From the IMG/VR virus record IMGVR_UViG_3300009011_000001, positions 62,001-126,000 of that record: DNA of 64,000 nt. One strand, 5' to 3'. This document shows, one piece after another, positions 1-64,000 of the stretch (positions within the stretch are counted from its first letter, which is position 1; each line of letters starts with the position of its first letter). The stretch is from a virus. A program made the translations under genes and the position numbers. The notes beneath the pieces are model-generated. The model worked only from the letters and a program-made list of their open reading frames with translations, searched no databases and was not told where the DNA came from.

Positions 1-2
1 AT

Positions 3-251
3 AACAACAGCACTGCGTTAGATGCCATGGATCGACTGGTGTCTGACACAGGGCTGGCTCAGCCATCTCAGTCCGCAGGGCTGCTTGGCGAAATGCTTGT
101 ACTTAACAACGTATTCCGCAGTAGTTATAAGCATCACGACGGTATTCTGGACGAACTTGAGCAGCTAATGCCCAACGACCCCCGCTGCAATATCGAGGAA
201 GTTTTCAACGTGGAGTTCTCTCCCGATGGGAATTTTCTGAGGATACGTTAG
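3..251 (+). CDS. Hypothetical protein, 5'-truncated by window edge
   Basis: The frame is open from the first bases of the window to the TAG at 249-251. An ATG at 27 exists, but no ribosome-binding site precedes it, so I read this as the C-terminal end of a gene that begins upstream. The visible part is acidic with no motif I recognise. It is followed without a gap by the next gene: its stop TAG shares a G with a GTG start (TAGTG), which implies translational coupling. Function unknown. Confidence 0.6.
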   Translation, partial: NNSTALDAMDRLVSDTGLAQPSQSAGLLGEMLVLNNVFRSSYKHHDGILDELEQLMPNDPRCNIEEVFNVEFSPDGNFLRIR

Positions 252-643
252 TGCCAGCATACATCATCGACATAGACCTTCCGGCGATCAGCGACCTTGA
301 GTTGGTCGCTGATCGTCTTATGCACCTGCAGGAATATGAGGAAGAAACTCGAGAGGTTGCGATGACCGATGTTACAGACGCTTTGTTGCATTATTGGTTG
401 CTCGCAGACTTTGACAGACTGAACCTCTTGCTTGACGACATCAGGGCCGACCGGCCAGGATTCAGGGATCATGAGATCTTTGAAGCTTTTGAACGTCTGG
501 CCAATCCCTTGAAAGCAGGATACCGCCAACTTAACAGTAGCTCTAAAGCCATTCAGCGCGAACTGCTTGAGGTCGATGAAATCATCACCTACGAAGTGAA
601 AGTTGACAAGAACTTTAGAACTATTGGGTTCTCTATTTATTGA
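251..643 (+). CDS. Hypothetical acidic protein, 130 aa
   Basis: The GTG start at 251 overlaps the previous stop and has GAGG about nine bases upstream (238-241). The protein is small and acidic (many Asp, Glu and Leu), predicted by eye to be mostly helical, with no cysteine clusters, signal peptide or membrane segment. It belongs to a run of seven small same-strand genes ending near 2518, all overlapping or within about 10 bases of each other. I recognise no family. Confidence 0.7.
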   Translation: MPAYIIDIDLPAISDLELVADRLMHLQEYEEETREVAMTDVTDALLHYWLLADFDRLNLLLDDIRADRPGFRDHEIFEAFERLANPLKAGYRQLNSSSKAIQRELLEVDEIITYEVKVDKNFRTIGFSIY

Positions 644-652
644 GGAGCTGTC

Positions 653-973
653 ATGGAGTCAGCGCAGAACAAGTTCATTTTCGATACGCCCAAAGATGGT
701 GGACTTAATCTTGAAATGCTCCAAAAGACTATTGCCTTCTTCGCCACAGAGCTGAACGATCAAAACCAATTCCTCAGCGACTATCAGTATACGTTTTTGA
801 GGGAGTCCTTCGGTGCTAATTCAAAGGCCATTGAGGACGTCTGCAACAAAGCCCTGGACATTTTGGAATATAGTGGCGTCATGAGAGAATTGATCGTGCC
901 CGGTCAAATCCTTAATGATGTAAGCTGCGATCTGAACGAAGACTGCGGTAGAATAATCTTGGAGTGGTTATGA
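653..973 (+). CDS. Hypothetical protein, 106 aa
   Basis: The start at 653 has a strong GAGGAG five bases upstream. The stop TGA (971-973) overlaps the ATG of the next gene (ATGA), so the two are translationally coupled. The product is a soluble acidic protein with two Cys near the C-terminus and no motif I can name. Role unknown; it belongs to the small-gene operon at the left end of the window. Confidence 0.75.
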   Translation: MESAQNKFIFDTPKDGGLNLEMLQKTIAFFATELNDQNQFLSDYQYTFLRESFGANSKAIEDVCNKALDILEYSGVMRELIVPGQILNDVSCDLNEDCGRIILEWL

Positions 974-1335
974 ACGCATTAGCCAAGGTAGATAAAGATA
1001 CGGTGTTCCTGATCGAAGAGAACGCCTTCAACCGATTCAAGACCAAGGAAGAAATGATGGGTCATCTCGCCATCCTACGTGGCATGGCTGAACAGATCAC
1101 CGAGAGCGTACCCGTCAGTCTGGAGATTGCCATCTGGCCATCGACCGACCTGTTCCTTATGGGACACCCTGCGAAGTCCCCTGTTAGAACCTTGTACTCT
1201 GTACTTTCAGAAGTCCTCGCTTCTTCAGGATTCTCGATAGGGGTGCTCATGACCCTTGAGGTTGAGAACCATGAACCATACGACACCACCGCCATCAGGG
1301 TGGAAGGCCGCTACAGAATCTTTACCGTCCACTAA
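970..1335 (+). CDS. Hypothetical protein, 121 aa
   Basis: I place the start at the ATG at 970 rather than the in-frame GTG at 964, because GGAG (961-964) lies five bases before the ATG and the ATG overlaps the upstream stop as ATGA. The predicted protein alternates strands and helices and has no recognised motif. Part of the same coupled operon. Confidence 0.7.
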   Translation: MNALAKVDKDTVFLIEENAFNRFKTKEEMMGHLAILRGMAEQITESVPVSLEIAIWPSTDLFLMGHPAKSPVRTLYSVLSEVLASSGFSIGVLMTLEVENHEPYDTTAIRVEGRYRIFTVH

Positions 1336-1765
1336 TGTCCATGTAGAGCGCTTCCTCTTTGATATCACGAAGGAGGTCAGCGCATTCGTGGACAACTCTG
1401 ACTATGGGGTAGAGGACTTAACTTACGATGTTCCGCGAATCGTAGCTTACTTCCAATTCGCCACAACCGACGTCGAGCTGTTAGCGGAGTATTTCTGGAC
1501 AAAGTACATTGCCGGTACGCCGAAGGATTCGATCATTCTTGCGTCACAGGCCGATAAGCAATTGTACCCGGATATGAACGAACAGTTTGAATCACAAGGA
1601 ATTGTGAAAGCCGACATTGTCGGCATAGACGTCGATTATACGGAGCATTCAACTAAAGGCCTTATCGAATGTTTTGTATTTGTCAGAGCCAAAGTTCGGA
1701 GTAAACCAGATGGTCTACCAGCGGGTAGTGGGCTTTTGCCCCGACTTAGTCACAAGGATCGATGA
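1271..1765 (+). CDS. Hypothetical protein, start uncertain
   Basis: The frame is open from about 1256. An ATG at 1271 would overlap the previous gene by 65 bases with only a modest GAGG upstream. A GTG at 1388 sits 11 bases after a perfect AAGGAGG (1370-1376) and is a real alternative start, which would shorten the protein by about 39 residues. The N-terminal residues from the first option are proline- and threonine-rich and unlike the rest, which slightly favours the shorter form. The 3' end overlaps the next gene by 56 bases in another frame. Function unknown. Confidence 0.6.
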   Translation: MNHTTPPPSGWKAATESLPSTNVHVERFLFDITKEVSAFVDNSDYGVEDLTYDVPRIVAYFQFATTDVELLAEYFWTKYIAGTPKDSIILASQADKQLYPDMNEQFESQGIVKADIVGIDVDYTEHSTKGLIECFVFVRAKVRSKPDGLPAGSGLLPRLSHKDR

Positions 1766-2129
1766 GCTCGTAGCCGAGAAATTCGAATACGAGTATTTTG
1801 ATGATCCGATCAGTGATGCCAGAGCTGAGATGATTCGTGAGATGGACAGCTACTGGTACCGCCGGCAGCTTTTCGAGGCCTTTGGTGGCATCAATCACGT
1901 TGCTCTGCTCCGCAATGAATTGCAAGAGCTTGCTAAGGTCGTTGAGGGCCACGAGCTCCTTGAGGCATGTTGTCTCATGTATCGTCCATTCATCCTGCAC
2001 TTGTCGGATGAAGGCTTCTTTGCAATTGACTGCATTGAAGCAAATAGCAGTAAACTGTCGGTTGCTCTTCAGGTTGAAGAGAATAATAAAAGGAAGTTTA
2101 TTAAACCATCAGTTGAGAGCAGTCAATGA
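1710..2129 (+). CDS. Hypothetical protein, 139 aa
   Basis: I take ATG 1710, preceded by GGAG (1698-1701) at eight bases, over the upstream in-frame TTG at 1674. The acidic helical protein has no recognised domain. Its stop overlaps the next ATG (ATGA at 2126-2129). The long overlap with the preceding gene is unusual even for this compact operon. Confidence 0.7.
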   Translation: MVYQRVVGFCPDLVTRIDELVAEKFEYEYFDDPISDARAEMIREMDSYWYRRQLFEAFGGINHVALLRNELQELAKVVEGHELLEACCLMYRPFILHLSDEGFFAIDCIEANSSKLSVALQVEENNKRKFIKPSVESSQ

Positions 2130-2518
2130 AACTTGATTCGAGCGCACTACAGGCGACGCTGACGTTTGAAACCTACGCCGGCGTCAAATACAACAACCTC
2201 AAGTTCCTCGCTATCCTCGACGCAGGGTCTGTGAGCGATCTGGGCCAAGATCCTTTTGGTCTGCATCTTCAGAACCTGCCGTACCTGCCCGACCCGAAAC
2301 CCGAAGCTTACACCGATTATAGCTACGCCCTGTTCCGCGACGCCGAGGGAAAGAAAACCTACCTCGGCATTCCGTGGGTCCGTGAAGATTCGATTGTGAA
2401 TAAGGGGCAGCCGGATTATCTGATGACGATCCTTGCCCCGACACCAGCTCAGCTGGACTCTCTTCGCTCCATGGCCATCGCCTCGGGCATCGAGAACTTT
2501 ACGCTTAAAGCAATTTGA
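2126..2518 (+). CDS. Hypothetical protein, 130 aa
   Basis: The start overlaps the preceding stop as ATGA. The last gene of the small-protein operon, it is followed directly by a hairpin element (2523-2572). The central part carries several Pro-Asp/Pro-Lys turns and aromatic residues (LPYLPDPKPEAYTDYSYAL), suggesting a compact beta-rich fold. No family recognised. Confidence 0.75.
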   Translation: MKLDSSALQATLTFETYAGVKYNNLKFLAILDAGSVSDLGQDPFGLHLQNLPYLPDPKPEAYTDYSYALFRDAEGKKTYLGIPWVREDSIVNKGQPDYLMTILAPTPAQLDSLRSMAIASGIENFTLKAI

Positions 2519-2522
2519 AGAC

Positions 2523-2572
2523 GACATAAGGCCGGCCCGCAGGGGCTGGTTTTATGCCGCATTTTCTTTTTT
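2523..2572 (+). terminator. Hairpin with CATA/TATG flanks and T-run
   Basis: An eleven-pair GC-rich stem (with G-T pairs) around a GCAG loop is followed by TTTATGCCG and a T-rich tract ending about 2572. It lies between the small-gene operon and the DNA polymerase gene and has the same layout as the other hairpins in this window. Confidence 0.75.
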
Positions 2573-2621
2573 CACTCGATGCACTAATGTTACATACGCC
2601 GAGCCCCATGGATGTAACGAA

Positions 2622-4751
2622 ATGTCAAAGAGTGCGAATCCTTTCATCCGCGATCTGGACGATTACCAGCGCGATATCGATATCCTCCCCGGTGCAAAAG
2701 AACAGATTGCGAAGTATGTAAGCCTACGACTGAAGATTACGTTTGAAGAAGCCTACGAATGGCTTGAGAAAAAGCTGAAAGATCCGCAATGGAAAATTAA
2801 AGACCCAGCAATGGAACGTCTGCTTCGTAAAGGACCCGGCAATCGGGTCGAAGACGAAACGACCTTCCTGCAGTACATCGAAGAGATCATCGACAACAAC
2901 TGGATTCTGTCGCCCGCACTGGTAGCGTATCAGCGTCCTGAAGTTGAGCTGTCTCCGATTGCTGAATGGCAAGAAGATAACATTGCTGCACGTAAGAAAT
3001 CCAAGACCAACATGTTCGTCCTGAAACAGGCCGGTCAGTTGCTCAAGTCTGCTTTGGCGGACTATGACCAGAACGCACGGAAGATTCGGATCAACGCCGT
3101 ATCTGGGCAGCATGGTTCTGAAGCTAACCCGTTGTATCAAGCTACCGGTCACTATAGCCTCACAGCTCTCTGCCGAGCTGCAGCGGGGTACGGTAACGGC
3201 ACCGTTGAACGCTTCCTCACGGGATCTAAACATTATCACACGCCCGAGATAGCCAAGGCGAATCTTGTCGCGATTCTTACCATGGAAGATAAGAGTCGCT
3301 TTCAAGAGGCCATGGATTTCTACGAGCTGACATATCCTGAAGTAGACGACGTGCTGGCAATGGTTGAGCATTCGACCAGCCTGTATTGGAAGTCTCCAGA
3401 AGAGTCTGCCATCATCCGTGATTGCATCACCGGCATGACGCCACTGGAGCGAGCCATTGTTACCTACTCGGGTGACATGTTCCACTTGGCTAAGCACAAC
3501 CCGGACATCATCCGTGAATTCATGGGTGAAATGATTGTCGACAATATCGATGGCATGGAAGATGTCGATACTGACGCTGAGCTGAAAACCATGAACTCCA
3601 CAGATGTTGCGTACATCAACGCCCTGTGTGCTGACGTGATGATCGGTTCCGACCACAAGCGGGTAAAGGCAAACGACCCAGCTGGGTGGCAAGTCATCGG
3701 TAAGACAGCTCGTCGCTTTAAGGACGTGATGCAGCGATTCCAGTTGCTGATCTCGACCTTCTTCGTGCCTCGTCACCTGCCGCCGACTGTGGCTTCTCTG
3801 AAAGGCATTCAGCGCCGCGCTTGCCTGGCAGCAGATACCGACTCCTCCATCTTCACCTGCGAGTCGTGGGTTAAGTGGTATTCGGGCGACTTGAAACGCG
3901 GTCGCACACAAGACCGCATCTGGTACCTGACCACCTACATGGCGTGTCAATGCATTGCGCACTCTTTGGCAATGTTGTCGGCAAACGTCGGTGTGGAAAG
4001 AAAGAACATCTTCCGCTTGGCTATGAAGAACGAGTACGCATTCCCAGTGTTTGCACTCACGAACTTGGCCAAACACTACTTCTCGCTTATTTCTATGCGC
4101 GAAGGTAACGTGTACAAGAAGATGGACTTGGAGATCAAAGGCGTTGAGCTTCGTGGTTCCACTGTGCCAAAGGAAACTTTGGATGCAGCCAAGGACCTGA
4201 TGCAATTCATCCTGAACACTGCAAATGCCGGTGAGAAGATGAACGCCAAGAAGATGCTCACTGAAATTGCTGAGCGTGAGATCGAAACGATTCGTTCGAT
4301 TAAGCGCGGTGAGTACAAGTACCTGAAGTCTGCACAGATCAAGCCGAACAGCGACAAGATCATCCACTTCGAACTCTGGCAAGAAGTGTTTGGTCCAAAG
4401 TACGGCGAATCCGTGCTGCCACCTTTCCCGGTGGTGAAAGTAACAACCGAGCTGACCAACAAGACTCTGATGAAAGAGTGGTTGGAAGGCATCGAAGACA
4501 AAGAGTTGGCTGCACGCATGGTTGCTTGGCTGAACCGCACTGGTCGTGACAAGTTGCCTACCATGTATCTGCCTACTCAGGTTGTTCGAAATTCTGGCCT
4601 GCCAGTAGAGATTCAAGAAGCGGCAAACGTACGCAAGCTCGCTTACCAAATCAACTCCGGCTTCTACCGGATCCTTGAGTCCACAGGTTTGGCTATCGTC
4701 GACCGCAATCACCACCGTCTGGTGTTTGACTTCTTGAGGATGGCGGCATGA
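2622..4751 (+). CDS. DNA polymerase family B, C-terminal half (motifs B and C)
   Basis: At 709 residues this looks like the distal polymerase half of a family-B replicative DNA polymerase. Motif B is visible as KIRINAVSGQHGS (about residues 154-166; compare Kx3NSxYGxxG), followed by NPLYQATGHYSLT where other family-B enzymes have the NATAITxxG region. Motif C is ADTDSSIF (about 404-411), giving the catalytic Asp pair. A basic KYLKSAQIK (about 563) may be the downstream primer/template-contact segment. No exonuclease motifs and no motif A are present; those lie in the gene at 38121-39941, so the enzyme must assemble from two polypeptides. The start at 2622 has a weak GGATG seven bases upstream; an earlier in-frame start would run through the terminator. 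Expected role: phage genome replication inside the phage nucleus. Confidence 0.85.
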   Translation: MSKSANPFIRDLDDYQRDIDILPGAKEQIAKYVSLRLKITFEEAYEWLEKKLKDPQWKIKDPAMERLLRKGPGNRVEDETTFLQYIEEIIDNNWILSPALVAYQRPEVELSPIAEWQEDNIAARKKSKTNMFVLKQAGQLLKSALADYDQNARKIRINAVSGQHGSEANPLYQATGHYSLTALCRAAAGYGNGTVERFLTGSKHYHTPEIAKANLVAILTMEDKSRFQEAMDFYELTYPEVDDVLAMVEHSTSLYWKSPEESAIIRDCITGMTPLERAIVTYSGDMFHLAKHNPDIIREFMGEMIVDNIDGMEDVDTDAELKTMNSTDVAYINALCADVMIGSDHKRVKANDPAGWQVIGKTARRFKDVMQRFQLLISTFFVPRHLPPTVASLKGIQRRACLAADTDSSIFTCESWVKWYSGDLKRGRTQDRIWYLTTYMACQCIAHSLAMLSANVGVERKNIFRLAMKNEYAFPVFALTNLAKHYFSLISMREGNVYKKMDLEIKGVELRGSTVPKETLDAAKDLMQFILNTANAGEKMNAKKMLTEIAEREIETIRSIKRGEYKYLKSAQIKPNSDKIIHFELWQEVFGPKYGESVLPPFPVVKVTTELTNKTLMKEWLEGIEDKELAARMVAWLNRTGRDKLPTMYLPTQVVRNSGLPVEIQEAANVRKLAYQINSGFYRILESTGLAIVDRNHHRLVFDFLRMAA

Positions 4752-4792
4752 TTGGCTGGACAAAACCATTAGAAAATCAAAAGGAGGCGTGA
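4748..4792 (+). CDS. Possible 14-residue coupled mini-ORF
   Basis: An ATG overlaps the DNA polymerase stop (ATGA) and opens a 14-codon frame (MIGWTKPLENQKEA) ending inside the spacer between the AAGGAGG and ATG of the next gene. GAGGATGG lies a few bases upstream. It could hand ribosomes on to the next gene or be fortuitous; nothing shows that the peptide itself is functional. Confidence 0.25.
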   Translation: MIGWTKPLENQKEA

Positions 4793-4794
4793 TA

Positions 4795-5322
4795 ATGATC
4801 CGCAGTATCAATGAACCGTTTGATGCACTCGAACTGACATTCCCGAATGGGAGTGTGGAAATGTGGAAGAACAGCGCTGAAACCTACGAGCAGTATTACG
4901 AGCGCGTGGCTTACGAACTGAAGACATCCGGCAGTTTCAAAGCTGCCGAGATCTGCAAGGTCCAGATCCTGGTCGGCGCAAGCGCAACCGTTTACGAAGT
5001 GACGGACCCAGATCTTCATCGCGTTATCTGGGAACTTCGCGACCTTTCGATTGCTGCCGATAAGTTCAAAGCGGTCATTACTTTCGAAACGGCCGTTGGC
5101 GAAGAAGGTAGTGAGAAGAAGCCAATCTTCATCGAGGTTTATCTCGTTGCCGATACCCCGGCCGCTGCAATGCGCAAAGCAGCCGATTATCTCGAAACGC
5201 GTCCAGGCACTGTGGTGAAGAATGTAGTTATCCAGCCGATCTATCCGCTGGATAGTAACGCTACCCAGACCTACAGTCTCGAAATGATCCAGACCCCTCA
5301 GGTGTTCACACCACCAGCTTAA
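4795..5322 (+). CDS. Hypothetical protein, 175 aa
   Basis: The start is fixed by a perfect AAGGAGG (4781-4787) seven bases before ATG 4795. The protein is acidic, mixed alpha/beta and lacks membrane segments; no family recognised. It directly follows the polymerase gene and ends at a bidirectional hairpin facing a convergent minus-strand gene, so it is probably co-expressed with the polymerase half. Confidence 0.8.
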   Translation: MIRSINEPFDALELTFPNGSVEMWKNSAETYEQYYERVAYELKTSGSFKAAEICKVQILVGASATVYEVTDPDLHRVIWELRDLSIAADKFKAVITFETAVGEEGSEKKPIFIEVYLVADTPAAAMRKAADYLETRPGTVVKNVVIQPIYPLDSNATQTYSLEMIQTPQVFTPPA

Positions 5323-5340
5323 AAGAAGCATTGCGGCATA

Positions 5341-5364
5341 CAGGCAGGGCGCAAGCCCTGCCTG
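5341..5364. terminator. Bidirectional hairpin between convergent genes
   Basis: A ten-pair perfect stem (CAGGCAGGGC / GCCCTGCCTG) with a GCAA tetraloop sits between a plus-strand and a minus-strand gene end. It is flanked by GGCATA on the left and TATGTCGG on the right, as in the other hairpins here. Confidence 0.8.
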
Positions 5365-5368
5365 TCAC

Positions 5369-6451
5369 CTATGTCGGCATGCGTTCAAAAACGTACTTGT
5401 TCAGACGACCTTCGAGGAATACGGAAGCTGCGGTCGGAAGTCCATTGGACATGACCTTATCTTCTTTATTCACGATAGCCATGCGCCTGATCACAGTCAG
5501 CTCGTGGAGCATCTTGTCGTAACCTGCCCGCTTACCCACCTCAAGCATTACCGAGGCTGCATCGACCTTGTGGGAGATCAGAGCCCACAATACCTGAGCA
5601 GTTGGTGAAGTCAGCGGCAGGGTAACGCTGTCGAGGTAATTGTCTCCAAAGATGGCCGGAATCGTAGAGAGGATCTGGTTAGCCCCCATCTCTTTACCCA
5701 GCATTTTGTTCAACACATCCTCGGCTACCTCATCACCTACTTGGTTCGCGATATTCTGAGCAAACAGCAAATTGCTCTTAACGCCACACGGATTCCGGAT
5801 ATCCAGATACGCCATGATCTTGTTAAACAGCGCAACGTTCAGGTGGCTCTTCATCATCTGTGGTAGGACGTAGCCGGTAACGAACGCTTCCATGTTCTTT
5901 TCAGGGAAGGTCGCTTTAAACATTCGCCACTTGGCCGCAAGTAGAGGAATGTCGATAGCCACCACTGCCAGATCTGAAACGTCGATCTTTGCAGAGTTCA
6001 TCACAGCTGGTTCAAAGATCGTAAGATCGGAGATAGGGTGGTTCACTACCCAGACTGGCTCCACGTCCCGCCAGTTAGTCCACAGGTCCATCATTTTGAA
6101 CCGTGGGTTACGGGCGTACATGATGATCTCAGGACAGCCGTCGTAGAAGACGCTCTCCGTAAAGAGACGACCTTTGCTAAAGCTGGACGTCATCTTTAAG
6201 GTAGGGACCAACCGTAGACTCGCACCCTCGCAGCGCTCAAGGTACTTGACCATGTCCCCATCGAACTCAACGCCGAGGCTGTTGATGATCTTGAAGAGGA
6301 GGTGGGAGCTATCAACACGTCCGGGAAGCAAGGCACGTTCATGGACGTACTTCAGATAGTTCTCTTCCACGCGTTGCCGAAGGAGGACCATCTTGGCAAA
6401 CTGGAAAGGGGAGTTGTCGAACCGGTTCTTCGGATTTAAGATGTTGTACAT
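5369..6451 (-). CDS. Hypothetical protein, 360 aa
   Basis: An isolated minus-strand gene transcribed away from the shell-protein gene. ATG at 6451 has only a weak GGGAT upstream. The sequence is mostly helical with hydrophobic stretches (for example DLAVVAIDIPLLAAKW), but none long or clean enough to call a membrane span. No catalytic motif seen. Its position, divergent from the chimallin-like gene and sharing the 378-bp intergenic region, suggests early expression. Function unknown. Confidence 0.8.
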   Translation of the reverse strand: MYNILNPKNRFDNSPFQFAKMVLLRQRVEENYLKYVHERALLPGRVDSSHLLFKIINSLGVEFDGDMVKYLERCEGASLRLVPTLKMTSSFSKGRLFTESVFYDGCPEIIMYARNPRFKMMDLWTNWRDVEPVWVVNHPISDLTIFEPAVMNSAKIDVSDLAVVAIDIPLLAAKWRMFKATFPEKNMEAFVTGYVLPQMMKSHLNVALFNKIMAYLDIRNPCGVKSNLLFAQNIANQVGDEVAEDVLNKMLGKEMGANQILSTIPAIFGDNYLDSVTLPLTSPTAQVLWALISHKVDAASVMLEVGKRAGYDKMLHELTVIRRMAIVNKEDKVMSNGLPTAASVFLEGRLNKYVFERMPT

Positions 6452-6489
6452 GGGTTGGAATCCCGGCCGTGTAAAAAGTTACTGAGGGT

Positions 6490-6503
6490 ATCTACTATAT
6501 GTA
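6490..6503 (-). promoter_or_regulatory. Candidate promoter for the minus-strand gene at 5369-6451
   Basis: Read on the minus strand the sequence is GTCTACATATAGTA, resembling the TACATTACT boxes found before several plus-strand genes and the TATATTAC early box reported for phiKZ. It lies about 40 bases upstream of the 6451 start. Confidence 0.35.
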
Positions 6504-6603
6504 GACAAACGACCTGCCTTGTGCAGGTTGGGTCTTGGTGCCCTGCTGTTGAAGTTCATCTGATAGTGTTCGCCCAGGATTCGATCCTAAGAAATTCTGG
6601 CCC

Positions 6604-6613
6604 TACATTACTA
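6604..6613 (+). promoter_or_regulatory. Candidate phage early promoter (TACATTACTA)
   Basis: TACATTACTA occurs here and again exactly at 16870-16879, with TACATTACAG at 21898-21907, each time in an intergenic gap before a major plus-strand transcription unit. The match to phiKZ's reported TATATTAC early box supports a promoter role. From here to the shell-protein start is about 215 bases. Confidence 0.55.
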
Positions 6614-6829
6614 CCTTGATATTTAGCACGCCTTGTATTTAATCACATGGTAGCGGTATCAGTTGAGCAGCCAATGGCGTGAGCCACTGGGTACCCGGAT
6701 GATGAGCTGGGGAACTTAAGCCCAAACGGATATGGCCGTATCCAGAGTGTTGGGAATTCCTGACGCGATAGGGAACCATTAAAGGCATTTCGCCACAATC
6801 GCAAACTGTGTACACACCAAGGAGTAAGC

Positions 6830-8791
6830 ATGTCTGACGATAATCTGTTCAAAGACGGTAACAACGACCAATCTCACGCAGGTACCGAACAACGTCAAAA
6901 CGAACGCACCACCCACGAATCTGCGCAACAACGCTACGAACAGCCAGCACCATCGGCCTGGACTCTGGCTGATCTGGGTAACGTCCAAGGTCGTCCAAGC
7001 CTTGGCGGTCTGACCGACGGCGCTCTGTCGCTGATGATCGAAACCTTCGAAGAAGCCAAGGACCGTGCAAGCGGCCGTGTTCCCGAAGAAATCAGCTCCA
7101 AGCGCTTCAAAGCTCTGCCGCTGGTTGGCCAGCGCATCGGTAGTCAGATGTCGGCTCTGCTGATCGCTCTGCCTGCGACCATCGCCAACAAGCTGTACGC
7201 AATCGTCTACATCGCTCTGATCGAACCGGCTGGCCCGATGGCTACCCGTTCTCTGTCCGACGGCCAAGGCACTTACGAAGCTCTGTACCTGCCGGAAGAC
7301 CGCCTGACCGAGAAATACGTGAAGGCCATCCGTGACGAAGTGTCGGCCAACATCCCAGGCGCGCAAATCGTTATCGCCGGTCGTCAAGTGATCACCCAGG
7401 GCACCGTTGCTGCGCTGAACGAAAAAGAAGGCGTGGGCATCATCGAGCGCATCTTCGACAACGGCTTCGACGCAATCTGCGGCTACCGCCAGAACATGAT
7501 CGATGCCATCACCGGTCAGCGTACCAGCGATCGTCGCATCAACCCGGACGCCGTCGGTCGCCGTGACCGTCTGGAAGCCAGCTTCGACTTCTCCGGTGCC
7601 CAGCCTCTGGACACCTCGGGTCTGCCGATCGCTTCCGACGCCGCAATGACCATCTGGTACTCGGCCGCCGACCAGGACGAAGAAGGTAACTACAACCGTA
7701 TTCCTCTGGCCGAAGCGCGCATGTCGCTGAACCTGTTCCTGGATCAAAGCACCAAGCAAAACACCCTCGGCTTCGGCCGTCGTCGTGATCGCAACAAAGA
7801 TGACCCGGCTCCGTTCCAAGCGGTGCTGACCATCAACAACGTGACCTCGCCGCAAGGTGTTCCGTTCTCCCTGGAACTGGCGCAGCTGACCATCGCAGCT
7901 ACCGCAATCCTGTCGAACGACTACCGCTGGGCTGAAATCCTGCGTCCGCGCGCTACCATGCCTTCCGGCCTGAAGCCTGCGTACAACATCAAAGACCTCG
8001 TGCATTTCGCCGACGTCACCGATGAGCAGCGTGAAAAGATCCTGCAAGCCGTTACTCCGAACATCAGCGACGCCGACCTGTCGAACTACCTGGACCTGGT
8101 CGTTCAACCGCAAATCGCTTTCGCAATCGTGGCTCCAAGCTCCTGCGAGAAATCGTGGGTTCTGTCGATCTACGAGAAGATCGCAATGGCGAAGAACGAT
8201 GCCGAGCGCCGTGCTCTGACCACCACCCTGTACGACAGCGCCGACGTCGTGACCGGCAAGCGCTTCCGTAAGGTTCTGCGCGAACTGGGCGGCGACGACA
8301 GCACTCCACCAGTTGTTCTGACCGGCAACCCGACTCTGGTCGGTACCTGGGTCGACTCCGACGGTCGCGAGCGCGCTCTGAGCGAAATTCAGAACGTGCC
8401 TGCGGTCCTGAGCCGTGTCGGCGCGAAAGGTCTGGAGCTGGTTGAAGACTTCCAGTTCACCATCCAGGACGATCGTCGTCCGGTTCCGGCCAACTTGGCG
8501 GACCGCTTCGGCATGTTGAACAAGTCCTTCGGTTCGATCCACGTTGTGACCACTGCAGAACAAGTCGGCCTGGTGCCGATCTACCTGCAAGCGCTGAACA
8601 TCTCCCTGCAACAGGCCAACATGACCTGCGTACCGACTTCCCTGGAAGGTACTCAGACTCGTCGTCGTCCTGCTTCGGGCGGTTACGGCGGCCTGGCCAC
8701 CAACGATATCGGCGCCACTCGCCGTCAAGGTTCCGGCTTGTCCGGCCTGAACACCCGTGGCAACGATCCGTTCGGCGGTCGCTACTTCTAA
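6830..8791 (+). CDS. chmA: Chimallin-like phage nucleus shell protein (ChmA candidate)
   Basis: A 653-residue protein with a polar, disordered-looking N-terminal segment (about 1-50, rich in Asn, Gln, Glu and His), a long globular core, and a Gly/Arg-rich C-terminal tail ending in Phe (about 605-653). This matches the known plan of chimallin: a folded core with flexible N- and C-terminal segments that lace subunits into a lattice enclosing the phage genome. I assign it mainly by context: it immediately precedes the beta-prime N-terminal RNAP subunit, as gp54 precedes gp55 in phiKZ. Supporting signs are strongly biased C-ending codons typical of very abundant proteins, AAGGAG five bases before ATG 6830, its own promoter and a long leader. 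I did not align it to a known ChmA, so another abundant phage protein cannot be excluded. Confidence 0.7.
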   Translation: MSDDNLFKDGNNDQSHAGTEQRQNERTTHESAQQRYEQPAPSAWTLADLGNVQGRPSLGGLTDGALSLMIETFEEAKDRASGRVPEEISSKRFKALPLVGQRIGSQMSALLIALPATIANKLYAIVYIALIEPAGPMATRSLSDGQGTYEALYLPEDRLTEKYVKAIRDEVSANIPGAQIVIAGRQVITQGTVAALNEKEGVGIIERIFDNGFDAICGYRQNMIDAITGQRTSDRRINPDAVGRRDRLEASFDFSGAQPLDTSGLPIASDAAMTIWYSAADQDEEGNYNRIPLAEARMSLNLFLDQSTKQNTLGFGRRRDRNKDDPAPFQAVLTINNVTSPQGVPFSLELAQLTIAATAILSNDYRWAEILRPRATMPSGLKPAYNIKDLVHFADVTDEQREKILQAVTPNISDADLSNYLDLVVQPQIAFAIVAPSSCEKSWVLSIYEKIAMAKNDAERRALTTTLYDSADVVTGKRFRKVLRELGGDDSTPPVVLTGNPTLVGTWVDSDGRERALSEIQNVPAVLSRVGAKGLELVEDFQFTIQDDRRPVPANLADRFGMLNKSFGSIHVVTTAEQVGLVPIYLQALNISLQQANMTCVPTSLEGTQTRRRPASGGYGGLATNDIGATRRQGSGLSGLNTRGNDPFGGRYF

Positions 8792-8809
8792 GTAGCAGCG
8801 GCATAGAGC

Positions 8810-8851
8810 AGCAGGCGGAGCAATCCGCCTGCTAGCTCACTTTTTCTTTTT
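8810..8851 (+). terminator. Intrinsic terminator after shell-protein gene
   Basis: A perfect ten-pair stem AGCAGGCGGA / TCCGCCTGCT with GCAA loop (8810-8833) is followed by a T-rich tract (8841-8851) running into TATG. It separates the abundant shell-protein transcript from the RNAP gene. Confidence 0.85.
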
Positions 8852-8875
8852 ATGTTGCTAGGGGGTTAAGCGAGA

Positions 8876-10375
8876 GTGGAAATAATCACCTATGACATCC
8901 ATGAGCCAAGGCTTCGATACGAAAATCGCACGGGTATTTATCCGTCGATCGTAGACTTCGACGACCTCTATAAGACACTTGAAGTCAAGCCGATTCTGGC
9001 GAACGACATCGATCTGTCTACGGAACAAGGGCGAGATCTTTTCACCCGTCTGGTCTATAGCCGTCACGATGGCGATATGTTCAGTAACGTTCCGTCCTGC
9101 GCCTGCGGGTTTACGACTCGTGGTAGCCGTATCAACACACTCTGTAAAGAATGTGGACAACCGGTACTGCCGCTGACCGAAATGCCCATCCAGCCGATCA
9201 TTTGGATCCGATGTCCTGACAAACTGCCAGGCTTCATGAACCTCATGATCTATCGTCACCTGAAACTCGAGTTTACAAAATCGGGCTTTAGCGCATTGGA
9301 TTACATCATCGATCCAAGCTATCGGGCTCCCAAAGCCGACAGTGACGAAGAAGCCGTGGTTGTAAATATCCTCGGCAACAGCCGCAATCGAGGGCTGAAG
9401 TATTTCCATGACAATTTCGATGACGTCATGGACGCGCTCTGTGCAAGTCGGTTCTACATCAAGACCGCACAGTCGCTGATCGTCAAGAAGTATTTGGCGA
9501 AGTTCAGGCATCTGGTGTTCTGCAAATACCTGCCCTTCCCATCGAAGGTTGGGTTCATCATTGAGAACGTGGGCGAGCGTACGTTTGCCGACCCTCGGAT
9601 GGCACCAGCAATCAGTGCTCTGATCTCGTTGTCCAACGCAGCTTTCGGCAAGAACCTCCCGCTGAAAGATCTGGAGAAGCGTGTCGGTCGTTCGATTGGT
9701 AAGCTTACCCAGTACTACATGGACAATGAAAGCAAGAACCTGTTCGACAAGTCCGGTATCTTCCGGAAGCTTGTCTACGGCACTGACCCGCATTTCAACG
9801 CCCGGACTGTAATTACACCGCTCCATCAGCCGCACAACCATGACTCTATTGAAACCCCTTGGGGTGTCAGTATTCTCATGCTGAAGCTGCACATCGCAAA
9901 CAAGCTACTCAAAGAGGACTACACGCCGAACGAAATCTCGACCCTGATCTACGACAACATCACCCGAACTCAGCCTAAGCTCGAATCGATCATCGATGAG
10001 CTGATTGCAGAAACACCAGGCGGTAAAGGTATCCCCGTAGGCTGGACGCGTTTCCCGGTATTGCTCAGGGGTAGTACGAGCCGTAAGTACATCACGGCAG
10101 TTAAACGTAACCCGACGCAGTTGTCGACCTCTACCAGTCCTCTGACGGTTAACGCCAGTAACGCCGACTTTGACGGTGACTACATGACGATTCAGATGGC
10201 TCTTGATGCCGTGGGCGCAGCAATGTACGACCGCTTGGCCGACCACACTGGCATCATGGATCTTAAGCATCCGTTTAAGATGAGTAACCATGCTGCGATT
10301 CCAGCACCAACGCTGACAACAATCAACGCACGGCTTGAGGAGGGTATTGCAATCTCTCGACCCGTGGAGGTATAA
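8876..10375 (+). CDS. RNA polymerase beta-prime-like subunit, N-terminal half
   Basis: The signature NADFDGD, which binds the catalytic magnesium in all multisubunit RNA polymerases, lies at about residues 430-436 of 499. Near the N-terminus is a zinc-finger pattern CxCG...CxxCG (about residues 75-92) like the bacterial beta-prime zinc finger. The protein stops after the active-site motif; bridge helix and trigger-loop regions are encoded elsewhere. This fits the non-virion RNAP of phiKZ-like phages (gp55 position), which transcribes later phage genes. The start is GTG 8876, the first start after an in-frame stop at 8867, with a weak AGGGGG upstream. It overlaps regulation of the next gene, whose GGAGG lies in its last codons. 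Confidence 0.9.
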   Translation: MEIITYDIHEPRLRYENRTGIYPSIVDFDDLYKTLEVKPILANDIDLSTEQGRDLFTRLVYSRHDGDMFSNVPSCACGFTTRGSRINTLCKECGQPVLPLTEMPIQPIIWIRCPDKLPGFMNLMIYRHLKLEFTKSGFSALDYIIDPSYRAPKADSDEEAVVVNILGNSRNRGLKYFHDNFDDVMDALCASRFYIKTAQSLIVKKYLAKFRHLVFCKYLPFPSKVGFIIENVGERTFADPRMAPAISALISLSNAAFGKNLPLKDLEKRVGRSIGKLTQYYMDNESKNLFDKSGIFRKLVYGTDPHFNARTVITPLHQPHNHDSIETPWGVSILMLKLHIANKLLKEDYTPNEISTLIYDNITRTQPKLESIIDELIAETPGGKGIPVGWTRFPVLLRGSTSRKYITAVKRNPTQLSTSTSPLTVNASNADFDGDYMTIQMALDAVGAAMYDRLADHTGIMDLKHPFKMSNHAAIPAPTLTTINARLEEGIAISRPVEV

Positions 10376-10996
10376 ATGGCCCGCTTAGTAGACTGTGACG
10401 AAGATGTCATGCACGCCCGAACGCATGGCATTATGAGTACGTCGGACCTGAGCTTCTTCAGAGATCGTGCTGAACGATCGATGCGGGAGATCGGGCACTT
10501 CAGATCAGCCTATGCGCAAGAATCCTTCGATGCGATCGCATCGTTTGACCTTGCAGGCTTGCGTGATCGTGTAGAAGCCACCAACACTCGTTATGAGCAT
10601 CGGTGGTATCGCAACGTCGTCCAAGAACTGGATGACCTTATCGCTATCCGCAATGCTTCAGCAATCAACCGCCGGTACATCATGTCGGATCCTCGGATTC
10701 GTCGCCTGCATCAATTGGGGCGTACTGACGGTTATGGCGATCTGTATAACGACGAAGATCCTTGGGCAACCGCTCTGGAACATCAAGCTAACCGTGAGAT
10801 CATCACGGGAGGCTACGTTGAGGAAATCGAAGAAAAAGATACCTGGCGCATGTGCATGGGAACCACTGATGAAAATGGTGACCAGATCGCAAGCTTCCGC
10901 CAGCGTGAAATCGTGCGCGAGAACCGCCGCAAGGTTCACGGCCTCCTCGATCTGGGCGGACTTGATCCACTCAGCCCTCTTGGCAAGACGCTGTAA
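10376..10996 (+). CDS. Hypothetical protein, 206 aa, coupled to RNAP subunit
   Basis: The ATG follows the RNAP stop directly, with GGAGG five bases upstream inside the previous coding end. The protein is highly charged (Arg, Asp, Glu) and predicted helical, with no cysteine motif or transmembrane segment. Tight coupling with the beta-prime subunit suggests co-expression and possibly a transcription-related role, but I cannot name a family. It is followed by two successive hairpins. Confidence 0.8.
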   Translation: MARLVDCDEDVMHARTHGIMSTSDLSFFRDRAERSMREIGHFRSAYAQESFDAIASFDLAGLRDRVEATNTRYEHRWYRNVVQELDDLIAIRNASAINRRYIMSDPRIRRLHQLGRTDGYGDLYNDEDPWATALEHQANREIITGGYVEEIEEKDTWRMCMGTTDENGDQIASFRQREIVRENRRKVHGLLDLGGLDPLSPLGKTL

Positions 10997-11053
10997 TTCT
11001 CTAGCCCTAGAGAACCACCATTAAACATAGGGCCGGCCTTCGGGTCGGCTTTA
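10997..11053 (+). terminator. Two consecutive hairpins
   Basis: The first hairpin is TTCTCTA / TAGAGAA with GCCC loop (10997-11014). The second is a GC-rich stem closed by a TTCG loop (about 11030-11053), preceded by CATA and followed by TTTATGCCC. No long T-run follows, so termination may be partial. Confidence 0.65.
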
Positions 11054-11080
11054 TGCCCTTCAATCCCTGGAACCCCGTAA

Positions 11081-11290
11081 ATGCCACAATACCAAGGCGG
11101 TCAAGAAGTTTTCGCAGCAGTCGACATTTACCTGACAGAACGAGATGGAACTCAAACCAACCACGTCCTCGCCCGCCAAGGTGAGCGGATGGTGGTGCGT
11201 TGCGCAAGTCCGCTCGAAGTATCTTCCTATTCTAATCCGCTGCTCGCATTCGACGTAGCGCCAAACCAAATTACCGACCGGGAGTTTTAA
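11081..11290 (+). CDS. Hypothetical protein, 69 aa
   Basis: A short gene starting 25 bases after the TATG that closes the preceding hairpin, with a weak GGA-type ribosome site. The stop abuts the next ATG. The sequence suggests a small beta-rich domain; no motif recognised. It heads a small cistron of three genes ending at the terminator near 12130. Confidence 0.65.
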   Translation: MPQYQGGQEVFAAVDIYLTERDGTQTNHVLARQGERMVVRCASPLEVSSYSNPLLAFDVAPNQITDREF

Positions 11291-11881
11291 ATGGATCGTG
11301 CACAAATCGAATCACTGGCTAAGCTTTCAGGTTTCAGCGATCTCGGCAAATGCGAGTTCGAACAGATTCGTAACGGGTATTGGCCATCGCATCCGGATTA
11401 CGATCAGATGCGAGAACTCCACCCTTGGTGGCGCATCACTACGGAGTTCGGCACTGTTGTAGTTGGTCGCCGTAAAAAGGTTTTTGAAATCAACTGGAAT
11501 GAAACCAGTCGGCGCGGTATCGTTACTGACGATGACGTTACCAAAGATAACACCATGGTGCACGCGTGGAGTATCGGCGATGCCGTTAACTACATGCGAA
11601 AAATCCTCACCCTTCCAATTGTTGACGTCACCCTTCCAGATTTCAAAGAATACGATTGCACCAAGTTTGAAGACATCAACATGATCATCCGTCGTTTCAG
11701 CGACACCACGACGATTGAGTTCAGGCTGATGATCGCCTTGTTGGACACCTACCATAACCAGCCATCTCCGCCACCGATCAGCTTGTCCATCGCCAGCAAG
11801 AATGGCGTGAAGGTGAAAGATCGGTTTGTTCTCCATGTTGGCGATCTTCGCATCGAATGGATGACCAAACGAAATGTCTAA
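11291..11881 (+). CDS. Hypothetical protein, 196 aa
   Basis: Starts immediately after the previous stop with GGAG six bases upstream. A mixed alpha/beta soluble protein with several Trp residues in the first half (HPWWRI) and no recognised catalytic motif or membrane segment. Its last codons overlap the next ATG. Unknown function. Confidence 0.8.
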   Translation: MDRAQIESLAKLSGFSDLGKCEFEQIRNGYWPSHPDYDQMRELHPWWRITTEFGTVVVGRRKKVFEINWNETSRRGIVTDDDVTKDNTMVHAWSIGDAVNYMRKILTLPIVDVTLPDFKEYDCTKFEDINMIIRRFSDTTTIEFRLMIALLDTYHNQPSPPPISLSIASKNGVKVKDRFVLHVGDLRIEWMTKRNV

Positions 11882-12077
11882 GCCCTATGTAGCAATTACC
11901 GCGAAAGAAGGCGTTGGGACAGAAAAGCTCTCCGTTGACGACTGGGTCGTTGAAGTCAAATATGCTAAACCGGGGATGCAAGGATCCCAGCACTTTATTC
12001 CAAAAGCACGAACGCCGTCCCCCGATAGCGTTGTCTACCAGATCGATACAGAAGCATTAAAGCTCAAGTCCGCCTGA
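11874..12077 (+). CDS. Hypothetical protein, 67 aa
   Basis: ATG 11874 overlaps the end of the preceding gene by eight bases. A small basic/neutral protein with probable beta strands. No motif seen. It ends about 20 bases before a strong terminator. Confidence 0.65.
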   Translation: MSKPYVAITAKEGVGTEKLSVDDWVVEVKYAKPGMQGSQHFIPKARTPSPDSVVYQIDTEALKLKSA

Positions 12078-12095
12078 TAAGCCAGTCGTGTAATC

Positions 12096-12138
12096 GCAGG
12101 AGCCTTCGGGCTCCTGCTACCCGCCTTCTTTTTTTTTT
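12096..12138 (+). terminator. Intrinsic terminator with TTCG loop
   Basis: A nine-pair perfect stem GCAGGAGCC / GGCTCCTGC with a stable TTCG tetraloop (12096-12117), followed by a long T tract (about 12127-12138). A textbook rho-independent terminator. Confidence 0.95.
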
Positions 12139-12177
12139 GCCTATTAGATGTCTTCTACCACCTCTTGAGAAACGATC

Positions 12178-12603
12178 ATGGCTAAGAAAGTCGCTACCTT
12201 GGGAATGGAAGGATTCCTTGAGGACATCAACCTCAAAATCGACTACCTCATGTGCTGCTACTTTTACACCAAGTTCAAGCAGACCACTCTGTACAGAGGC
12301 AGGCTCGTTTCTTTGTCTAAGACCCTGCAGATGAATGGCCATGATGCGATCGATGCCAAGAACGCCATACAGGCCGACTTGCAAGGATTTCTCGAGAAGT
12401 TCTTCACGACCACACAAGTTGAAGTGCTGAACCTGACCAAAGATAGTGACCCGGGTATTAACTTACAGATCGATGCAATAGTAAGTGAGCAAGGGTCCGT
12501 CGAAGGTAACTCCGTTAGCGTCGGCTACTCAGTCTTCAGCAAAAACTCAATGCTCAAGCAGCTCGTGAACAGATCAAATGGCACGACCATTTACAGTGCC
12601 TAA
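12178..12603 (+). CDS. Hypothetical protein, 141 aa
   Basis: Follows the terminator by about 40 bases; only a weak GAGAAA site precedes ATG 12178. The N-terminal half is helical with a double Cys (LMCCYFY), the C-terminal half beta-rich with Ser/Val repeats. No family recognised. It precedes an apparently abundant protein gene by 23 bases. Confidence 0.75.
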   Translation: MAKKVATLGMEGFLEDINLKIDYLMCCYFYTKFKQTTLYRGRLVSLSKTLQMNGHDAIDAKNAIQADLQGFLEKFFTTTQVEVLNLTKDSDPGINLQIDAIVSEQGSVEGNSVSVGYSVFSKNSMLKQLVNRSNGTTIYSA

Positions 12604-12626
12604 CTCCCATGTCGAAGGAATAATCG

Positions 12627-13253
12627 ATGTCGACCGCAGACCAAGCTACTCCCGCACCGTTCGTAATGCCGACTACTCGCGAAGGCTTCAAAGCCCTGTT
12701 CGCCGAATTGTTCAGCGAAACCATGTCCAACCCGGCTAACGCCAACCTGCTGGCCAAGACCCTGTTCGCCGCTACCCACAACGCACTGCTCGGCGCCATC
12801 GACAAAGACTTCCGTCAGGACAACAAGCCGGTCATCGTGAAGCAGGAATACCCGGACTCGTGGCGCTGCACCGTCGTCGGTGGTCAGGGCGGCACTCTGA
12901 CTGTGACCGTTGAAGAAAAGAACGCCGCCGGCGAGTGGGCCAAGGCCGACATCTCCGAAGCTCTGGAAGCCAAGACCGCCGGCCTGGTGCTGTCGCAAAC
13001 CGCAGCTCCTGGCGACATCTTCTACCTGACCACTTCCGCCAAAATCGAAGCGGCCCGCGACAGCTTCGTTGACCAGTATCTGGCCGATGCAGAGAAAGAA
13101 CGCGACCAGCGCGGTTCCGATGCCATGCGCCAAGCCGTAGGTGCTGACCTTACCGGCGGTGAAGCAGCCCCGGTTGAAACTCGCGAAGTTCCTCGCGACG
13201 ACCTGTCGCAGAACGGCGTAGTCGTGACCCAAACGGTCGCCAAGACCGAATAA
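12627..13253 (+). CDS. Hypothetical abundant protein, 208 aa
   Basis: Codon choice is strongly biased to C/G third positions, like the shell protein, which suggests high expression. AAGGA lies seven bases before ATG 12627. The protein has an alpha-helical N-terminal half (TREGFKALFAELFSETM), a beta-rich centre, and a charged disordered C-terminus rich in Glu, Arg and Val. It could be an abundant early DNA- or nucleus-associated protein; I cannot identify a family. It is followed by a strong hairpin. Confidence 0.8.
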   Translation: MSTADQATPAPFVMPTTREGFKALFAELFSETMSNPANANLLAKTLFAATHNALLGAIDKDFRQDNKPVIVKQEYPDSWRCTVVGGQGGTLTVTVEEKNAAGEWAKADISEALEAKTAGLVLSQTAAPGDIFYLTTSAKIEAARDSFVDQYLADAEKERDQRGSDAMRQAVGADLTGGEAAPVETREVPRDDLSQNGVVVTQTVAKTE

Positions 13254-13266
13254 GTCCACACGGCAT

Positions 13267-13292
13267 ACGGAGCAGGCTCGCGCCTGCTCCGT
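13267..13292 (+). terminator. Hairpin terminator
   Basis: An eleven-pair perfect stem ACGGAGCAGGC / GCCTGCTCCGT with TCGC loop, preceded by GGCATA and followed by a T-rich TTTCCTTTATTT tract. Confidence 0.85.
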
Positions 13293-13320
13293 TTCCTTTA
13301 TTTCACTTGAGGTTCAGAAC

Positions 13321-13944
13321 ATGACTGATGACCGCGATTTGAGTCACCTCAGCGCTGCCACCCGCGCTGGCTTGGCTGACTGGGATGATGCTGCTAACAG
13401 CATCCTGGAAATGTCCAAGGCGATGATTCGCCGTGTACCGGAAGCCTACTTCGTTCACAAGCTTCTGCCGATCATCCGTAACTGGGTACAGGGTCTGCCT
13501 GCGGAAGTAGGTCAGTGGATGAACGTGGCTGACGGCATGGAGAACGAGATCATCGTTGTCGATGAAAAGAACGTCGAACTCTTCATCTGCCCACCTCCTT
13601 TCATCGGTATTCCGCCACGCGCGCATTTCAGCGCCAAGAACCGTGATTCGGCTCACGCCATTGTTCACGCTCAAGGCCTGATGTACGACGCCGGTGAGAT
13701 CCGTAAAGCTAACGCCATTGACGAATCCCTCTTCGAAATGGTGGTCGATAAACCTGACGTCGCCATCAAAACGGCCGCGTTGGACAAGATGATCGCTATC
13801 TGGCAACGTTATGAATTACCGTTGCAGGAACTACTAGGGGCGCACACTGACGAGATCATGGCAGCTCGCGGCGCACCCAGCAATGTAGCAGCGAAAGATC
13901 AGGCGCCAACCAATGACGACCAAAACGAAACCATTAGCTACTGA
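13321..13944 (+). CDS. Hypothetical protein, 207 aa
   Basis: GAGGTT upstream supports ATG 13321. A largely helical protein with a central Pro-rich loop (ICPPPFIGIPPRAHF) and an acidic, polar C-terminus. It overlaps the start of the SbcD-like nuclease gene by 32 bases, so the two are co-translated. No family recognised; a replication/repair link is suggested only by position. Confidence 0.8.
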   Translation: MTDDRDLSHLSAATRAGLADWDDAANSILEMSKAMIRRVPEAYFVHKLLPIIRNWVQGLPAEVGQWMNVADGMENEIIVVDEKNVELFICPPPFIGIPPRAHFSAKNRDSAHAIVHAQGLMYDAGEIRKANAIDESLFEMVVDKPDVAIKTAALDKMIAIWQRYELPLQELLGAHTDEIMAARGAPSNVAAKDQAPTNDDQNETISY

Positions 13945-15034
13945 CGCCGTCAGGATTGCCTGGATAAGCGATGTGCATCTCGCGCATCGCCGCGTCAAGA
14001 TCAAGAAGCAGCTCGATTATCTGCGCCGTCGCTTTAATAGAAAGACGATGCACAAATATCGAGCCATCGTTTGTTCAGGCGATTTGTTCGATAAGCGCAT
14101 CCCTCACGACAGCGAAGAAGCTATTCAGATCTCCATCTGGATGACTGAGCTGTGTGAGCTGGCAAAAGAGTTCAATGTCTCTCTTGTCTTCCTTCTGGGC
14201 ACCCCTAGTCACGATCAGGGCCAGCCTCGTTGGATCGTTATCATCAACGAAGAGATTGCGAAGATCGGTGCGGACGTTCGGTATTACGACAAAGTCACTG
14301 TCGACAAGTTGTACCCGGATGGCCCAAATGCGTTGTTCATTCCGGATGAGGTCAATCATTCGTCTGACCTGACGTATAAGGAAGCAGTAGAAGCAATCAA
14401 GATGGCCGGTCTTGATAAAGTGGAGATTGCCGTCATGCACGGTATGTTCCACTATCAGGAACCGATTCGCACGGTGGTGAGTCATAGCGAAGAAAAGTAC
14501 CATGAGATCGTTAAGCACCTGATCATCATTGGCCACCACCACACGCACACCAAGTTTGGGATCATTCGTGTACCGGGCTCTATGGAGCGCCTGAGACACA
14601 ATGAAGAGGAAGATAAGGGTCACTTTGAAACTGTCTACTCTCCGACCGAAGGTGTGTTAGAAGAAGAGTTTATTGTCAACACAGACGCCGAGATCTTTGC
14701 CACTATCAATATAGAAGGCTGGCCTCTGGATCAAGTCTATGCGCATCTTAACAGCCTTAGTCACTATCCGGATGGTAGCAGGCTACGTTTAGCGATGAGT
14801 CGTCATGATGAGGCTTATACGGCGTTGCCTGGCATTAAGAACCGGTTCCCACACTTCAGCATCGAATCCAAAAACATCGAAGTGGAGAAGCAGATAAAAG
14901 AGACGGCGGATTTAATCGACCGTCCAGTCATGACCTCCATCAGACCCGACACCCTAAAGTCTCTTGTCATGCCAAGGATCACCGGCGATGCTGAGGTTCT
15001 GAAGGTTGTCGAAGCCATTTTGGATGAAGAATAA
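13913..15034 (+). CDS. SbcD/Mre11-like metallophosphoesterase nuclease
   Basis: A 373-residue calcineurin-type phosphoesterase. Metal-binding motifs appear in order: SDVHLAHR (about 19-26), CSGDLFDK (about 52-59), GTPSHDQ in the GNHD position (about 93-99), MHGMFHY (about 178) and GHHHTHTKF (about 206). This is the SbcD/Mre11/T4 gp47 pattern, which trims DNA ends with a two-metal active site, usually with an SbcC/Rad50 ATPase partner; no partner gene is visible in the window. The start at 13913 overlaps the previous gene and lacks a clear ribosome site, consistent with coupled translation. Probable role: recombination, repair or genome end processing during replication. Confidence 0.88.
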   Translation: MTTKTKPLATDAVRIAWISDVHLAHRRVKIKKQLDYLRRRFNRKTMHKYRAIVCSGDLFDKRIPHDSEEAIQISIWMTELCELAKEFNVSLVFLLGTPSHDQGQPRWIVIINEEIAKIGADVRYYDKVTVDKLYPDGPNALFIPDEVNHSSDLTYKEAVEAIKMAGLDKVEIAVMHGMFHYQEPIRTVVSHSEEKYHEIVKHLIIIGHHHTHTKFGIIRVPGSMERLRHNEEEDKGHFETVYSPTEGVLEEEFIVNTDAEIFATINIEGWPLDQVYAHLNSLSHYPDGSRLRLAMSRHDEAYTALPGIKNRFPHFSIESKNIEVEKQIKETADLIDRPVMTSIRPDTLKSLVMPRITGDAEVLKVVEAILDEE

Positions 15035-15048
15035 CCAAGGAGCACAAG

Positions 15049-15909
15049 ATGTCTGCTGCTCAAGACAGATCACGAGAAGTTATATCGCTCCGCGCAGTAG
15101 GACAGTTCCCACTGTCCATTGCAACGAGCCTAGCGTTTGAATCGGCTGTGGGGATCCTTCCTGAGGCCCCAGCGCCTGAGCCAGAGATCCAAAAGCGTGA
15201 TCTGATTATGGTCAATGTCAGGACGTTGATCCGTAACCTCTTGGGCTCCATTGCGAAAGAAGACAAGCCCCACCTGGAGAACTATACGCTGGCCGAAGCA
15301 ATCGTCAGCGAAATGAAGGTAATGGAGCAACTGGCAGTAGAACACTCGAATGGACAGTGCAGCGTTGAGTTCTATTCCTGCACCTACAGCGATGTTCAGC
15401 TGAAGTTCTCCAGGGCTTTGATTAAAGTGCCTACAACGCCGCTACAGGTGGCTTACATGGGTATTGAAAAGGATATCATCAAGTACCTCAAGGAAGATTT
15501 CAAAACGGCACCACCGATCGAAGACTACACCCGAGAATTTAAAGATCGTCAGAGCGATGCTTTGATTATTACGCACTTTGCAATTGATCTGTTGCAGCGT
15601 TATCGGTTCAACTCTTTGTCTCTGCTGGAATCCCACACCGGGGCTATCAAACCTCCATTGCTGTGGAATACCAAGCTGCATGATGGCCGTGAGTTCGAGA
15701 TTCTGCCATTTGACAGAATGACGCTGCAGATGTTTGGCGACGGTGTGATCTTCGCACCTATGCCGATCAAGATTCGTCAACGACTGTATTCGATCGCTGT
15801 GAAACAACAATGGACTCCGGCTTCTACAAAGGACTGGATCATTAAAGGCGTCGAGGCACATCGTGACCCAGCACTTGAGGTATTGGTCAAGGATCTCTAC
15901 CGTAAGTAG
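15049..15909 (+). CDS. Hypothetical protein, 286 aa
   Basis: AAGGAG six bases upstream supports ATG 15049, 14 bases after the nuclease stop. An N-terminal Ala/Pro/Glu-rich linker (about 38-50) precedes a helical body. No catalytic motif recognised. Its place between the nuclease and the SSB-like gene suggests involvement in DNA metabolism, but that is inference. A tandem CCGTAAGTAG repeat spans its stop codon. Confidence 0.8.
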   Translation: MSAAQDRSREVISLRAVGQFPLSIATSLAFESAVGILPEAPAPEPEIQKRDLIMVNVRTLIRNLLGSIAKEDKPHLENYTLAEAIVSEMKVMEQLAVEHSNGQCSVEFYSCTYSDVQLKFSRALIKVPTTPLQVAYMGIEKDIIKYLKEDFKTAPPIEDYTREFKDRQSDALIITHFAIDLLQRYRFNSLSLLESHTGAIKPPLLWNTKLHDGREFEILPFDRMTLQMFGDGVIFAPMPIKIRQRLYSIAVKQQWTPASTKDWIIKGVEAHRDPALEVLVKDLYRK

Positions 15910-15968
15910 CCGTAAGTAGTTACATCAAGCGTATATTTATTGAATAACTCAACCGCAGGTGGCATCAA

Positions 15969-16754
15969 ATGTCGGACCAAAAACAAGGCTGGACTCCCAC
16001 GGTAATGGATGAGCGAAAGCTCAAACTCCACGGCGAACATGCTCTGGTGGAGGGCGGGTTCAAACCTGAGTTCGCCATCAAGTGGATTCAGAAAACCAAC
16101 GCCTTCTCCATCAAGGTCAACACCGGCACCAAGACCGAGAAAGGTTATCCGATCGTTATCGAGACCGCCATCGACTGCCTGTCGTTGATGGAACTGATGG
16201 AACTGATCGACACCATCTCCAAAGCGCCGGGCGCCGTGTCCTTCGAAATGGACAACTGGGGCCAGCCGTTCATCTACAGCAAGGAGCAGGGCAAGTCCAT
16301 CCGCAGTCCGGACATCCTGAACGTTTCTCGCTTCCAGATCGCCAAGCGCGAAGACGGCTCCATGGTTCTGTCCGTGGCCGCCAAGGGCAAGAAAGAACTC
16401 GAGTTCGAATTCAAGGGCAGCGACTTCCACCGTATCCAGAAACAGGGCGAAGCGAACAAGGCCATGGCCTCGCGTATCGCAGCTCAGACCTGGGCCGGCT
16501 TCTGGAAGAAGTTTGCTTTCGAGAAGTACACCAAGGACTGGGCAGAAACCGAGTACGACAAGAACAAGCGTATCGAGCGCATGAACAAAGCCAACAACAA
16601 TGGCGGCGGTCAGCGTAACTACAACAGCAATAGCGGTGGTGGCAGCAATAACAACTACCAGCAGCGTCCTCAGCAACAAGCTCCTCAGCAAAGTGCTCCT
16701 GCACCGGCGTCGCAGCCATTCGAAGACAGCTTCGATGACGACGTTCCGTTCTAA
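15969..16754 (+). CDS. Single-stranded DNA-binding protein-like
   Basis: The 261-residue protein has a globular N-terminal two thirds (about 1-185), a low-complexity linker of Asn, Gly, Gln and Pro (about 195-245), and the acidic tip FDDDVPF. That tip is nearly identical to the DDDIPF tail by which bacterial SSBs recruit replication and repair proteins. The globular part shows no OB-fold motif I can name by eye, so it may be a divergent SSB or a T4 gp32 analogue. AGGTGG lies six bases before the ATG. Codons are biased like a highly expressed gene, as expected for an SSB. It is followed by a strong hairpin and sits among DNA-metabolism genes. Confidence 0.78.
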   Translation: MSDQKQGWTPTVMDERKLKLHGEHALVEGGFKPEFAIKWIQKTNAFSIKVNTGTKTEKGYPIVIETAIDCLSLMELMELIDTISKAPGAVSFEMDNWGQPFIYSKEQGKSIRSPDILNVSRFQIAKREDGSMVLSVAAKGKKELEFEFKGSDFHRIQKQGEANKAMASRIAAQTWAGFWKKFAFEKYTKDWAETEYDKNKRIERMNKANNNGGGQRNYNSNSGGGSNNNYQQRPQQQAPQQSAPAPASQPFEDSFDDDVPF

Positions 16755-16788
16755 AGCCCTGCCTTTCTAGGCAAGCAACATACAGAAA

Positions 16789-16826
16789 CCCTCAATCGCA
16801 AAACGCTGCGATTGAGGGACTTTATG
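16789..16826 (+). terminator. Long hairpin terminator
   Basis: A perfect twelve-pair stem CCCTCAATCGCA / TGCGATTGAGGG (16789-16818) is flanked by CATACAGAAA and ACTTTATGCCG. A small GCCT-TTCT-AGGC hairpin precedes it at 16761-16772. Confidence 0.8.
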
Positions 16827-16869
16827 CCGCGAAGGTATGTTCTCACTGGATCATACTTCTTTATGATCC

Positions 16870-16879
16870 TACATTACTA
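16870..16879 (+). promoter_or_regulatory. Candidate phage promoter (TACATTACTA)
   Basis: Exact ten-base repeat of the box at 6604-6613, placed 33 bases before the next gene start and after the SSB terminator, so it would drive the transcription unit of three large genes that follows. Confidence 0.6.
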
Positions 16880-16912
16880 GGGTGTAGCAGTCCACCGCCA
16901 CTGGAGTGAATA

Positions 16913-18493
16913 ATGGAGTTAAGAATTGCAACTTACACAGTTCGAAGCTTTTCGATTGTGGAAGCGAGGCATGGGGATGAGCCGGAACTTGTGTTCAATA
17001 CGGCAGGCTACACATCCACAAAGCCCGGCGCAATTAAGCGTGACGACGACAGCGAACTCGGCACCAAGATCGAGCTCTTTGAAGAAATCAACGCCCTGAT
17101 TGCAAGCCTTGATCAGAAATCGCAGGACGCATTGTTCGAGGAGTACGCTCGTCTGGACAGTACGTTGACCAGTTTCCATGTTATCGGATCGACTGGCATC
17201 TCTGCGATGAAACAACTGAAAGAAAACCTGTCGGCGATCATCAAAGCGATCTACGACATCATTCCTTTCAGCGCTTTCCGCGACTACATCGTTAACAGCC
17301 CGCACATTCGACTGCCCATCGAGTTGGCGGACACCTACGTCACCACAGACAAAGTAACACCGCTGTATAAAGAGCGGACTTACCTTCGCCCTGAGTACAT
17401 CGATCTCAATGCGTATGCATTGGCTCTGCGGCTGATGATCCCAATCTGGGGCGGCTATCTCCCGATCGCCGAAACCGAGCATGGGAAGATGAAAGAGTAC
17501 GACGCGTTCAAGCTGCTCTACGGTTCTGCCTTAATGAAGACGCCGGTGTTCGATCGGTTGGAGCGTTATCTGGCAGCAAACCTCGACGCAAGCAAGTACG
17601 AGTTGTCGGTGGTCTCGAAGTTCTTGTCGGCAGACGAAGTCCCAGGGTTCCTTGCAGCGTTTGCATTGATCCGGAAAGTCAGCGTCGCGCCATTGTCGGC
17701 TGTGTCTGATAAAGACCACCTGATGAAGATCATCTATAACTACGTTATCGGTGACAAGAACCGCATCCCTCCAGCGTTCGCGAGCAACATCCGCGATAAG
17801 AAACCTGACGACTCCTCGTCTGAAGGTAACGAAAGCGTCTGGGGTATCTTCAAGATGAAAGCAAAGATCTCCACCGGGGACTTGTGCATCATTGAAGAAT
17901 ACATCGAGAAGTACACCCGAGCCGCCAAGAAGATTGCGCCGACTCTGTCCGATGAACGAATCGAGCTGTGTGTTCAGAACGCTCTGACTCTGCACGACTT
18001 CGATCCGACCTACGGCCAAGAGTGGCTGGTGATGCAAGTGTGTTCTACGATCATCGTGGGTACAGCCATCGAGTTGATGGATCGCACACCTGGGCTTATT
18101 GCAGCAGGTATTGTTCAAGCGGTATTGTGGGAATGGGAACTGCCGCAACTGGCTATTCTGACCACGGCCCGTATCGCCAAACTTAAAGAAGGAGAAATCA
18201 TTCAACCGATGCGGCGCTTACCCATTGCGCCTGCTTTGCTAGAACAGTTTGATGTGATCTACCCGTACCGGACGCCCGAGCCGAAACGTGGCGATCCGAT
18301 CCAGTCAACCAACACCGGTGTCATCGATGTTGAGAAGCATGCCGCACACTTCTATCGCCACGACTGGGTTCCGCAATGCCCGACTGAACTTGCCAAGAGC
18401 TACTATCGTTCCGACAAGACCCGACGGATCGAAGTCACCGGTGACCTTAACAGTCAGCTTGGTGAAATGCTGGTCAAGATCAACAACTTCTAA
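16913..18493 (+). CDS. Unknown 526-aa protein in the nvRNAP fifth-subunit (gp68) position
   Basis: First gene of a unit with its own promoter; GGAG six bases upstream of ATG 16913. The protein is helical, without zinc, Walker or nuclease motifs. Its size (526 aa) and place, two genes plus one before the beta C-terminal RNAP subunit, agree with my memory of phiKZ gp68 (about 520 aa), the extra non-virion RNAP subunit needed for promoter recognition. That homology is not proven from sequence here. A structural role is an alternative. Confidence 0.6.
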   Translation: MELRIATYTVRSFSIVEARHGDEPELVFNTAGYTSTKPGAIKRDDDSELGTKIELFEEINALIASLDQKSQDALFEEYARLDSTLTSFHVIGSTGISAMKQLKENLSAIIKAIYDIIPFSAFRDYIVNSPHIRLPIELADTYVTTDKVTPLYKERTYLRPEYIDLNAYALALRLMIPIWGGYLPIAETEHGKMKEYDAFKLLYGSALMKTPVFDRLERYLAANLDASKYELSVVSKFLSADEVPGFLAAFALIRKVSVAPLSAVSDKDHLMKIIYNYVIGDKNRIPPAFASNIRDKKPDDSSSEGNESVWGIFKMKAKISTGDLCIIEEYIEKYTRAAKKIAPTLSDERIELCVQNALTLHDFDPTYGQEWLVMQVCSTIIVGTAIELMDRTPGLIAAGIVQAVLWEWELPQLAILTTARIAKLKEGEIIQPMRRLPIAPALLEQFDVIYPYRTPEPKRGDPIQSTNTGVIDVEKHAAHFYRHDWVPQCPTELAKSYYRSDKTRRIEVTGDLNSQLGEMLVKINNF

Positions 18494-18519
18494 TTCCGCT
18501 AACGCCCTGAGGAATAATC

Positions 18520-20172
18520 ATGCGTCTTCTTAAACTAAACTTCGTCGAAGCTCCACCGATGGCCGATCAGTACATTCGGTCATTCGATTTCGATATGAAG
18601 AATAGCCGGATTGACGATCTGGCAAGGCTGACCGAAGACGGTACAAACATCCTTCCTGAACGACTCGCCAAAGTCAGTTCTTCGCTGATGTCCCCAACGA
18701 CCCAACGTCGTGAGAAGATCGTTTCTCAGATCGATAAGGGCTGGGGGCAGCGCCGGATCATGTTCTCGATGGTGGTTGAAACATCCAGCCGTCCAAACCA
18801 TCAGACGTACGAATACATCGTTGGCCATACCGACCACGATGGCTTCTCGATGCTCGGCATGAAGGAAGTGAAGCTCGACAACCGGATGAAGCTGTACTTC
18901 GACCAGATCACCCACATTAACCTGTCGGGCGGTATGCGTCGTAATCAAGAAATCTGGACTCCGTCCATCAAGGCCAGTGACTTGGTCTTGAACCGTGACA
19001 CGCTGCGTGGGTTTGGCCACGACGACCTAGCTAGCCATGGCGGTCACCGCCCACTCACCAAGCGCCCAACGGATCTCTTCCGCCGCGAAGGCGCAGAGCT
19101 GAACTACAACGAAAGCAACTTCAGCCTAGACAGCGATAGCAACGATCGCCGTTCGGAAACCCACACCAACAATACTGTTGGTACGTTCACAAGCACGTTG
19201 AAGCTTTCCAGTCGCGATAACAATAGCCCAACCTCGTTCCTTCATCGGACCCTGGATGGCTACGTTACGGCATCTACCGGCCTGGGCCTGGGCGCTGATT
19301 CCAGCCCGTACGGTTTGCCAGACGAACGTCAGAACAAGCTGAGTAATCTGAAGCGTGCCTACGGCACTGTGGATGAAAACGATCCATCAGCTGACCGCTA
19401 CATCGAAGAGCTCAAGGAGAATACCCGGATCCTCAACACCGGTTACATCACCTACGGCGAACTTATGGAGATGAACCCAGAGTTCGTCAAGAGCGCTCAA
19501 GAAGACTTCGCCTTCGCAGATCCAAAGAAAAGCTATCGCCATGGCGACATGGGGATGTGGCGCGGTGACGACAACGAAACCATTGCAGCGTTCCAGATTG
19601 CTTGCTCGCTTCCGGGCCTGATGATCAAGAACATGTACTCGAAGATCGATGGGTTCACCATCAACTCCTACGGGCACAGCAAACTGCAGCGGATCACTGG
19701 CGGTATCACCAGCCCGTACATCGAAGGTATCGATACTTCTGCCACATGGCCGAACTTCGAACACCAGGTATCTGAAATCATGATCCACGAAGTCACTCGT
19801 GGGGCATTCAACTTCGAGGCCAAGATCGATGCAAACGTTGACGGTTTCGTCGACATCTGGATCCGCATCGACGGTGGTCCTGAATCCTTCCACAGCTTCC
19901 CGGCATATTGCGCAGGCACTGTGGCTCCGACTCTGGATACCGACGTGACTTCGCTGAGCCGCATGAGCCGGAACATGACTTCGATCTCGAACAGCTTGGC
20001 TGACAGCCGTCTGAATCGTAGTCGAATCAGTCTCGGTGAGCTTAACCGCAATGAAGAAGGCGGTATCAAGCTTGGTATTGGCGGTAACTTCCGCCGCGAA
20101 AACAATGATCTTTTCGGTAACACCGACGATCTTCCGTCCAGTCTCGCACTTCCTTCGAAGAAGAACTGGTAA
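18520..20172 (+). CDS. Unknown 550-aa protein with disordered C-terminus (gp69 position)
   Basis: Starts 26 bases after the previous stop with GAGG upstream. The N-terminal half looks globular (beta-rich, VVETSSRPNHQTYEYIVGHT). A central polar Asp/Ser/Asn-rich stretch lies near residues 200-240, and the C-terminus (about 490-550) is rich in Ser, Asn, Arg and Gly and ends in KKNW. The tail segment GGIKLGIGGNF recurs in altered form (GGIRLGGDNGL) in the next gene, suggesting the two proteins share a partner. No known family recognised. Confidence 0.7.
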   Translation: MRLLKLNFVEAPPMADQYIRSFDFDMKNSRIDDLARLTEDGTNILPERLAKVSSSLMSPTTQRREKIVSQIDKGWGQRRIMFSMVVETSSRPNHQTYEYIVGHTDHDGFSMLGMKEVKLDNRMKLYFDQITHINLSGGMRRNQEIWTPSIKASDLVLNRDTLRGFGHDDLASHGGHRPLTKRPTDLFRREGAELNYNESNFSLDSDSNDRRSETHTNNTVGTFTSTLKLSSRDNNSPTSFLHRTLDGYVTASTGLGLGADSSPYGLPDERQNKLSNLKRAYGTVDENDPSADRYIEELKENTRILNTGYITYGELMEMNPEFVKSAQEDFAFADPKKSYRHGDMGMWRGDDNETIAAFQIACSLPGLMIKNMYSKIDGFTINSYGHSKLQRITGGITSPYIEGIDTSATWPNFEHQVSEIMIHEVTRGAFNFEAKIDANVDGFVDIWIRIDGGPESFHSFPAYCAGTVAPTLDTDVTSLSRMSRNMTSISNSLADSRLNRSRISLGELNRNEEGGIKLGIGGNFRRENNDLFGNTDDLPSSLALPSKKNW

Positions 20173-20198
20173 CTTTCACCCACGAGGGGTAACAATGA

Positions 20199-21488
20199 AT
20201 GTCAACGAAACTCGACAGTCTACTTGATTTCTATCTGAAGCTGTTGTTGGACGTCGGTGTGTTCGACAAAGATGGCAAAGGGCTGTTGTCCTACGATCAT
20301 GGCGGAACTCCTCATCCGGTATCGCTGGCCGGCACGCGTCTGTGCCTGCCGACCCGCGAGATCGTTCGTGACGGCGAATGGACTGCCCGTACGGCATTCC
20401 ACCCAATGTCTGAGCAGATCAACCAGGGCCCATCGCCGGTACTGAATGCACTCAAGGCGTATATCGTCGAGCGCATTCGTCCGGTGTACAAACTGATCGC
20501 GTTGGAGCTGGCTGAGCTGGTGGCTGATCATAGCCGCCACAAAGGCCTGTCCACCAAAGCGGCCAAGTTCATGAAGCCGCTAGTTGGTTTCGACGACACC
20601 ACGACCAAAGCTCTGGAAAAGGTTTTCAAGCGCACCAGCACTGAAATCCCTGAAAAGCGCCTGGTCAGCATCTTCCTGCAAAGCGGTGGCGGTAATGGCG
20701 TCCTGCGCAGCTGCAGCGTTTCCTTCCCGCTGATGGATGACGCCGACAACGAAGACACCACCACGTTCTTCGAAGTCAACATGCCGCGCAAGACCAAGGA
20801 CAAAGGGCTGATCGTAGCTCTCCTGAAATACGTTCTGGGCGAAGCTTCGGATTTCACCGGTGAAGTCAAGACCGGCGATGCGCCGTACTTTGAAAGCCTG
20901 CTGATCAGCTTCCGCAAGATTGCTGAGCATCTGAACGGTCTGATCGATCTGCACAGCCCGGCATGCCCGGTGTTGAAAGACTTCCGCTTCCATCTCGAAT
21001 GGATGGATGTGCTGGATAAGTTCGGCGAGTTCTGCGAGAAGTACGGTGTAGCGGTTCCGGCATTGCCGGGTAATGTGGGTATCGATCCAGAGCCAGAAGA
21101 TGAAGAAGAAACGCCAACCCGCTCGGTCTTCGAAAGCACAGCAGACCAAGTCGGTTCGCTGGACCTCCCGTTCAGCAAAGACGGCGAAGAGCGTAGCGGC
21201 ACTGGCGGTTCTCTTTATCGCAGTAGTGCTGCCCATACTCGCGATCGCGATCAAGGTGATCGTGGCCTGGATTCTGGCAGATCTGATAGCAGCAGCTTGA
21301 GCATCTCCGACATCCTGCGTGATCGTGGCAGTCGTGATCGTGATAGCGGCCTTGATCGCCGTCCGTCTCGTGACAGCCGTGACAACCGCGATCTGTTCTC
21401 CCGTCGGGATGAAGAGCGTGGCGGTATTCGCCTGGGTGGCGATAACGGTCTGGGCGGTTTGGGCCGCGGTGGCGGTAAGCGCTGGTAA
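20199..21488 (+). CDS. Unknown 429-aa protein with Arg/Asp/Ser-rich repeat tail (gp70 position)
   Basis: The N-terminal 300 residues look globular and helical. From about residue 328 to 429 the sequence becomes a low-complexity tract of RD, SR, DR and RGG-like dipeptides, ending GGGKRW. This resembles eukaryotic RS/RD and RGG domains that drive phase separation or nucleic-acid binding. GAGGGG lies upstream; a competing ATG four bases earlier opens only a ten-codon frame. The gene lies between two probable RNAP-related genes. Codons are biased as in abundant proteins. I do not recognise a family. Confidence 0.72.
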   Translation: MSTKLDSLLDFYLKLLLDVGVFDKDGKGLLSYDHGGTPHPVSLAGTRLCLPTREIVRDGEWTARTAFHPMSEQINQGPSPVLNALKAYIVERIRPVYKLIALELAELVADHSRHKGLSTKAAKFMKPLVGFDDTTTKALEKVFKRTSTEIPEKRLVSIFLQSGGGNGVLRSCSVSFPLMDDADNEDTTTFFEVNMPRKTKDKGLIVALLKYVLGEASDFTGEVKTGDAPYFESLLISFRKIAEHLNGLIDLHSPACPVLKDFRFHLEWMDVLDKFGEFCEKYGVAVPALPGNVGIDPEPEDEEETPTRSVFESTADQVGSLDLPFSKDGEERSGTGGSLYRSSAAHTRDRDQGDRGLDSGRSDSSSLSISDILRDRGSRDRDSGLDRRPSRDSRDNRDLFSRRDEERGGIRLGGDNGLGGLGRGGGKRW

Positions 21489-21497
21489 ACGGCATAA

Positions 21498-21521
21498 AGA
21501 GGTGGGGGCAACCCCACCTCT
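21498..21521. terminator. Bidirectional hairpin between convergent genes
   Basis: A perfect ten-pair stem AGAGGTGGGG / CCCCACCTCT with GCAA loop, preceded by GGCATA and followed by a T-rich tract to about 21538. It separates a plus-strand unit from a convergent minus-strand gene. Confidence 0.85.
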
Positions 21522-21531
21522 CTTGCTCTTT

Positions 21532-21873
21532 TTAATTTGCCGTTAGACGAGTTCGATAAACCATCTTCATCCTGGCAACTAGATCTTTGTCTGGAATTAG
21601 CAAGGTCCCGATGTTCTCGTTGATTTCGTGCATGGAGTTAATTCCGTTCACACGCATAATCAATTGGTGGTCTTCAAGCTCAACTCCCTGTTCCAGTAAG
21701 TACCCGGCCAGGTCAAACTGAAACAGAAACCCTTCCTCTGGCGCAACGGCAACAGCGCGCGTAGCAGGGTGGGTTCTGAAAAACGTAACCAGTGACTCGA
21801 TGTAAGTGTTGTAATCGCGAGTTGTTGTGTATTCGTCAGGGCTCTCAATACGAAGATTGTCCAGCGCGCTCAT
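21532..21873 (-). CDS. Hypothetical protein, 113 aa
   Basis: A single minus-strand gene inside a plus-strand region. GAGG lies five bases before its ATG at 21873. A small acidic protein with an even mix of helix and strand and no recognised motif. It is convergent to the Arg/Asp-rich protein gene and divergent from the RNAP beta gene, so it may have been inserted between them. Confidence 0.75.
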   Translation of the reverse strand: MSALDNLRIESPDEYTTTRDYNTYIESLVTFFRTHPATRAVAVAPEEGFLFQFDLAGYLLEQGVELEDHQLIMRVNGINSMHEINENIGTLLIPDKDLVARMKMVYRTRLTAN

Positions 21874-21897
21874 TGTGACCTCGTTAATTTCCAGTCA

Positions 21898-21907
21898 TAC
21901 ATTACAG
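21898..21907 (+). promoter_or_regulatory. Candidate phage promoter (TACATTACAG)
   Basis: Shares TACATTAC with the boxes at 6604 and 16870 and lies 36 bases before the RNAP beta subunit start, in the gap between divergent genes. Confidence 0.55.
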
Positions 21908-21942
21908 TTGTGTAGTACCATTACCGCCCAATGGAGTTGCAA

Positions 21943-24120
21943 ATGTCGGATCCGCGATTTCCGATTCACCCTGAGTATGTTTCATTTAACGGGATGAACT
22001 CGTATTTCAAAAACGTGTCACCCGTTCGACAAGTGATGCACACCGGCGCTATGTCCCAAGCGCTGATCGTAGATGGCCGCACCCGTAAGCGTCAGCAATC
22101 GGGTCTGGAACGAGAAATTGCCCGAGGAGCTCTAAACCACACGTTCCGAAACGACGTGATCATTCGAGCCGTAATCCCACGCTTTACTGATGACATGTTC
22201 AGCCACCTTCCCAATGGCCGAACTGCAAACCCGCTCGATCTGGTGATCTTTGAAGATTACCGTACCGAGCAGCTGGACGTCATGGAGCTTTCTAAGTTCC
22301 ACGTCATGCACCAGCACTTTGGTTTCGTGTTCGACATCGACGAAGACATCTATAACCGGATGGCCAACGTCAAAGATGTCATGATTCCAGCAGGCACTTG
22401 TGTGGCTCGCTCTCCGGCCGTTACGCCGGATGGTGACTACATGCCCGGACTCGAAACCAACGTTGTGATGCTGTCTCACCCGGCAACGGATAACGACAGT
22501 ATCATTTTCTCTGAGTCCTACGCGTCAAAGCGTATCCGTTCCAACGCCTTCGAATCTCGTGGGCTGGAATGTGGCCGGCACAAATATCCGATTAACGCTT
22601 ACGGCAATGGCTCGATCTTCAAGCCAATGCCCGATGTAGGCGAGATCATTCATAGCAACGGTCTGCTGATTGCGACTCGTCCTTACGACGAACGCCTCGA
22701 TGCGGTCTACATGACGCGCAAGCAGTTGCTCAAGCCGATCTATTGGCTGGATGATCGAATCGTTGGCCACGCAGGTGCTGAGATTGTTGACATCGAAGTG
22801 ATGCACAACAGTCATCTTGCAAGTCAGCGCTTGCCGGAAGAAATGTCAAGACAGTTCCGCAAGTACTACGACGCCGATCGCCGCTTCTATACGGAGCTGA
22901 TCCGCAATACGGTATTCCGTAGCGGGCGTTGGAATGACAACGTGAACATGTCTGACCGTCTGGCTACTCTGGTCACCATGGCAATCCCTCGTGCCGGTCA
23001 CATGCTGGTCGAAGAGGGAATGTGGCCGAAGAACCAGGCTGATGAACTGGACGTGCGTCTGAACTATCGTGGCGATCTGCTCGATGAGTGGAAGGTGAAA
23101 CTTACCTACCGCTATAAGACAGAAGCAGGCGAGGGTCCAAAGGCTACGGACGAAAACGGCGCTAAAGGCGTTGCATCGTTTGTAATGCCAGACGCCGACA
23201 TGCCGGTCGATGCATTCGGTAACCGTGCTGAGATTGCTGTACTCAGTAACCCGACTGTAAACCGGATGAACCCTGGTCGTCCTCACCAGCAAATGATCGG
23301 CGCTGCCGGTCGTGATGTAATCAAACGTGTTCGCCGCACCTACGGTCTGCCGTCGATGGGCGAAGTCACGAGAGAAGGGGCTGAGCGTGCTGTTTACGAC
23401 AAAGCCAATGCTGAACTGAACTTTAAGAACTTCGCGTACATCGTTGGGTTCTACAAGATCGTCAGCAAAGATCGGATGTACATGTTGGCAACTCGCGATG
23501 ACGTCATCTCTACTGGACGCTATCTGCGACATCTCGTCGAAGTCATTCTTGACGGCAACGGCGAGCATGCTTACGGCATGTACATTCAGAAGGTCCCTGA
23601 GAGCGAAGATAAGCTCGATGAGATCATTGATGCGCTGTACTCTGGCGATTACCGCCCTGAGATGAGCCCGGTTACCTTCCGCGATTACAGCGGCAAAATG
23701 GTGACCACCAAGGAAGATGTGCTGATCGGACCGATCTACCACCTCATCCTGGAAAAGACTGCTACCGATGGCTCTGGCGTGAGTTCTGCGAAGCTTAACC
23801 ACTTCGGCATTACTTCGCGTCTGACCAATGCCGACAAGCACTCAACCGCTGGTCGTCAAACGGTGACTCGTTCTCTCGACGAGGCATCCATCCGGAGCAT
23901 GGCAGCGGCATCTGGCGCTGAAGTCATGGCGCACATCGTTGACCTGCACAACAACCCAGTGGTGCACAAAGCGGTGTGTCGCAACATCATTACGGCCGAT
24001 AAGCCTACCGACATCGATGAACTCGTTGACCGGTCGGTCTTTAAGCTGGGTGGCCACCGGCCGCTTGCGTTTGCAATCAACCAGTTCATTTGCTCAGGCA
24101 AGTTCATCACTCACGACTAA
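21943..24120 (+). CDS. RNA polymerase beta-like subunit, C-terminal half (probably non-virion RNAP)
   Basis: The 725-residue protein matches the beta C-terminal part. KGVASFVMPDADMPVDAFG (about residue 408) followed by NPTVNRMNPGRPHQQMIG corresponds to the KGVI...EDMPxxxxGxxxDIxLNPxGVPSRMNxGQ block of bacterial beta. Near the C-terminus, VLIGPIYHLILEK and HSTAGRQTVTRSLDE correspond to the VGxxYxxKLxH and GGxRxGEMExWAL blocks. I choose ATG 21943 (GGAG six bases upstream) over ATG 21931. The next gene encodes the beta-prime C-terminal half, so the pair corresponds to phiKZ gp71-73 and gp74. The N-terminal half of beta is not in the window. Confidence 0.88.
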   Translation: MSDPRFPIHPEYVSFNGMNSYFKNVSPVRQVMHTGAMSQALIVDGRTRKRQQSGLEREIARGALNHTFRNDVIIRAVIPRFTDDMFSHLPNGRTANPLDLVIFEDYRTEQLDVMELSKFHVMHQHFGFVFDIDEDIYNRMANVKDVMIPAGTCVARSPAVTPDGDYMPGLETNVVMLSHPATDNDSIIFSESYASKRIRSNAFESRGLECGRHKYPINAYGNGSIFKPMPDVGEIIHSNGLLIATRPYDERLDAVYMTRKQLLKPIYWLDDRIVGHAGAEIVDIEVMHNSHLASQRLPEEMSRQFRKYYDADRRFYTELIRNTVFRSGRWNDNVNMSDRLATLVTMAIPRAGHMLVEEGMWPKNQADELDVRLNYRGDLLDEWKVKLTYRYKTEAGEGPKATDENGAKGVASFVMPDADMPVDAFGNRAEIAVLSNPTVNRMNPGRPHQQMIGAAGRDVIKRVRRTYGLPSMGEVTREGAERAVYDKANAELNFKNFAYIVGFYKIVSKDRMYMLATRDDVISTGRYLRHLVEVILDGNGEHAYGMYIQKVPESEDKLDEIIDALYSGDYRPEMSPVTFRDYSGKMVTTKEDVLIGPIYHLILEKTATDGSGVSSAKLNHFGITSRLTNADKHSTAGRQTVTRSLDEASIRSMAAASGAEVMAHIVDLHNNPVVHKAVCRNIITADKPTDIDELVDRSVFKLGGHRPLAFAINQFICSGKFITHD

Positions 24121-24134
24121 TCGAGGTATCATCA

Positions 24135-26108
24135 ATGCGTACGTTTCACGTCAGAGAATTCTTTGACAATCCGCAAAGAGATTGGCCGTGTTTGAAAGAT
24201 GAGCTGTTTACCCTGCAGTTGGACGACGGGGAGAAAATCAAGACCGTTACGGCGGCGCTGGAGATCTCCAAGAAGTTGTGGTTGGTCCATGAGAAGTACG
24301 ACCGCCTGCCGATCCTTGCGCGTCACTGTGTGCAAAAGGTACCGATGTCCAATGGCGATATTTCTGCCATTGGCTCGGCGGTAGCCGAAGATATTCACGA
24401 CATCTACGGCATCGGCGGATATAACCGGGAAGAGCTCTGGTGGTATATGCAGCTGAACAACCAGCGGCTGTACAACGAGAGTATCATTGACTATCCTGAG
24501 TACATGAGGGGGTCTAACTCCTTCACGTTCCACGAGGTCTACCAACACCCGGAAATCAAGAAGATTCGGGAAACGCTTTACGATAACCCGACAGCAATCT
24601 CCATTGAGAAAGCGAACGACAAGGCAACGCACGTCATCATGACGGCACCTGACCTTGCGCGTAACGCCATCGTATCTGACCTCCGGGCCAAGATCATCAA
24701 GATGGAGCAGTTCCTGCAGGTCATCCTTGTTCGGGGTTTCAACACCGACATCGATGACGTGATCTATCGCAAGCCGATCATGGGCAACTATTACTCCGGC
24801 ATCAACGACCCTGCTGAAGCGGCCATGGACTCGACCTTGGCTTCCAAAGCGATCATCTATCAAGGTGAGCCGTTGGAGCAAACCGAATACGCCAACCGGA
24901 AGTTGCAGTTCAGTTCACAGCGGGTTGATCTGCTGATCATGAACGACTGTAACTCCCCGGTGTTGGCACCTATCGAAGTGACGCCTGCGCGCTACTCCGA
25001 CATGGAAGGGTTGTACTTCAAAGATCCGGAGACGGGGAACCTCAAGTCCCTGCGTCTGCGTGATCGAAAGAAATACGAAGGCATGACTCTGAGCTTTCGG
25101 TTACCGTTCAATTGCAAGTATCGAGGCAGTGCTTGCGTATGCCGGATGTGTTACGGCGAGCTGGCATTCAACCTGCCTTACGGTGTGAACATCGGCCATG
25201 TGGCTTCCACCATGACTCAGTCGGAAGTATCTCAACGAGTGCTGAAGGTTAAGCACTCCGAGAAGTCGACTGTGGCCGAACGTATCAACATCAACTCCGA
25301 GGAGAAGCCTTACATCGACCATGCTGAAGCGCCGAATATGATTGTTCTCAATCCTAATTTGGCGAAGAATGGCATCAAGTTGTTGCTCAAGGCTGCGGTG
25401 GTTCAGGGCGTGTTCAATGCGTCCAAGATCCCACTGCTCAAGAAGGACCAGATTCGCGAGGACGTTCCGACGTCCAAGTTCAGTCAGTTCCGCAATGTGT
25501 CGTTCGATCTGCCGACTCAAAGCAAACAACCGATGCGGGTGCACGTCACTGTCTCGAGGGGTGGTAACTATTCCTTCCTGACACACGACTTCCTACGGTT
25601 TATGCTTAAAGAACAGTTCACAATCCGGGAAGATGGGTATTATCACATCGACCTGACGAACTGGGATTTCAACAAGCCGGTATTCGAGCTGCCGAACAAA
25701 CATATCTCGATGCGTGACTTCGCTGCTGAAGTTGAGGTGTTCGTTCGTTCCACACGGGATAACTCCAGTCGCCACCTGGGTCGCCTGAAACAGCTGACCC
25801 AATACGCCGACCCAGTGGAAGCAATGCTGGACGCGCATGAACTGATCGCGAGTAAGGTTCCCGTTTCGATGACTCACGTAGCCGTGGTGCTTCTATCCAT
25901 GACTGTGGGCATGGACCGGGACAGCGTCAAGATCCCACCGTTTGGCGAGACTCTGCGTTTCGCTAAGTACGGCAAGATCCTGGCGAACGGTAGCTACGGT
26001 GCGCTGTTTGCGTACCAAGGCGCCAATGCGGTAATGGACAAGATGGAGCAGTTCCTGATTGTAGATAGGATGCAACATTTGCTCGATCCGATGATCATGC
26101 CAAATTAA
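24135..26108 (+). CDS. RNA polymerase beta-prime-like subunit, C-terminal half (probably non-virion RNAP)
   Basis: A 657-residue protein; GAGGT seven bases before ATG 24135. The segment around LEQTEYANRKLQFSSQRVD, ending in DCNSP, corresponds to the trigger-loop region and following DCGT of bacterial beta-prime. It is followed by CVCRMCYGELAFNLPYGVNI, the second zinc-binding CxxCYG block, and GHVASTMTQSEVSQRVLKVK, equivalent to the GVIAAQSIGEPGTQLTxxTFH segment. It completes the beta-prime chain begun at 8876-10375, with the two halves encoded 14 kb apart. Expected to work in the phage nucleus on middle/late promoters. Confidence 0.88.
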   Translation: MRTFHVREFFDNPQRDWPCLKDELFTLQLDDGEKIKTVTAALEISKKLWLVHEKYDRLPILARHCVQKVPMSNGDISAIGSAVAEDIHDIYGIGGYNREELWWYMQLNNQRLYNESIIDYPEYMRGSNSFTFHEVYQHPEIKKIRETLYDNPTAISIEKANDKATHVIMTAPDLARNAIVSDLRAKIIKMEQFLQVILVRGFNTDIDDVIYRKPIMGNYYSGINDPAEAAMDSTLASKAIIYQGEPLEQTEYANRKLQFSSQRVDLLIMNDCNSPVLAPIEVTPARYSDMEGLYFKDPETGNLKSLRLRDRKKYEGMTLSFRLPFNCKYRGSACVCRMCYGELAFNLPYGVNIGHVASTMTQSEVSQRVLKVKHSEKSTVAERININSEEKPYIDHAEAPNMIVLNPNLAKNGIKLLLKAAVVQGVFNASKIPLLKKDQIREDVPTSKFSQFRNVSFDLPTQSKQPMRVHVTVSRGGNYSFLTHDFLRFMLKEQFTIREDGYYHIDLTNWDFNKPVFELPNKHISMRDFAAEVEVFVRSTRDNSSRHLGRLKQLTQYADPVEAMLDAHELIASKVPVSMTHVAVVLLSMTVGMDRDSVKIPPFGETLRFAKYGKILANGSYGALFAYQGANAVMDKMEQFLIVDRMQHLLDPMIMPN

Positions 26109-26117
26109 CCAGTAAAG

Positions 26118-26151
26118 ACACACTGCGTAGCTTTGCGGCTACGCAGTGTGT
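26118..26151. repeat. Fourteen-pair perfect hairpin without T-run
   Basis: ACACACTGCGTAGC and GCTACGCAGTGTGT pair perfectly around a six-base loop. No T tract follows; instead GGAGG of the next gene begins two bases later. It may be an RNA processing or stabilising site or may control access to that ribosome site. Confidence 0.7.
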
Positions 26152-26161
26152 TGGAGGCTTT

Positions 26162-26665
26162 ATGTCTACATCAGAACCAAAGATTGTTGCAGGTCTGACA
26201 TTCCATGAATGTCAGCTAGACGACATCAGCAAAACAATTGACGACTTTGTTGCCGCACGGACCAAATACTACCATCGGTTCTCCGGTCGTTTCATTTACC
26301 TCCTTCAGGATAAAAATACCAAACTCTACGAAGTAAAAACCAGCACTAATGTTTCTAAAGGTCTTCGAGCAATCGCTGCCGGAAAATGCTCAGCTTGGCT
26401 CAAAATGCTTTATCCGAATCGTGTTCAGGACAATATCAATGTCTGGGTTGCGGAGTCTGTAGACGGCATTTCAGATTGGCACGTTGAGTCCGAGCTGTTC
26501 GGAAGCTGGATCAACAAAAAGAAAGAAAACGACCATGCCAAACGCCTTGCTTCACGCATAGGCAGGATGTCAGATGAAGAGATCCTTGAGTTTAGGCGAG
26601 TGAATCCGAAAGGGTTTGCAAGGGTCGGCCAGGCACTACACATCCTCGATACGCCCGCTCAATAA
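26162..26665 (+). CDS. GIY-YIG-like domain protein, possible endonuclease
   Basis: GGAGG six bases upstream fixes ATG 26162. The pattern RFIYLL (about 43-48), then LYEVKTSTNVSKGLR (about 55-69), then VESELF (about 108-113) resembles the GIY...YIG...R...E layout of GIY-YIG/T5orf172-type nucleases, with both tyrosines, the arginine and a glutamate in plausible places. The glycines of GIY and YIG are not kept, so this may be a divergent or inactive member. It sits alone between the RNAP subunit and the helicase, flanked by hairpins, a location typical of free-standing homing endonucleases. Confidence in the family is modest. Confidence 0.45.
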   Translation: MSTSEPKIVAGLTFHECQLDDISKTIDDFVAARTKYYHRFSGRFIYLLQDKNTKLYEVKTSTNVSKGLRAIAAGKCSAWLKMLYPNRVQDNINVWVAESVDGISDWHVESELFGSWINKKKENDHAKRLASRIGRMSDEEILEFRRVNPKGFARVGQALHILDTPAQ

Positions 26666-26670
26666 AGAAA

Positions 26671-26710
26671 ATCGCCGGGTTCGTCCCGGCGGTAAGGGCT
26701 TTTCTTTTTT
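26671..26710 (+). terminator. Intrinsic terminator
   Basis: Stem CGCCGGG / CCCGGCG (extended by A-T and T-G pairs; 26671-26693) with TTCGT loop, followed by TTTTCTTTTTT to 26710. Confidence 0.9.
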
Positions 26711-26766
26711 GACTAAACATCCTAATGCTTTGAGAGAAACTATGCCGTAAGCTTTAGGAGTTTATC

Positions 26767-28290
26767 TTGAAGATAGATGTTTATAGCCACGGCTTTGTGG
26801 TGACTAAACTTGCGAACGCGCATGAGAAACACGCGCTCGAGAAGTTTTGCGGTCCTCTGATCCTCTTCGAAGAGAAGACGTTCGAGGGCGGCATGACCCG
26901 CATGGTGCCTTCTAAGACCTTCGCGGCTTCTAACGCAGGTCGAGAGTATTACCGATTTCACGTCAACCTGCTGAAAGAATTTCAGCACACAATGGCCTAT
27001 CACCAGATCAAGCGTGAAGCCATTGAAATCCAGCACCATCCGGTTGTAATGGATGAGAGCTTTAATGTCCACTTTGTCGAACGGGAACTGAACGTACCCC
27101 GAGACTATCAAGACGAGATCATTGACTACATCGTTCAACCCGGATCTAACAAGGTCATTACGTTGCAGGCTGGTGGCGGTAAAACGACCATTGCCCAGCA
27201 TGCAATGAAGCGCCTTGGTTATCGTACGAGCATCATGATGAAGGGTGGTTACCTTGATCAGTGGGTTGGTGTTCTCGATAACTCGTTTAAGTTTGAACGT
27301 GGTGCGCTGGTGAAGATCCAAGGGTCTACATCTCTGCACACCGTGATGCAGATGGCTATCGATGGCGATCAGTTGCCTGACGTTATGCTTATCTCTATCA
27401 ACACGTTCTCTGAGTACATCCGGGACTACGAGCGCAACGGCGTTACCAAGCTTTATCCGATTCCGCCTCATGAGTTCTTTGAGACGATGAAGATCGGCCT
27501 GAACATCTTCGACGAAGGACACCAGTTCCCGCATCAGGTGATGAAGCTGTTCGTCTACACCCACATCGAAAAGTTCGTGACACTGTCTGCTACTCTAGAG
27601 ACACGCAACAAGTTCATGAACCGTATCTACGAGATCATGTATCCCAGATGTGATCGTTTTGATGCGGGGTATAGAAAGGTTTATATCTCAGCGTCTGCAG
27701 TGTATTGGCAGCTTAAAGATTCCAAGTCCATCAGGTACACGGGATACAAAGGCGCCTATTCCCATGTGAAGTTCGAAGAGAGCATGTTGCTCCACAAGAA
27801 CAAGAAGGTTCTGGCTAACTACGTCGACATGATCTGCGAGTTTGCCGAATCTGAGTTTATCCATCACATGGAGAAAGGGCAGAAGATGCTGATCTTCTGT
27901 GCCACGGTTAAATTCTGTACGATGTTGCAGAAGGAGTTCAAGAAACGGTATGCAGACATGAATACCGTGCGGTACGTTTCTGCAGACAAACGAACGGTAA
28001 TGGACGATGCTGATATCATCATCAGTACGGTTCTATCGGCTGGTACGGCGGTGGACATCCCTAACCTTCGTGTAACGTGGATGACAACCGCAATTGACTC
28101 ACAACAGGCGAATGAACAAGCTCTGTATCGAACGCGTCCTCTTAAGGACTGGCCGGATATCAGACCTCGATTCATTTACTCGTGCTGTACAACGATTGAG
28201 AAACACATGCGCTATCACCGCAACAAGGAGCAGGCTTGGAAAGGTCTGGTTCTTGAACACGGTGTCATGCAATCTCCAATCACCGTGTAA
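26767..28290 (+). CDS. UvsW-like superfamily 2 helicase
   Basis: The start is TTG at 26767 with AGGAG six bases upstream. Of 507 residues, an N-terminal domain (about 1-110) precedes PRDYQDEIID (Q-motif-like), Walker A LQAGGGKTT (about 133-141), the DEGH box (about 249-252, motif II), LSATLE (motif III, about 275), and C-terminal motifs IFCATVKFC and a final QxxxRTRP-like segment. This is the T4 UvsW/RecG-type dsDNA translocase that remodels branched DNA and R-loops. In phiKZ a UvsW-like helicase directly follows gp74, as here. Likely role: recombination-dependent replication and fork rescue. Confidence 0.88.
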   Translation: MKIDVYSHGFVVTKLANAHEKHALEKFCGPLILFEEKTFEGGMTRMVPSKTFAASNAGREYYRFHVNLLKEFQHTMAYHQIKREAIEIQHHPVVMDESFNVHFVERELNVPRDYQDEIIDYIVQPGSNKVITLQAGGGKTTIAQHAMKRLGYRTSIMMKGGYLDQWVGVLDNSFKFERGALVKIQGSTSLHTVMQMAIDGDQLPDVMLISINTFSEYIRDYERNGVTKLYPIPPHEFFETMKIGLNIFDEGHQFPHQVMKLFVYTHIEKFVTLSATLETRNKFMNRIYEIMYPRCDRFDAGYRKVYISASAVYWQLKDSKSIRYTGYKGAYSHVKFEESMLLHKNKKVLANYVDMICEFAESEFIHHMEKGQKMLIFCATVKFCTMLQKEFKKRYADMNTVRYVSADKRTVMDDADIIISTVLSAGTAVDIPNLRVTWMTTAIDSQQANEQALYRTRPLKDWPDIRPRFIYSCCTTIEKHMRYHRNKEQAWKGLVLEHGVMQSPITV

Positions 28291-28291
28291 A

Positions 28292-28344
28292 CGGCATACA
28301 GCCCGGCGCAATGCCGGGCTGTATGCCGCACTTCTTTTTTTTTT
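28292..28344. terminator. Sixteen-pair perfect terminator between convergent genes
   Basis: CGGCATACAGCCCGGC and GCCGGGCTGTATGCCG form a perfect 16-pair stem with a five-base loop (28292-28328), then ten T bases (28335-28344). It closes both the helicase unit and the convergent minus-strand unit. Its stem is nearly the same as that at 40190-40222. Confidence 0.95.
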
Positions 28345-28345
28345 G

Positions 28346-29857
28346 TTACTGGCCGAGCTGCTGGTAGAAGTTGATCACGTTCTGGCGCTCAGGTTCGGTC
28401 ACGTACTGCAGGATGCGTTCCAGTTTGTACTGGCGGGCATCTTGAGCACGAGTGGCCGGCTGACGAGTGTTGATCAGCAGCGACAGGATGTCTTCGAAGG
28501 TACGGCCAGCTGCAACCGACAGTTTCATCTGCGCCCAGCCCTTGCGAGCCTTCTCAGGAACGAAGAGTACGTTGTACTCGGTGTTCACGAAGTTCAGCAA
28601 CTTCAGCCAGCCTTCGTGGAACTGCTGAGGGTCACGCTGCAGCACACTGCGGATGGTGTTGTACAGAACGACTTGTGCTTCGCCTGCACTGGCGGCGCTC
28701 AGGTTTGCACCCTTGCTGGTCATGGCCTGTTTATATTCGGCCAGTTTTGCGTCGAGAATCGTGTTGTCCATTGATGCCTCATCGGTGCCATTGTTCAGAC
28801 TGTCGAGGATCTTGTCTTGAGATGTGGCATTGCTCAGGCCCATCCGTTGACGAAGAACCTTGACGAGGTCTTCGGTTTTGTGGTTCAGGGTATCAATCTC
28901 ACCCAACAGGGCTGCCTTGATTTCCTTGAAAGTCCAGTGAGTCAGGGGCGCTGCAGAACGTGCGCGGTCTTCCAACAGAACGCCGTTGGCAGTTGCCTCT
29001 GGTTTCTTGCCGGTGTTGATGAACTCGATGGCTGCAGCCTCGGTCCAGTTACCCGGCAGGCGGTAACGGCGATACAGCTCATCGTGCAGAGTTTCGGCGA
29101 GGATGCCAGGAGGAGTCTTGATCTCACCGTTGGCCCAATCGACCAGAGCACCATCGGTCCAAGTAGCCATGTTCTTGGTACGGCGAATATCGACAGGCCA
29201 TTCGAGGTGGCTGGTCTTGTTCGGCATCACGCGCTTTTCGTCGAACAGCGTCAGAGCCGATTGGTCGAAAGCAGCCAGCGCATCAGCTTCGAGCTTCCCG
29301 GTCAGTTTCTTACGCAGAGAAACAGTGGCAGGTTTTTCGACTTCGGTGGCTTCAACCGGGTCTGGAACATTGACCAGCACTGCACCGTCTTGTGCGATGG
29401 TGACCGACTCGGCGGTGACAACGACTTCCTGCAAAGGCTCTTCAGCCACCGGATTTTCAGCGGCCACTTCTGCAATGGCTGCTTGCTCTTCAGTGGAAAG
29501 AATGTCGGCCAGCTTAGGTGGTTCCGGATCAGTGAGCTGAACGACTTCACCATCGGCGATGTCGTAAGGAGTCGCAAGAGCGCGCTCGCTCAGAGTGTTG
29601 TCGATTACCGGCGCCAGGTCCTGCGAGTCAGCTGGAGGTAGATCGGCAGCCAGTTGCTCGTCTGCATTTTCAGTTCCAAGCTCAGTTCCAGAGCCGCCCA
29701 CATTGCCACTGTCTTCATTGCTGTTCCCATTGGTATCTGCAACGCCTTCCGGAGCTGCCTGAGAGGTTTCGTCGTTGTCTGCAACCTGACCCACCAGTTC
29801 GGTGGTATCGTCCTGAGAAGACGTGTCAGTAGTGTTGCCGCGATTCTTTCTGCCCAT
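28346..29857 (-). CDS. Hypothetical protein, 503 aa, acidic disordered N-terminus
   Basis: The first 170 residues are low-complexity and acidic (Asp, Glu, Thr, Ala, Gly), followed by a basic linker RKKLTGK (about 184) and a helical C-terminal body. The acidic region includes LSTEEQA (about 121), which matches the S-x-E maturation-site pattern seen in the head proteins of this window, so it could be a processed virion protein; that is inference. GAGG lies upstream of the start at 29857. Last gene of a three-gene minus-strand operon containing an RNAP subunit. No family recognised. Confidence 0.75.
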   Translation of the reverse strand: MGRKNRGNTTDTSSQDDTTELVGQVADNDETSQAAPEGVADTNGNSNEDSGNVGGSGTELGTENADEQLAADLPPADSQDLAPVIDNTLSERALATPYDIADGEVVQLTDPEPPKLADILSTEEQAAIAEVAAENPVAEEPLQEVVVTAESVTIAQDGAVLVNVPDPVEATEVEKPATVSLRKKLTGKLEADALAAFDQSALTLFDEKRVMPNKTSHLEWPVDIRRTKNMATWTDGALVDWANGEIKTPPGILAETLHDELYRRYRLPGNWTEAAAIEFINTGKKPEATANGVLLEDRARSAAPLTHWTFKEIKAALLGEIDTLNHKTEDLVKVLRQRMGLSNATSQDKILDSLNNGTDEASMDNTILDAKLAEYKQAMTSKGANLSAASAGEAQVVLYNTIRSVLQRDPQQFHEGWLKLLNFVNTEYNVLFVPEKARKGWAQMKLSVAAGRTFEDILSLLINTRQPATRAQDARQYKLERILQYVTEPERQNVINFYQQLGQ

Positions 29858-29863
29858 CGGTAA

Positions 29864-31156
29864 TTACCTCAAGAAGTTCTCAACATCGAGATCGGTTGTC
29901 TGAAGAGCCTTGGCGTGAGCAGAAGCCATCATCCTCGCCATCATGACCGACGGAATGTCCCCAATCATAGAGCCAAGGCTGTCAGGGTACTTGGCGAGCT
30001 TAGCGCCAGCGCAGATTGCGCACATGTCCCCGTTAGGCGTCTTGCAATAGCCAGGGGAGTACATTGGATAGATGCGACCCTCGTACTCCGGCAGGTTTTC
30101 TTCAGTGATCTGAACGATCTTCCCATCGATCAAAAAGTTCCGGCCAACACGGCGGCTCTCAACCTTCTGAATGAACTGCTCGTCGGTCTCGCAGAACTCT
30201 GGGACAATCTTGGCGTTCTGGAACACCCGGTTCATCAAGTCAACGTCTTCACCCGCCAGAGCGGTCAAAGCACCACGGAAGAAGGAACCAGCCCGCAGGC
30301 TGTTTACCATCTCAGGGTAGTAGTTGACGTCAAGACCTTCAAGCAGGCTGTTAGGGATCAGTGTTGCACGACCACCTTCTTCGAACCCGCCCTCAGGACC
30401 GTGAATAAGGAACATCCGCTTAATCGCCGTCTTGAACGATTTGGCTTTCAGCAAGAAGCCTTCAGCTGGGTTGCCCTTGATCATGTCCATGTAGTTCTTG
30501 ATCATGATGTCTTGGATCTTCGCCTGAATAACAGGATCGTCCAATTGACCTTTATGCTCTTCGAACAACTTGTCACGTAATTGCTTGTTGTCAGGCGGCG
30601 GCTGGAGCGACAACTCAGTCATCGACGGGATGAAGATCTCATACCCGCACAGGTCACCGATAGCGCGACCGAGGCGTTTATAATGCTTCACGTAAATCTG
30701 AGCCGGATCTTCTTCGGCTTCAGGCACGTCAGAGATCATCTTGTCGCAGACGATCTTGGCGATCTTCTTGATCTCGACCTGACCTGCTTGATAAGGATAG
30801 CGATCACCCAGTGCGTAAACCAACACGCGACTGTTGAAGATCAGGTCGCCCCAAGTGTTATCCTCAGGACGATCTTCTTTCAGGTTCTCTACATCACCTG
30901 CCCGAAGAGGGCCGCAGTCATCGTGATAGATGAATGGGATCTCATAAGGCTTGGTGTCTTCGAGAACCTCCCAGTCGAACCCGTTGTTGCCGTTCGGGAC
31001 GTAAACCTCAACAGCCTTGTCGGTGTGGCGCAATGTCCAAGGTTTGGGCTCCCCGGGAATCTCACCGATAACAGTGGTCATCGCCCGGAGAATCCATTCT
31101 CGGTTGTAGTGCGCCTGTGCCTTCATAGACCCGACGAAGTAGTCATGCCTATTCAT
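29864..31156 (-). CDS. Second RNA polymerase beta-prime-like C-terminal subunit (probably virion RNAP)
   Basis: A 430-residue protein with the same region order as bacterial beta-prime C-terminal half. EGLDVNYYPEMVNSLRAGS then FFRGALTALAGEDVDLMNRV corresponds to bridge helix/trigger loop. It is followed by RRVGRNFLIDG, and YCKTPNGDMCAICAGAKLA, a degenerate version of the CxTxxGxCxxCYG zinc block, then IGDIPSVMMARMMASAHAK in the place of GVIAAQSIGEPGTQL. It is clearly distinct from the protein at 24135-26108, so the phage encodes two RNAPs, as phiKZ does. Position after the helicase matches phiKZ gp80, a virion RNAP subunit injected to transcribe early genes. GGAG six bases upstream of ATG 31156. 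Confidence 0.82.
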   Translation of the reverse strand: MNRHDYFVGSMKAQAHYNREWILRAMTTVIGEIPGEPKPWTLRHTDKAVEVYVPNGNNGFDWEVLEDTKPYEIPFIYHDDCGPLRAGDVENLKEDRPEDNTWGDLIFNSRVLVYALGDRYPYQAGQVEIKKIAKIVCDKMISDVPEAEEDPAQIYVKHYKRLGRAIGDLCGYEIFIPSMTELSLQPPPDNKQLRDKLFEEHKGQLDDPVIQAKIQDIMIKNYMDMIKGNPAEGFLLKAKSFKTAIKRMFLIHGPEGGFEEGGRATLIPNSLLEGLDVNYYPEMVNSLRAGSFFRGALTALAGEDVDLMNRVFQNAKIVPEFCETDEQFIQKVESRRVGRNFLIDGKIVQITEENLPEYEGRIYPMYSPGYCKTPNGDMCAICAGAKLAKYPDSLGSMIGDIPSVMMARMMASAHAKALQTTDLDVENFLR

Positions 31157-32039
31157 CTACGTCTCCAAACATCGGTTGATAATGTGGCGTAAGCTTCACG
31201 CGTAACTGTTCTGCCTGCCGACGCATTTCGGCGTCGTAATACAAATCATCCAGCCAAGTGGACACGCCGATCATGGCGCTTTCGAAACTCTCGCACGAGA
31301 TAACCGACAAAGAGAAAAGGTCCTCAACAGCTTTCTCGACGGAGCAATCCATCAGCGTGACAACGTTAGCGGCGTAGAGCGATTCGAGACTCAGACCCAA
31401 CCCTCGGTCAGCCTTACCCAGCTCCGCACCCAACGTCCCAGCGTTAGATTTTACCAAATGATTCAATCGTTTGAGTAATGGAGCCGTTGCCAAGCTGGCC
31501 GAACGGTCAGAAATGTCCTGCTCCATCGATTCTGCGCAGAAGCGTCTGACCCGTCCACTGAAGGCATCGCTCACACGAGCAACCTGAGTGAACCAGTCAT
31601 CTTCTGAATAAGTGCCCATGAGATCAAGAATCGCGATGAGTGTCTGGACGGTATCGTCACTTGCATCAATCGCATCAATAACCAACTGAGGGAATTCGGT
31701 CGGATCAAACTTGAGAATGATGTCACAGGCTTCCGTCAACATTGCCAGTGGGATGTCGGGATCAAACTCGACTCCGCAATTGTTGAGGCAGGTCTCGGCG
31801 CCGATGCGCAGGATCTGATCTACAGAAACAACGATTTCTGCCTGATCGACAATCTGTGAATCCATTTGCTGATAAAGAACATCAAGCTCCTGAAGGTGAC
31901 CTTGAAAGTTCACGGAAGAGAGGAGCATGGCAAGCTCTACAAACTCTTCTTCCAATTCTGGAGTACAGCGCCCACGGACGATTTCTCGTACCGTGGACTC
32001 TGTGACATTATCTTCAACTTCAGCTTGTACATCACTCAT
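31149..32039 (-). CDS. Hypothetical protein, 296 aa
   Basis: I start at ATG ending 32039 (GGAG nine bases upstream); a longer frame to 32168 would run into the divergent gene at 32133. Acidic, leucine-rich and largely helical, no motifs. Its 3' end overlaps the RNAP subunit gene by eight bases, so it is the first gene of that operon and is translated with it. It may be a virion protein or RNAP partner; unknown. Confidence 0.75.
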   Translation of the reverse strand: MSDVQAEVEDNVTESTVREIVRGRCTPELEEEFVELAMLLSSVNFQGHLQELDVLYQQMDSQIVDQAEIVVSVDQILRIGAETCLNNCGVEFDPDIPLAMLTEACDIILKFDPTEFPQLVIDAIDASDDTVQTLIAILDLMGTYSEDDWFTQVARVSDAFSGRVRRFCAESMEQDISDRSASLATAPLLKRLNHLVKSNAGTLGAELGKADRGLGLSLESLYAANVVTLMDCSVEKAVEDLFSLSVISCESFESAMIGVSTWLDDLYYDAEMRRQAEQLRVKLTPHYQPMFGDVDE

Positions 32040-32132
32040 GTATAAAGACTCCAGAAACGTCGTATAAATCTTATTGATAATTCGGCCCACATTCGGGCGT
32101 TTGACAAAATATTCATAATAGAGGTCGAGGAC

Positions 32133-32621
32133 ATGGGTAAAAAGAAAAGTAAGCAGGGGGGATTCCAAGCGCGCGGAACATCACCTCTTCAAAATTGCAT
32201 CCGTAATGAGCGGTCAGTTCTGAAAAGCAGCAGTAAGCTGGATGCGTCGATTGCAGACGCCGCTAAAATTCTGGTCGAGTTGCCGGCCGGCATGAGCGAA
32301 CTGAAACGCTCAGGTCACGAAGGTCGCATCCCGGATCTCATCGCGCTGAACCGATCCACCGCCCGTGACCTCGACGGTTTTGTTGCTGAGAAAGTAAAGC
32401 TGGATAAGACGCTGCAGTCTCACGTCGCCAGCCGTCCTTCCGATATCTCCGAACTGGCTGATTATAATAGCCGTACGCTGAGCATCGGTAATGACTTCGT
32501 TCAACTCGGCCAGAAGATGATCAGCACCGTCGGTAAGAGCACCGAGCAGATCATCAACATCCTTACACCAGAAGCTGACGAGCCGAGTGTCGCGCCCGTC
32601 CTTGAAGAGGCAGTAGTCTGA
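32133..32621 (+). CDS. Hypothetical helical protein, 162 aa
   Basis: GAGG upstream of ATG 32133; the stop overlaps the next ATG (TGATG). Basic N-terminus (MGKKKSKQGG), then a long helical, coiled-coil-like body with regular hydrophobics (about 35-145). First gene of a two-gene structural-looking unit; possibly a tail or baseplate assembly partner of the next gene. No known family recognised. Confidence 0.75.
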   Translation: MGKKKSKQGGFQARGTSPLQNCIRNERSVLKSSSKLDASIADAAKILVELPAGMSELKRSGHEGRIPDLIALNRSTARDLDGFVAEKVKLDKTLQSHVASRPSDISELADYNSRTLSIGNDFVQLGQKMISTVGKSTEQIINILTPEADEPSVAPVLEEAVV

Positions 32622-34453
32622 TGACCGACGAAACTACCGGCATTGGCGCAGAAGGCGCCGATAACGATACCGGCACTCCTTTGAACGCAGCGGAGGGTAG
32701 CTTCCATGCCGACGATGTACATGATCCGGCTAACGCCTCCGACGATGATTTCAATGTTGCCGCTGCCGAAGAGAACCCACCCGAAGCTCCGGCACCAGTT
32801 GCATCTGCGCCAGTCGGTGACAACATCCAGGACGAACTTCCTCAACTGCCTGAAAACCCGGCGGATGACGAACCAGAAGAAATCTACTCCGGCGACTGGA
32901 ACCCAGTCCCTGGCGTAAGTATCGATCAGGCTCCGATTACTGAGCCGATGACCGATGAGCTTCTGGCCCAGTTCGCCAAGTTTGGTAAAGTAGTTCTGAC
33001 GAACATGAACCTGCCGGAAGTTCTGCAGCTCGATCAGATCCTGCGTCTGCGCATCATGGTCGCTCAGCGCGATCGCTACGACCGTATCAACAAAGGTCTG
33101 CCGGCTGACAGCTTCATCGAAATCGATATGCCGCAACTTGGCAAGATCTACATGACCGATGAAGAGCAGCGTGCTCTGAATCTGATCAACGATTTCAAAC
33201 GTCAGGTGGCGTTCAACCACATCGGCGACATTATCGAAGACGACGAGAAAGCAACGAACCGTCCGATGGTCGATGGCCAGCCCATCATGATGGGCCTGGC
33301 TTCCAACCCAGGTAATAACGATGGCCTCGCCGCCATTCGTGAAGATCTGGGTCTGGGCCACAAGATCGCCGTTCCTTTCTGGGCAAGTGGTTTCCACGCC
33401 CGCATGGCAGCGCCGGGTGCGTTGGCGCAGATCAGCCTCGATACCCAGCTGGGCCAAGAGAAGATCCGTGAAGCATTGGAATCGGCCGGCTACGCTTTGG
33501 CAGCGCCTGCGGTATTCCTGAACCGCGAAATCACCGATCATGCGATCAAGCACTTGATCTCGACTACCCTCGGTACTGTCGATGCGAAGACCATCAAGGA
33601 AACGCTGTCGATCCTCGACTTCGATCAGATCGTTACGTCGCTGGCTTATGCCACGTATCCAAAAGGTTTCCCTGTTACTCGCCGTTGCGTTAACAGCGCA
33701 CTGAACTGCGATGGCGAAATCACCGACCTGATGAACATCAACCGTATGGTTATTGTTCTTGAAGAACGGCTGGATCAGAACCAACTGCGGTTCATGTCCA
33801 AGCGTGGCGGTAACAGCGTCGTTGACCTGAAGAACGTCAAGGCGTATCAGGAGAAGATGCGTCCGAACATCAGCCGCTACGTTGAGCTGAAGCCGGGTAT
33901 TCGCCTGAAGCTACGCATTCCGACTATTGCTCAGTACGAAGCTACCTCCACAGCGTGGATCGACAACATGACGGCGGAAGCCAAAGCGTTGATCGGCACC
34001 AATGCTCGCGAAGAAGATCGTCAGAACTATCTGGTTCGCGCACAGGCCGTTTCGACGGTGATGGCGTACGCTCACTGGGTTGAAGCAATTGTCCGTCAGG
34101 GCGCTGAACTGGAAGACGAGCCGATCGTTGTTAAAACCCGTAACCTGGGTGAGAACGCAACGCCGGATCAACAGTTCGAAGCCGATCGTGAGATCGACGA
34201 GTTCCTGCGTGACTTCGCATCCAGCCCTGAGCTGACTCAGTTGTTCACGGCCGCGCTGGAGAAATTCATCGCTGCAATGACCATTACCTGCGTCTGCCTG
34301 CCGAAAGTGCATTGCCCGAAATGTGGCCAGCCTATCGACAAGGACACCGGCTCCAAGCAAGACCACCCAGAGCTGGTTACCATTAACCCAACCGAGTTTT
34401 TTTTTACCCTACTCCGCCGCAAAATCGCAAGTGCATTGCGTACGACCAACTAG
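32621..34453 (+). CDS. Probable virion structural protein, 610 aa, with zinc ribbon and T9 frameshift site
   Basis: The N-terminal 110 residues are acidic and Ala/Pro-rich (disordered). The rest is globular, and near the C-terminus is CVCLPKVHCPKCG, a likely zinc-binding knuckle. The reading frame passes through nine consecutive T bases (34397-34405, read as FFF) and stops 16 codons later, ending TLLRRKIASALRTTN. The -1 frame continues open for 161 more codons (see the next entry), so two forms of about 610 and 756 residues may be made. The zinc site and tail-assembly-like arrangement suggest a baseplate or tail assembly protein, but I recognise no family. Confidence 0.7.
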   Translation: MTDETTGIGAEGADNDTGTPLNAAEGSFHADDVHDPANASDDDFNVAAAEENPPEAPAPVASAPVGDNIQDELPQLPENPADDEPEEIYSGDWNPVPGVSIDQAPITEPMTDELLAQFAKFGKVVLTNMNLPEVLQLDQILRLRIMVAQRDRYDRINKGLPADSFIEIDMPQLGKIYMTDEEQRALNLINDFKRQVAFNHIGDIIEDDEKATNRPMVDGQPIMMGLASNPGNNDGLAAIREDLGLGHKIAVPFWASGFHARMAAPGALAQISLDTQLGQEKIREALESAGYALAAPAVFLNREITDHAIKHLISTTLGTVDAKTIKETLSILDFDQIVTSLAYATYPKGFPVTRRCVNSALNCDGEITDLMNINRMVIVLEERLDQNQLRFMSKRGGNSVVDLKNVKAYQEKMRPNISRYVELKPGIRLKLRIPTIAQYEATSTAWIDNMTAEAKALIGTNAREEDRQNYLVRAQAVSTVMAYAHWVEAIVRQGAELEDEPIVVKTRNLGENATPDQQFEADREIDEFLRDFASSPELTQLFTAALEKFIAAMTITCVCLPKVHCPKCGQPIDKDTGSKQDHPELVTINPTEFFFTLLRRKIASALRTTN

Positions 34454-34890
34454 GAAAGGCGCACATCAACCACGTCGTCTCAATCGACTTCGGGGAAGAT
34501 GTTTCGCCGTATACGCCGGGCACCCACATGTACGACGTCATCTTGAATACCAAGATCGACGATTCAAAATCCAAGCGCCTTGTGTGGCTTGAAGCATACG
34601 ACCAAACCTTCGGTCTGTTCGACCATGAGAAAGATGGCCACCGGCCTGAAAATCAAATGGCAGTCATGCGCATGCATCCGGCTGAGGACATGGCTACGGG
34701 AAACCGTTTGCGTGGATTGATGAAAGAGTTGGTTGCCTGTCGTATTCCCGAGATCACCAACGAACCCCTATCGAGACTCCTCCATTATCCTTTGGATATT
34801 TTGGAAGAGTATTTGGTAGAGGGGCGTAAAGCTCGTGCGCATCAGCAAAAGCTTCAGGATGATCTTGAGGCGGGGTTGAAAGAGAAGTAA
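34405..34890 (+). CDS. C-terminal extension reached by -1 frameshift at the T9 run (or separate gene from ATG 34528)
   Basis: In the -1 frame the sequence is open from the T run to 34890 and looks like real protein throughout, including the 41 codons before the first ATG (34528): YPTPPQNRKCIAYDQLGK and onward. That ATG has no ribosome site, and there is no ATG, GTG or TTG further upstream in this frame; only a non-standard ATC follows the AGGAAAGG at 34452-34459. A slip on T-TTT-TTT would add 161 residues to the upstream protein. A small stem CGCAA/TTGCG lies about 20 bases downstream of the slip site. Alternatives: sequencing error in the homopolymer, or a rare start codon. Confidence 0.6.
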   Translation, partial: YPTPPQNRKCIAYDQLGKAHINHVVSIDFGEDVSPYTPGTHMYDVILNTKIDDSKSKRLVWLEAYDQTFGLFDHEKDGHRPENQMAVMRMHPAEDMATGNRLRGLMKELVACRIPEITNEPLSRLLHYPLDILEEYLVEGRKARAHQQKLQDDLEAGLKEK

Positions 34891-34894
34891 ACGA

Positions 34895-34925
34895 CATAGA
34901 CCCCGGCACTGAGCCGGGGTCTATG
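34895..34925. terminator. Bidirectional 13-pair hairpin
   Basis: CATAGACCCCGGC / GCCGGGGTCTATG perfect stem with ACTGA loop between convergent genes. It shows the CATA...TATG closure clearly. Confidence 0.85.
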
Positions 34926-34931
34926 CTGTCA

Positions 34932-36257
34932 TCAGAAGAGCTTACGAACGTTGTCCCGATACTTGCTGATGTAGTTGTTGGCAGAGATGTTGATCTTGCC
35001 TTTATTAGCGAGCAGGAACTTGTCGACCACCTTCGTTACTTCCAGACCACCTTTGGCAATCTTCAGCGTCGCTTCGTTACGGGCTTCAACCAACTGAGCC
35101 AGAGCGTTCTCCAGTTCAGTGAAAGCCTGCACCGTCGACGTGATGTTGCCGAAGAAGGAAGTCAGGTGAATAGCGTAGGCATCTTGCAGGCCGGGCTTCA
35201 ACGCAGTCTCGCTGAAGTTCGCCAGACGATCCAACACAGGGCCAGTTTTTGCACTCGACCATTTGATCGTTTCGATGATCTCTTTGGACCAATCGTCGAT
35301 CTGCATGTTCAAGATCAGTTCGCTGTACTTCTCTTTGGAGAGCTGGCCGTGGCGGCTAGACAGCGACTTCATGTAACCCTGGATGTAGTTGGTGACCGAT
35401 TGGAAATCAGACATCCGCTTGTCGACGTGAATGTCACGGCGAGAGTAGCCATAGCTGGTCGCCAGATTGGTCAGGTTACCATTCGTCAGGTTCAGCATCT
35501 TCAGCGTTTCGATCGCCTCACGGATGTCCACTTCAGTCTCGGCTGTAACCAAGTCATTCATGAACTCATCGACCGCCTGAATGAACGGAGGAATCGTTAC
35601 CTTGAGAGCGCCAGAGATTGCATCCAGTGCCCGGTTCCGATCCTCAGCCTTCTCGATGAAGAACGTGTGGATTTCACGCCAGCCTTTGTTCAGGTTGTTC
35701 AGCGAGTTGACGATAGCGCCTTGGCGCACCTTGCGGTAGTCGTCAGCCACAGGCAGGTTGTGCAGGGTCTTGTCGACATTGATCAGGTAGTCCTGAACAG
35801 CCGCTACACGATCAGCCAGACTGTCAATGGCAATCGTACGGCGTTCGTTACCGTTCAGGAATTCCCACAGGCGTTTGAAGGAACGCACGATGAAGTTCAA
35901 GATATCGCGCAGCACCTTAACCACGGCGTTGTACGCAGTGGACACGAAGCCTTCAGTAGAGACGGCGTAGTTGATGCTGCTCGGATCCGAGGTGAAACTA
36001 CCCACGGGATATTTCTGGAGGAGCTTCTTCAGAGAGGGGTATTTCTCAGCCAGGTGCTGAACTTTCTGAATGTCGTCACGACACACAACGCCACGGTTCA
36101 GAATCCCGCTATAAGAAGCGAAGACCAGATCCATGTCGTTATAGTCCTGAGTGTACAGGGGATTATCGGGTACCACTCGGGTTTGTTCAAACAGTTCGGC
36201 ATCCGGAATGACCTCATCCGACTCGAACGATGCGTCTTCCAAAAATACAGTGCTCAT
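34932..36257 (-). CDS. Inner-body/head-like virion protein with STE cleavage-type site, 441 aa
   Basis: After about 100 residues comes NYAVSTEGF (STE at 100-102), followed at once by an amphipathic, partly basic helix (VVKVLRDILNFIVRSFKRLW). The remaining 300 residues are helical with no catalytic motif. The same plan (acidic leader, S/T-x-E site, amphipathic helix, helical body) is seen in the genes at 47071 and 57435-62560. The head maturation protease of phiKZ is reported to cut after S/A/G-x-E, so I infer removal of a propeptide of about 100 residues. AAGGA six bases upstream of ATG 36257. Confidence 0.72.
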   Translation of the reverse strand: MSTVFLEDASFESDEVIPDAELFEQTRVVPDNPLYTQDYNDMDLVFASYSGILNRGVVCRDDIQKVQHLAEKYPSLKKLLQKYPVGSFTSDPSSINYAVSTEGFVSTAYNAVVKVLRDILNFIVRSFKRLWEFLNGNERRTIAIDSLADRVAAVQDYLINVDKTLHNLPVADDYRKVRQGAIVNSLNNLNKGWREIHTFFIEKAEDRNRALDAISGALKVTIPPFIQAVDEFMNDLVTAETEVDIREAIETLKMLNLTNGNLTNLATSYGYSRRDIHVDKRMSDFQSVTNYIQGYMKSLSSRHGQLSKEKYSELILNMQIDDWSKEIIETIKWSSAKTGPVLDRLANFSETALKPGLQDAYAIHLTSFFGNITSTVQAFTELENALAQLVEARNEATLKIAKGGLEVTKVVDKFLLANKGKINISANNYISKYRDNVRKLF

Positions 36258-36296
36258 TTCACGTCCTTCTTAACAAATTGTTTTAGTGAAGCCGCC

Positions 36297-36740
36297 TTAG
36301 GCAGCTTCTTTCTCGATGTGGCTCTTGAGCAGGGCTACAGTGTCCGAGATCTTGCCGGAGTCCAGGCAGAGGTTGTCCATCTCAGGAACGAGGTTGCGGA
36401 AAACATCGCCGAACATCTTGTCGCCATGGAGCAGATCCATTGGCTTGCAGCAGTAGGCAATCTCGTAACGGCGCTGGTAGATCTTGAACGCCAGTTGTTG
36501 GGCACGATCGACTTCGAACGGGAGGATCTCGTTGATGTCGTACATGCAGGCCTGATACTGCTCGATGTTCTCGAAGAAGTATTGCTGCAGGCCTTGCTCA
36601 GGCACGTCAGCAGGAGGCAGGTGTACTTGGCTACCGACGGCCAGTGCGATGCACAGAGTAACGTGCTGACGCAGGCAGGACTGATCAAAGCCGGCCGGCA
36701 AGTTGTTGAAGTGGTTGTGGACTGCGATCGGATTGAGCAT
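36297..36740 (-). CDS. Hypothetical protein, 147 aa
   Basis: AGGA close to ATG 36740. A soluble helical protein with paired cysteines (AYCCKP) and acidic stretches. It lies between the metallopeptidase-like gene (five bases away) and the inner-body-like gene, all on the minus strand. No family recognised; probably expressed late with its neighbours. Confidence 0.75.
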   Translation of the reverse strand: MLNPIAVHNHFNNLPAGFDQSCLRQHVTLCIALAVGSQVHLPPADVPEQGLQQYFFENIEQYQACMYDINEILPFEVDRAQQLAFKIYQRRYEIAYCCKPMDLLHGDKMFGDVFRNLVPEMDNLCLDSGKISDTVALLKSHIEKEAA

Positions 36741-36745
36741 GGTTC

Positions 36746-38044
36746 CTACCTTAGGTCGGCTGAGAATTCAAAGAAACGGTTGTTAGCAAGGTTTTCCTTC
36801 ATCTGATTCGCACCAAGTGAATGAGCCTTGCCCGAAATCATATCCAGCGTGTACGTCGTGAGCTGGTTGATGACGTTAACGAACGGGTGGATGTTGCTGG
36901 CTTCTTCGTCGATGATCTTGAGGTCAGCGAGAGCCTGCTTGCGCAAGTCTACTGGCAGATCACGATCCTTCAGAAGGTTGACGATTTCGTTACGGATAGC
37001 TCGGATGCGTTGCTGCATCGGAGGGTACACGTCGGCTTTCAGGCCGTAGAAGCTGCCGCTAATAAAGAAGCTAGCGGCAAAGCCAAACGCCAGACGACGC
37101 ATGACGTGCAGGGTCAGTTCTGCAATACCTTTCGACAGAGCAAAACCGTAGGGCAACATAACAACGGTCAGGAGGTTGCTCATCACACCCACCCACATGT
37201 TGTCGTAGCCAGGCTCCGCATCCATCCAGCCTTTTGCTCGTTCCAACTTGCTGAGCGCACGAACCAGATCTTTACCAACCATCCAGCGGGCAGCAAACTG
37301 ATCGGCCATTGCTTCAGCCAACCGTTGATCGTACCAACGGGTGTTGTAGGCGCGCTGCATGCGCTTGACCTGACCTTCCAGCACCAGTGCCGTGATCTCG
37401 CTACTGGACACGTCGCTTGGAATCTTCTGATCGTTCTCAGAGAGCTTCAAGGCACAGCGGGCAAGGGCGAACTTACGGGACTCGCTTTCCTGCATGTCCA
37501 TCCGACCGACCAGCTCGGCGAGGATCACGTTGGTCAGAAGCGTCTGACCTAGGAACTCACAGATCGACCAAGGATGGCCAAGTTCGTGAGTGAAGATGGC
37601 GGCCAGTTCAGCGGCTTCGAAACTACCGTCGAACATCGTGTGGGAAATGCCGCAGCGGAAAGGGATCTTCGAATAGAAGCCAGACACCTTGCCATTCTTA
37701 CGGTCGATCGAACCATTGAGGATCTCGATCGTTTCGAGCTTACCCAGCTCGTACTTGTCCATCATCTCCGACGCCTTCACGTTGATCGGAGAGTAGGCGT
37801 TGAAGTTTGGATCAAGCACGAACATGCTGAAAGCTTTTGCAGCTTTGCTTTCAAGCAGGACTGGAGTAACGAACAGCCCGGTTGCACCACCGACGATCGG
37901 AGTGATCTGTTCGAACAGGGCATCGGATTCAGGCCTTGAGGCTTTTATGTCGATGATTTTCTGAAAAACAGCAGCAATGGCCTTTGGAAGATTGCTATTC
38001 GTTTGAAATGCAATAGCCTCCATCGACTCTTGGAATTGACCCAT
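36746..38044 (-). CDS. M48-like zinc metallopeptidase with membrane-like segments, 432 aa
   Basis: HELGH at residues 153-157 is a gluzincin HExxH zinc site. About 90 residues later, EAMAD (244-248) matches the ExxxD third-ligand motif of M48 (HtpX/Ste24-type) peptidases. Two hydrophobic segments follow at about 284-303 and 318-334, and the C-terminus is charged and helical. It lies in a minus-strand operon with an inner-body-like head protein. It could be a virion-carried or host-membrane-acting protease, or help head maturation; the usual phiKZ head protease is a different serine-type enzyme. GGAG seven bases upstream of ATG 38044. Whether it is active is unknown. Confidence 0.72.
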   Translation of the reverse strand: MGQFQESMEAIAFQTNSNLPKAIAAVFQKIIDIKASRPESDALFEQITPIVGGATGLFVTPVLLESKAAKAFSMFVLDPNFNAYSPINVKASEMMDKYELGKLETIEILNGSIDRKNGKVSGFYSKIPFRCGISHTMFDGSFEAAELAAIFTHELGHPWSICEFLGQTLLTNVILAELVGRMDMQESESRKFALARCALKLSENDQKIPSDVSSSEITALVLEGQVKRMQRAYNTRWYDQRLAEAMADQFAARWMVGKDLVRALSKLERAKGWMDAEPGYDNMWVGVMSNLLTVVMLPYGFALSKGIAELTLHVMRRLAFGFAASFFISGSFYGLKADVYPPMQQRIRAIRNEIVNLLKDRDLPVDLRKQALADLKIIDEEASNIHPFVNVINQLTTYTLDMISGKAHSLGANQMKENLANNRFFEFSADLR

Positions 38045-38073
38045 GACCGAACTCCAGTGAGTGGGTAGTTATC

Positions 38074-38081
38074 TACATAAT
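38074..38081 (+). promoter_or_regulatory. Weak promoter candidate (TACATAAT)
   Basis: A partial match to the TACATTAC box, 40 bases before the DNA polymerase N-terminal gene and within the only gap that could hold its promoter. Confidence 0.3.
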
Positions 38082-38120
38082 CTGCCTATGATTTAATAGG
38101 TACTGGAACGAGAACAGCCC

Positions 38121-39941
38121 ATGAAGAAGTTTCAAACCCCTCAGGAGATTGATGCCTACTTACGCACAATCCCAAAAGAGCGGATCGTTGCTAAAGAAAT
38201 CAAACATGGCACCTACACCACTCACTCTGAAGAAGGCGTCTTTGATGACGCCATTGTTGCCAAGATGTGGGTTACCTTAGACAATGGAGAACGTTACCCT
38301 ACAATCGTAATTCCCGAAAACTACGAACGCCCCTTTTGGATTACCAAACCAGATTTCCGTCGTAACCAGCCAGAAAAGATTCAGTTCGAATTCCTTCATC
38401 GGCTAGACAAGTTCAAAGCAACTCAACGAAATCTTCGCCGTGAGATCTGCAGCAAGTTAGGTTACGGTTCACCCGGCCTCCCTTTGCGGCAGATTGCGCG
38501 CAGCCAATACCTGTACGGTACCGACCCAGGTCCTGAGGTCTTCCTCAAGCAGGCTTACATGGATCGCTGGCCGACAGCCTTCCAACCAAACGCTGTGTCT
38601 GTAATCGACGTTGAGACCGATGTGAACGGGTTGCTGGATCCAGTCAAGCAACTCCCGATCCTTTGGTCTGAAGTAAACGACGATGAGGTTATCGTCTACG
38701 TTAACGAACAATGGTCGTACGACGTTCCGAACTACGAAGAACTGCTGCGCGAAGATTACAATGCCATCATTCCGCAATGGGTAGATGGTTTGCGTAATAA
38801 GGTCAAAGACAAAGAGACCGGCGAATACCCGGATTGGGTAGATAGCATCTTACGGATGAAGTTCACCGTACGGATGTTGCCAAGTCAGTATCACATCACC
38901 GATAGCATGTTGCAGCACTTGCACATGACCCAACCGGACATCGTGACTGGCTGGAACGTGTTCTTCGACTTTAAGCGCGCTGCTGAATCGATTGAACACG
39001 CTGGTCGAAATGTTAGCCAGGCGTTTTCCGATCCTCGCGTTCCAATGCATTACCAGCGACTGACGTTCCGTGAAGGTCCGCAATCTAAGCTGACGTCTTC
39101 CGGTAAGTCGATGCGACTCGACCCACAGGAACAGTGGCACGTTGTACTGTCGACCTCCTCATTCCGCATCCTGGACTCGATGCAGATCTACTGGCAGCTT
39201 CGTAAGGCTAAAGGTAAAGAATCGGGTGGCTACGGCCTGGGGGCGGTTCTTGACCGTCAATTGTCTATTGGTAAGCTGCATCACGCAACCGAAGACAGCT
39301 CGATCCCAGAAGGCACGCTCCACTGGCACATGGAGATGCAGCTCAAGTACAAAGTACGGTACGGTTCCTATAACGCCGTCGACTCCATTGGCGTATGGGT
39401 ACTGAACAAAAAGAACGATGACCTGAGTAGCCAGATCTCTACCTTGGCTGGTTCGCTCGACTATTCGAACTTTAACTCTCAGCCAAAGATCAACTCGACT
39501 GACATGCTCTTCTCCGTAATGAAGAAGAGTAAACGTGTAATCTGTTCGACGTCCGACCAGATGAAAACGAAGTTGGATGAGAAACTCATTGGTCGTGATG
39601 GATGGATCGTAACGTTTCCTTCCCACAACGTTGAGAGTACCGGCCTGTTCCTCTTCGAAGACATGCCTGAAGTGCAGTCCATGCTTCACATGTTCAACGC
39701 GGATGCTGACGTGGAGACCACTTACCCGATTGCAGGTATCATTCAGAACGTTGCAAAAGAAACGACTCTGGTGGAACCTTGCCGTATTCAGGGCGTGCCT
39801 CCATCCGTACAACGACTCATCTCGGTCAACATGTCTGGTGGTCGAGTCAATGCCATTGAAATCATGCAAGCAACCTGCAAGATCCCAGCTCTTGATCTGT
39901 GGGTAGAAGAAGCTCGTAAGGATTTCGCTAAGGCGGCGTAA
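38121..39941 (+). CDS. DNA polymerase family B, N-terminal half (3'-5' exonuclease and motif A)
   Basis: A 606-residue protein with the family-B proofreading exonuclease motifs in order: VIDVETD (Exo I, about 161-167), GWNVFFDFKRA (Exo II, about 275-285) and YNAVDSIG (Exo III, about 417-424). Near the C-terminus FNADADVETTYPIAGI (about 525-540) fits polymerase motif A (SFDxxSLYPSII), supplying one catalytic Asp. Motifs B and C are absent and lie in the gene at 2622-4751. The two polypeptides must therefore associate to make a working enzyme. Start ATG 38121 has GGAAC upstream. Role: genome replication with proofreading. Confidence 0.88.
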   Translation: MKKFQTPQEIDAYLRTIPKERIVAKEIKHGTYTTHSEEGVFDDAIVAKMWVTLDNGERYPTIVIPENYERPFWITKPDFRRNQPEKIQFEFLHRLDKFKATQRNLRREICSKLGYGSPGLPLRQIARSQYLYGTDPGPEVFLKQAYMDRWPTAFQPNAVSVIDVETDVNGLLDPVKQLPILWSEVNDDEVIVYVNEQWSYDVPNYEELLREDYNAIIPQWVDGLRNKVKDKETGEYPDWVDSILRMKFTVRMLPSQYHITDSMLQHLHMTQPDIVTGWNVFFDFKRAAESIEHAGRNVSQAFSDPRVPMHYQRLTFREGPQSKLTSSGKSMRLDPQEQWHVVLSTSSFRILDSMQIYWQLRKAKGKESGGYGLGAVLDRQLSIGKLHHATEDSSIPEGTLHWHMEMQLKYKVRYGSYNAVDSIGVWVLNKKNDDLSSQISTLAGSLDYSNFNSQPKINSTDMLFSVMKKSKRVICSTSDQMKTKLDEKLIGRDGWIVTFPSHNVESTGLFLFEDMPEVQSMLHMFNADADVETTYPIAGIIQNVAKETTLVEPCRIQGVPPSVQRLISVNMSGGRVNAIEIMQATCKIPALDLWVEEARKDFAKAA

Positions 39942-39952
39942 ATGGAGGTTCT

Positions 39953-40180
39953 ATGAAACTTGGCTTCTATCAAGTAATGGCAGGGTCGATAACTGATCAA
40001 AGCGATCAGATCCGGAAAGCGTTTACCCACATGTGTCGCGGGCGTCATGAAGGCGTGCTCATGTGTAGTGATGAAAAACGCTGCCGCTACTGCACTCCGA
40101 TCGAAGAGCATGAAGAAGACCATCCTCTGTTCTGGAAAGGCAACAGACCGGTCTACAACGAAGACGGTAGTTGGAAGTAA
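39953..40180 (+). CDS. Small Cys-rich protein, 75 aa
   Basis: GGAGG just upstream of ATG 39953, 11 bases after the polymerase stop. Cysteines in C(x8)C(x5)C(x2)C spacing (MCRGRHEGVLMCSDEKRCRYC) could form a zinc knuckle. It may modulate the polymerase half with which it is co-transcribed; no family recognised. Confidence 0.7.
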   Translation: MKLGFYQVMAGSITDQSDQIRKAFTHMCRGRHEGVLMCSDEKRCRYCTPIEEHEEDHPLFWKGNRPVYNEDGSWK

Positions 40181-40189
40181 CCAAAGCGA

Positions 40190-40222
40190 CATACAGCCCG
40201 GCCATTGCGGCCGGGCTGTATG
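40190..40222. terminator. Bidirectional 14-pair hairpin
   Basis: CATACAGCCCGGCC / GGCCGGGCTGTATG with a five-base ATTGC loop, between convergent genes. The stem repeats the one at 28292-28328 almost base for base. Confidence 0.88.
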
Positions 40223-40226
40223 CTGT

Positions 40227-43175
40227 TTACGTGCGAGAAGTGTGACGACGGAAGTTGACCTCGATGCCATCAACAACTGCGTACGAGCCATCCGGCTGGT
40301 AGGTCAGAGACTTAGCCAAGCACAGACGAGAAGTTTCATCCAGCAGCGTGATGATGTTGAAGTTGTTCTCTTCACCACCAAGACCGCTCAAGTCAGCGCT
40401 GATCATGTCCTCGCCCAACACTTCACGAACAGAAGCTTCGAGAGCATCGCGAGCAATCTCAACGCCGTCAAGGCCATCGACAATCTTCTGAATAGCTGCC
40501 TTCTCCATGGCATCGCGCAGATCGTTGTCGGCGTAGACTTCTTTCGTAACGTAGATGTCGAGTTTCAGGAACTGAGCCGTGTGCAGAGTAATCCGCTGAC
40601 TATCCTCAACCAGACATTCGACAAACTTCAGCGTGTTGCGAGGCTGGAAGAAGATCTCGGTCTCATCGAGGGTTGCTTTGCGGATAGGGCCCAGCGTGTC
40701 ATTGATCCATTCCACAAGGATCTTCGGCACCTCACGACGGTACGACACATCGTTTACGTCAGATGCGTAGCGGTAGACGCCGTCGAACAGCACGATGTCC
40801 CACCAACGAATGACGTTACGTTCGGACTCCATGATTGGGTTGCCATGCTCATCCATGATGGCAGAACCTTTCTCATGCAGAACAATCGGCTGACCATCCG
40901 AGTTGATCTTCTGCGTGCCTTTTGCATACTGGATCTTCAGACGTTTAACGCCATCTACCTCTTCGATGATTGGCATCTTGGTCACTGGGTCTTTTTCGTA
41001 AACGTCCACATCCCAGAAAGCAAACACATCGGCAGGGTAGGTCAGGAACTTACGCAGACCGATCATGCTTCGTGCCATTGCCCACAGGCCGGTGAGTTCG
41101 TCACCGAAATGGAGGCGCAGGGTTTCGTAGTAAACGCCTACGGTATTGTCAGGCAGAAGGAATTTCCCCAGCACGTCATCGACGACACCACGTTCAAACC
41201 CAGGGACTGTGTAATCAGACACCGACCAGATGACAGACATGTCGTTGATCAACGGCGTTGGGTAGTCGCGTTCAATCGGTTCGAACATGTTGAAGTTGGT
41301 GGTGATCAAACGATGCTCGTCGACATTGACAACCTCGACGTCCCAACGCGATTTCACCACAAACTCAAACACACGCTCACCGCCATCGCCAACGATTTGC
41401 GTGCCGTTGATGTACGCCAGAGATTTCTCACCTGGAGGCATGTACGCCATCTGCACATGCACCTGATCGTCACGCAGGGCTTTCCACACATCGTTGGAAA
41501 TCGACTGAATGCGAATCACGAAGCCATCGTCGGTGTAGGTGATCGAACGGGTCGTGCTACTGCTGATGGTCAGGCCGAGGGTATCGTTGCTGCCCTTGTA
41601 CGAACTGGACTCGATCTCAGGAGCGGAGAAGAAATAAGGCCGCGCCCTGAAACTGTTGTTCGTCGTATCCAGCACGTAATGCAGAGGCGTGTAGAGATAC
41701 GTGCCATCGCTCACAGTGTTCACCAGAGCGTCGCCAGACAGCGCTGCCAGTTTGGCAAGGTCATCATCGGAAACAATGGTTAAAATGCCGTCAATGTAAC
41801 GATAGAGCGTTTTAGGCAACACTGTGAGGCGCTGCCCATTGTCGATGATGGTGGAGTGCGTCAACAAATCCGTAATGCTAGACTTGTAGGTCACCACCGC
41901 CGTATCGATCCCCGTCGTTACTTGCCCTTGAGTGTTGTCGGGCATTGCGCGAGTGGCGAGGTAGGTCCGATGGCTGAGGTCATCGATGTTCATCGAAGCT
42001 TCAAAGCCCAGCGTGCTCAATGCAGTGCCAACCTGAGCGTTGCTGATCGGGAGAACCTGCGGACCTGTAGCGTTCGTTTGAATGCGCTGACGACGTTCGG
42101 CAAACGTTGGAGCATTTGCACCACCGCTGGCAATGTCGCTACTGGCTACAGTGATGGTGCTCATCTGTGCCAATGGAGCGATGTAGATGTTGTTCTCGTC
42201 GTTATCGAGGTCACGCCAGTTGCTGATGTACGATGCCGGAGTCAGACCACCCAATGCCAAGTTCAATGGACCCTTGGTGGTGTAGACGTCAACCCGGATA
42301 TCGTGAGTCACCAAGCTGGTGGCGTAGTACACGTACGGCAGCTCAATAGTCAGCTGATTATCAGCCACGGTAAGTAGCAGGGTCGGATCAGTTGGATCGA
42401 ACGACTGTTGGCTGTGGGTCGTCTTGATCTCTTTCCAAACGCCCTGATTGTTGTTGACGAAAGCTCGACCGTAGTAGAACGAATCAGTCAACGGAACAGT
42501 GGTCAGCAGAACCTTCGAACCTACCAGACTGTACTTGTAGGTCGTCAGCAACATCTGCTTCAACTTAGTACGAACTCGGATCAGGCGAACAGGACCCTTG
42601 TTGTTCTCAGTGATGAAGACCGTGACCGGTTCCCAGTCGACCTTGTTACCCGCCAGAGATTGCAGCGGGGAAGGCTGACTGCCGTCGTAGACCACATCGA
42701 TTGCACCGTGGGCCTTGACGATGAAGTTGATCGGGTACTGGAACGTGAACGTCATTCCGTTCGTGGTGATCTGCGAGTAGCGCGGCAGAACCAAACGACG
42801 GGTAGACGTATCACCCACCTTAACCGCGTACTTCAGAATTTCTTCTTCGGCGATATAGATGTCGAACCATGCACTGCCCGGAGATGCGAACATCCCTTCA
42901 TAGTCAACGTCAGATGCGTGCAGGTAGATCTCTTCTTCCGACTGAGCCGTTTCAGGATACTGGCGCCGGTCAAGGTTCTCGTCTTCCTGAATAGCAGCGT
43001 AACCGGTCAGGATCGAAACCTCTTCCAGATAAGGAAAAGGCATCGAAGGATCGAGCACCATGTCTTCGCCATCGAACAACCGGTTCGTGTAGTTGGCAAT
43101 CAGAACTGACAGGCGAGTGGGCTCGTAACGGACGGCTGCCATGTCAGCCAGAATTTCAGCACTTGTAATCGTCAT
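40227..43175 (-). CDS. Large virion structural protein, candidate baseplate component, 982 aa
   Basis: The protein is beta-rich and polar over most of its length, with no catalytic motif, signal or membrane segment. Its C-terminal portion (about 870-982: helical segment, then strands ending in SYAVVDGIEVNFRRH) has the feel of baseplate-wedge (gpJ/gp6-type) C-termini, but I cannot confirm homology by eye. It is translated after the 356-aa gene, four bases downstream, with AAGGGG upstream of its ATG. Alternatives: tail fibre or other tail protein. Confidence 0.65.
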   Translation of the reverse strand: MTITSAEILADMAAVRYEPTRLSVLIANYTNRLFDGEDMVLDPSMPFPYLEEVSILTGYAAIQEDENLDRRQYPETAQSEEEIYLHASDVDYEGMFASPGSAWFDIYIAEEEILKYAVKVGDTSTRRLVLPRYSQITTNGMTFTFQYPINFIVKAHGAIDVVYDGSQPSPLQSLAGNKVDWEPVTVFITENNKGPVRLIRVRTKLKQMLLTTYKYSLVGSKVLLTTVPLTDSFYYGRAFVNNNQGVWKEIKTTHSQQSFDPTDPTLLLTVADNQLTIELPYVYYATSLVTHDIRVDVYTTKGPLNLALGGLTPASYISNWRDLDNDENNIYIAPLAQMSTITVASSDIASGGANAPTFAERRQRIQTNATGPQVLPISNAQVGTALSTLGFEASMNIDDLSHRTYLATRAMPDNTQGQVTTGIDTAVVTYKSSITDLLTHSTIIDNGQRLTVLPKTLYRYIDGILTIVSDDDLAKLAALSGDALVNTVSDGTYLYTPLHYVLDTTNNSFRARPYFFSAPEIESSSYKGSNDTLGLTISSSTTRSITYTDDGFVIRIQSISNDVWKALRDDQVHVQMAYMPPGEKSLAYINGTQIVGDGGERVFEFVVKSRWDVEVVNVDEHRLITTNFNMFEPIERDYPTPLINDMSVIWSVSDYTVPGFERGVVDDVLGKFLLPDNTVGVYYETLRLHFGDELTGLWAMARSMIGLRKFLTYPADVFAFWDVDVYEKDPVTKMPIIEEVDGVKRLKIQYAKGTQKINSDGQPIVLHEKGSAIMDEHGNPIMESERNVIRWWDIVLFDGVYRYASDVNDVSYRREVPKILVEWINDTLGPIRKATLDETEIFFQPRNTLKFVECLVEDSQRITLHTAQFLKLDIYVTKEVYADNDLRDAMEKAAIQKIVDGLDGVEIARDALEASVREVLGEDMISADLSGLGGEENNFNIITLLDETSRLCLAKSLTYQPDGSYAVVDGIEVNFRRHTSRT

Positions 43176-43178
43176 TTA

Positions 43179-44249
43179 TCAGAGCCCCTTAATCAGGTTC
43201 TTGTACGTTTCGTTTTCCACCCACCACTCGAACTCCATGGTTGCAAGGTTGATCCATGGATATCCGTGGTAGTTGGTAGCCGCCGTGTAGGACCTGTCAA
43301 CTTTGGTGTAATAGAGTTTGCGCTTGTCGTCACCCATCAAAGGGTTTGCGCGAGCAATGCGGAGGTTGAACTCGTACAGCTGAATAGGGTCGTTATAAAC
43401 AGCCCCCACACAAGCAAACTGCACAGAGTAAGATTTGTTCTCGAACTCGTAGCCCTCCTCTCGGTTGTATGCCATCCCGGCACCCATTGAAAGGTTGGTA
43501 GGGAACGAGGCTCCGGTGTGGAACCATTGTTCGATCTTCCGTCCTGTCGTGTCGAACTTGAAACGCTCGATGCGAGTGAAGTAGTCCATCTTGTCAAGAC
43601 GACGACTCTCAGGGTGAGGAATGATAGGACCCACCCGCAGATAACCGATGTAGTTGATCCACGAATGCAGAGCCAAGCCGATGCAATTACCGCGAATGTT
43701 ATTGAGGGTGACGGTCAGGTCGTATCGGCCGTTGTATTGCGAAATGCCATCGTTCATGATCCACACTTCTTTAGCCATGCCCTCAGGCGAGCTATAGACG
43801 TTAAGCGCAATGTCCGGAGGAGAAGACATTGTCTGGATCAGGTTTGTGAACAGCGTCAGGTACGGCATCCGACGATCCACCAACGGAGATTCTGCAGCTC
43901 CTTTATAGGTGGTGGGGTCGAGCATCATCCGAACAGCGTACTGATAGCTGGTGGGGTCCTGAACGTACAAGGCCGCCAATTCCCGCACTGTGGCAATGTT
44001 ATCGTATGACAAATTGAGATTGGGTCTCGTGAATAACACGAGGCCTTGATCTTCTCGATGCAATGGCAGAGGCGGTAAGTTCGAAAGACGGTTAAGTCCG
44101 TAGAACACATCCGCATATCGACCGTACTCACTACCCCCACCCATACTGCGGGAGATGTTATCCATGACCGCGTATTGATCGGCCAAGCCCTGGTTGTCTG
44201 CAACGTATTGCATCAGCTTGGAGTAGTAGAAATCTTCAGAAGCACCCAT
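43179..44249 (-). CDS. Probable virion structural protein, 356 aa
   Basis: GAGG seven bases before ATG 44249. The protein is rich in Tyr, Asn and Arg, with beta-type segments (MDYFTRIERFKFD) and no catalytic motifs, typical of tail or baseplate subunits. First gene of a two-gene minus operon with the 982-aa protein. It diverges from the gene at 44311 across only 61 bases, which must hold both promoters. Confidence 0.65.
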   Translation of the reverse strand: MGASEDFYYSKLMQYVADNQGLADQYAVMDNISRSMGGGSEYGRYADVFYGLNRLSNLPPLPLHREDQGLVLFTRPNLNLSYDNIATVRELAALYVQDPTSYQYAVRMMLDPTTYKGAAESPLVDRRMPYLTLFTNLIQTMSSPPDIALNVYSSPEGMAKEVWIMNDGISQYNGRYDLTVTLNNIRGNCIGLALHSWINYIGYLRVGPIIPHPESRRLDKMDYFTRIERFKFDTTGRKIEQWFHTGASFPTNLSMGAGMAYNREEGYEFENKSYSVQFACVGAVYNDPIQLYEFNLRIARANPLMGDDKRKLYYTKVDRSYTAATNYHGYPWINLATMEFEWWVENETYKNLIKGL

Positions 44250-44310
44250 AAACCAGCCTCACTAAGTTGCAAATTCGTTTGAACACAAAATCGGGGTATG
44301 AGGAGAAACG

Positions 44311-45576
44311 ATGAATATCTCTGGAATTCTTTCGGCAGCAGGTTCTGCTGCTAAAGTTGGCGGTCTCGCGCTGGGTGGGCATTTGGCTTATCGGGCCAGT
44401 GAGAAGCTGTTGGAAAAGACCGTCGACACTACCGTCGATAAAGCCATCGATGCGATCCTCAATGCGTGGAGTCGTGGCGCTGGTCAGAGTCTGGCAAGCT
44501 ACGGCCAGTCCCTGCGCGTTGAACCGTACACGCTGCTCGATAGCCGCGTTGTTCGCCTGCCGTACATGAAGGACATCCTGAACGTTGGTCAGCGTCATTT
44601 CAGCTGCCTCTACCTGATGGCTCAGGCCAGCGACAACACCATCAACGGTGTTAAAGTTTCTCAGCGCATCGACAAGTTTTCTCCTGACCGCAACCTGCAA
44701 ATGGCGACTGCCGACTTCCTGCAGGGCAAAGGCGGTAAGAACTGGCTTTCGACCGAGTCATATCAATTCGGATTGCCATTCCCGTCTGAGGCTGACGGCT
44801 TTGCCCGCTTCGGCACTTACAGCAGCGAAGCCGCAATCCCTGGCCAGAAAGACGCCGGTTCTCAGAAAGAGCGCGAAGAAGAGCAGCGCAAGAAATCCGT
44901 TGCTTTCTCGAACAACACCGCAAAAGCGATTCAGGATGTTTCCGACCTGTCCATCGGTCAGGTAATCGACGTCAACGTTACCGACGGCAAGCATAGCACC
45001 GTGCTGCCAGTTCAGATCCGTCTGCGCACCATCGGCATGGAACCTGTGTCCCTGGCTGAACTGCTGGCTCTGGGCGGTGAAGACAACAGCTTCGATGCTC
45101 GCTGGATGCGTTTCCGTGTGGGCGACCTGACCGGCTGGCGTAACCTGGTATTCCAAGCCGACCGTATCGACCGTTATCGCCGTGCCGCTCTGGCTGACAA
45201 GTCTGGCTACCTGCGTAAAGCTGTGAGCCGTGACAACAAAGCCCTGCTGGCCACTGCGCTGACTGGCGAACCTTCGGTAGGCGCCGCTTCGTCGATCTGC
45301 ATCATCTCGAAAGAGACTGCACGCGAAGCAGAAGAACTGATGAACGGCCGTCTGAACGACTTCGCTACTCGTCAGTCGATCTTCGACCAGGGTCTGATGC
45401 TGTTGCTGTTTGTGGTTGACGCTGACCACGAAACCCTCACCATCTACACCCGCGATATCGACCATCACGCCACCTACTCGATTCGTGACGTGAAGTCTTC
45501 CAGCAACGAAGCGAAGTCGGATCTCACCGACGTTATGCGTTCGTACCTGGAAGGCCGTATCCCAGGCCGCCTGTAA
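44311..45576 (+). CDS. Probable abundant virion protein, 421 aa
   Basis: GAGGAG five bases upstream of ATG 44311. The N-terminal 45 residues are Gly/Ala-rich and hydrophobic (ILSAAGSAAKVGGLALGGHL), possibly membrane- or core-interacting. The rest is alpha/beta with a charged linker QKEREEEQRKK (about 186-196). Strong C-ending codon bias suggests high expression. First gene of a late-type unit that includes the inner-body-like proteins. No specific family recognised. Confidence 0.7.
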   Translation: MNISGILSAAGSAAKVGGLALGGHLAYRASEKLLEKTVDTTVDKAIDAILNAWSRGAGQSLASYGQSLRVEPYTLLDSRVVRLPYMKDILNVGQRHFSCLYLMAQASDNTINGVKVSQRIDKFSPDRNLQMATADFLQGKGGKNWLSTESYQFGLPFPSEADGFARFGTYSSEAAIPGQKDAGSQKEREEEQRKKSVAFSNNTAKAIQDVSDLSIGQVIDVNVTDGKHSTVLPVQIRLRTIGMEPVSLAELLALGGEDNSFDARWMRFRVGDLTGWRNLVFQADRIDRYRRAALADKSGYLRKAVSRDNKALLATALTGEPSVGAASSICIISKETAREAEELMNGRLNDFATRQSIFDQGLMLLLFVVDADHETLTIYTRDIDHHATYSIRDVKSSSNEAKSDLTDVMRSYLEGRIPGRL

Positions 45577-45602
45577 TCACTTCCTGAAGAGCACCTAAAC
45601 TC

Positions 45603-46505
45603 ATGAACATTGTCGAGTTCCTGAAGAACATCATGCCGTCCTTTGGTAAAAAGGATGTGCGTGAAAAAATCCGCGTCACCATCAGCAAGATCACGGAGAT
45701 TGCCCAGCCTGCCGCTGAAGCAGCCTTCGACGATCTGGACGAGCGTAAGCCAAAGTCCAACTACTTCAAGGTGTTCATTCGCGAACTGCTGAATGAATCC
45801 TCGGCATCGGTGCGTAACCACGCATCGCCGTTCAAGCTGGTCTTGATGACAGCTCTGAACAACGGCCAGAAGTTGATGACGATGATCGAGTCGTACGTTG
45901 ACAAGAACGTGCCCTCGACCGTCCACATCGAAGGTACGACCTATCAGACGGGCTCCGTGCTCAGGCTGATTGAGTTGTTGGACTTCCTGGCTGACTACAC
46001 CCTCCGAAACCTGAACATGATCGTGGCTTCGGAAACCGAGATCGAGGCGTTCGATAAACCGGATATGAATCCGTCGACGCCTTTCGAACTCAAGTACCTG
46101 CTGGCCCACCGTGACGCTTACTTCAAGGTAATGTTCCTCCTCGCCAAAGATCCGAAAGCGATCATGGCGATGATTAACGATCTGCCTGAAATCACGATGG
46201 GTGACGTCGACGGCTCCACCATGCCGGCTTTGGCCGGTGCTCAGGGCGATCCTCTGCAACTGGGGATCATCCCGGTGGTTTCGACGATCTTCCACAAGAT
46301 CGGCATTGTGCTAGTTAACTATGAGCTCGATCGTTACGACCGTGCTCTGAAAGACAAGCGCGTTATCGAGATGCGTCTGGAGTCGTTGCGCAACCGCCGT
46401 AACGGTAACCCGGACGCCGCTGTCGAGACGGTCATTGACGGTTACGACCGTGAGCTGATCGTTCTGCGCCAGAAGATCTCCGACTATGAGGAACGTGCCA
46501 AATGA
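45603..46505 (+). CDS. Probable structural or assembly protein, 300 aa
   Basis: A helical protein with a basic N-terminal amphipathic segment (FLKNIMPSFGKKDVREKI) and a C-terminal coiled-coil-like part (about 250-300, many Arg/Glu). The start has only a weak GAAGAG. The stop overlaps the next ATG (ATGA). It belongs to the unit starting at 44311. Confidence 0.7.
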   Translation: MNIVEFLKNIMPSFGKKDVREKIRVTISKITEIAQPAAEAAFDDLDERKPKSNYFKVFIRELLNESSASVRNHASPFKLVLMTALNNGQKLMTMIESYVDKNVPSTVHIEGTTYQTGSVLRLIELLDFLADYTLRNLNMIVASETEIEAFDKPDMNPSTPFELKYLLAHRDAYFKVMFLLAKDPKAIMAMINDLPEITMGDVDGSTMPALAGAQGDPLQLGIIPVVSTIFHKIGIVLVNYELDRYDRALKDKRVIEMRLESLRNRRNGNPDAAVETVIDGYDRELIVLRQKISDYEERAK

Positions 46506-47017
46506 GCATCGTCTATACCCATCGCGGTTTCCCGGTGGTGTTGGCGTTCTCAGGGCATATCGAAACCCTCTACGAGTCGCCGGACATCAGCGAGATCTAC
46601 CGCTCTCGCGCCAACCAGATCAGACCGAACTTTGATCTGGAGCTGCAACAAGTGGCTATTATGACAAAAGAGTGGTCGGTCACTCGTGGTTTCTTTGTCG
46701 GCGCTTTGGATCCGTCCTGCCGGATCGGTGGATCGGTTCAGGCTTTCATTGGCGAGACCGCCTTGTACCTGACCGGTCGCATCACTCGGCGCCGGATCTC
46801 TTTCCAAGATCGCGGAATGCTGATCAAGGAAGACTCGGTAACTACTGTGCGAGCGCCGTCGTTTACCGAAGCTGAAAGACTGGCAGTAGCTGAACTGGCT
46901 GCCATCGAACCTGAAGCTCTTATCCAGCTTTGGATCACCCGTGTCGGCGTGGACGACCTGTCGAGCACCCTACAGTTATATGTAGGCGACCGTTCACGCG
47001 CCTCGACGTTGCAATAA
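46502..47017 (+). CDS. Hypothetical protein, 171 aa
   Basis: Coupled to the previous gene through an ATGA overlap. Beta-rich first two thirds, then a short helical segment with Glu/Ala; no motif seen. Likely a minor virion or assembly protein given its neighbours. Confidence 0.7.
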   Translation: MSIVYTHRGFPVVLAFSGHIETLYESPDISEIYRSRANQIRPNFDLELQQVAIMTKEWSVTRGFFVGALDPSCRIGGSVQAFIGETALYLTGRITRRRISFQDRGMLIKEDSVTTVRAPSFTEAERLAVAELAAIEPEALIQLWITRVGVDDLSSTLQLYVGDRSRASTLQ

Positions 47018-47070
47018 GCGTATACGCTGCCGGTCTGCAACCGGCGTCAATCTCCAAGGGAGTTAAGTAA

Positions 47071-48417
47071 ATGAGTTCAGCTTTCGCTCGTGCGATGATG
47101 CAAATTTCGATCGAATCCGGTGAAGTACCGAAGCCGGAAGAAGATTACGATCACAGTGCCGTCGGCGCTGAAGAGTTCGTAGTCGTCACCGACGAAACCC
47201 AAACCGAACTGGAAGAAGCGGTTCAGGACACGGCTGAAAAAGTCGAGAAGATGGTTGAACACGACACTGCCGCCGAGAAAATCGTCGAAGCCGTGGACAG
47301 CCTGGAATCGATCTCCCGTCAACTGGACGCCGAACACGCCGCTGGCCGCCCACTGGTAGGCTTCGCCGTGCCTCTGACCAACCAGCTGATCGCCAGCTCG
47401 CTGGAAGGCCGCGACATCCCTGCCGGTATCTTCGAATCGGCGGTCATGTCGATCCAGGAATCCTTCGAAAACAACCGTTTCGAAGACTACTACACCGAAG
47501 CTGAAGAAAAGACCGAAGGTCTGATCGGCAAGCTGATGAACATGCTGCGCACCGCGTGGCAGTCGGTATGGACCTACGTCACCGAATTCTTCACCACCAT
47601 CGGCCGCTCCGGCACCGCCATCAAAAACGGCGGTACTCAGATCAAGCGTCTGGCTGCCAAGCTGGAAGGTGAAGTGAAGAAAGAAGAACTGAAGACCTCG
47701 GGCTATAATCTGCTCACCGTCGGCGGTTCTTTCAGCCCTGCTGCAGCCGTCAAGGCCGTGGACGACGGGTATACCAGCATCGCTCTGGCAGCTTTCGGTG
47801 AAATCACCGGCCTGGTGAAGCCATGGATCAACGGTGTCAGCCTGACCCCAACCGTCAAGGCCGTCAACCTGCAAGCCATGAACGGCACCCTGAAAGGCGC
47901 TTCCCACGCTCTGCCTGGCGGCTACACCGCCGAGCTGAAGCCTGGTGCTGGCGAAGGCGTTGCTGCCGTATCCGGCGCCAAGTTCGTGATCGCTGCTCCT
48001 GAAAAGAAAGCTGGCGTCGAGAAATCGGCTCCGCTGAGCAAGAGCGAACTGGAAGCTCTGGGCGGCGCGCTGGAAGCTCTGGGTTCCCGTCTGGTGGAAT
48101 CGAAGAAATCCGGTACCGTCACCCTGAACGCTCAGAAAACTCTGCTGAGCGAAGTCGACACCAAGCTGAAAGGCATCAAGGGCGAAGACAAAGACGGCGC
48201 GAAGAAAGCTCGTGCCATCGTGTCCGAAGTGTCCAAGGCGCTCCAGGCCGGTAAGACCATCATCCCTACCTATCTGGACTTCGCTTCGAAGGTCGGCAAG
48301 CAGGGTTACAACTTCGGCAAGGCGTCCCTGGGCGCCTACGGCAAGAAAGTTGAAGAGAAAGGCACTGGCGACGACGCTAACAAAGGCGACGCCGGCAAGG
48401 GCAACGCTGCCGAGTAA
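47071..48417 (+). CDS. Inner-body/head-like virion protein with TE cleavage-type site, 448 aa
   Basis: An acidic N-terminal region (about 1-140) ends at YYTEAEEKTEG (about 140-150), followed by an amphipathic helix (LIGKLMNMLRTAWQSVW). The leader also contains SFENN, like the PSFES element of the minus-strand paralogues. The C-terminal part is Lys/Ala-rich with a low-complexity Gly/Lys tail. Codon bias indicates high expression. The same architecture as the genes at 34932 and 57435-62560 suggests a propeptide-bearing head protein. GGGAG eight bases upstream of ATG 47071. A strong terminator follows. Confidence 0.75.
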   Translation: MSSAFARAMMQISIESGEVPKPEEDYDHSAVGAEEFVVVTDETQTELEEAVQDTAEKVEKMVEHDTAAEKIVEAVDSLESISRQLDAEHAAGRPLVGFAVPLTNQLIASSLEGRDIPAGIFESAVMSIQESFENNRFEDYYTEAEEKTEGLIGKLMNMLRTAWQSVWTYVTEFFTTIGRSGTAIKNGGTQIKRLAAKLEGEVKKEELKTSGYNLLTVGGSFSPAAAVKAVDDGYTSIALAAFGEITGLVKPWINGVSLTPTVKAVNLQAMNGTLKGASHALPGGYTAELKPGAGEGVAAVSGAKFVIAAPEKKAGVEKSAPLSKSELEALGGALEALGSRLVESKKSGTVTLNAQKTLLSEVDTKLKGIKGEDKDGAKKARAIVSEVSKALQAGKTIIPTYLDFASKVGKQGYNFGKASLGAYGKKVEEKGTGDDANKGDAGKGNAAE

Positions 48418-48436
48418 TTCGGTGCGCTGAGCTAAA

Positions 48437-48467
48437 CATAGAGCCGGGCTTCGTGCCCGGCTCTATG
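48437..48467 (+). terminator. Thirteen-pair hairpin with CATA/TATG closure
   Basis: CATAGAGCCGGGC / GCCCGGCTCTATG perfect stem with TTCGT loop between two same-strand genes, followed by TGTTCTC rather than a long T-run. Confidence 0.8.
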
Positions 48468-48506
48468 CTGTTCTCTATGGTATAACCCACAAATAGGACA
48501 CCGGCC

Positions 48507-49673
48507 ATGCCGCTGAATTACAGAGATCAGACAGGAGATGACCCACTCCTTGAATTGATGGAAAGTGATCGTGCATTGCAGATCAGCTTTGAAAGCATGC
48601 AGCGTACGATTCAATCGGTTGATGCCATCAGTCAACTGACCAGTCTCTCCCCTGAAAGTTTCCGGACTGCGGTAGGTCCGGTGATGACTGCTCTGGCAGC
48701 AGGTGCCGATGTTGATCTGGAAAGTTTCGATTACAGCCAAGAGGCGATGAGCTCGAGCGCCGCTGGCATTCTCAAGTCGATTGGTAAGGCAATCGCCGAA
48801 TTCTTCAAAGCCGTCCTCGACTATTTGTCTAACCTCGATCTGGCAGCTGTCTGGTTGGGGCGTAAGGTTTCTCTGCTGGCTAAGACCGTGCCGACTACAG
48901 CCGGCATGCGAGCTGAGCAGAACACCATCGAGATCGGTCGTCAAGCCAAGTATCTGCGAGTGGGTGCAAAGTACATCCGCGAAGCAGGCCGACTTGAAAA
49001 TGAGCTGAAATATCTGGACAGCGCTATCAAGGCGATCTCCACGACTTACGCTCACGGTCTTCTTGATGCAGCCACCCACATGGCCGGTGCTGTACGCGGT
49101 AAGTCTGGCAGTGTCCTTGAACTGGCGCTGGTTGAAACGGTTGAAACGATTCCGTTCGACCGAGTAGCGCAAATGCTCGACATGGGCGCTGCCCCTCAAG
49201 ACCGTTTCAACCGCAGTGGCGTTCGCATGAGCAAACCACTGTTGGGCGGGCACAGCATCTTTTATCTGCAGGCTGACCTGTTGAAGAAAGGTGTGTCGGG
49301 CTTCACCTTCCACGGTCTGCTGTACGAAAACACCTTCGGCAATGAATTGAAGATCGACAGCCATGTCGAATTCGACGTTCTGCAACCGGGTCAGTTTGGC
49401 CACATCCCGGATGCGCTGAAAAACATCTTGGCCAGTTTGTCTCACGCTTCAAACCTCCCGATGCGTAGCTCCATCAGTCGGGCCAAGGCTTCTCTGAACA
49501 ACCTGACCAGCAACATGCAGGGCACAGAGCAAGACGTCAGCAATGTACGCCGTACGGTTTCTGCGCTGACTTACTGGATGGGTAATCCGTCCAGACAGTT
49601 GTACTCCAACTCCATGTCCGTAGTGAGAGCCGCGTTGGCTTACTGCGAAGGATCAATCAAGACTTTCAAATAG
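48507..49673 (+). CDS. Inner-body/head-like virion protein, 388 aa
   Basis: After an acidic N-terminal stretch comes LESFDYSQEAMSSS (SQE at about 78-80), followed by an amphipathic helix (ILKSIGKAIAEFFKAVLDYL). This is the same arrangement as the other inner-body-like proteins, with S-Q-E at the presumed maturation site. The rest is helical. AGGA upstream of ATG 48507. It directly precedes another member of the same group. Confidence 0.7.
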   Translation: MPLNYRDQTGDDPLLELMESDRALQISFESMQRTIQSVDAISQLTSLSPESFRTAVGPVMTALAAGADVDLESFDYSQEAMSSSAAGILKSIGKAIAEFFKAVLDYLSNLDLAAVWLGRKVSLLAKTVPTTAGMRAEQNTIEIGRQAKYLRVGAKYIREAGRLENELKYLDSAIKAISTTYAHGLLDAATHMAGAVRGKSGSVLELALVETVETIPFDRVAQMLDMGAAPQDRFNRSGVRMSKPLLGGHSIFYLQADLLKKGVSGFTFHGLLYENTFGNELKIDSHVEFDVLQPGQFGHIPDALKNILASLSHASNLPMRSSISRAKASLNNLTSNMQGTEQDVSNVRRTVSALTYWMGNPSRQLYSNSMSVVRAALAYCEGSIKTFK

Positions 49674-49681
49674 GTGGCTCT

Positions 49682-50980
49682 GTGACCAGGTTTCTTAAGG
49701 ACTTCAAAAACAGTCTCAACGGTGTAAGTTTCGAATCGGCAGAAGTCCCTCTGGTGGCTGCGCCTCCTGCTCATGAAGGTCCTATCACTCAGGAAGATAT
49801 CGACAGCGTCAAAGAGCACCGTGACGAAGTGGCTGATGTCATTTCTGACGCGAAAGAAGTACATGCCGACGCTGTAGAGATCGGTGCTGTGACCAAGGCT
49901 ACCGATCAGGTGGTTGCGGCCGTCGACAACGCTGAGCACATCACCAAGGATCAGGCCGAGACCTACGTCAACCTGGCCAACCTCGGCATCGATGACGCTT
50001 CCCATCTCCTCAAGTCCGAGATCCCTCGTTTGTCTGCAACTGCAGGCAAGATCGACAGCGAGTCGATGGAAGGCGTGATGAGCTGGTTGGCCACTGCATC
50101 GAAAGGTGTGTGGAACGCTGCCGGTACTTTCTTCGAGCGCGTTGGTACGATCTTCGTTCGTCTGGACAAAACCTCCAACGGTTTCCACAACCGCATCGGG
50201 CGTATCCAGGGCAAACTGAAGAACCGCAAGGGCGATGGCGGCAAGCCACTGTCTCTGAGCAAGGGCGTTAAAGTCCTGCTGGTCGAAGGCAATGGTTACG
50301 TCAATGCCCACGATGCTGGCTCTGCACTCACCTCGTTCTCTGCCATTGCGCTGGGCATCGTTGCCGAACTTGAGAAGTATATGCTCAAGGTCGATAGCGA
50401 GGCCAAGAAAGAGCTGATGGCCGCTCTGACCAAAGACTACGATCGTGGCGAATCGATCGTGGATAGCGCTGAGTTCTCCAACAAGATTCAGTCGCTGCTG
50501 AGTTCACAAGGTCAACACCTGCTGGGTAACGTGCGGTACGAGTTCAAAGAAGCGCGTGGCCGTTCCCGCATTCTGAACTGCGAACTGGTTGAACAACAAC
50601 CGCCTGCCTCGGCGATCATCAAACACCTGGACAACCCGGTGTCTCTGACCGATGCTGAAGTTGGCCACCTGCTCGTGCAGATCGGTCAAGTGGTCTCCCA
50701 CCAGACTACCCAGCTTCAGCAGATCATCAAGTCCACCCAAAAGTCGTTCAGCCAGATCAAAGGTGTTATCCGCGATCTGACCGAAGAGAAGTTTGGTGAC
50801 GACGGTACTGAAGTTCCGCACAGTCACGGCGCTGATCAACATCGTCTGATCCGTCTCGAGAACAGTTTGGTTGATGAGCTGGGCGGTATCGCCAAAGCAA
50901 TGACCCGTCACCAGACCGACCTCATCGAGCGTATCGATGCTGCTCTGACTCTGGTTGAAGAGTCTGTGTTCCAGGATTGA
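49682..50980 (+). CDS. Inner-body/head-like virion protein, 432 aa
   Basis: The GTG start at 49682 has AGGTGG close upstream, eight bases after the previous stop. The acidic, helical N-terminal region ends at KIDSESMEGVMSWLATASK (about 121-139), with S-M-E as a possible maturation site before an amphipathic segment (WLATASKGVWNAAGTFFERV). The C-terminal region is helical with a His-rich patch (PHSHGADQH). Assigned to the group by architecture rather than by clear sequence identity. Confidence 0.65.
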   Translation: MTRFLKDFKNSLNGVSFESAEVPLVAAPPAHEGPITQEDIDSVKEHRDEVADVISDAKEVHADAVEIGAVTKATDQVVAAVDNAEHITKDQAETYVNLANLGIDDASHLLKSEIPRLSATAGKIDSESMEGVMSWLATASKGVWNAAGTFFERVGTIFVRLDKTSNGFHNRIGRIQGKLKNRKGDGGKPLSLSKGVKVLLVEGNGYVNAHDAGSALTSFSAIALGIVAELEKYMLKVDSEAKKELMAALTKDYDRGESIVDSAEFSNKIQSLLSSQGQHLLGNVRYEFKEARGRSRILNCELVEQQPPASAIIKHLDNPVSLTDAEVGHLLVQIGQVVSHQTTQLQQIIKSTQKSFSQIKGVIRDLTEEKFGDDGTEVPHSHGADQHRLIRLENSLVDELGGIAKAMTRHQTDLIERIDAALTLVEESVFQD

Positions 50981-50989
50981 TCAACTGAC

Positions 50990-51024
50990 CATAGAGGGAG
51001 GGGTCAGCGACCCTTCCCTCTATG
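50990..51024 (+). terminator. Sixteen-pair hairpin with CATA/TATG closure
   Basis: CATAGAGGGAGGGGTC pairs with GACCCTTCCCTCTATG (one G-T pair) around a three-base loop. The closing TATG lies 17 bases before the next gene start, so it could also serve as a late promoter core. Confidence 0.8.
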
Positions 51025-51040
51025 ACGTATGGGAGTTAAC

Positions 51041-52723
51041 ATGCCGCGCATTACGACAAACCTAGCGGTAAATTATCAGAACATCCAGCTGCCCGTTGCA
51101 ACGCAAATTGCACGGGATGTGATGCGGGTGTGCGATATTGATCCAAACACTCCGTTGTACATGAAAGACGAATTTGATAGCGTGAAGCAACCAGGCGGCA
51201 ACCCAAATGCCGATAGCGTGGTCAAGTTCAACAGCGACTCTCAAATTGTCGTTGTGGCTCGCGATACCTTGCAGAATGATTCGATCACGAACCAGACTGT
51301 GCGCACCAATGACCAACCTCCGTATCTGGAAGACCGCAAACTCGGTTTCAGCATTCGTCCAGTGATGCTGGTGTCCAACCTTCAGCTGACGTTTACTTAC
51401 CGTGCAGCGAGCCGTCAGGAGGCCATGGCATGGCGAGACGAGCAGGCTATCCGCAAGGCTGAGTATCGTCAGGCGATGCACCACGAAATCAATTACAAAG
51501 TGCCTATCCACGATAGCGTGCTGGGTCTCGTTGCGCACATCCACGAGTTGCGTGAAAAGATCGCGGGCTATGGCGACACGTTCCCGGAATACTTCAAATC
51601 GATCTCCTGTGTCGAGACGTCGTCCGATGGCACCTACGATGGCGACATCGAGAAGACCACGATTACCGTACCTCACAGACAGGATGAGATCACGGGTTGG
51701 TTTGACTTCGATGAAATCCCTCAAGAGACCAAGAAGGATCAGTCGACTACGTGGGAAATCGAATTCACGTACAACATCCGCTATAAGCGTTGCACCCACT
51801 TGTATCTGGCGTACCCGCTGATGGTTCACCAGACGCTGATCAACAGCCAGCACTTTTCCAAGGAACGCAAGTACGATCTTGACGACTTGGAGATGTATGG
51901 CGGCATTGGTATTGCTGCTTTGCACCAAGTGCTGAAGAGAACACAGCTACCGCCGCTTGAGGCGTCGTGTGGGATGCGTTTCCCTCATTGGGATGAATGG
52001 ATGCCGGGTTACCGCACACAGCCTGCATGGACGATCCCAGCAGCGACGTGGATGATTGGCCTCGATCCGAAAGATCCTCAGGACATCATCAATCTCGATC
52101 AGATCCCCGATGTTCGCTTCACGCTGGAGATGCTCCAGTATTTGAAGGACAGCCACAAGACGCTGAACGTTCGTGGTGGGGCCAGTGTGTTGTTTACGCT
52201 GTACGCTGATTCGGTTCCGATGGCTGAGAAGATTCTGACCATTGATGAAAACCTGAATGTCAGGGCAACCGTACCTCTCGACCTGCGCAAGCAATATCAC
52301 CTTCGGATGAACTTCCCGACGTTCTACGGGGACTTCACCGAAGAGGCACTGATCGGTATTTCCGACCACCCTATTGCGACTCTCCAGATCTTCCAATCGA
52401 TCCTCTACAAGCTGAACGTGGAGGAGGCCCTCAGGCTTTACGTTGACGATGGATGGATGGATCGCGAATACGTGAAGTGGTTCTACGGTTGGTTGTTCGA
52501 TCACGGGATTGGTGGAGGTGTTAGTCCTGGAAACAATGGGACTGGTAGCTCAGGAGGAAACGGTGGCAGCGGCGTCGATAACGGCCGGCCTGGCGGTGGT
52601 GGCACCAATGGTCCTGGCGGTACAGGATCAGGTGGAGGTGGCGGGACCTACTTGTGGGTAGGCGGTCGCTGGGTGCAATGGCTCACTGTCATGGTTAAAC
52701 GAAAAGCAAGAGAAGGTAACTGA
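51041..52723 (+). CDS. Probable virion structural protein with Gly-rich C-terminal tail, about 560 aa
   Basis: I choose ATG 51041 (GGAG five bases upstream) over ATG 51029. The first 490 residues are a mixed beta/alpha globular protein with many Trp and Tyr, typical of tail components. From about 492 to 540 is a Gly/Asn/Ser-rich flexible stretch, ending GTYLWVGGRWVQWLTV and a basic tip. The tail may be a flexible arm or attachment element. First gene of a four-gene unit (51041-56117) of structural genes. Confidence 0.65.
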   Translation: MPRITTNLAVNYQNIQLPVATQIARDVMRVCDIDPNTPLYMKDEFDSVKQPGGNPNADSVVKFNSDSQIVVVARDTLQNDSITNQTVRTNDQPPYLEDRKLGFSIRPVMLVSNLQLTFTYRAASRQEAMAWRDEQAIRKAEYRQAMHHEINYKVPIHDSVLGLVAHIHELREKIAGYGDTFPEYFKSISCVETSSDGTYDGDIEKTTITVPHRQDEITGWFDFDEIPQETKKDQSTTWEIEFTYNIRYKRCTHLYLAYPLMVHQTLINSQHFSKERKYDLDDLEMYGGIGIAALHQVLKRTQLPPLEASCGMRFPHWDEWMPGYRTQPAWTIPAATWMIGLDPKDPQDIINLDQIPDVRFTLEMLQYLKDSHKTLNVRGGASVLFTLYADSVPMAEKILTIDENLNVRATVPLDLRKQYHLRMNFPTFYGDFTEEALIGISDHPIATLQIFQSILYKLNVEEALRLYVDDGWMDREYVKWFYGWLFDHGIGGGVSPGNNGTGSSGGNGGSGVDNGRPGGGGTNGPGGTGSGGGGGTYLWVGGRWVQWLTVMVKRKAREGN

Positions 52724-52725
52724 TT

Positions 52726-54096
52726 ATGCCATTCGTTGAGATTGAAGAAGATAAGCCAGTAGAGCAGCCGAGTCTGCTGGTTAGCAAGGAGCCTTTCAAA
52801 GGCCCTGTCGTCGACACCAAGAAAACTCAGTACAGCACGCTGTCGACCTTCTATCAGGGTCAGAAGTGGGCTGTCGATTACTACCGTCAGGTGAACGGCC
52901 GTGATTCCACGGTTGCCTCGTTCAGCAAAGATACGCCAGTCACCTACGGCACCTATCGTTTGGTTCGTGGTTTCGAACTGGTGGTTGAATCGGCTATCCA
53001 GAACGACCAGAACTCGGGGGAGGCAAACGGCTTCGACTCGACCGGTAGCGGCATTGTTTATCACTGCATCGTTCCTCAGAACGGTGACCTGTTCATTGCC
53101 GACTTCGGTAACGGACGTAACGTGCTGTTTGCGATCTACAATCCAAAGAAGCTTGGCGTGTATGAGGAATCCCCTCACCGCGTTGAGTGGAAGGCTGTGG
53201 AGTTTGTTGACGATGCGTTGTTCGCTCGTCTTGAAAGCTCTCTTCAGGACACGCTGTACTTCGATCGTGAGAACTTCCGCAACAACCTGAAGTGTCTGCT
53301 GAACAAAGAAGAAGTTGACAGCATCCGTCGTTTGAATAACGCGTGGCGTCGTCTGATCAACCTGTACTTCAAGGACTTCTTCAGCGATCAGTTCTCGACG
53401 TTCCAGGTGCCGGGTCAGTACGTGGACGGGGTGCTGGTACCGACTTACGATCCAAACCTTGTCAAGTACATCCGAAAGACGATCAGTTCGGAACATCATC
53501 GCGATGTTCACAAGGTCATCGAGCTGGATTGCAGTGCCGATCCTTCCGCTGACCAGCTGTCTTTGTTCGACATGATGGCTAAGCGTGATTGGGAACTTCT
53601 GTACAGCTGTTCCCATCATTTCAACGCACAGTCTGTCGACTGCTACAAGTCGTATCCGAAACTGCATTCGGTTTACTTCTCTGGCATGCGCCGGGTGGTA
53701 TCGGCTCGGGATATCAGCTTCACGGTTAACCACCCTCGAGGTGTTATGCCGGGTTCTGTTCTCGAGATCATGAAAGCAGGACCGGAACGTCCAGAGATGC
53801 GTTCGATCCTCCCCCAGTTGACTAAGGGCGGAACCGAACCAGCGCCGTCTTACGGTCGATTCATCAAGCGCGTTCTCTGCGATGACTATTACGTCTTCTC
53901 GAAAGAGTTCTACACCGGCGATGGGGAAGTATCGATGTTGGAGCGCATGGTCCAACTTCGTATGCAAGGTAAGGCTATCGATCTTGTTGATCTGGCTGAA
54001 CTTGCAGATTACGCTCCACGGTTCGATAACCTTGAGCGTTTCTACTACATCCCAATCATTCTGACATTGATCAAATTGGCACCAGGGGTTTTGTAA
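52726..54096 (+). CDS. Probable virion structural protein, 456 aa
   Basis: Begins two bases after the preceding stop, with AAGG upstream. A soluble protein with many aromatic residues and alternating strands in the first half, helical in the last 60 residues. No catalytic or metal motif. Placement between two structural genes suggests tail or baseplate function; no family recognised. Confidence 0.65.
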   Translation: MPFVEIEEDKPVEQPSLLVSKEPFKGPVVDTKKTQYSTLSTFYQGQKWAVDYYRQVNGRDSTVASFSKDTPVTYGTYRLVRGFELVVESAIQNDQNSGEANGFDSTGSGIVYHCIVPQNGDLFIADFGNGRNVLFAIYNPKKLGVYEESPHRVEWKAVEFVDDALFARLESSLQDTLYFDRENFRNNLKCLLNKEEVDSIRRLNNAWRRLINLYFKDFFSDQFSTFQVPGQYVDGVLVPTYDPNLVKYIRKTISSEHHRDVHKVIELDCSADPSADQLSLFDMMAKRDWELLYSCSHHFNAQSVDCYKSYPKLHSVYFSGMRRVVSARDISFTVNHPRGVMPGSVLEIMKAGPERPEMRSILPQLTKGGTEPAPSYGRFIKRVLCDDYYVFSKEFYTGDGEVSMLERMVQLRMQGKAIDLVDLAELADYAPRFDNLERFYYIPIILTLIKLAPGVL

Positions 54097-54097
54097 C

Positions 54098-54718
54098 ATG
54101 AGGCCAGGCTCACTTGAAAGCATGGGGTTCGGATTTAAACGCCGGACCGATGGTGACGTACCGAAGACAACTGCGTACTACATCTTCGATCGTGCCGAGA
54201 AACACATGTACCAGTTGGATGCTGCACACTTCCGCGCCATGAACGGCCGGATGGGCGATTCCGTCATTGGTGCGCAGTCTGCTGCTGATGTTGAAGCGGC
54301 TGCTGTGGAAATGATTTCCACTGGCGGCACTATTTGGGATATCACTACCCAGTACATCGAAGGCGGGTCCATCACTTTCAGTGAGCCACTCGTGGCGGTT
54401 CGGATCTACAAGCACATCTTGAAGCACTTGGAAGGTCACTTGCGAGAGATGCGTTCGAACATCAGTTACGATGCGCCTGATCTGGAAGACTTCCGTCAGT
54501 TGGCCGAGTTTGCCACAGCGATCCGTGCGTTTGCCATGATGCACGATCCTGAACTGGATAAAACGGCAAGCACGCCTGCATTGGGTGGTTTCATGGATGC
54601 TCGTCCGGTCTTCCGTGCAGCGGCACCTTCATCTGCTCCGAAGAAACCTCAAATCGCGAAGTCCGTAAGAACACTCGATGCTATCGAGCGGTTCATGGAG
54701 ATCTGCAATGGCAGTTGA
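54098..54718 (+). CDS. Probable structural protein, 206 aa
   Basis: Starts one base after the previous stop and its end overlaps the next gene by 11 bases. Helical with an Ala/Pro/Ser-rich linker near the C-terminus (RAAAPSSAPKKP). It contains no known motif. Likely a tail or baseplate component from its operon. Confidence 0.65.
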   Translation: MRPGSLESMGFGFKRRTDGDVPKTTAYYIFDRAEKHMYQLDAAHFRAMNGRMGDSVIGAQSAADVEAAAVEMISTGGTIWDITTQYIEGGSITFSEPLVAVRIYKHILKHLEGHLREMRSNISYDAPDLEDFRQLAEFATAIRAFAMMHDPELDKTASTPALGGFMDARPVFRAAAPSSAPKKPQIAKSVRTLDAIERFMEICNGS

Positions 54719-56117
54719 GTTACAGAGTTCGGCATTGATGCAGGATGTAGCGCCAATCCTCGCATCTCCCGGCAGTCCGTACTTCATCATCACGGCAGTC
54801 ATTCATTCTGGGGGCAAAGATATCCAGCCTCTACAGATCCCACGTCACGACATCGGTCGGGATTATCGTTCTGGTTATTTGGACGATAGCTCGATCGTGC
54901 TGACGCTGGGTGCCGGTACGGTGATGAACGACATCGCCCCTTTTGCCGACGATCTTCGAATCACCATCAGCAAGGCACCTGCTACAGACGAAGGCATGTT
55001 GATCACGTCTGCCCCTGTGCAGGTGCGGACTTACAAGGCCTACTTAGGTGATGATGTTTCGAGCAGTGTTGAGTCTGGCTCTAATCCAGCCATGCAAGAC
55101 ACCGAGACGGCCAACACCTTCTCTGTTCAACACACCCAGTTCGTTCTGGAAGAAGTAGCGATCCAACAGATCCGCAGTCAGCGGGTTGGTTTCATTGCTC
55201 GCGCCTGTCCTCCGTGGCGTGTGTTGGAAGCATTCATCTCCAGAGCGATTAAGGCTTTGAAGTTGGGTGTCGATGAGACGATTAACCGGTTCGACATTGT
55301 TGATGCCAACAATAACAACAGTCGCGACCATGTGATCATTCCTGACGGCACCCCTCTTCTTGATCTGGCTGACCATCTGCAGAACAAGCAAGGCGGGATC
55401 TATTCGACTGGTCTGGGTTTCTATATCCAGGGCGACACTGCGTACACATGGCCGATGTACGACCTGTCTCGCAGACAGACTGCCAAAAAGACGATGACCG
55501 TTATCTTGGCACCTAACCGTCAGTCGATGATGATCGATAAGACATGGATGGTCAAAGGCAGACAGCTGACTATTCTGTCGGCAGGTATCAGCAAGATCAT
55601 TGATGAAAGTGGCGACAAACTCAACACCGAAGGAAATGGTGTGAGATTCATGGATGCAAGCAAGGTTCTGGGCAACAACGGGACGGTTAAGGATAACAAG
55701 TACACCATGAACCGCAGCACGAACGTCAATGAGTTTGTGACTACCGTCGTTGGCAACGGTCAGAACACGGCCGGTGTGTCTAGCCCAACCAGCAACGTCT
55801 ATCTGGAGTCGAGCAAGTTGGCTCGTCGTGCAGTAGCGTTCTTGGCGGTCCCATGGATTCGGAGCAATCCTGAGTCTGTGTTTCCAGGCATGCCTACCGA
55901 ACTGATCTACGAGTACGACAACAACGTGCAGACCATCAACGGAGTGCTGGTCGAGGCGTACCACAGCTACGAGCTGGATGGTCGCGGCATGATCGCTAAA
56001 CGCCACAGGGCGAAGTCTTCGTTGCTGATCGCCATCGATCGTAACGATCCAGCCTACGTCAAGTACTTGCAGAACGGCGGTACTGTTTCTCCAGCGCCAG
56101 AAATGGGGACTATTTAA
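54708..56117 (+). CDS. Probable tail/baseplate hub-type protein, 469 aa
   Basis: ATG 54708 is supported by GGAG seven bases upstream and overlaps the previous gene. The protein is beta-rich in its N- and C-terminal thirds, with a central helical domain (VLEAFISRAIKALKLG) and the D-N-N-N-N-S loop typical of hub proteins with a LysM-like mid-domain. This reminds me of gp27/gpD hub proteins, but the match is by impression. It ends the structural unit. Confidence 0.55.
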   Translation: MAVELQSSALMQDVAPILASPGSPYFIITAVIHSGGKDIQPLQIPRHDIGRDYRSGYLDDSSIVLTLGAGTVMNDIAPFADDLRITISKAPATDEGMLITSAPVQVRTYKAYLGDDVSSSVESGSNPAMQDTETANTFSVQHTQFVLEEVAIQQIRSQRVGFIARACPPWRVLEAFISRAIKALKLGVDETINRFDIVDANNNNSRDHVIIPDGTPLLDLADHLQNKQGGIYSTGLGFYIQGDTAYTWPMYDLSRRQTAKKTMTVILAPNRQSMMIDKTWMVKGRQLTILSAGISKIIDESGDKLNTEGNGVRFMDASKVLGNNGTVKDNKYTMNRSTNVNEFVTTVVGNGQNTAGVSSPTSNVYLESSKLARRAVAFLAVPWIRSNPESVFPGMPTELIYEYDNNVQTINGVLVEAYHSYELDGRGMIAKRHRAKSSLLIAIDRNDPAYVKYLQNGGTVSPAPEMGTI

Positions 56118-56131
56118 ATAAAATAGGGTCA

Positions 56132-56139
56132 CACATTAC
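56132..56139 (+). promoter_or_regulatory. Weak promoter candidate (CACATTAC)
   Basis: CACATTACG lies in the AT-rich gap after the structural unit and before the gene at 56222, and differs by one base from the TACATTAC box. Confidence 0.35.
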
Positions 56140-56193
56140 GTCCTTGCTAACCAGCCCAATAACCTGTTCAGTAATATTTAAGGGAACAGCCTA

Positions 56194-56259
56194 ATGATGT
56201 TGAAGATGAAAGGACCTGAATGTGAACACAGCCCTATCCCCGAATACCCTTCCGGTTAA
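56194..56259 (+). CDS. Possible 21-residue mini-ORF overlapping the next start
   Basis: ATG 56194 with AAGGGA upstream opens a 21-codon frame (starts MMLKMKGPECEH) that overlaps the GTG start of the following gene in another frame. It could regulate translation of that gene or be fortuitous. Confidence 0.25.
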   Translation: MMLKMKGPECEHSPIPEYPSG

Positions 56260-56875
56260 GGCCGGATCGCTGATCAACCTAATTGTGCACGGTGCCGAAG
56301 GCGGTTTGCGTCGGCGCCAGTTCCTCGTGCTCAAAGAGTTTGACCATCAGCAGATGCTTAGCAACATTCGTAATCAAGGCATCGTCAAGTCAGAGGAGGT
56401 ACTTATAAAGCTCTCTGAGCTGCTTCTGGAGCGTTCTATCGTCAAACCCGTTGAATCGTATACGTTGGACATTGGTGACCTAGGACGGCCTTCTACGGCC
56501 CTTCAGAGTTACTACAAGCATTCCCTGAATGCCGACTCGTCTACGCTGCGGGACATGATCGAATACGTCGACAAGAGCTATTACGCTTTCAAGTCTGACG
56601 AAGGGGACCTACACGTCCTCAAAGTGCAGAATGGGGAAACCATCGCACATGTACAAGTGATCTTGCAATTCCCGAACGAGCTGGCATCTTACACGATGCT
56701 GGACTTGACCGGACCACCTGATGCTGACTACCCAGCAAGCCTCGACAAAGAAATAGAGTCTGTCATCACAGAAGACCTAATGTCGAAATGGCCGAACGCT
56801 GAGGTAGTAGTGACGGTGAGAATTCGCAAGTCAGAACTTGCTATTGCCAAAGAAGCACTTCTCACACGTCAATAA
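56222..56875 (+). CDS. Hypothetical protein, 217 aa
   Basis: GTG 56222 has AAGGA seven bases upstream. Acidic/neutral alpha-beta protein with a central LYV-type core; no motif recognised. It and the next gene form a short unit with its own promoter candidate, distinct in codon use (more A/T-ending codons) from the structural genes nearby. Confidence 0.75.
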   Translation: MNTALSPNTLPVKAGSLINLIVHGAEGGLRRRQFLVLKEFDHQQMLSNIRNQGIVKSEEVLIKLSELLLERSIVKPVESYTLDIGDLGRPSTALQSYYKHSLNADSSTLRDMIEYVDKSYYAFKSDEGDLHVLKVQNGETIAHVQVILQFPNELASYTMLDLTGPPDADYPASLDKEIESVITEDLMSKWPNAEVVVTVRIRKSELAIAKEALLTRQ

Positions 56876-56926
56876 CTAACCGGGGAATTATACTGGAATG
56901 GATTTTGATCTTAGAAAGGTGCTGAC

Positions 56927-57379
56927 ATGCATTACAGAGATAAACAAGATGTAATTACAACGCTTGCAATTTGCGCCCTGTTGACCCAGGATTCAGCGGC
57001 TGTTCAAAGCTGCGCACAACAATTAATGGAGGACAGCAATCCAGCGCTGCAAAAATCTGTACTGACCCCTCTCACTAACGCAGAGGCGGCTTTGGAAATC
57101 GTGTTAGACACTTACGCGTTTCCGACCAAGGAGATTTGGCTTGGCTTTGTTTGGCGAAACAATTTCGAGTACGAGATAATCGCCCACCATCACGATAATT
57201 TCAACTATGATGTCAAAGACGTTGTCACAGCCGTCGCCGACACCTTCGTTGACTGGGGAGTTACCGAAGGGCGGCTTAAGATGCGCGTGCTGCACCCAAC
57301 TGATGGGACTTACAGATATCGCTATGCTGATCTCGCACAGCAAGCGAATTATGTATTTGAAACAGCGAAAGCAGCCTAA
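56927..57379 (+). CDS. Hypothetical protein, 150 aa
   Basis: AAAGGTG upstream supports ATG 56927. A small soluble acidic protein with several His residues (IAHHHDNFNYD) and no recognised domain. It ends at a very strong bidirectional terminator facing the inner-body operon. Confidence 0.75.
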   Translation: MHYRDKQDVITTLAICALLTQDSAAVQSCAQQLMEDSNPALQKSVLTPLTNAEAALEIVLDTYAFPTKEIWLGFVWRNNFEYEIIAHHHDNFNYDVKDVVTAVADTFVDWGVTEGRLKMRVLHPTDGTYRYRYADLAQQANYVFETAKAA

Positions 57380-57384
57380 CATGG

Positions 57385-57436
57385 CATACACCGGCTCCCA
57401 TCAGGGAGCCGGTGTATGTTGCTTTCTTTTTTTTTT
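57385..57436. terminator. Fifteen-pair bidirectional terminator
   Basis: CATACACCGGCTCCC / GGGAGCCGGTGTATG perfect stem with ATCA loop (57385-57418) and a ten-T run (57427-57436), between convergent units. Confidence 0.95.
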
Positions 57437-58685
57437 ACTTGGCAGCGGCCTTGAACGTCTTCAGAGAAGCGTCGCAATGCTGAGCGGCTTTGGAGCAGGC
57501 GCCAGACAGCAGGGGCAGCACTTTGCGTGGACCGGTCATGACGTCACTCATCAGAGCGCTGGCCAGCTTCACAACGTTACCGTTGATTGGCTTCTCGCCA
57601 CCTTTGATCGCCGTTTCCATTTTCTTCTTGGTCGCGTCGATCTCAGCTTTGCCTGCCTGGAAGCGTTTCATTTCCTTGTCGATATCGTCGGCAATGGATT
57701 TGATCTCATCGGCCGTTTCGTTGATCTCGCTCAGGGTGAGTACTTTGGCTTCGAGATCGCGAGCAGGTTTGGACGTGATCTTGATTTCAAAGCGGTCGAG
57801 ATGTTCGGCATTGCGCTGAACCAGTACGACGTAACCACCGCGCCAGTCGCCGTTGTATTTCGCCAGAGCTGGAGACAACAGAGACTTGAGCGATTCGTTC
57901 AGACTATGCAGATCGTCGTGGGAACTCTGATCCATACTGGCGAAGTTGCCTTCGGCCATTTCAGTCACGGAGTTCAGGTAGTTGGTGTACCATTCCTTGG
58001 TAAAGCCCAAGGACTTGGTAGCCATGTCCTTCAGCGCCTGAACTGGACCGGTCATGATGTGCTGAGCGCCACCGCCGATGTGGGAAGCCAGATAGCTGAC
58101 CCATGGACCGGTGAGTGGTTTGTCGGCTTTCGATTCCAGATGATCAGCCTGAGCCTTGGTAACACGAGCCTTCAGGTTCTCTGCGGTCTTGCGCATGGCG
58201 CCAGTGGAACGACCGAGGAATGCGGTGAAGTTCTGGATGTTGTCCCAGAGCTTGGTCAGCATTTCCAGGAACGAAGCCCACAGACGTTTGATCACGCCTT
58301 CAGACTTGCCCTTGGTTTCGTTGCGGTTTTCTTCGTTGGTCTGGGTTTTACCAGCAGCCTCGAAAGAAGCGCAGAACACTTCGGCAGGAACCGCCACGCC
58401 GCAGGTCTTCAGAATGGAGCGCATCCCGATTTCGTACTGGTGCGCCATCCGTGGGTTCCAGTTCTCGGTGCTCACTTGCTCCAGGAACCGGGTGGTGTAG
58501 CTTTCGACGGAGGCGGCGGCATTGCCGAGTTCTTCGACGTTGCGGCTGATTTCGTTGACCTGGTCGGAGGCTTCAACGATAGCGGTGGTAGAAGCAACGA
58601 TGTCGTCCATCACTACTTCGGTAGGGCTGTCTTCCAGGATCGCATCGGCTGCTGCGACCTCGAGCGGGTTTGGATGAACGATCAT
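57435..58685 (-). CDS. Inner-body/head-like paralogue A, 416 aa
   Basis: Last of four tandem minus-strand genes. The acidic leader has ASDQVNE like its siblings (ASDNIV). A CASFEAAGKTQTNEEN segment (about 105-120) takes the place of PSFES...STE, followed by RNETKGKSEGVIKRLWASFL, where KSE (about 127-129) may be the used site before the amphipathic helix (VIKRLWASFLEMLTKLW). The body is helical and the last residues Lys/Ala-rich. Overlaps the stop of paralogue B as ATGA. Likely a processed head protein. Confidence 0.72.
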   Translation of the reverse strand: MIVHPNPLEVAAADAILEDSPTEVVMDDIVASTTAIVEASDQVNEISRNVEELGNAAASVESYTTRFLEQVSTENWNPRMAHQYEIGMRSILKTCGVAVPAEVFCASFEAAGKTQTNEENRNETKGKSEGVIKRLWASFLEMLTKLWDNIQNFTAFLGRSTGAMRKTAENLKARVTKAQADHLESKADKPLTGPWVSYLASHIGGGAQHIMTGPVQALKDMATKSLGFTKEWYTNYLNSVTEMAEGNFASMDQSSHDDLHSLNESLKSLLSPALAKYNGDWRGGYVVLVQRNAEHLDRFEIKITSKPARDLEAKVLTLSEINETADEIKSIADDIDKEMKRFQAGKAEIDATKKKMETAIKGGEKPINGNVVKLASALMSDVMTGPRKVLPLLSGACSKAAQHCDASLKTFKAAAK

Positions 58686-59863
58686 GATGTTTTGTTATCC
58701 TGTTTTGGTGTTTCGTAACGGCGGGTGCAGATGGCAACGTATTCGACACCGGCACGAATGGTTTTGAGGTAAAAAGGACTTACCTGAGTCAGACCACTAC
58801 TGCAGAGCTGGAACGCTTTAACCAAAGCGCGTGTACGCTCGGAGAAGGCCTTTCCTTGAGCACTGTCGGTGTAGCTGCTGGCCATAGACGCGGCTTCTTT
58901 AGCGGCGCTCTGAGACAGCTTGTCGAGACGATCGATTTCACGCGACATCTTCTTGAAAGACGCCAACGCCTGTTCGGCAACTTCGAGACCGTGTTCCATC
59001 TCGCTCAACGTCAGTACCGGACCTTCAGCTTTCGGTGCCTTGACGCTTTGAGAGATCTTGACCTTGGCCCCATTGAGAAGACCAACGCCAGAACCCGGAA
59101 CGATTTCCAGAACTCGACCTACCACAAACTCGATCTTGACAGCAGACAGGTTTGGAAGGTTCTTGAGGACGTGGGTTTCTTTATCGAAGATCCCGTACCA
59201 CTCATGCAGGAAGTCAGAGAACCGTGCATCGGATTCGACGATCTGACGATCTGGTTTGGAGATAGACCCGGAGCGCCCTGTCATGTAGTCAGCCGAAGCG
59301 CCCAACTTGACCGGTTCTTTGCTCTTTGGATCGCCTTTGAGCGTAGCGACCTTAGCGTTGACCTTGTCGACGTACTTGCCGACAGAATCCGCAGTAAGAG
59401 TCAGCTGCCCCCACCAACGCTTGATCGCGTCAATGATGCGCTTAAGAGCTTCAGCCAGCCAAGTCCCGATCCTCGAACCATTAGACTTGCGGTTGTCCTT
59501 GAGTTCCGTCGAAAACTGCTCGGAGGATTCAAAGGACGGAGTCCACACATGTCCTGGAACGTAGAGACCAGCGGCTCGGAAATAACACTCAACAGAGACA
59601 GCCAACTGCTGCGCAGCTTCTGGAGTGATTTCCTTTCCTTCATGAATAGTAACGAAGTTGTCGAAAATGCCGTCAAGGTTGTTTTGACCTTCTACGACTT
59701 CTACGATCTGGTCTGCATCGGATGCCGCGCTGAGCGACAGGTCATCCAAACATACGAACTGCGTATCGCAGTAACCGGAAGCATCGACGATGTCGTTTTC
59801 CAGACTAAGGGCACTTGCGTGCCCTACGCTGCGACTTGCCAGACGTGACAAGACGCTATCCAT
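58682..59863 (-). CDS. Inner-body/head-like paralogue B, 393 aa
   Basis: SVECYFRAAGLYVPGHVW then TPSFESSEQFSTE (STE at 118-120) lines up with paralogues C and D. An amphipathic helix follows (IGTWLAEALKRIIDAIKRWW), then a helical body. GAGGAG overlaps the end of the preceding gene, giving close coupling. Inferred propeptide about 120 residues. Probably in the head interior. Confidence 0.78.
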   Translation of the reverse strand: MDSVLSRLASRSVGHASALSLENDIVDASGYCDTQFVCLDDLSLSAASDADQIVEVVEGQNNLDGIFDNFVTIHEGKEITPEAAQQLAVSVECYFRAAGLYVPGHVWTPSFESSEQFSTELKDNRKSNGSRIGTWLAEALKRIIDAIKRWWGQLTLTADSVGKYVDKVNAKVATLKGDPKSKEPVKLGASADYMTGRSGSISKPDRQIVESDARFSDFLHEWYGIFDKETHVLKNLPNLSAVKIEFVVGRVLEIVPGSGVGLLNGAKVKISQSVKAPKAEGPVLTLSEMEHGLEVAEQALASFKKMSREIDRLDKLSQSAAKEAASMASSYTDSAQGKAFSERTRALVKAFQLCSSGLTQVSPFYLKTIRAGVEYVAICTRRYETPKQDNKTS

Positions 59864-59866
59864 TGA

Positions 59867-61216
59867 TCACTCCTCAGGCTTTTCTTTTTTGTCGTCCGGT
59901 TGGACGTCGTCCTTGCCGCGAGTGTCATCCGGCTTTTCTTTGGACTCATCCTTGCCGTAGCCGTTGGCAGACTTGGCCACGTAAACCAGATTCGAACGCA
60001 GAACACGCAGCACTGGACCGAAGGTGGCGTTGAAACCATCCAGCGCCAGACGGGAACCGCCAGACAGCATCTGGCCAGCTTTGCGCATTTCGGCACCGCC
60101 GTTATCGGCTTCACCTTTCTTCTGCAGACCATGGGAGACCATGCCAGCAGCTTTACCGATACGGCCAATGCTGCGAATGCGCTTCAGGGTATCGTTCCAC
60201 TTGCTGACATCTTTCTCGATGTTCACCAGGTCCAGCAAAACGGCATCGACGGCATCGATGGTTTCTTTCATCTGAACTTCGCTCAGATATTTGAAAGAAG
60301 CATCCTTGGCCGTACCCTCACCATCAACCACTTTCGCCTTGGCGCCGACGATCGGACTGTCGCTGGAAGCACCCGGGGTGATTTCCAGATCGTGGAAAGG
60401 CGTGAACTGATACTTCAGAACCGGTGGCATTTTGGCCGAGGCGCTGCTGAGGATGGTGCGCATGCGATCGGGCTTGTTCGAGGCTATCGCAGAAACGTTT
60501 TCTTCGTTCAGCAGGCCGTCGAAGTGCTTGGACCACGCGTCGATAAACTTCTTGTAGTCGGTGTTGGTGGTGTTCACGATCGACTGGGCTTCGCCAGATT
60601 TGGTCAGAGCACCATCAGAACCCAACTTCAGCTCACCGGTAGGGGTTGCGCCCTTAACGGTTTCTACGCGCTCACGAACACGCTTGCTGTAGGCCTGGAT
60701 CGAGTTGATGTTGTTACGCAGCTTGGCGATAACGCTACCAACAAATTCGCTGAACGAGGCGAAGGCTTTCTTGATGCTTTCCCAGATGCGGTCAATGACG
60801 CTCTGAGACTTCTCTTCGGCTTCGGTCGAGTACTGAATGCGGGTCTTACCTTCGAAAGAAGGCAGAACGACCGACGCAGGGATGTTCATGCCCATGGCGC
60901 GCAACACGCACTCGACAGACACTTGGAGAACTTCAGCGGCTTCCTGAGGAATGCCGGCATCGCCATAAACAGCGATGGTTTCATCAACCAGACCAGCGAG
61001 GCCTTCAGCACCGTTAGTCGAGGCGACGATGTTGTCGGATGCGCCATTGGCTTCGGCAACGAGCTGTTCTTGCTCAACGATCTCGGCGTCCATGGTGTTG
61101 GCCATTTCGACGATTTCGCTTTCAAAGCTGTAGGAGGCTTCTTGTTCAATTCGGGCGGCTTGAACGCCGTGGTTCGCCAACGAACGGCGAGCCAGCATGG
61201 TAGTCATGGTGGACAT
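59867..61216 (-). CDS. Inner-body/head-like paralogue C, 449 aa
   Basis: Shares long blocks with paralogue D: ASDNIV, IPxxAA, VSVECVLR, LPSFE and QYSTEAE (STE at 130-132), then an amphipathic helix (VIDRIWESIKKAFASF). Near the C-terminus, RSNLVYVAKSANGYGKD parallels RANLTYVNKSANAHGKG in D, followed by a Lys/Asp/Glu-rich tail. AGAGG upstream of ATG 61216. Strong C-ending codons imply high expression. Likely a propeptide-processed head protein. Confidence 0.8.
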   Translation of the reverse strand: MSTMTTMLARRSLANHGVQAARIEQEASYSFESEIVEMANTMDAEIVEQEQLVAEANGASDNIVASTNGAEGLAGLVDETIAVYGDAGIPQEAAEVLQVSVECVLRAMGMNIPASVVLPSFEGKTRIQYSTEAEEKSQSVIDRIWESIKKAFASFSEFVGSVIAKLRNNINSIQAYSKRVRERVETVKGATPTGELKLGSDGALTKSGEAQSIVNTTNTDYKKFIDAWSKHFDGLLNEENVSAIASNKPDRMRTILSSASAKMPPVLKYQFTPFHDLEITPGASSDSPIVGAKAKVVDGEGTAKDASFKYLSEVQMKETIDAVDAVLLDLVNIEKDVSKWNDTLKRIRSIGRIGKAAGMVSHGLQKKGEADNGGAEMRKAGQMLSGGSRLALDGFNATFGPVLRVLRSNLVYVAKSANGYGKDESKEKPDDTRGKDDVQPDDKKEKPEE

Positions 61217-61233
61217 GGAAATACCTCTATAAA

Positions 61234-61257
61234 GCAGGAGGTCCGAAGACCCCCTGC
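61234..61257 (-). terminator. Intercistronic hairpin between paralogues D and C
   Basis: On the minus strand a ten-pair stem with one G-T pair closes on a TTCG loop, without a T-run. It may lower transcription of the downstream genes relative to paralogue D or stabilise the mRNA end. Confidence 0.5.
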
Positions 61258-61264
61258 GGTATGA

Positions 61265-62560
61265 TTAAGCAGCGGCTTTATCAGCAGGCTTGCCCTTGCC
61301 GTGGGCGTTGGCCGACTTGTTGACGTAGGTCAGGTTGGCACGAACCACGTCGAGGACAGCAGGAACCGACTGGCTCAGGCCATCGATACCGACACGGGCC
61401 AGACTCGAGAGAACCTGACCAGCCATGGAAGTTTCCTTGGCGAAAGCTTTGTGCGCGTCGTCTTTTGCCTGCAGGCTGTGAAGAGCACCGCTAACGCGCT
61501 GGCCACGACCGGCGCTTTTGAGGGTGTTCAGGTTGGCGCGATATTTCTCGAAGTCCTTGGTCAGGTATTCGAGTTCCGCGATCAGTGCGTCGACGCCTTC
61601 CAGCACCTGATGCATGGTGGCTTTCGAAAGAACATCGTGACTTTCGGCAACTTTCGCATTGGCGTCGAACTCGACCTTGGCTTTCGCCCCGACCAGCGGG
61701 TTCTCTGCGTTGGTGCCTTTGGTGATGTGCAGGATGTGGTACGAGGTTACAGGGACCTTTTCCCACTCAGGCAGTTTCTTCTGTTCGGCCATCATCAGGG
61801 TGGTGACAGCTTCGCCGACCTTTTCGGGATCTTTCATCGCAGCTTTCGACAGGTCGGAGCTGAGGACCATACCGAAGTACTCTTCCCACTTGTGCACGAA
61901 CGCAGTGAAGTAGCCCTTGCTGGTGGTCAGGTTCTGAACCGGCGCTTTAGGATTGGCAAGTTTGCCATAACTACCCAGACTGACGGTGCCAGTAGCGTCG
62001 GCGCCTTCGAGCTTGTTGACTTTTTCTTTCAACTTCTCGGAGAGCTTTTTCAGGTTGGCCGTGGAGTTGCGGACCTTGTCGATCATGCTCATGAAGAAGT
62101 CAGCCATTTGGGCGAAGATCTTCTTGATCCATTCCAGAATGCGGTTGACCACGCCTTCTTTCTTGGCTTCGGCTTCGGTCGAGTATTGCGCAGGAGTGGC
62201 GCAGGATTCGAACGACGGCAGGACGGTGCAGAAACCGCCTGGGTGGCCCATGATGCGCAACACGCATTCAACGGAGACTTCCAGTTGCTTTGCAGCATCT
62301 TCTGGAATGCCGTTCTCGCCGTAGATGGCGATGGTGTTGTCGACCAGATCCGACAGGCTATCGACGCCAGTGTCGCTCTGAACGATGTTATCAGAAGCTT
62401 CGGTGATCTGACCGGATACTTCGGCTACTTCAGCAACGTCGCCGTCGACCGCTTCGGTCAATTCAACGATGTCACTTTCAAGGCTCAGCAGAGAAGCCTT
62501 GTCTGCGGCGTTGCGTGCATCGGTAGTACGTTGAGCCAACGTGCCCATGATAGTGCTCAT
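61265..62560 (-). CDS. Inner-body/head-like paralogue D, 431 aa
   Basis: First gene of the four-gene minus operon. An acidic leader (ESDIVELTEAVDGD) leads to LPSFES and QYSTEAEAK (STE at 127-129), then an amphipathic helix (VVNRILEWIKKIF) and a helical body ending in a Lys/Ala tail. Most similar to paralogue C. In phiKZ, related inner-body proteins are cut at S/A/G-x-E by the head protease; the position fits. GGGG six bases upstream of ATG 62560. Confidence 0.8.
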   Translation of the reverse strand: MSTIMGTLAQRTTDARNAADKASLLSLESDIVELTEAVDGDVAEVAEVSGQITEASDNIVQSDTGVDSLSDLVDNTIAIYGENGIPEDAAKQLEVSVECVLRIMGHPGGFCTVLPSFESCATPAQYSTEAEAKKEGVVNRILEWIKKIFAQMADFFMSMIDKVRNSTANLKKLSEKLKEKVNKLEGADATGTVSLGSYGKLANPKAPVQNLTTSKGYFTAFVHKWEEYFGMVLSSDLSKAAMKDPEKVGEAVTTLMMAEQKKLPEWEKVPVTSYHILHITKGTNAENPLVGAKAKVEFDANAKVAESHDVLSKATMHQVLEGVDALIAELEYLTKDFEKYRANLNTLKSAGRGQRVSGALHSLQAKDDAHKAFAKETSMAGQVLSSLARVGIDGLSQSVPAVLDVVRANLTYVNKSANAHGKGKPADKAAA

Positions 62561-62679
62561 TCCATTCCCCTAACTGTTTAATAGATCTTTGGTTGTTCGC
62601 CGCAGTAAAAATAGAGTAGTCAATAATAACCCTGATACCCAGTCGTATGACCACCACATAAGATCGAAGGTTACCCTAC

Positions 62680-63108
62680 ATGATAGACTTTCTGTTGGCC
62701 GACTTTATGTTTGATGCGCCTCTAGATAAGTACGTCGACACCGCGATCACTTACCAACTCGAGGACATCAGGTTCGACGTTACTGAGTACGGGAATCTTC
62801 AGCCAACGTGCATCCTCTACAACGACAGTACCGATCCGGACCCAACCACATTTGTCCAGTTGCCCAATATCGACGTCTTGTTTAAGAAACGTCTATTGAT
62901 TGGCGATATTGTTGACCATGATCTGAACCTGATCACTAGACCTGAGGATGCGTCGCCAGTACCCATCCCTAGGTGTTGCAAGCGTTGCGGGTTTAAGTTG
63001 TCCATTACCCATCAGAGAAAACTGATCATCAAATGTTTATACTGTCAACGGCAGAAGGAACGCCTAAATGAGTTTCCGTTTACTGAGTCCCGTCGGAATC
63101 ATTCCTAA
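62680..63108 (+). CDS. Hypothetical zinc-ribbon protein, 142 aa
   Basis: GAAGG nine bases before ATG 62680. The N-terminal 100 residues are acidic; the C-terminal part has CCKRCG (about 106-111) and CLYC (about 126-129), a typical zinc-ribbon pair separated by a basic stretch. It may bind nucleic acid or an RNAP/ribosomal partner. Its end overlaps the macro-domain gene by 41 bases. Confidence 0.75.
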   Translation: MIDFLLADFMFDAPLDKYVDTAITYQLEDIRFDVTEYGNLQPTCILYNDSTDPDPTTFVQLPNIDVLFKKRLLIGDIVDHDLNLITRPEDASPVPIPRCCKRCGFKLSITHQRKLIIKCLYCQRQKERLNEFPFTESRRNHS

Positions 63109-63505
63109 GGGCTCACTCATCGGCATGAGCGTTAACATGATGGGGACTGCAGGTACTGGACTTGCACTCTCTATCAGGGAACATCAACGATCTGTGTTTG
63201 ATCAGTACGTGAAAGCTTGCAGGCGAGGGACTATCAATACCGACACCATTGTCCTCGATGGTCTGCATCAGAAACTTCTATTGATGCCTATTAAAACGGG
63301 CTGTGTAAGTCATCCATCTCTGGAGATCATTGAAACATCTATTAAACGGTTGTGGCTCTACATGACCGAGAACAATATCGATACCGTCTATCTTCCAAAG
63401 CTGGGTTGTTCTGAAGGCCCACGCAGTCTTGATTTTGATGAGGACATCATTCCTTTACTTACGAAATACTTCCTCGATACCGACTTTACGATCTACATCT
63501 ATTAA
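63068..63505 (+). CDS. Macro domain-like (ADP-ribose-binding) protein, 145 aa
   Basis: The whole protein resembles a single macro domain. SVNMMGTAGTGLALSIRE (about 21-38) fits the VNxxGxxGxGLAxxI loop that holds the ADP-ribose diphosphate, followed by HQRSVFDQYVKAC as in macro helix 1. LPKLGCSEGPRSLDFDED (about 107-124) fits the second loop (xPxLGCGxGGLxWxxV), and the end is a VxIY-type strand. Such domains bind or remove ADP-ribose; in a phage this could undo host ADP-ribosylation or act on NAD-derived signals. AAGGA eight bases upstream of ATG 63068. Enzymatic activity is not shown by sequence alone. Confidence 0.78.
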   Translation: MSFRLLSPVGIIPKGSLIGMSVNMMGTAGTGLALSIREHQRSVFDQYVKACRRGTINTDTIVLDGLHQKLLLMPIKTGCVSHPSLEIIETSIKRLWLYMTENNIDTVYLPKLGCSEGPRSLDFDEDIIPLLTKYFLDTDFTIYIY

Positions 63506-63508
63506 CGA

Positions 63509-63540
63509 CATACAGCCAGCCCATAGGGGCTGGCTGTATG
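63509..63540 (+). terminator. Fourteen-pair hairpin with CATA/TATG closure
   Basis: CATACAGCCAGCCC / GGGCTGGCTGTATG perfect stem with ATAG loop after the macro-domain gene, followed by TATTTATC. Confidence 0.85.
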
Positions 63541-63634
63541 CTGTATTTATCACATCTAAAAAATCTTCAGTCACACATTGCACAACTGAATCAAACCCAC
63601 CCTGTTCTTAGGGTTCCGTTGTAGGAGTATAGAC

Positions 63635-63748
63635 ATGAAAGAAGTTACCTTCTTGGCGATCGGTCTCTGTATCGGTCTGTACATTGGCCGTCTGAAAAAC
63701 GCAGTCAATAAGGAGGTCAAGCAACCTTGCCCATGTCCTAAAACTTAA
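63635..63748 (+). CDS. Tiny membrane protein, 37 aa
   Basis: ATG 63635 with AGGAG seven bases upstream. An N-terminal hydrophobic helix (about residues 4-18, VTFLAIGLCIGLYIG) is followed by a basic stretch and a Cys-Pro-rich tip (CPCPKT). It is a plausible single-span inner-membrane peptide. Flanked by hairpins on both sides, so it forms its own unit. Function unknown. Confidence 0.6.
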   Translation: MKEVTFLAIGLCIGLYIGRLKNAVNKEVKQPCPCPKT

Positions 63749-63757
63749 GCGCTAAAC

Positions 63758-63781
63758 TGCGGGACGCCATACCGTCCCGCA
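63758..63781 (+). terminator. Nine-pair hairpin
   Basis: TGCGGGACG / CGTCCCGCA stem with a six-base CCATAC loop between the tiny membrane gene and the next gene. No clear T-run follows, so termination is uncertain. Confidence 0.6.
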
Positions 63782-63800
63782 TATTCAGAGGAGTTCCACC

Positions 63801-64000
63801 ATGTTTACAGTTACTCAGAAATACCTTGTAAAGCTGCGTGCCGAGTTCGCACGACTGGATCCGGCTGTCTTCGATAAAGGCATGTGGCAAATCTGCCGTG
63901 CTCTGAACAAGATGCCTGATCTCGTTACCGCGTCCTGCTGCTCGGGCCATGGCGAGCCTGAAAGCACCGCCACTGGTGATTTCTACATCGTCCTGCATGC
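63801..64000 (+). CDS. Hypothetical protein, 3'-truncated by window edge
   Basis: GAGGAG seven bases before ATG 63801 gives a clear start. The visible 66 codons include ASCCSGHGEPE, a Cys-Cys-x-Gly-His element of possible metal-binding type, but the gene continues past the window, so no assignment is possible. Confidence 0.7.
   Translation, partial: MFTVTQKYLVKLRAEFARLDPAVFDKGMWQICRALNKMPDLVTASCCSGHGEPESTATGDFYIVLH

Follow-up and report, generated by a model that had tools for sequence, protein, structure and literature searches.

The extreme C-termini of two neighbouring phage gene products, a gp70-family protein and the import protein PicA (Imp1), change in step across phage lineages, and these paired sequence changes suggest that the two proteins work at one site. 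The gp70-family gene lies in a 64,000-nucleotide stretch (the window) of a 248,574-base IMG/VR record, and encodes a folded domain followed by a disordered tail that is rich in Arg, Asp, Ser and Gly in this phage. PicA is necessary for protein passage across the chimallin shell; in the report that describes it, AlphaFold gave no confident prediction for a PicA oligomer, and its discoverers expect yet-to-be-identified partners (PMC11087766). The covariation of the tips points to gp70, an uncharacterized protein of the shell, as a probable PicA partner.

Gene block and identity of gp70

The following features of the window define the neighbourhood of the gene.

6830..8791, + strand: homologue of chimallin (ChmA), 653 aa, with an Arg-containing C-terminal segment (phrog_4795, nuclear shell protein, E = 7.1e-36)
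15969..16754, + strand: ChmC/Imp6 homologue (phiKZ gp67), 261 aa (phrog_3284, synteny)
16913..18493, + strand: nvRNAP subunit/sigma-like protein, homologue of phiKZ gp68 (phrog_3209, E = 2.4e-84, synteny)
18520..20172, + strand: PicA/Imp1 homologue (phiKZ gp69), 550 aa, with a disordered tail at residues ~503-550 (phrog_3141, E = 8.9e-57, synteny, AlphaFold2)
20155..20169, + strand: C-terminal tip of PicA, SKKNW-COOH, compared with the gp70 tip
20199..21488, + strand: gp70-family gene, 429 aa (ORF from ATG, phrog_3520, tblastn, synteny)
21532-21873, - strand: small opposite-strand gene, 113 aa (phrog_3455)
21931..24120, + strand: phage RNA polymerase (RNAP) beta-type subunit (phrog_3295, E = 4.2e-152)
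24090..26108, + strand: phage RNAP beta'-type subunit (phrog_3015, E = 8e-137)

The gene order of phiKZ is kept in the window, from SbcD and gp66 through gp67 (ChmC), gp68, gp69 (PicA) and gp70 to the RNAP subunits, with gp70 directly downstream of the PicA gene. The series gp67, gp68, PicA, gp70, opposite-strand gene and RNAP was matched in PhiPA3 and other named phages, with two exceptions: PhiPA3 has no annotation for the opposite-strand gene, and pEa_SNUABM_54 and AH06 have gp67 at a greater distance upstream. A CDS of 111-122 aa on the opposite strand between the gp70 and RNAP genes is annotated in nine of the ten named relatives, PhiPA3 being the tenth. Since the window holds a chimallin together with a phiKZ-type RNAP gene block, the phage belongs by gene content to the nucleus-forming jumbo phages, and it very probably makes a nucleus, as the first-pass annotation of this DNA had supposed. 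Chimallin was matched in 59 of the 60 relatives' records searched, the exception being a 72-kb record. The 324-kb record behind L087 (G045, loci L132 and L152) contains two chimallin-family matches (E = 9.2e-99 and 1.5e-54), and the other 58 positive records contain one each. A single-sequence phmmer search of ChmA against the sequences of solved structures returned no relative, though chimallin structures exist (PMC9365700).

The gp70 protein of the window matched phrog_3520 over residues 7-308 (E = 9.4e-56). A tblastn search of phage records gave matches in 156 records, every one below 60% identity, and the 60 matches listed are to records of ~223-323 kb. In PhiPA3 its counterpart is gene 064, whose annotation notes similarity to phiKZ gp070 and 201phi2-1 gp126, and the closest of the ten named relatives aligned to it is pPa_SNUABM_DT01, with 31% identity. 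The window gene is a homologue of PhiPA3 gp64, phiKZ gp70 and 201phi2-1 gp126. In a published study of PhiPA3, gp64 is one of six clearly shell-localized proteins, along with gp61 (ChmC), gp63 (PicA), gp2 (ChmB), gp148 and gp375, and pulldowns of gp2/ChmB recover both gp63 and gp64. According to the same study, gp64 was found in one of three RecA proximity trials and in the ChmA set, outside its top 25, and the shell-localized proteins, the portal excepted, were not detected in virions (PMC10643120). The gp70 protein of the window phage probably sits on the nuclear shell as well. PhiPA3 gp64 is, to our knowledge, the only family member with known shell localization, and we know of no import mutants of gp70. 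A published table of 56 knock-down hits in phiKZ includes 067, 068 and 069, but not gp70 (PMC12571901).

An AlphaFold2 model of gp70, built from an alignment of 54 sequences, has a confident N-terminal domain. This domain found no match in the PDB at E ≤ 0.001 by Foldseek, and VIA-align gave a best Z of 4.4, with unrelated rows. Only 13 matches at E ≤ 0.001 were obtained in a viral structure library, the named ones being uncharacterized phage proteins. No NCBIfam model matched gp70, and neither the gp70 nor the PicA alignment found a relative among the sequences of solved structures.

At its C-terminus the ChmC/Imp6 homologue (15969-16754, + strand) has a linker rich in Gly, Asn and Gln and then the acidic tip SFDDDVPF, which we take to resemble the tip of bacterial single-strand-binding protein (SSB). 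Such a tip occurs in gp67 of 31 of 44 non-redundant genomes and is altered in the phiKZ/PhiPA3/201phi2-1 group; NCBIfam SSB models match only residues 196-261 of the window gp67, below cut-off (best E = 3.4e-4). The resemblance suggests that a reader of SSB tips may take part in ChmC function. ChmC has reportedly been seen to form condensates with RNA.

The disordered tail and its composition

The gp70 protein of the window is divided as follows.

20199..21077, + strand: folded N-terminal domain, residues ~1-293 (AlphaFold2 pLDDT mostly >90)
21090..21485, + strand: disordered C-terminal tail, residues ~298-429 (pLDDT 32-55, mostly <55)
21165..21173, + strand: tail motif [LV]P[WF], here LPF, residues 323-325 (motif count against shuffles)
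21186..21485, + strand: last 100 residues, a mixed-charge tract rich in Arg, Asp, Ser and Gly (composition)
21300..21317, + strand: core of the conserved motif, SISDIL, residues 368-373 (Gibbs motif)
21471..21485, + strand: C-terminal tip, GGKRW-COOH, which covaries with the PicA tip

The Arg/Asp/Ser-rich tail of about 100 residues described in the first-pass annotation was confirmed, the last 100 residues comprising R21, D15, S16, G19, E4 and K1 with a net charge of +3. Over the 132-residue tail the fractions of R and D are 0.17 and 0.14, and over a 124-residue tail the net charge is +1 and the charged fraction 0.38. The best 100-aa stretch holds 33 RS/SR/RD/DR/RG/GR/GG dipeptides, compared with 16 in the next of the 133 window ORFs of ≥100 aa, and 0 of 5000 whole-protein shuffles reached 33 (maximum 19). 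When the tail alone was shuffled, RD/DR was clearly enriched (14 vs 6.5; 3 of 2000 shuffles as high), GG was weakly raised (6 vs 3.3; 167 of 2000), and RS/SR (8 vs 7.1) and RG/GR (6 vs 7.5) were at chance level. The repeats of RD, SR and GG proposed earlier are therefore reduced to RD, with a weak contribution from GG and none from SR.

RS domains are defined by more than 40% R+S in at least 50 residues, and RGG boxes by di- or tri-RGG clusters. The best 50 residues of the tail reach an R+S fraction of 0.50, above the RS-domain threshold. An RS domain was rejected on the chance-level RS/SR count and on the absence of an N-terminal RRM, gp70 having no Pfam match at E ≤ 0.1; an RGG box was rejected since RG is at chance and the two RGG copies in the tail form no di- or tri-RGG. 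The label RS/RGG-like given to the tail earlier is accordingly abandoned. Because RD/DR alone is clearly enriched and the net charge is about zero, the tail is similar to an arginine-enriched mixed-charge tract; its repeats are of the Arg/Asp kind and not of the SR or RGG kind. A DNA tandem repeat was rejected as its origin, no long repeat lying under the tail, where 9-base units occur in ~2 copies. On another contig, L003 encodes a tail of like make-up in the same frame, with 54% identity (81% in the domain), and 23 of the 69 residues identical between the two tails use another codon, so the tail is a real protein frame and not an artefact.

For comparison across the family, loci of relatives were gathered through an alignment of the neighbouring RNAP, the gp70 family alignment being too divergent, and 80 of 104 relatives were kept. 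The window and 91 loci gave 92 sequences, in all of which (92/92) hmmsearch found both gp70 and PicA. Duplicates (e.g. L003/L013, L005/L057 and L006/L089) were collapsed by gp70-domain identity, to 64 sequences at 90%, 45 at 60% and 26 at 45%; the 45, window included, form the non-redundant set. Locus L084 lacks gp67, so that gp67 counts are out of 44, and 43 of the 45 genomes yielded a ChmA sequence. The start of each gp70 ORF was taken as the first ATG/GTG/TTG past a stop, which may be too early in a few cases and leaves the ends unaffected. In 9 of the 45 genomes the picA and gp70 reading frames share 23-68 bases; in the others a gap of 2-73 bases separates them.

The first-pass annotation had staked its idea on the tail not being absent from all relatives, and a tail of 71-274 aa was found in all 45 non-redundant members. 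Arg makes up ≥13% of the tail in eight of them (the window, L004, L014, L017, L018, L031, L072 and L091), and the remaining 37 tails are mostly Gln-, Pro-, Met-, Ala- or Gly-rich. With 37 of 45 members lacking it, Arg-richness is ruled out as the function that the family conserves. The eight fall into one six-member clade and two single rows, requiring at least three state changes on a tree obtained by a quick search, which has four long branches (L083, L058, L067 and L072, the last an Arg-rich row outside the main clade). The tails of L007 and L055 consist of Tyr-Gly/Gln-Pro repeats, with 16 and 14 Tyr and 21 and 13 aromatic-Gly dipeptides, respectively. This Tyr-Gly-type composition is reminiscent of the YG- or FG-rich phases formed by proteins of the peroxisome and the nuclear pore.

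A Gibbs search recovered the motif G-x-[LIV]-[SD]-[FMWLI]-x-[DSE]-h-h in most tails (14.7 bits; six shuffled sets gave 9.6-10.1), and it reads SLSISDIL in the window; the motif is seemingly misplaced in some tails (e.g. L006, L010 and L018), so that its conservation is a majority statement. The motif [LV]P[WF] was counted in 11 of 45 tails, whereas 1000 shuffle sets gave 2.5 on average and 9 at most. With motifs conserved while composition varies, the composition of the tail appears free to drift and its short motifs to be held. The family is a natural series, in which the arm has switched between Q/P/M/Y-rich and R/D/S/G-rich at least three times with the short motifs kept, and it lends itself to studying the role of low-complexity composition.

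The composition of the gp70 tail also tracks that of other proteins. Its Arg fraction rises with that of the 60 C-terminal residues of ChmA (rho 0.74, n = 43), as does its charge with that of the PicA tail (rho 0.63, n = 45), kinship being ignored in both. Under the same neglect of kinship, rho for charge was 0.08 with the gp67 tail and 0.04 with the gp70 domain, and whole gp68 correlated weakly with the gp70 tail (0.43 for Arg, 0.38 for charge). In all eight Arg-rich genomes the Arg fraction of the last 60 residues of ChmA is 0.10-0.25, compared with 0.02-0.17 in the 35 others. In the window lineage, ChmA and two shell-associated proteins have moved jointly to charge-rich tails.

Matching C-terminal ends of gp70 and PicA

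Within one genome the ends of gp70 and PicA are often alike: KRW and KNW in the window, GLL and GLL in PhiPA3, FGNI and FGNI in L040, and RSGF and RANF in L018, so that the last residues are matched as W/W, F/F, I/I or L/L in different lineages. The idea was formed on 12 genomes (the window, L003 and the ten named phages) and then put to the larger set. There, gp70 and PicA share their last residue in 25 of 45 genomes, compared with a mean of 7.1 on re-pairing (0 of 20000 shuffles as high). A tree-aware simulation of two independent traits gave a mean of 6.5 matches and a maximum of 21, with 0 of 5000 runs reaching 25. Position -2 is alike in 15 of 45 (0 of 5000 simulations) and -3 in 12 of 45 (6 of 5000), and the match is weak at -4 and -5. 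This fading indicates that the match belongs to the extreme end and not to the composition of the tail. The match holds in the 34 genomes outside the idea-forming set (20, vs a mean of 5.9; 0 of 20000) and after removal of the two most coherent clades (14 of 31; 0 of 20000). Control pairs gave 5 of 45 (gp68-gp70), 3 of 44 (gp67-gp70), 2 of 44 (gp67-gp69) and 7 of 45 (gp68-gp69); the last value was reached by 232 of 5000 simulations, and the tree model is thus not perfectly conservative.

The last residue differs in 20 of 45 genomes, and in 13 of 45 a hydrophobic residue is missing from one or both ends. A hydrophobic or aromatic last residue was found in 41 of 45 PicA, 34 of 45 gp70 and 17 of 45 gp68 proteins. 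In an Erwinia/Proteus-like group PicA stops soon past its aligned domain, with hardly any tail, and gp70 ends in Arg. The specificity of the tip was examined in a PhiPA3 scan of 1557 ORFs of ≥50 aa, which covers all but the ends of genes 055 and 222 (at fetch borders) and genes of <50 aa. By-eye comparison found 19 ORFs ending in -LL or G-h-h, of which the annotated ones are only gp63, gp64 and gene 129 (FGVV); within the scan, gp63 and gp64 are the only annotated genes ending in -LL. The match of the tips, like a function for gp64/gp70, was not found described in the literature searched, a scope that excludes many subscription papers and all preprints.

Several other origins of the match were rejected. 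Of 22 matching pairs of tips, 10 are written in different synonymous codons, and the DNA immediately before the tips is no more similar within a genome (0.284) than between genomes (0.264); gene conversion is rejected on these grounds, and selection appears to act on the protein end. Paralogy of gp70 and PicA was rejected by hhalign of the 54-sequence profiles (probability 0.4%, E = 0.16), and the PicA model gave no known fold in the PDB. The end of ChmA was rejected as a source of the tips, since it reads YF in the window (tips W) and GFY in PhiPA3 (tips GLL). In lineages with -I tips ChmA often ends in RW or RWG. Both tips have low confidence in single-chain AlphaFold2 models, which thus give no hint of either tip docking onto its own body. 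The PicA and gp70 tails of the window and L003 also share an internal GGI[KRQ]LG-like stretch, with the pairs GGIKLGIG/GGIRLGGD and GGLKLNIG/GGIQLGGG.

Possible roles and known systems

From the observed homology, synteny, predicted disorder, motif conservation, tip covariation and composition shift we infer a physical link between gp70 and PicA, a role in import, and a spacer or mixing role of the R/D tract. The reading that we favour, tentatively and at somewhat less than an even chance, is that gp70 is a shell protein and scaffold partner of PicA, both tips being held by one co-evolving, phage-encoded site. The folded domain of gp70 would be the anchor, and the disordered arm would offer short docking elements, namely [LV]P[WF], S-h-x-D-h-h and the C-terminal end itself. 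This end of gp70 would mimic that of PicA in the same phage, with the same site reading both; this site may belong to a third shell protein, or gp70 and PicA may read each other. It is conceivable that the phrog_3455 product is a partner of the tips. Through this shared reading of the tips, gp70 and PicA would gather at the one place on the shell where import occurs. The Arg/Asp-rich stretch would be the form that the spacer takes in this lineage: a mixed-charge tract, hydrated and without net charge, that fits the Arg- or charge-rich tails of ChmA and PicA in these genomes. It may promote mixing among the shell proteins. Several observations weigh against the reading: the 20 genomes in which the last residues differ, the Erwinia/Proteus-like group, the absence of gp70 from the phiKZ knock-down hits, the detection of gp64 in one RecA trial of three and outside the ChmA top 25, the score of the control pair gp68-gp69, and the lack of homology between gp70 and PicA. 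A PicA-sfGFP fusion, which as written is probably tagged at the C-terminus, also still gives a punctum, albeit with untagged phage PicA present (PMC11087766).

A bolder version of this reading is doubtful. In it, gp70 would be a core component so far missing from the known import gate, a scaffold with a disordered arm that would form the single import site jointly with PicA. These two proteins alone would carry a C-terminal code that differs between lineages (W, F, I or L plus 1-2 residues), and one co-evolving shell receptor would read it. If true, the code would keep the import machinery of co-infecting nucleus-forming phages separate, and the varying low-complexity arm would be a phage counterpart of the disordered import phases of the nuclear pore and peroxisome. 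As the covariation pinpoints 3-5 residues, the proposed partnership of gp70 and PicA is testable in phiKZ or PhiPA3.

Charge chemistry rather than the tips might gather the import complex, the Arg/Asp-rich tails of gp70, PicA and ChmA co-condensing. This is unlikely: the correlations of the gp70 tail with the ends of ChmA and PicA and not gp67, the high Arg of ChmA in all eight Arg-rich genomes, and the three state changes speak for it, but the chemistry is absent from 37 of 45 members and so cannot be a general mechanism, and the correlations ignore kinship and extend weakly to the Arg of gp68. In addition, alternating, neutral R/D peptides adhered poorly to RNA and did not phase-separate alone in published work on such peptides, although artificial R/D repeats could still be sorted into a condensate (PMC9324279). 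That work also counts against concentration of RNA, and leaves room for co-mixing with like tails. According to the first-pass annotation, an RS/RGG-type tail would bind RNA or RNAP and concentrate it in the phage nucleus. As an account of gp70 this model is very unlikely. The tail is Arg-rich and disordered, the RNAP genes adjoin it, and ChmC, encoded nearby, is described in a review as an RNA-binding protein of the phage (PMC12908238); against this stand the net charge of +1, the chance-level RS and RG pairs, the missing di- and tri-RGG, Arg-richness in only 8 of 45 members, and the location of gp64, reported at the shell and not in the lumen (PMC10643120). We therefore consider an RNA- or RNAP-concentrating role of the tail unlikely.

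Two further explanations concern the tips. Each could dock on the chimallin lattice like an extra CTS1/CTS2 segment, gp70 and PicA being independent of each other and not partners. Chimallin protomers are joined through extended terminal segments (PMC9365700), both homologues are shell-localized (PMC10643120), and a common receptor would explain matching tips; the last residues of ChmA are nevertheless unlike the tips, and PicA gives a single punctum and no coat over the shell (PMC11087766), which makes lattice docking decidedly unlikely. C-terminal ClpX signals are short and hydrophobic. The tips could likewise be degradation signals for a protease such as ClpXP that set the levels of both proteins, the tail being a mere spacer, and the frequent hydrophobic or aromatic last residue, sometimes with a basic residue before it, would fit. 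A conserved host protease, however, would favour a single signal everywhere, whereas the residue at the tips (W, F, I or L) depends on the lineage and agrees between gp70 and PicA; this explanation is highly improbable.

Among known systems, PhiPA3 gp64/phiKZ gp70 (phrog_3520) is the same family, with the same place between the PicA and RNAP genes and a tail in all members; gp64 differs in its Met/Gln/Pro/Ala-rich tail and GLL tip, compared with the Arg/Asp/Ser/Gly-rich tail and KRW tip of the window protein. PicA/Imp1 (phiKZ gp69) resembles gp70 in its adjoining gene, its shell localization in PhiPA3, its disordered C-terminal tail and its last residues, but has an unrelated folded domain and proven import mutants (PMC11087766). 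ChmC/Imp6 (phiKZ gp67) shares with gp70 the gene block, the combination of a fold with a low-complexity tail, and a shell-localized homologue, gp61; its Gly/Asn-rich linker and SSB-like acidic tip are different, and its tip does not covary with that of gp70 (3 of 44).

SR-protein RS domains and RGG boxes are like the window tail in being Arg-rich, disordered and C-terminal, with R+S at 50% in its best 50 residues, whereas gp70 lacks an RRM, RS/SR above chance, di- or tri-RGG and a net positive charge. Arginine-enriched mixed-charge domains have R and D as the main charged residues, enriched R-D pairs and a net charge of about zero, all as in the window tail. Unlike them, the tail is also Ser- and Gly-rich, is encoded by a phage and ends in a conserved tip, and most members of its family are without the charge pattern.

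Follow-up and report, generated by a model that had tools for sequence, protein, structure and literature searches.

The gene at 32621 of the analysed stretch, a 64-kb window of a 248,574-base virus record, probably undergoes a programmed -1 ribosomal frameshift that yields two forms, one short and one long, of a probable tail or hub assembly chaperone. Its frame passes through nine T bases near the 3' end, from which the -1 frame is open for 161 codons. This layout is conserved among relatives of phage phiKZ and, judged by the pattern of substitutions, the -1 frame is under purifying selection ahead of any start codon. Sequence comparison makes a frameshift at the T run very likely, and we consider the slip very likely to be ribosomal rather than transcriptional, while the assignment of the pair to tail or hub assembly, which we draw by analogy, seems moderately likely.

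Under the proposed mechanism, most ribosomes translating the gene would terminate at 34453 and release a 610-aa protein, and a fraction would slip back by one base on T TTT TTT, while tRNA-Phe occupies both the P site and the A site, and read 161 further codons to give a 756-aa protein. Both forms would share the C-terminal core with its two cysteine pairs and a predicted T4-like hub-assembly fold, the extension would add a mostly helical domain to the long form, and the efficiency of the slip would set the ratio of short to long product, as in lambda gpG/gpGT.

The locus and its two reading frames

The features of the locus are listed in Table 1. The two 0-frame codons of the heptamer, 34400-34402 and 34403-34405, encode Phe594-Phe595, and a -1 slip there would give FF-YPTPPQ... 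After the T run the 0 frame holds 15 codons and a stop, while the -1 frame is open over 34387-34890, so that the fusion would measure 595+161 = 756 aa; the 161-codon extension is proposed to exist solely within this product. An earlier sequence-only reading of the window had described the nine T bases at 34397, the 610-aa frame, the 161-codon -1 frame and the 756-aa fusion, and each coordinate proved right. It had also remarked that the first ATG of the -1 frame, at 34528, has no ribosome site, and indeed the sequence upstream (TACGCCGGGCACCCAC) holds no Shine-Dalgarno.

Table 1. Features of the frameshift locus, in window coordinates
Feature	Position	Strand	Evidence or remark
Upstream gene, 162 aa	32133..32621	+	one-base overlap with the 0-frame gene (TGATG)
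0-frame gene, predicted short product, 610 aa	32621..34453	+	ORF table; AlphaFold; Foldseek
C356 and C363, first near-invariant cysteine pair	33686..33709	+	61 homologues
C565 and C568 (CPKC), second near-invariant pair	34313..34324	+	61 homologues; weak Zn-ribbon matches
T9 run with the putative slippery site inside	34397..34405	+	context GAG TTT TTT TTT ACC; same T9 in contig L001
Putative slippery heptamer T TTT TTT	34399..34405	+	equivalent site at the same place in 80/80 loci
Proposed -1-frame extension, 161 codons and stop	34405..34890	+	phrog_12109 family, E=2.7e-14
Zone in both frames, slip to 0-frame stop	34405..34453	+	raised synonymous codon identity
-1-frame coding stretch, 0-frame stop to first ATG	34454..34527	+	conserved HxxxxxFG motif; third-position excess
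HxxxxxFG motif	34471-34494	+	extension alignments; upstream of the window's first ATG (34528)

Among the 134 ORFs of at least 100 aa on both strands of the window, this is the sole one that combines an X XXY YYZ site at its 3' end with a -1 extension of more than 100 codons, the runner-up extension being 61 codons on a 104-codon ORF. At this base composition, the chance of a 161-codon open frame is P ~0.0009. Homopolymers are error-prone, and a true run of T7 or T10 would restore a single frame; a miscounted run was a possibility that the sequence-only reading had itself raised, and decay into a pseudogene would be a related explanation. The likelihood of either is practically nil. An independent contig (L001, 69% amino acid identity) carries the identical T9 within a 28-base identical block and diverges beyond it, complete phage genomes from many laboratories show the same layout with runs of T5-T8, and the -1 frame is under purifying selection. 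Sequencing error was thus rejected on the independent T9 and the layout of the relatives.

Conservation of the layout and probable translation of the -1 frame

A tblastn search with the 0-frame protein of the window matched 191 phage records, and one with PhiPA3 gp074 matched 222; the 60 listed among the 191 matches all belong to giant phages (223-309 kb) and show about 20-26% identity. The 0-frame family is that of phiKZ gp77, PhiPA3 gp074 and SPN3US gp39 and falls in phrog_4585 and phrog_8054, both of unknown function. Used as a query against phages, the extension gave zero matches at E 1e-5; its family match, phrog_12109, is that of the small ORF adjoining gp77. The set of loci comprises 80 distinct ones with the standard site and seven marine ones (87 altogether), 31 of them read from phage records and the others from IMG/VR scans with peptide patterns, of which one scan had one pattern with GFF at the site, the remaining patterns lying elsewhere in the protein.

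The two-frame layout is common to all 87 loci without exception, and a single continuous frame occurs in none of those examined. Its holders include PhiPA3, 201phi2-1, EL and SPN3US, phages of Erwinia, Serratia, Klebsiella, Burkholderia, Vibrio and Halocynthia, and metagenomic sequences. The expectation of the sequence-only reading, that homologues would keep both the T run and the two frames, was therefore borne out (31 of 31 phage loci, 80 distinct loci and the seven variant marine ones), and the continuous frame that it had named as the contrary outcome did not appear. All 31 phage-record loci have an in-frame TTT TT(T/C/G) near the end of the 0-frame gene with the -1 frame open through it, and the -1-frame stop lies 341-491 bases beyond the 0-frame stop. 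Over the 80 loci the site is placed 8-44 codons ahead of the 0-frame stop and the extension is uniform in length, at 149-180 codons. This layout is kept although the proteins share only 14-26% identity with that of the window, L001 excepted. In phiKZ, the site ACT TTT TTT ACT precedes a 165-codon extension and the fusion would have 687 aa, the C-terminus of the predicted short form being ...FFTLAASKSNRMV. Four named phages supply direct homologues that keep this site and layout: phiKZ gp77 with PHIKZ076.4, PhiPA3 gp074 with 073, SPN3US gp39 with gp40, and EL ORF47 with ORF48.

In all annotated relatives the small ORF has been assigned a start of its own, and its close spacing to the first gene would permit coupling, so that two separate genes, the second translated from an internal start or by re-initiation past the 0-frame stop, must be weighed against the frameshift. 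The positions of these starts do not favour it: the annotated ones fall anywhere between 3 bases ahead of the 0-frame stop and 324 bases past it, the slip site and the first ATG are 59-422 bases apart in the 31 phage loci, and a Shine-Dalgarno-like core precedes that ATG in only 2 of 80 loci. Moreover, the extension proteins can be aligned and show conserved motifs ahead of the first ATG, among them the HxxxxxFG motif, which is 5' of the ATG in the window.

Substitutions bear on the same question. The comparison used loci free of start codons from the slip to the 0-frame stop, grouped into 13 disjoint pairs of relatives. The stretch compared began at that stop and ran to the first ATG, GTG or TTG. 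Third positions of the -1 frame take 113 of the 162 differences (binomial P=3e-21), and the codon changes divide into 85 synonymous and 43 nonsynonymous. Extending the stretch to the first ATG only gave 147 of 198 differences at third positions, and the pair formed by the window and L001 gave 7 of 9 on its own. Such an excess ahead of any start codon indicates that the stretch is translated by ribosomes arriving from upstream. The -1 frame is also often shut by a stop a few codons 5' of the site. Constraint on synonymous positions is highest at the T run itself: between close relatives, synonymous codon identity is about 0.6 in the part upstream and reaches 0.81-1.0 over the slip codons and those that follow. 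With scattered starts, next to no ribosome sites and selection before any start, the separate, well-started genes that the sequence-only reading had set against its own proposal are distinctly improbable.

The slippery site

The sequence X TTT TT(T/C/G) is present in 80 of 80 loci, with T as the first base in 64. The heptamers are T TTT TT(T/C) in 63 loci, G TTT TTT in eight, A TTT TTT in six and others in three. Every one of the 80 loci uses TTT for the first Phe of the site, a count that holds partly by construction as the site was sought as TTT TT, although no locus outside the marine group failed; at other Phe codons of these genes TTT makes up 27%. At the protein level, the alignment of 61 homologues has four invariant columns, one of them F594, with F595 and L597 near-invariant. 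An invariant Phe together with a constant choice of TTT suggests that selection holds the amino acids and the T run alike.

The same run could be read as a site of transcriptional slippage, where the phage RNA polymerase stutters and the long protein is encoded by mRNAs that have gained one U or lost two. The run is long enough for this in the window and in L001, and in the window its nine T bases could in principle allow both ribosomal and polymerase slippage. However, runs of T9 were found in six loci and of T8 in nine, against 43 with T7, 20 with T6 and two with T5, and polymerase slippage is not expected in the 65 of 80 loci with only T5-T7, where the layout and the Phe-Phe codons nevertheless persist. 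The short runs are often closed by C, as TTT TTC, which favours a tandem slip of tRNA-Phe over polymerase stutter, and phase and codon choice match such a slip. We regard the transcriptional explanation as improbable. Runs of T10 also occur in the window, at 12129-12138, 28335-28344 and 57427-57436, each 3' of a GC-rich inverted repeat; these resemble intrinsic terminators, whereas the T9 at 34397 is inside a sense ORF.

Seven marine loci on IMG/VR contigs (L072-L077 and L079) carry CTT TTT A where the other loci have the heptamer, with the two-frame layout unchanged, and a -1-frame TGA stands just 5' of their site. With the TGA so near, the slip at these loci must use the poorer site, perhaps by P-site slippage only.

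No conserved RNA structure was found downstream in folds of 60 nt, which leave out pseudoknots (mean z -0.29, with 4 of 80 loci below -2). Upstream Shine-Dalgarno-like tetramers were without enrichment (13 of 80 loci compared with 104 of 320 controls), and the Rfam search returned zero matches. Stimulators are not obligatory at every known frameshift site.

Protein products and their probable role

The AlphaFold model of the 0-frame protein has a pLDDT above 80 across most of residues 245-610. In Foldseek the short form matched phiKZ relatives first and then myovirus proteins in a graded series. Three of the latter bear the name 'Baseplate hub assembly protein, bacteriophage T4-like' (E 3.6e-4, 1.1e-3 and 3.9e-3, prob 1.00), with a target TM of about 0.5 and partial coverage; this likeness is a resemblance between a predicted fold and those proteins, not proof of family. 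Against the PDB nothing significant was found for the short form. Weak matches to phrog_150, 'baseplate hub', came from 2 of 61 homologues (best E 0.003), and two homologues are annotated along similar lines, as gp26-like hub assembly in DT01 and as baseplate protein in AH06. Otherwise, the 0-frame and extension families matched nothing but families of unknown function in profile searches of Pfam, NCBIfam, PHROGs and PDB, and no chaperone profile of Pfam or NCBIfam was matched. PF12322 (T4_baseplate) had no match in the Pfam scans of homologues nor anywhere in this genome, where the control was uninformative.

The second cysteine pair, CPKC, lies 26 codons 5' of the slip. Both pairs are near-invariant and ribbon-like, which suggests a bound metal, possibly zinc; the 'zinc knuckle' of the sequence-only reading is loose as a name, zinc binding being inferred. 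The model of the extension is helical (pLDDT 76), with a GxSxxEFLxLPR motif preceding the last long helix. Its significant Foldseek matches were small ORFs of phiKZ relatives or entries without a name, and matches to short Mu or myovirus proteins (e.g. D108 C9DGQ0) had E>1 and were not counted.

The arrangement resembles lambda gpG/gpGT in its two-frame layout, in a predicted minor long form that gains a C-terminal domain and in the conservation of the layout across distant phages. In lambda the short chaperone outnumbers the long one by ~30:1, a ratio that is important for tail assembly, and virions contain neither product (PMC5009743). The two systems also differ. The first ORF here has 500-690 aa with conserved cysteine pairs, compared with about 140 aa, which makes the short form larger than a classical G protein by a factor of four to five; the site is T TTT TTY instead of G GGA AAG; and there is no profile similarity to chaperone families. 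Nor does the gene neighbour the tape-measure gene, as it does in lambda: the tape measure of SPN3US is gp239, compared with gp39 for the homologue (PMC5694885), and every ORF in the window has 982 aa or fewer. Given its position, its size and the absence of a profile match, we class the pair as working like G/GT and not as a member of that family, and the likeness to tail chaperones drawn by the sequence-only reading stands in kind, through the fold, and not as sequence membership. Phage G is another giant phage with frameshifted tail chaperonin genes: gp181/gp182 bear the signature frameshift and their products were undetected in virions (PMC8570332). They are directly upstream of the tape-measure gene, a further difference, and no relation to gp77 is implied.

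Another comparison is with the T4 hub assembly proteins gp26 and gp51 (PF12322): the predicted fold of the short form matches proteins named as T4-like hub assembly (Foldseek prob 1.00), but the protein here is about twice the size and has no sequence-profile match to the family. We know of no frameshift in the gp26/gp51 family. As a tentative synthesis, to which we give slightly less than even chances, a T4-hub-chaperone-like protein (gp26/gp51-like fold, two cysteine pairs) may have gained a GT-like C-terminal domain by -1 slippage conserved throughout the lineage of phiKZ-type phages. This would tie the T4 hub and lambda G/GT chaperones into one functional class, with tail assembly set by slip efficiency.

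The frameshift may also be real and its products be virion proteins of the baseplate or neck, for instance with a minor form that carries an extra attachment domain. The names of the Foldseek matches, 'baseplate hub assembly' or 'baseplate', would fit this as well, and some studies place T4 gp26 in the hub. The 162-aa gene upstream, equated with phiKZ gp78 and SPN3US gp38 by position only, has a counterpart in gp38 that is tentatively a tail protein and was found in SPN3US particles (PMC10052503). On the other hand, one published list counts T4 gp26 and gp51 among the chaperones of hub assembly (PMC3004832), and the 201phi2-1 record bears a mass spectrometry flag on gp138 and gp139 and none on the homologues gp136 and gp135. 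The proteome papers on SPN3US, whose protein lists are in supplements, do not name gp39 or gp40 in their main texts. On balance a virion role seems unlikely, though it is the most probable of the alternatives, and we retain the assembly chaperone as the preferred assignment.

Databases list the halves as separate, unrelated hypothetical genes, and the annotated start of the second varies widely, giving for example 45 aa in SL2, 80 aa in phiKZ and 153 aa in 201phi2-1. If the frameshift is true, the annotation of the second ORF is wrong database-wide, two conserved 'hypothetical' genes become one frameshift gene in all relatives checked, and phiKZ PHIKZ076.4 (L103 2850-3092), now 80 aa, would become part of a predicted 165-codon extension of gp77. 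The gene pair would gain a testable role in tail or hub assembly. The phiKZ-like phages serve as the model of the phage nucleus and are used in phage therapy, and most of their conserved genes are without a function; a conserved frameshift site would here operate in phages that make their mRNAs in a compartment apart from ribosomes. We found no report of the site in open-access full texts on phiKZ, a body of literature with subscription journals and preprints mostly outside it, and no mention in a frameshift predictor paper, a 2026 jumbo-phage review or parts of the main recoding review; its novelty is accordingly provisional. The literature searched identifies no tail-assembly chaperone for the phiKZ-like lineage.

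The genes next downstream in the window are on the opposite strand. At 36746-38044 on the minus strand is a 432-aa ORF whose HExxH-like motif (FTHELGHPWS) makes it a probable metalloprotease. At 29864-32168, also on the minus strand, two ORFs occupy the places of an RNA polymerase beta' subunit and a gp79-like (structural head) protein, a gene order that agrees with PhiPA3, 201phi2-1 and phiKZ by position only.
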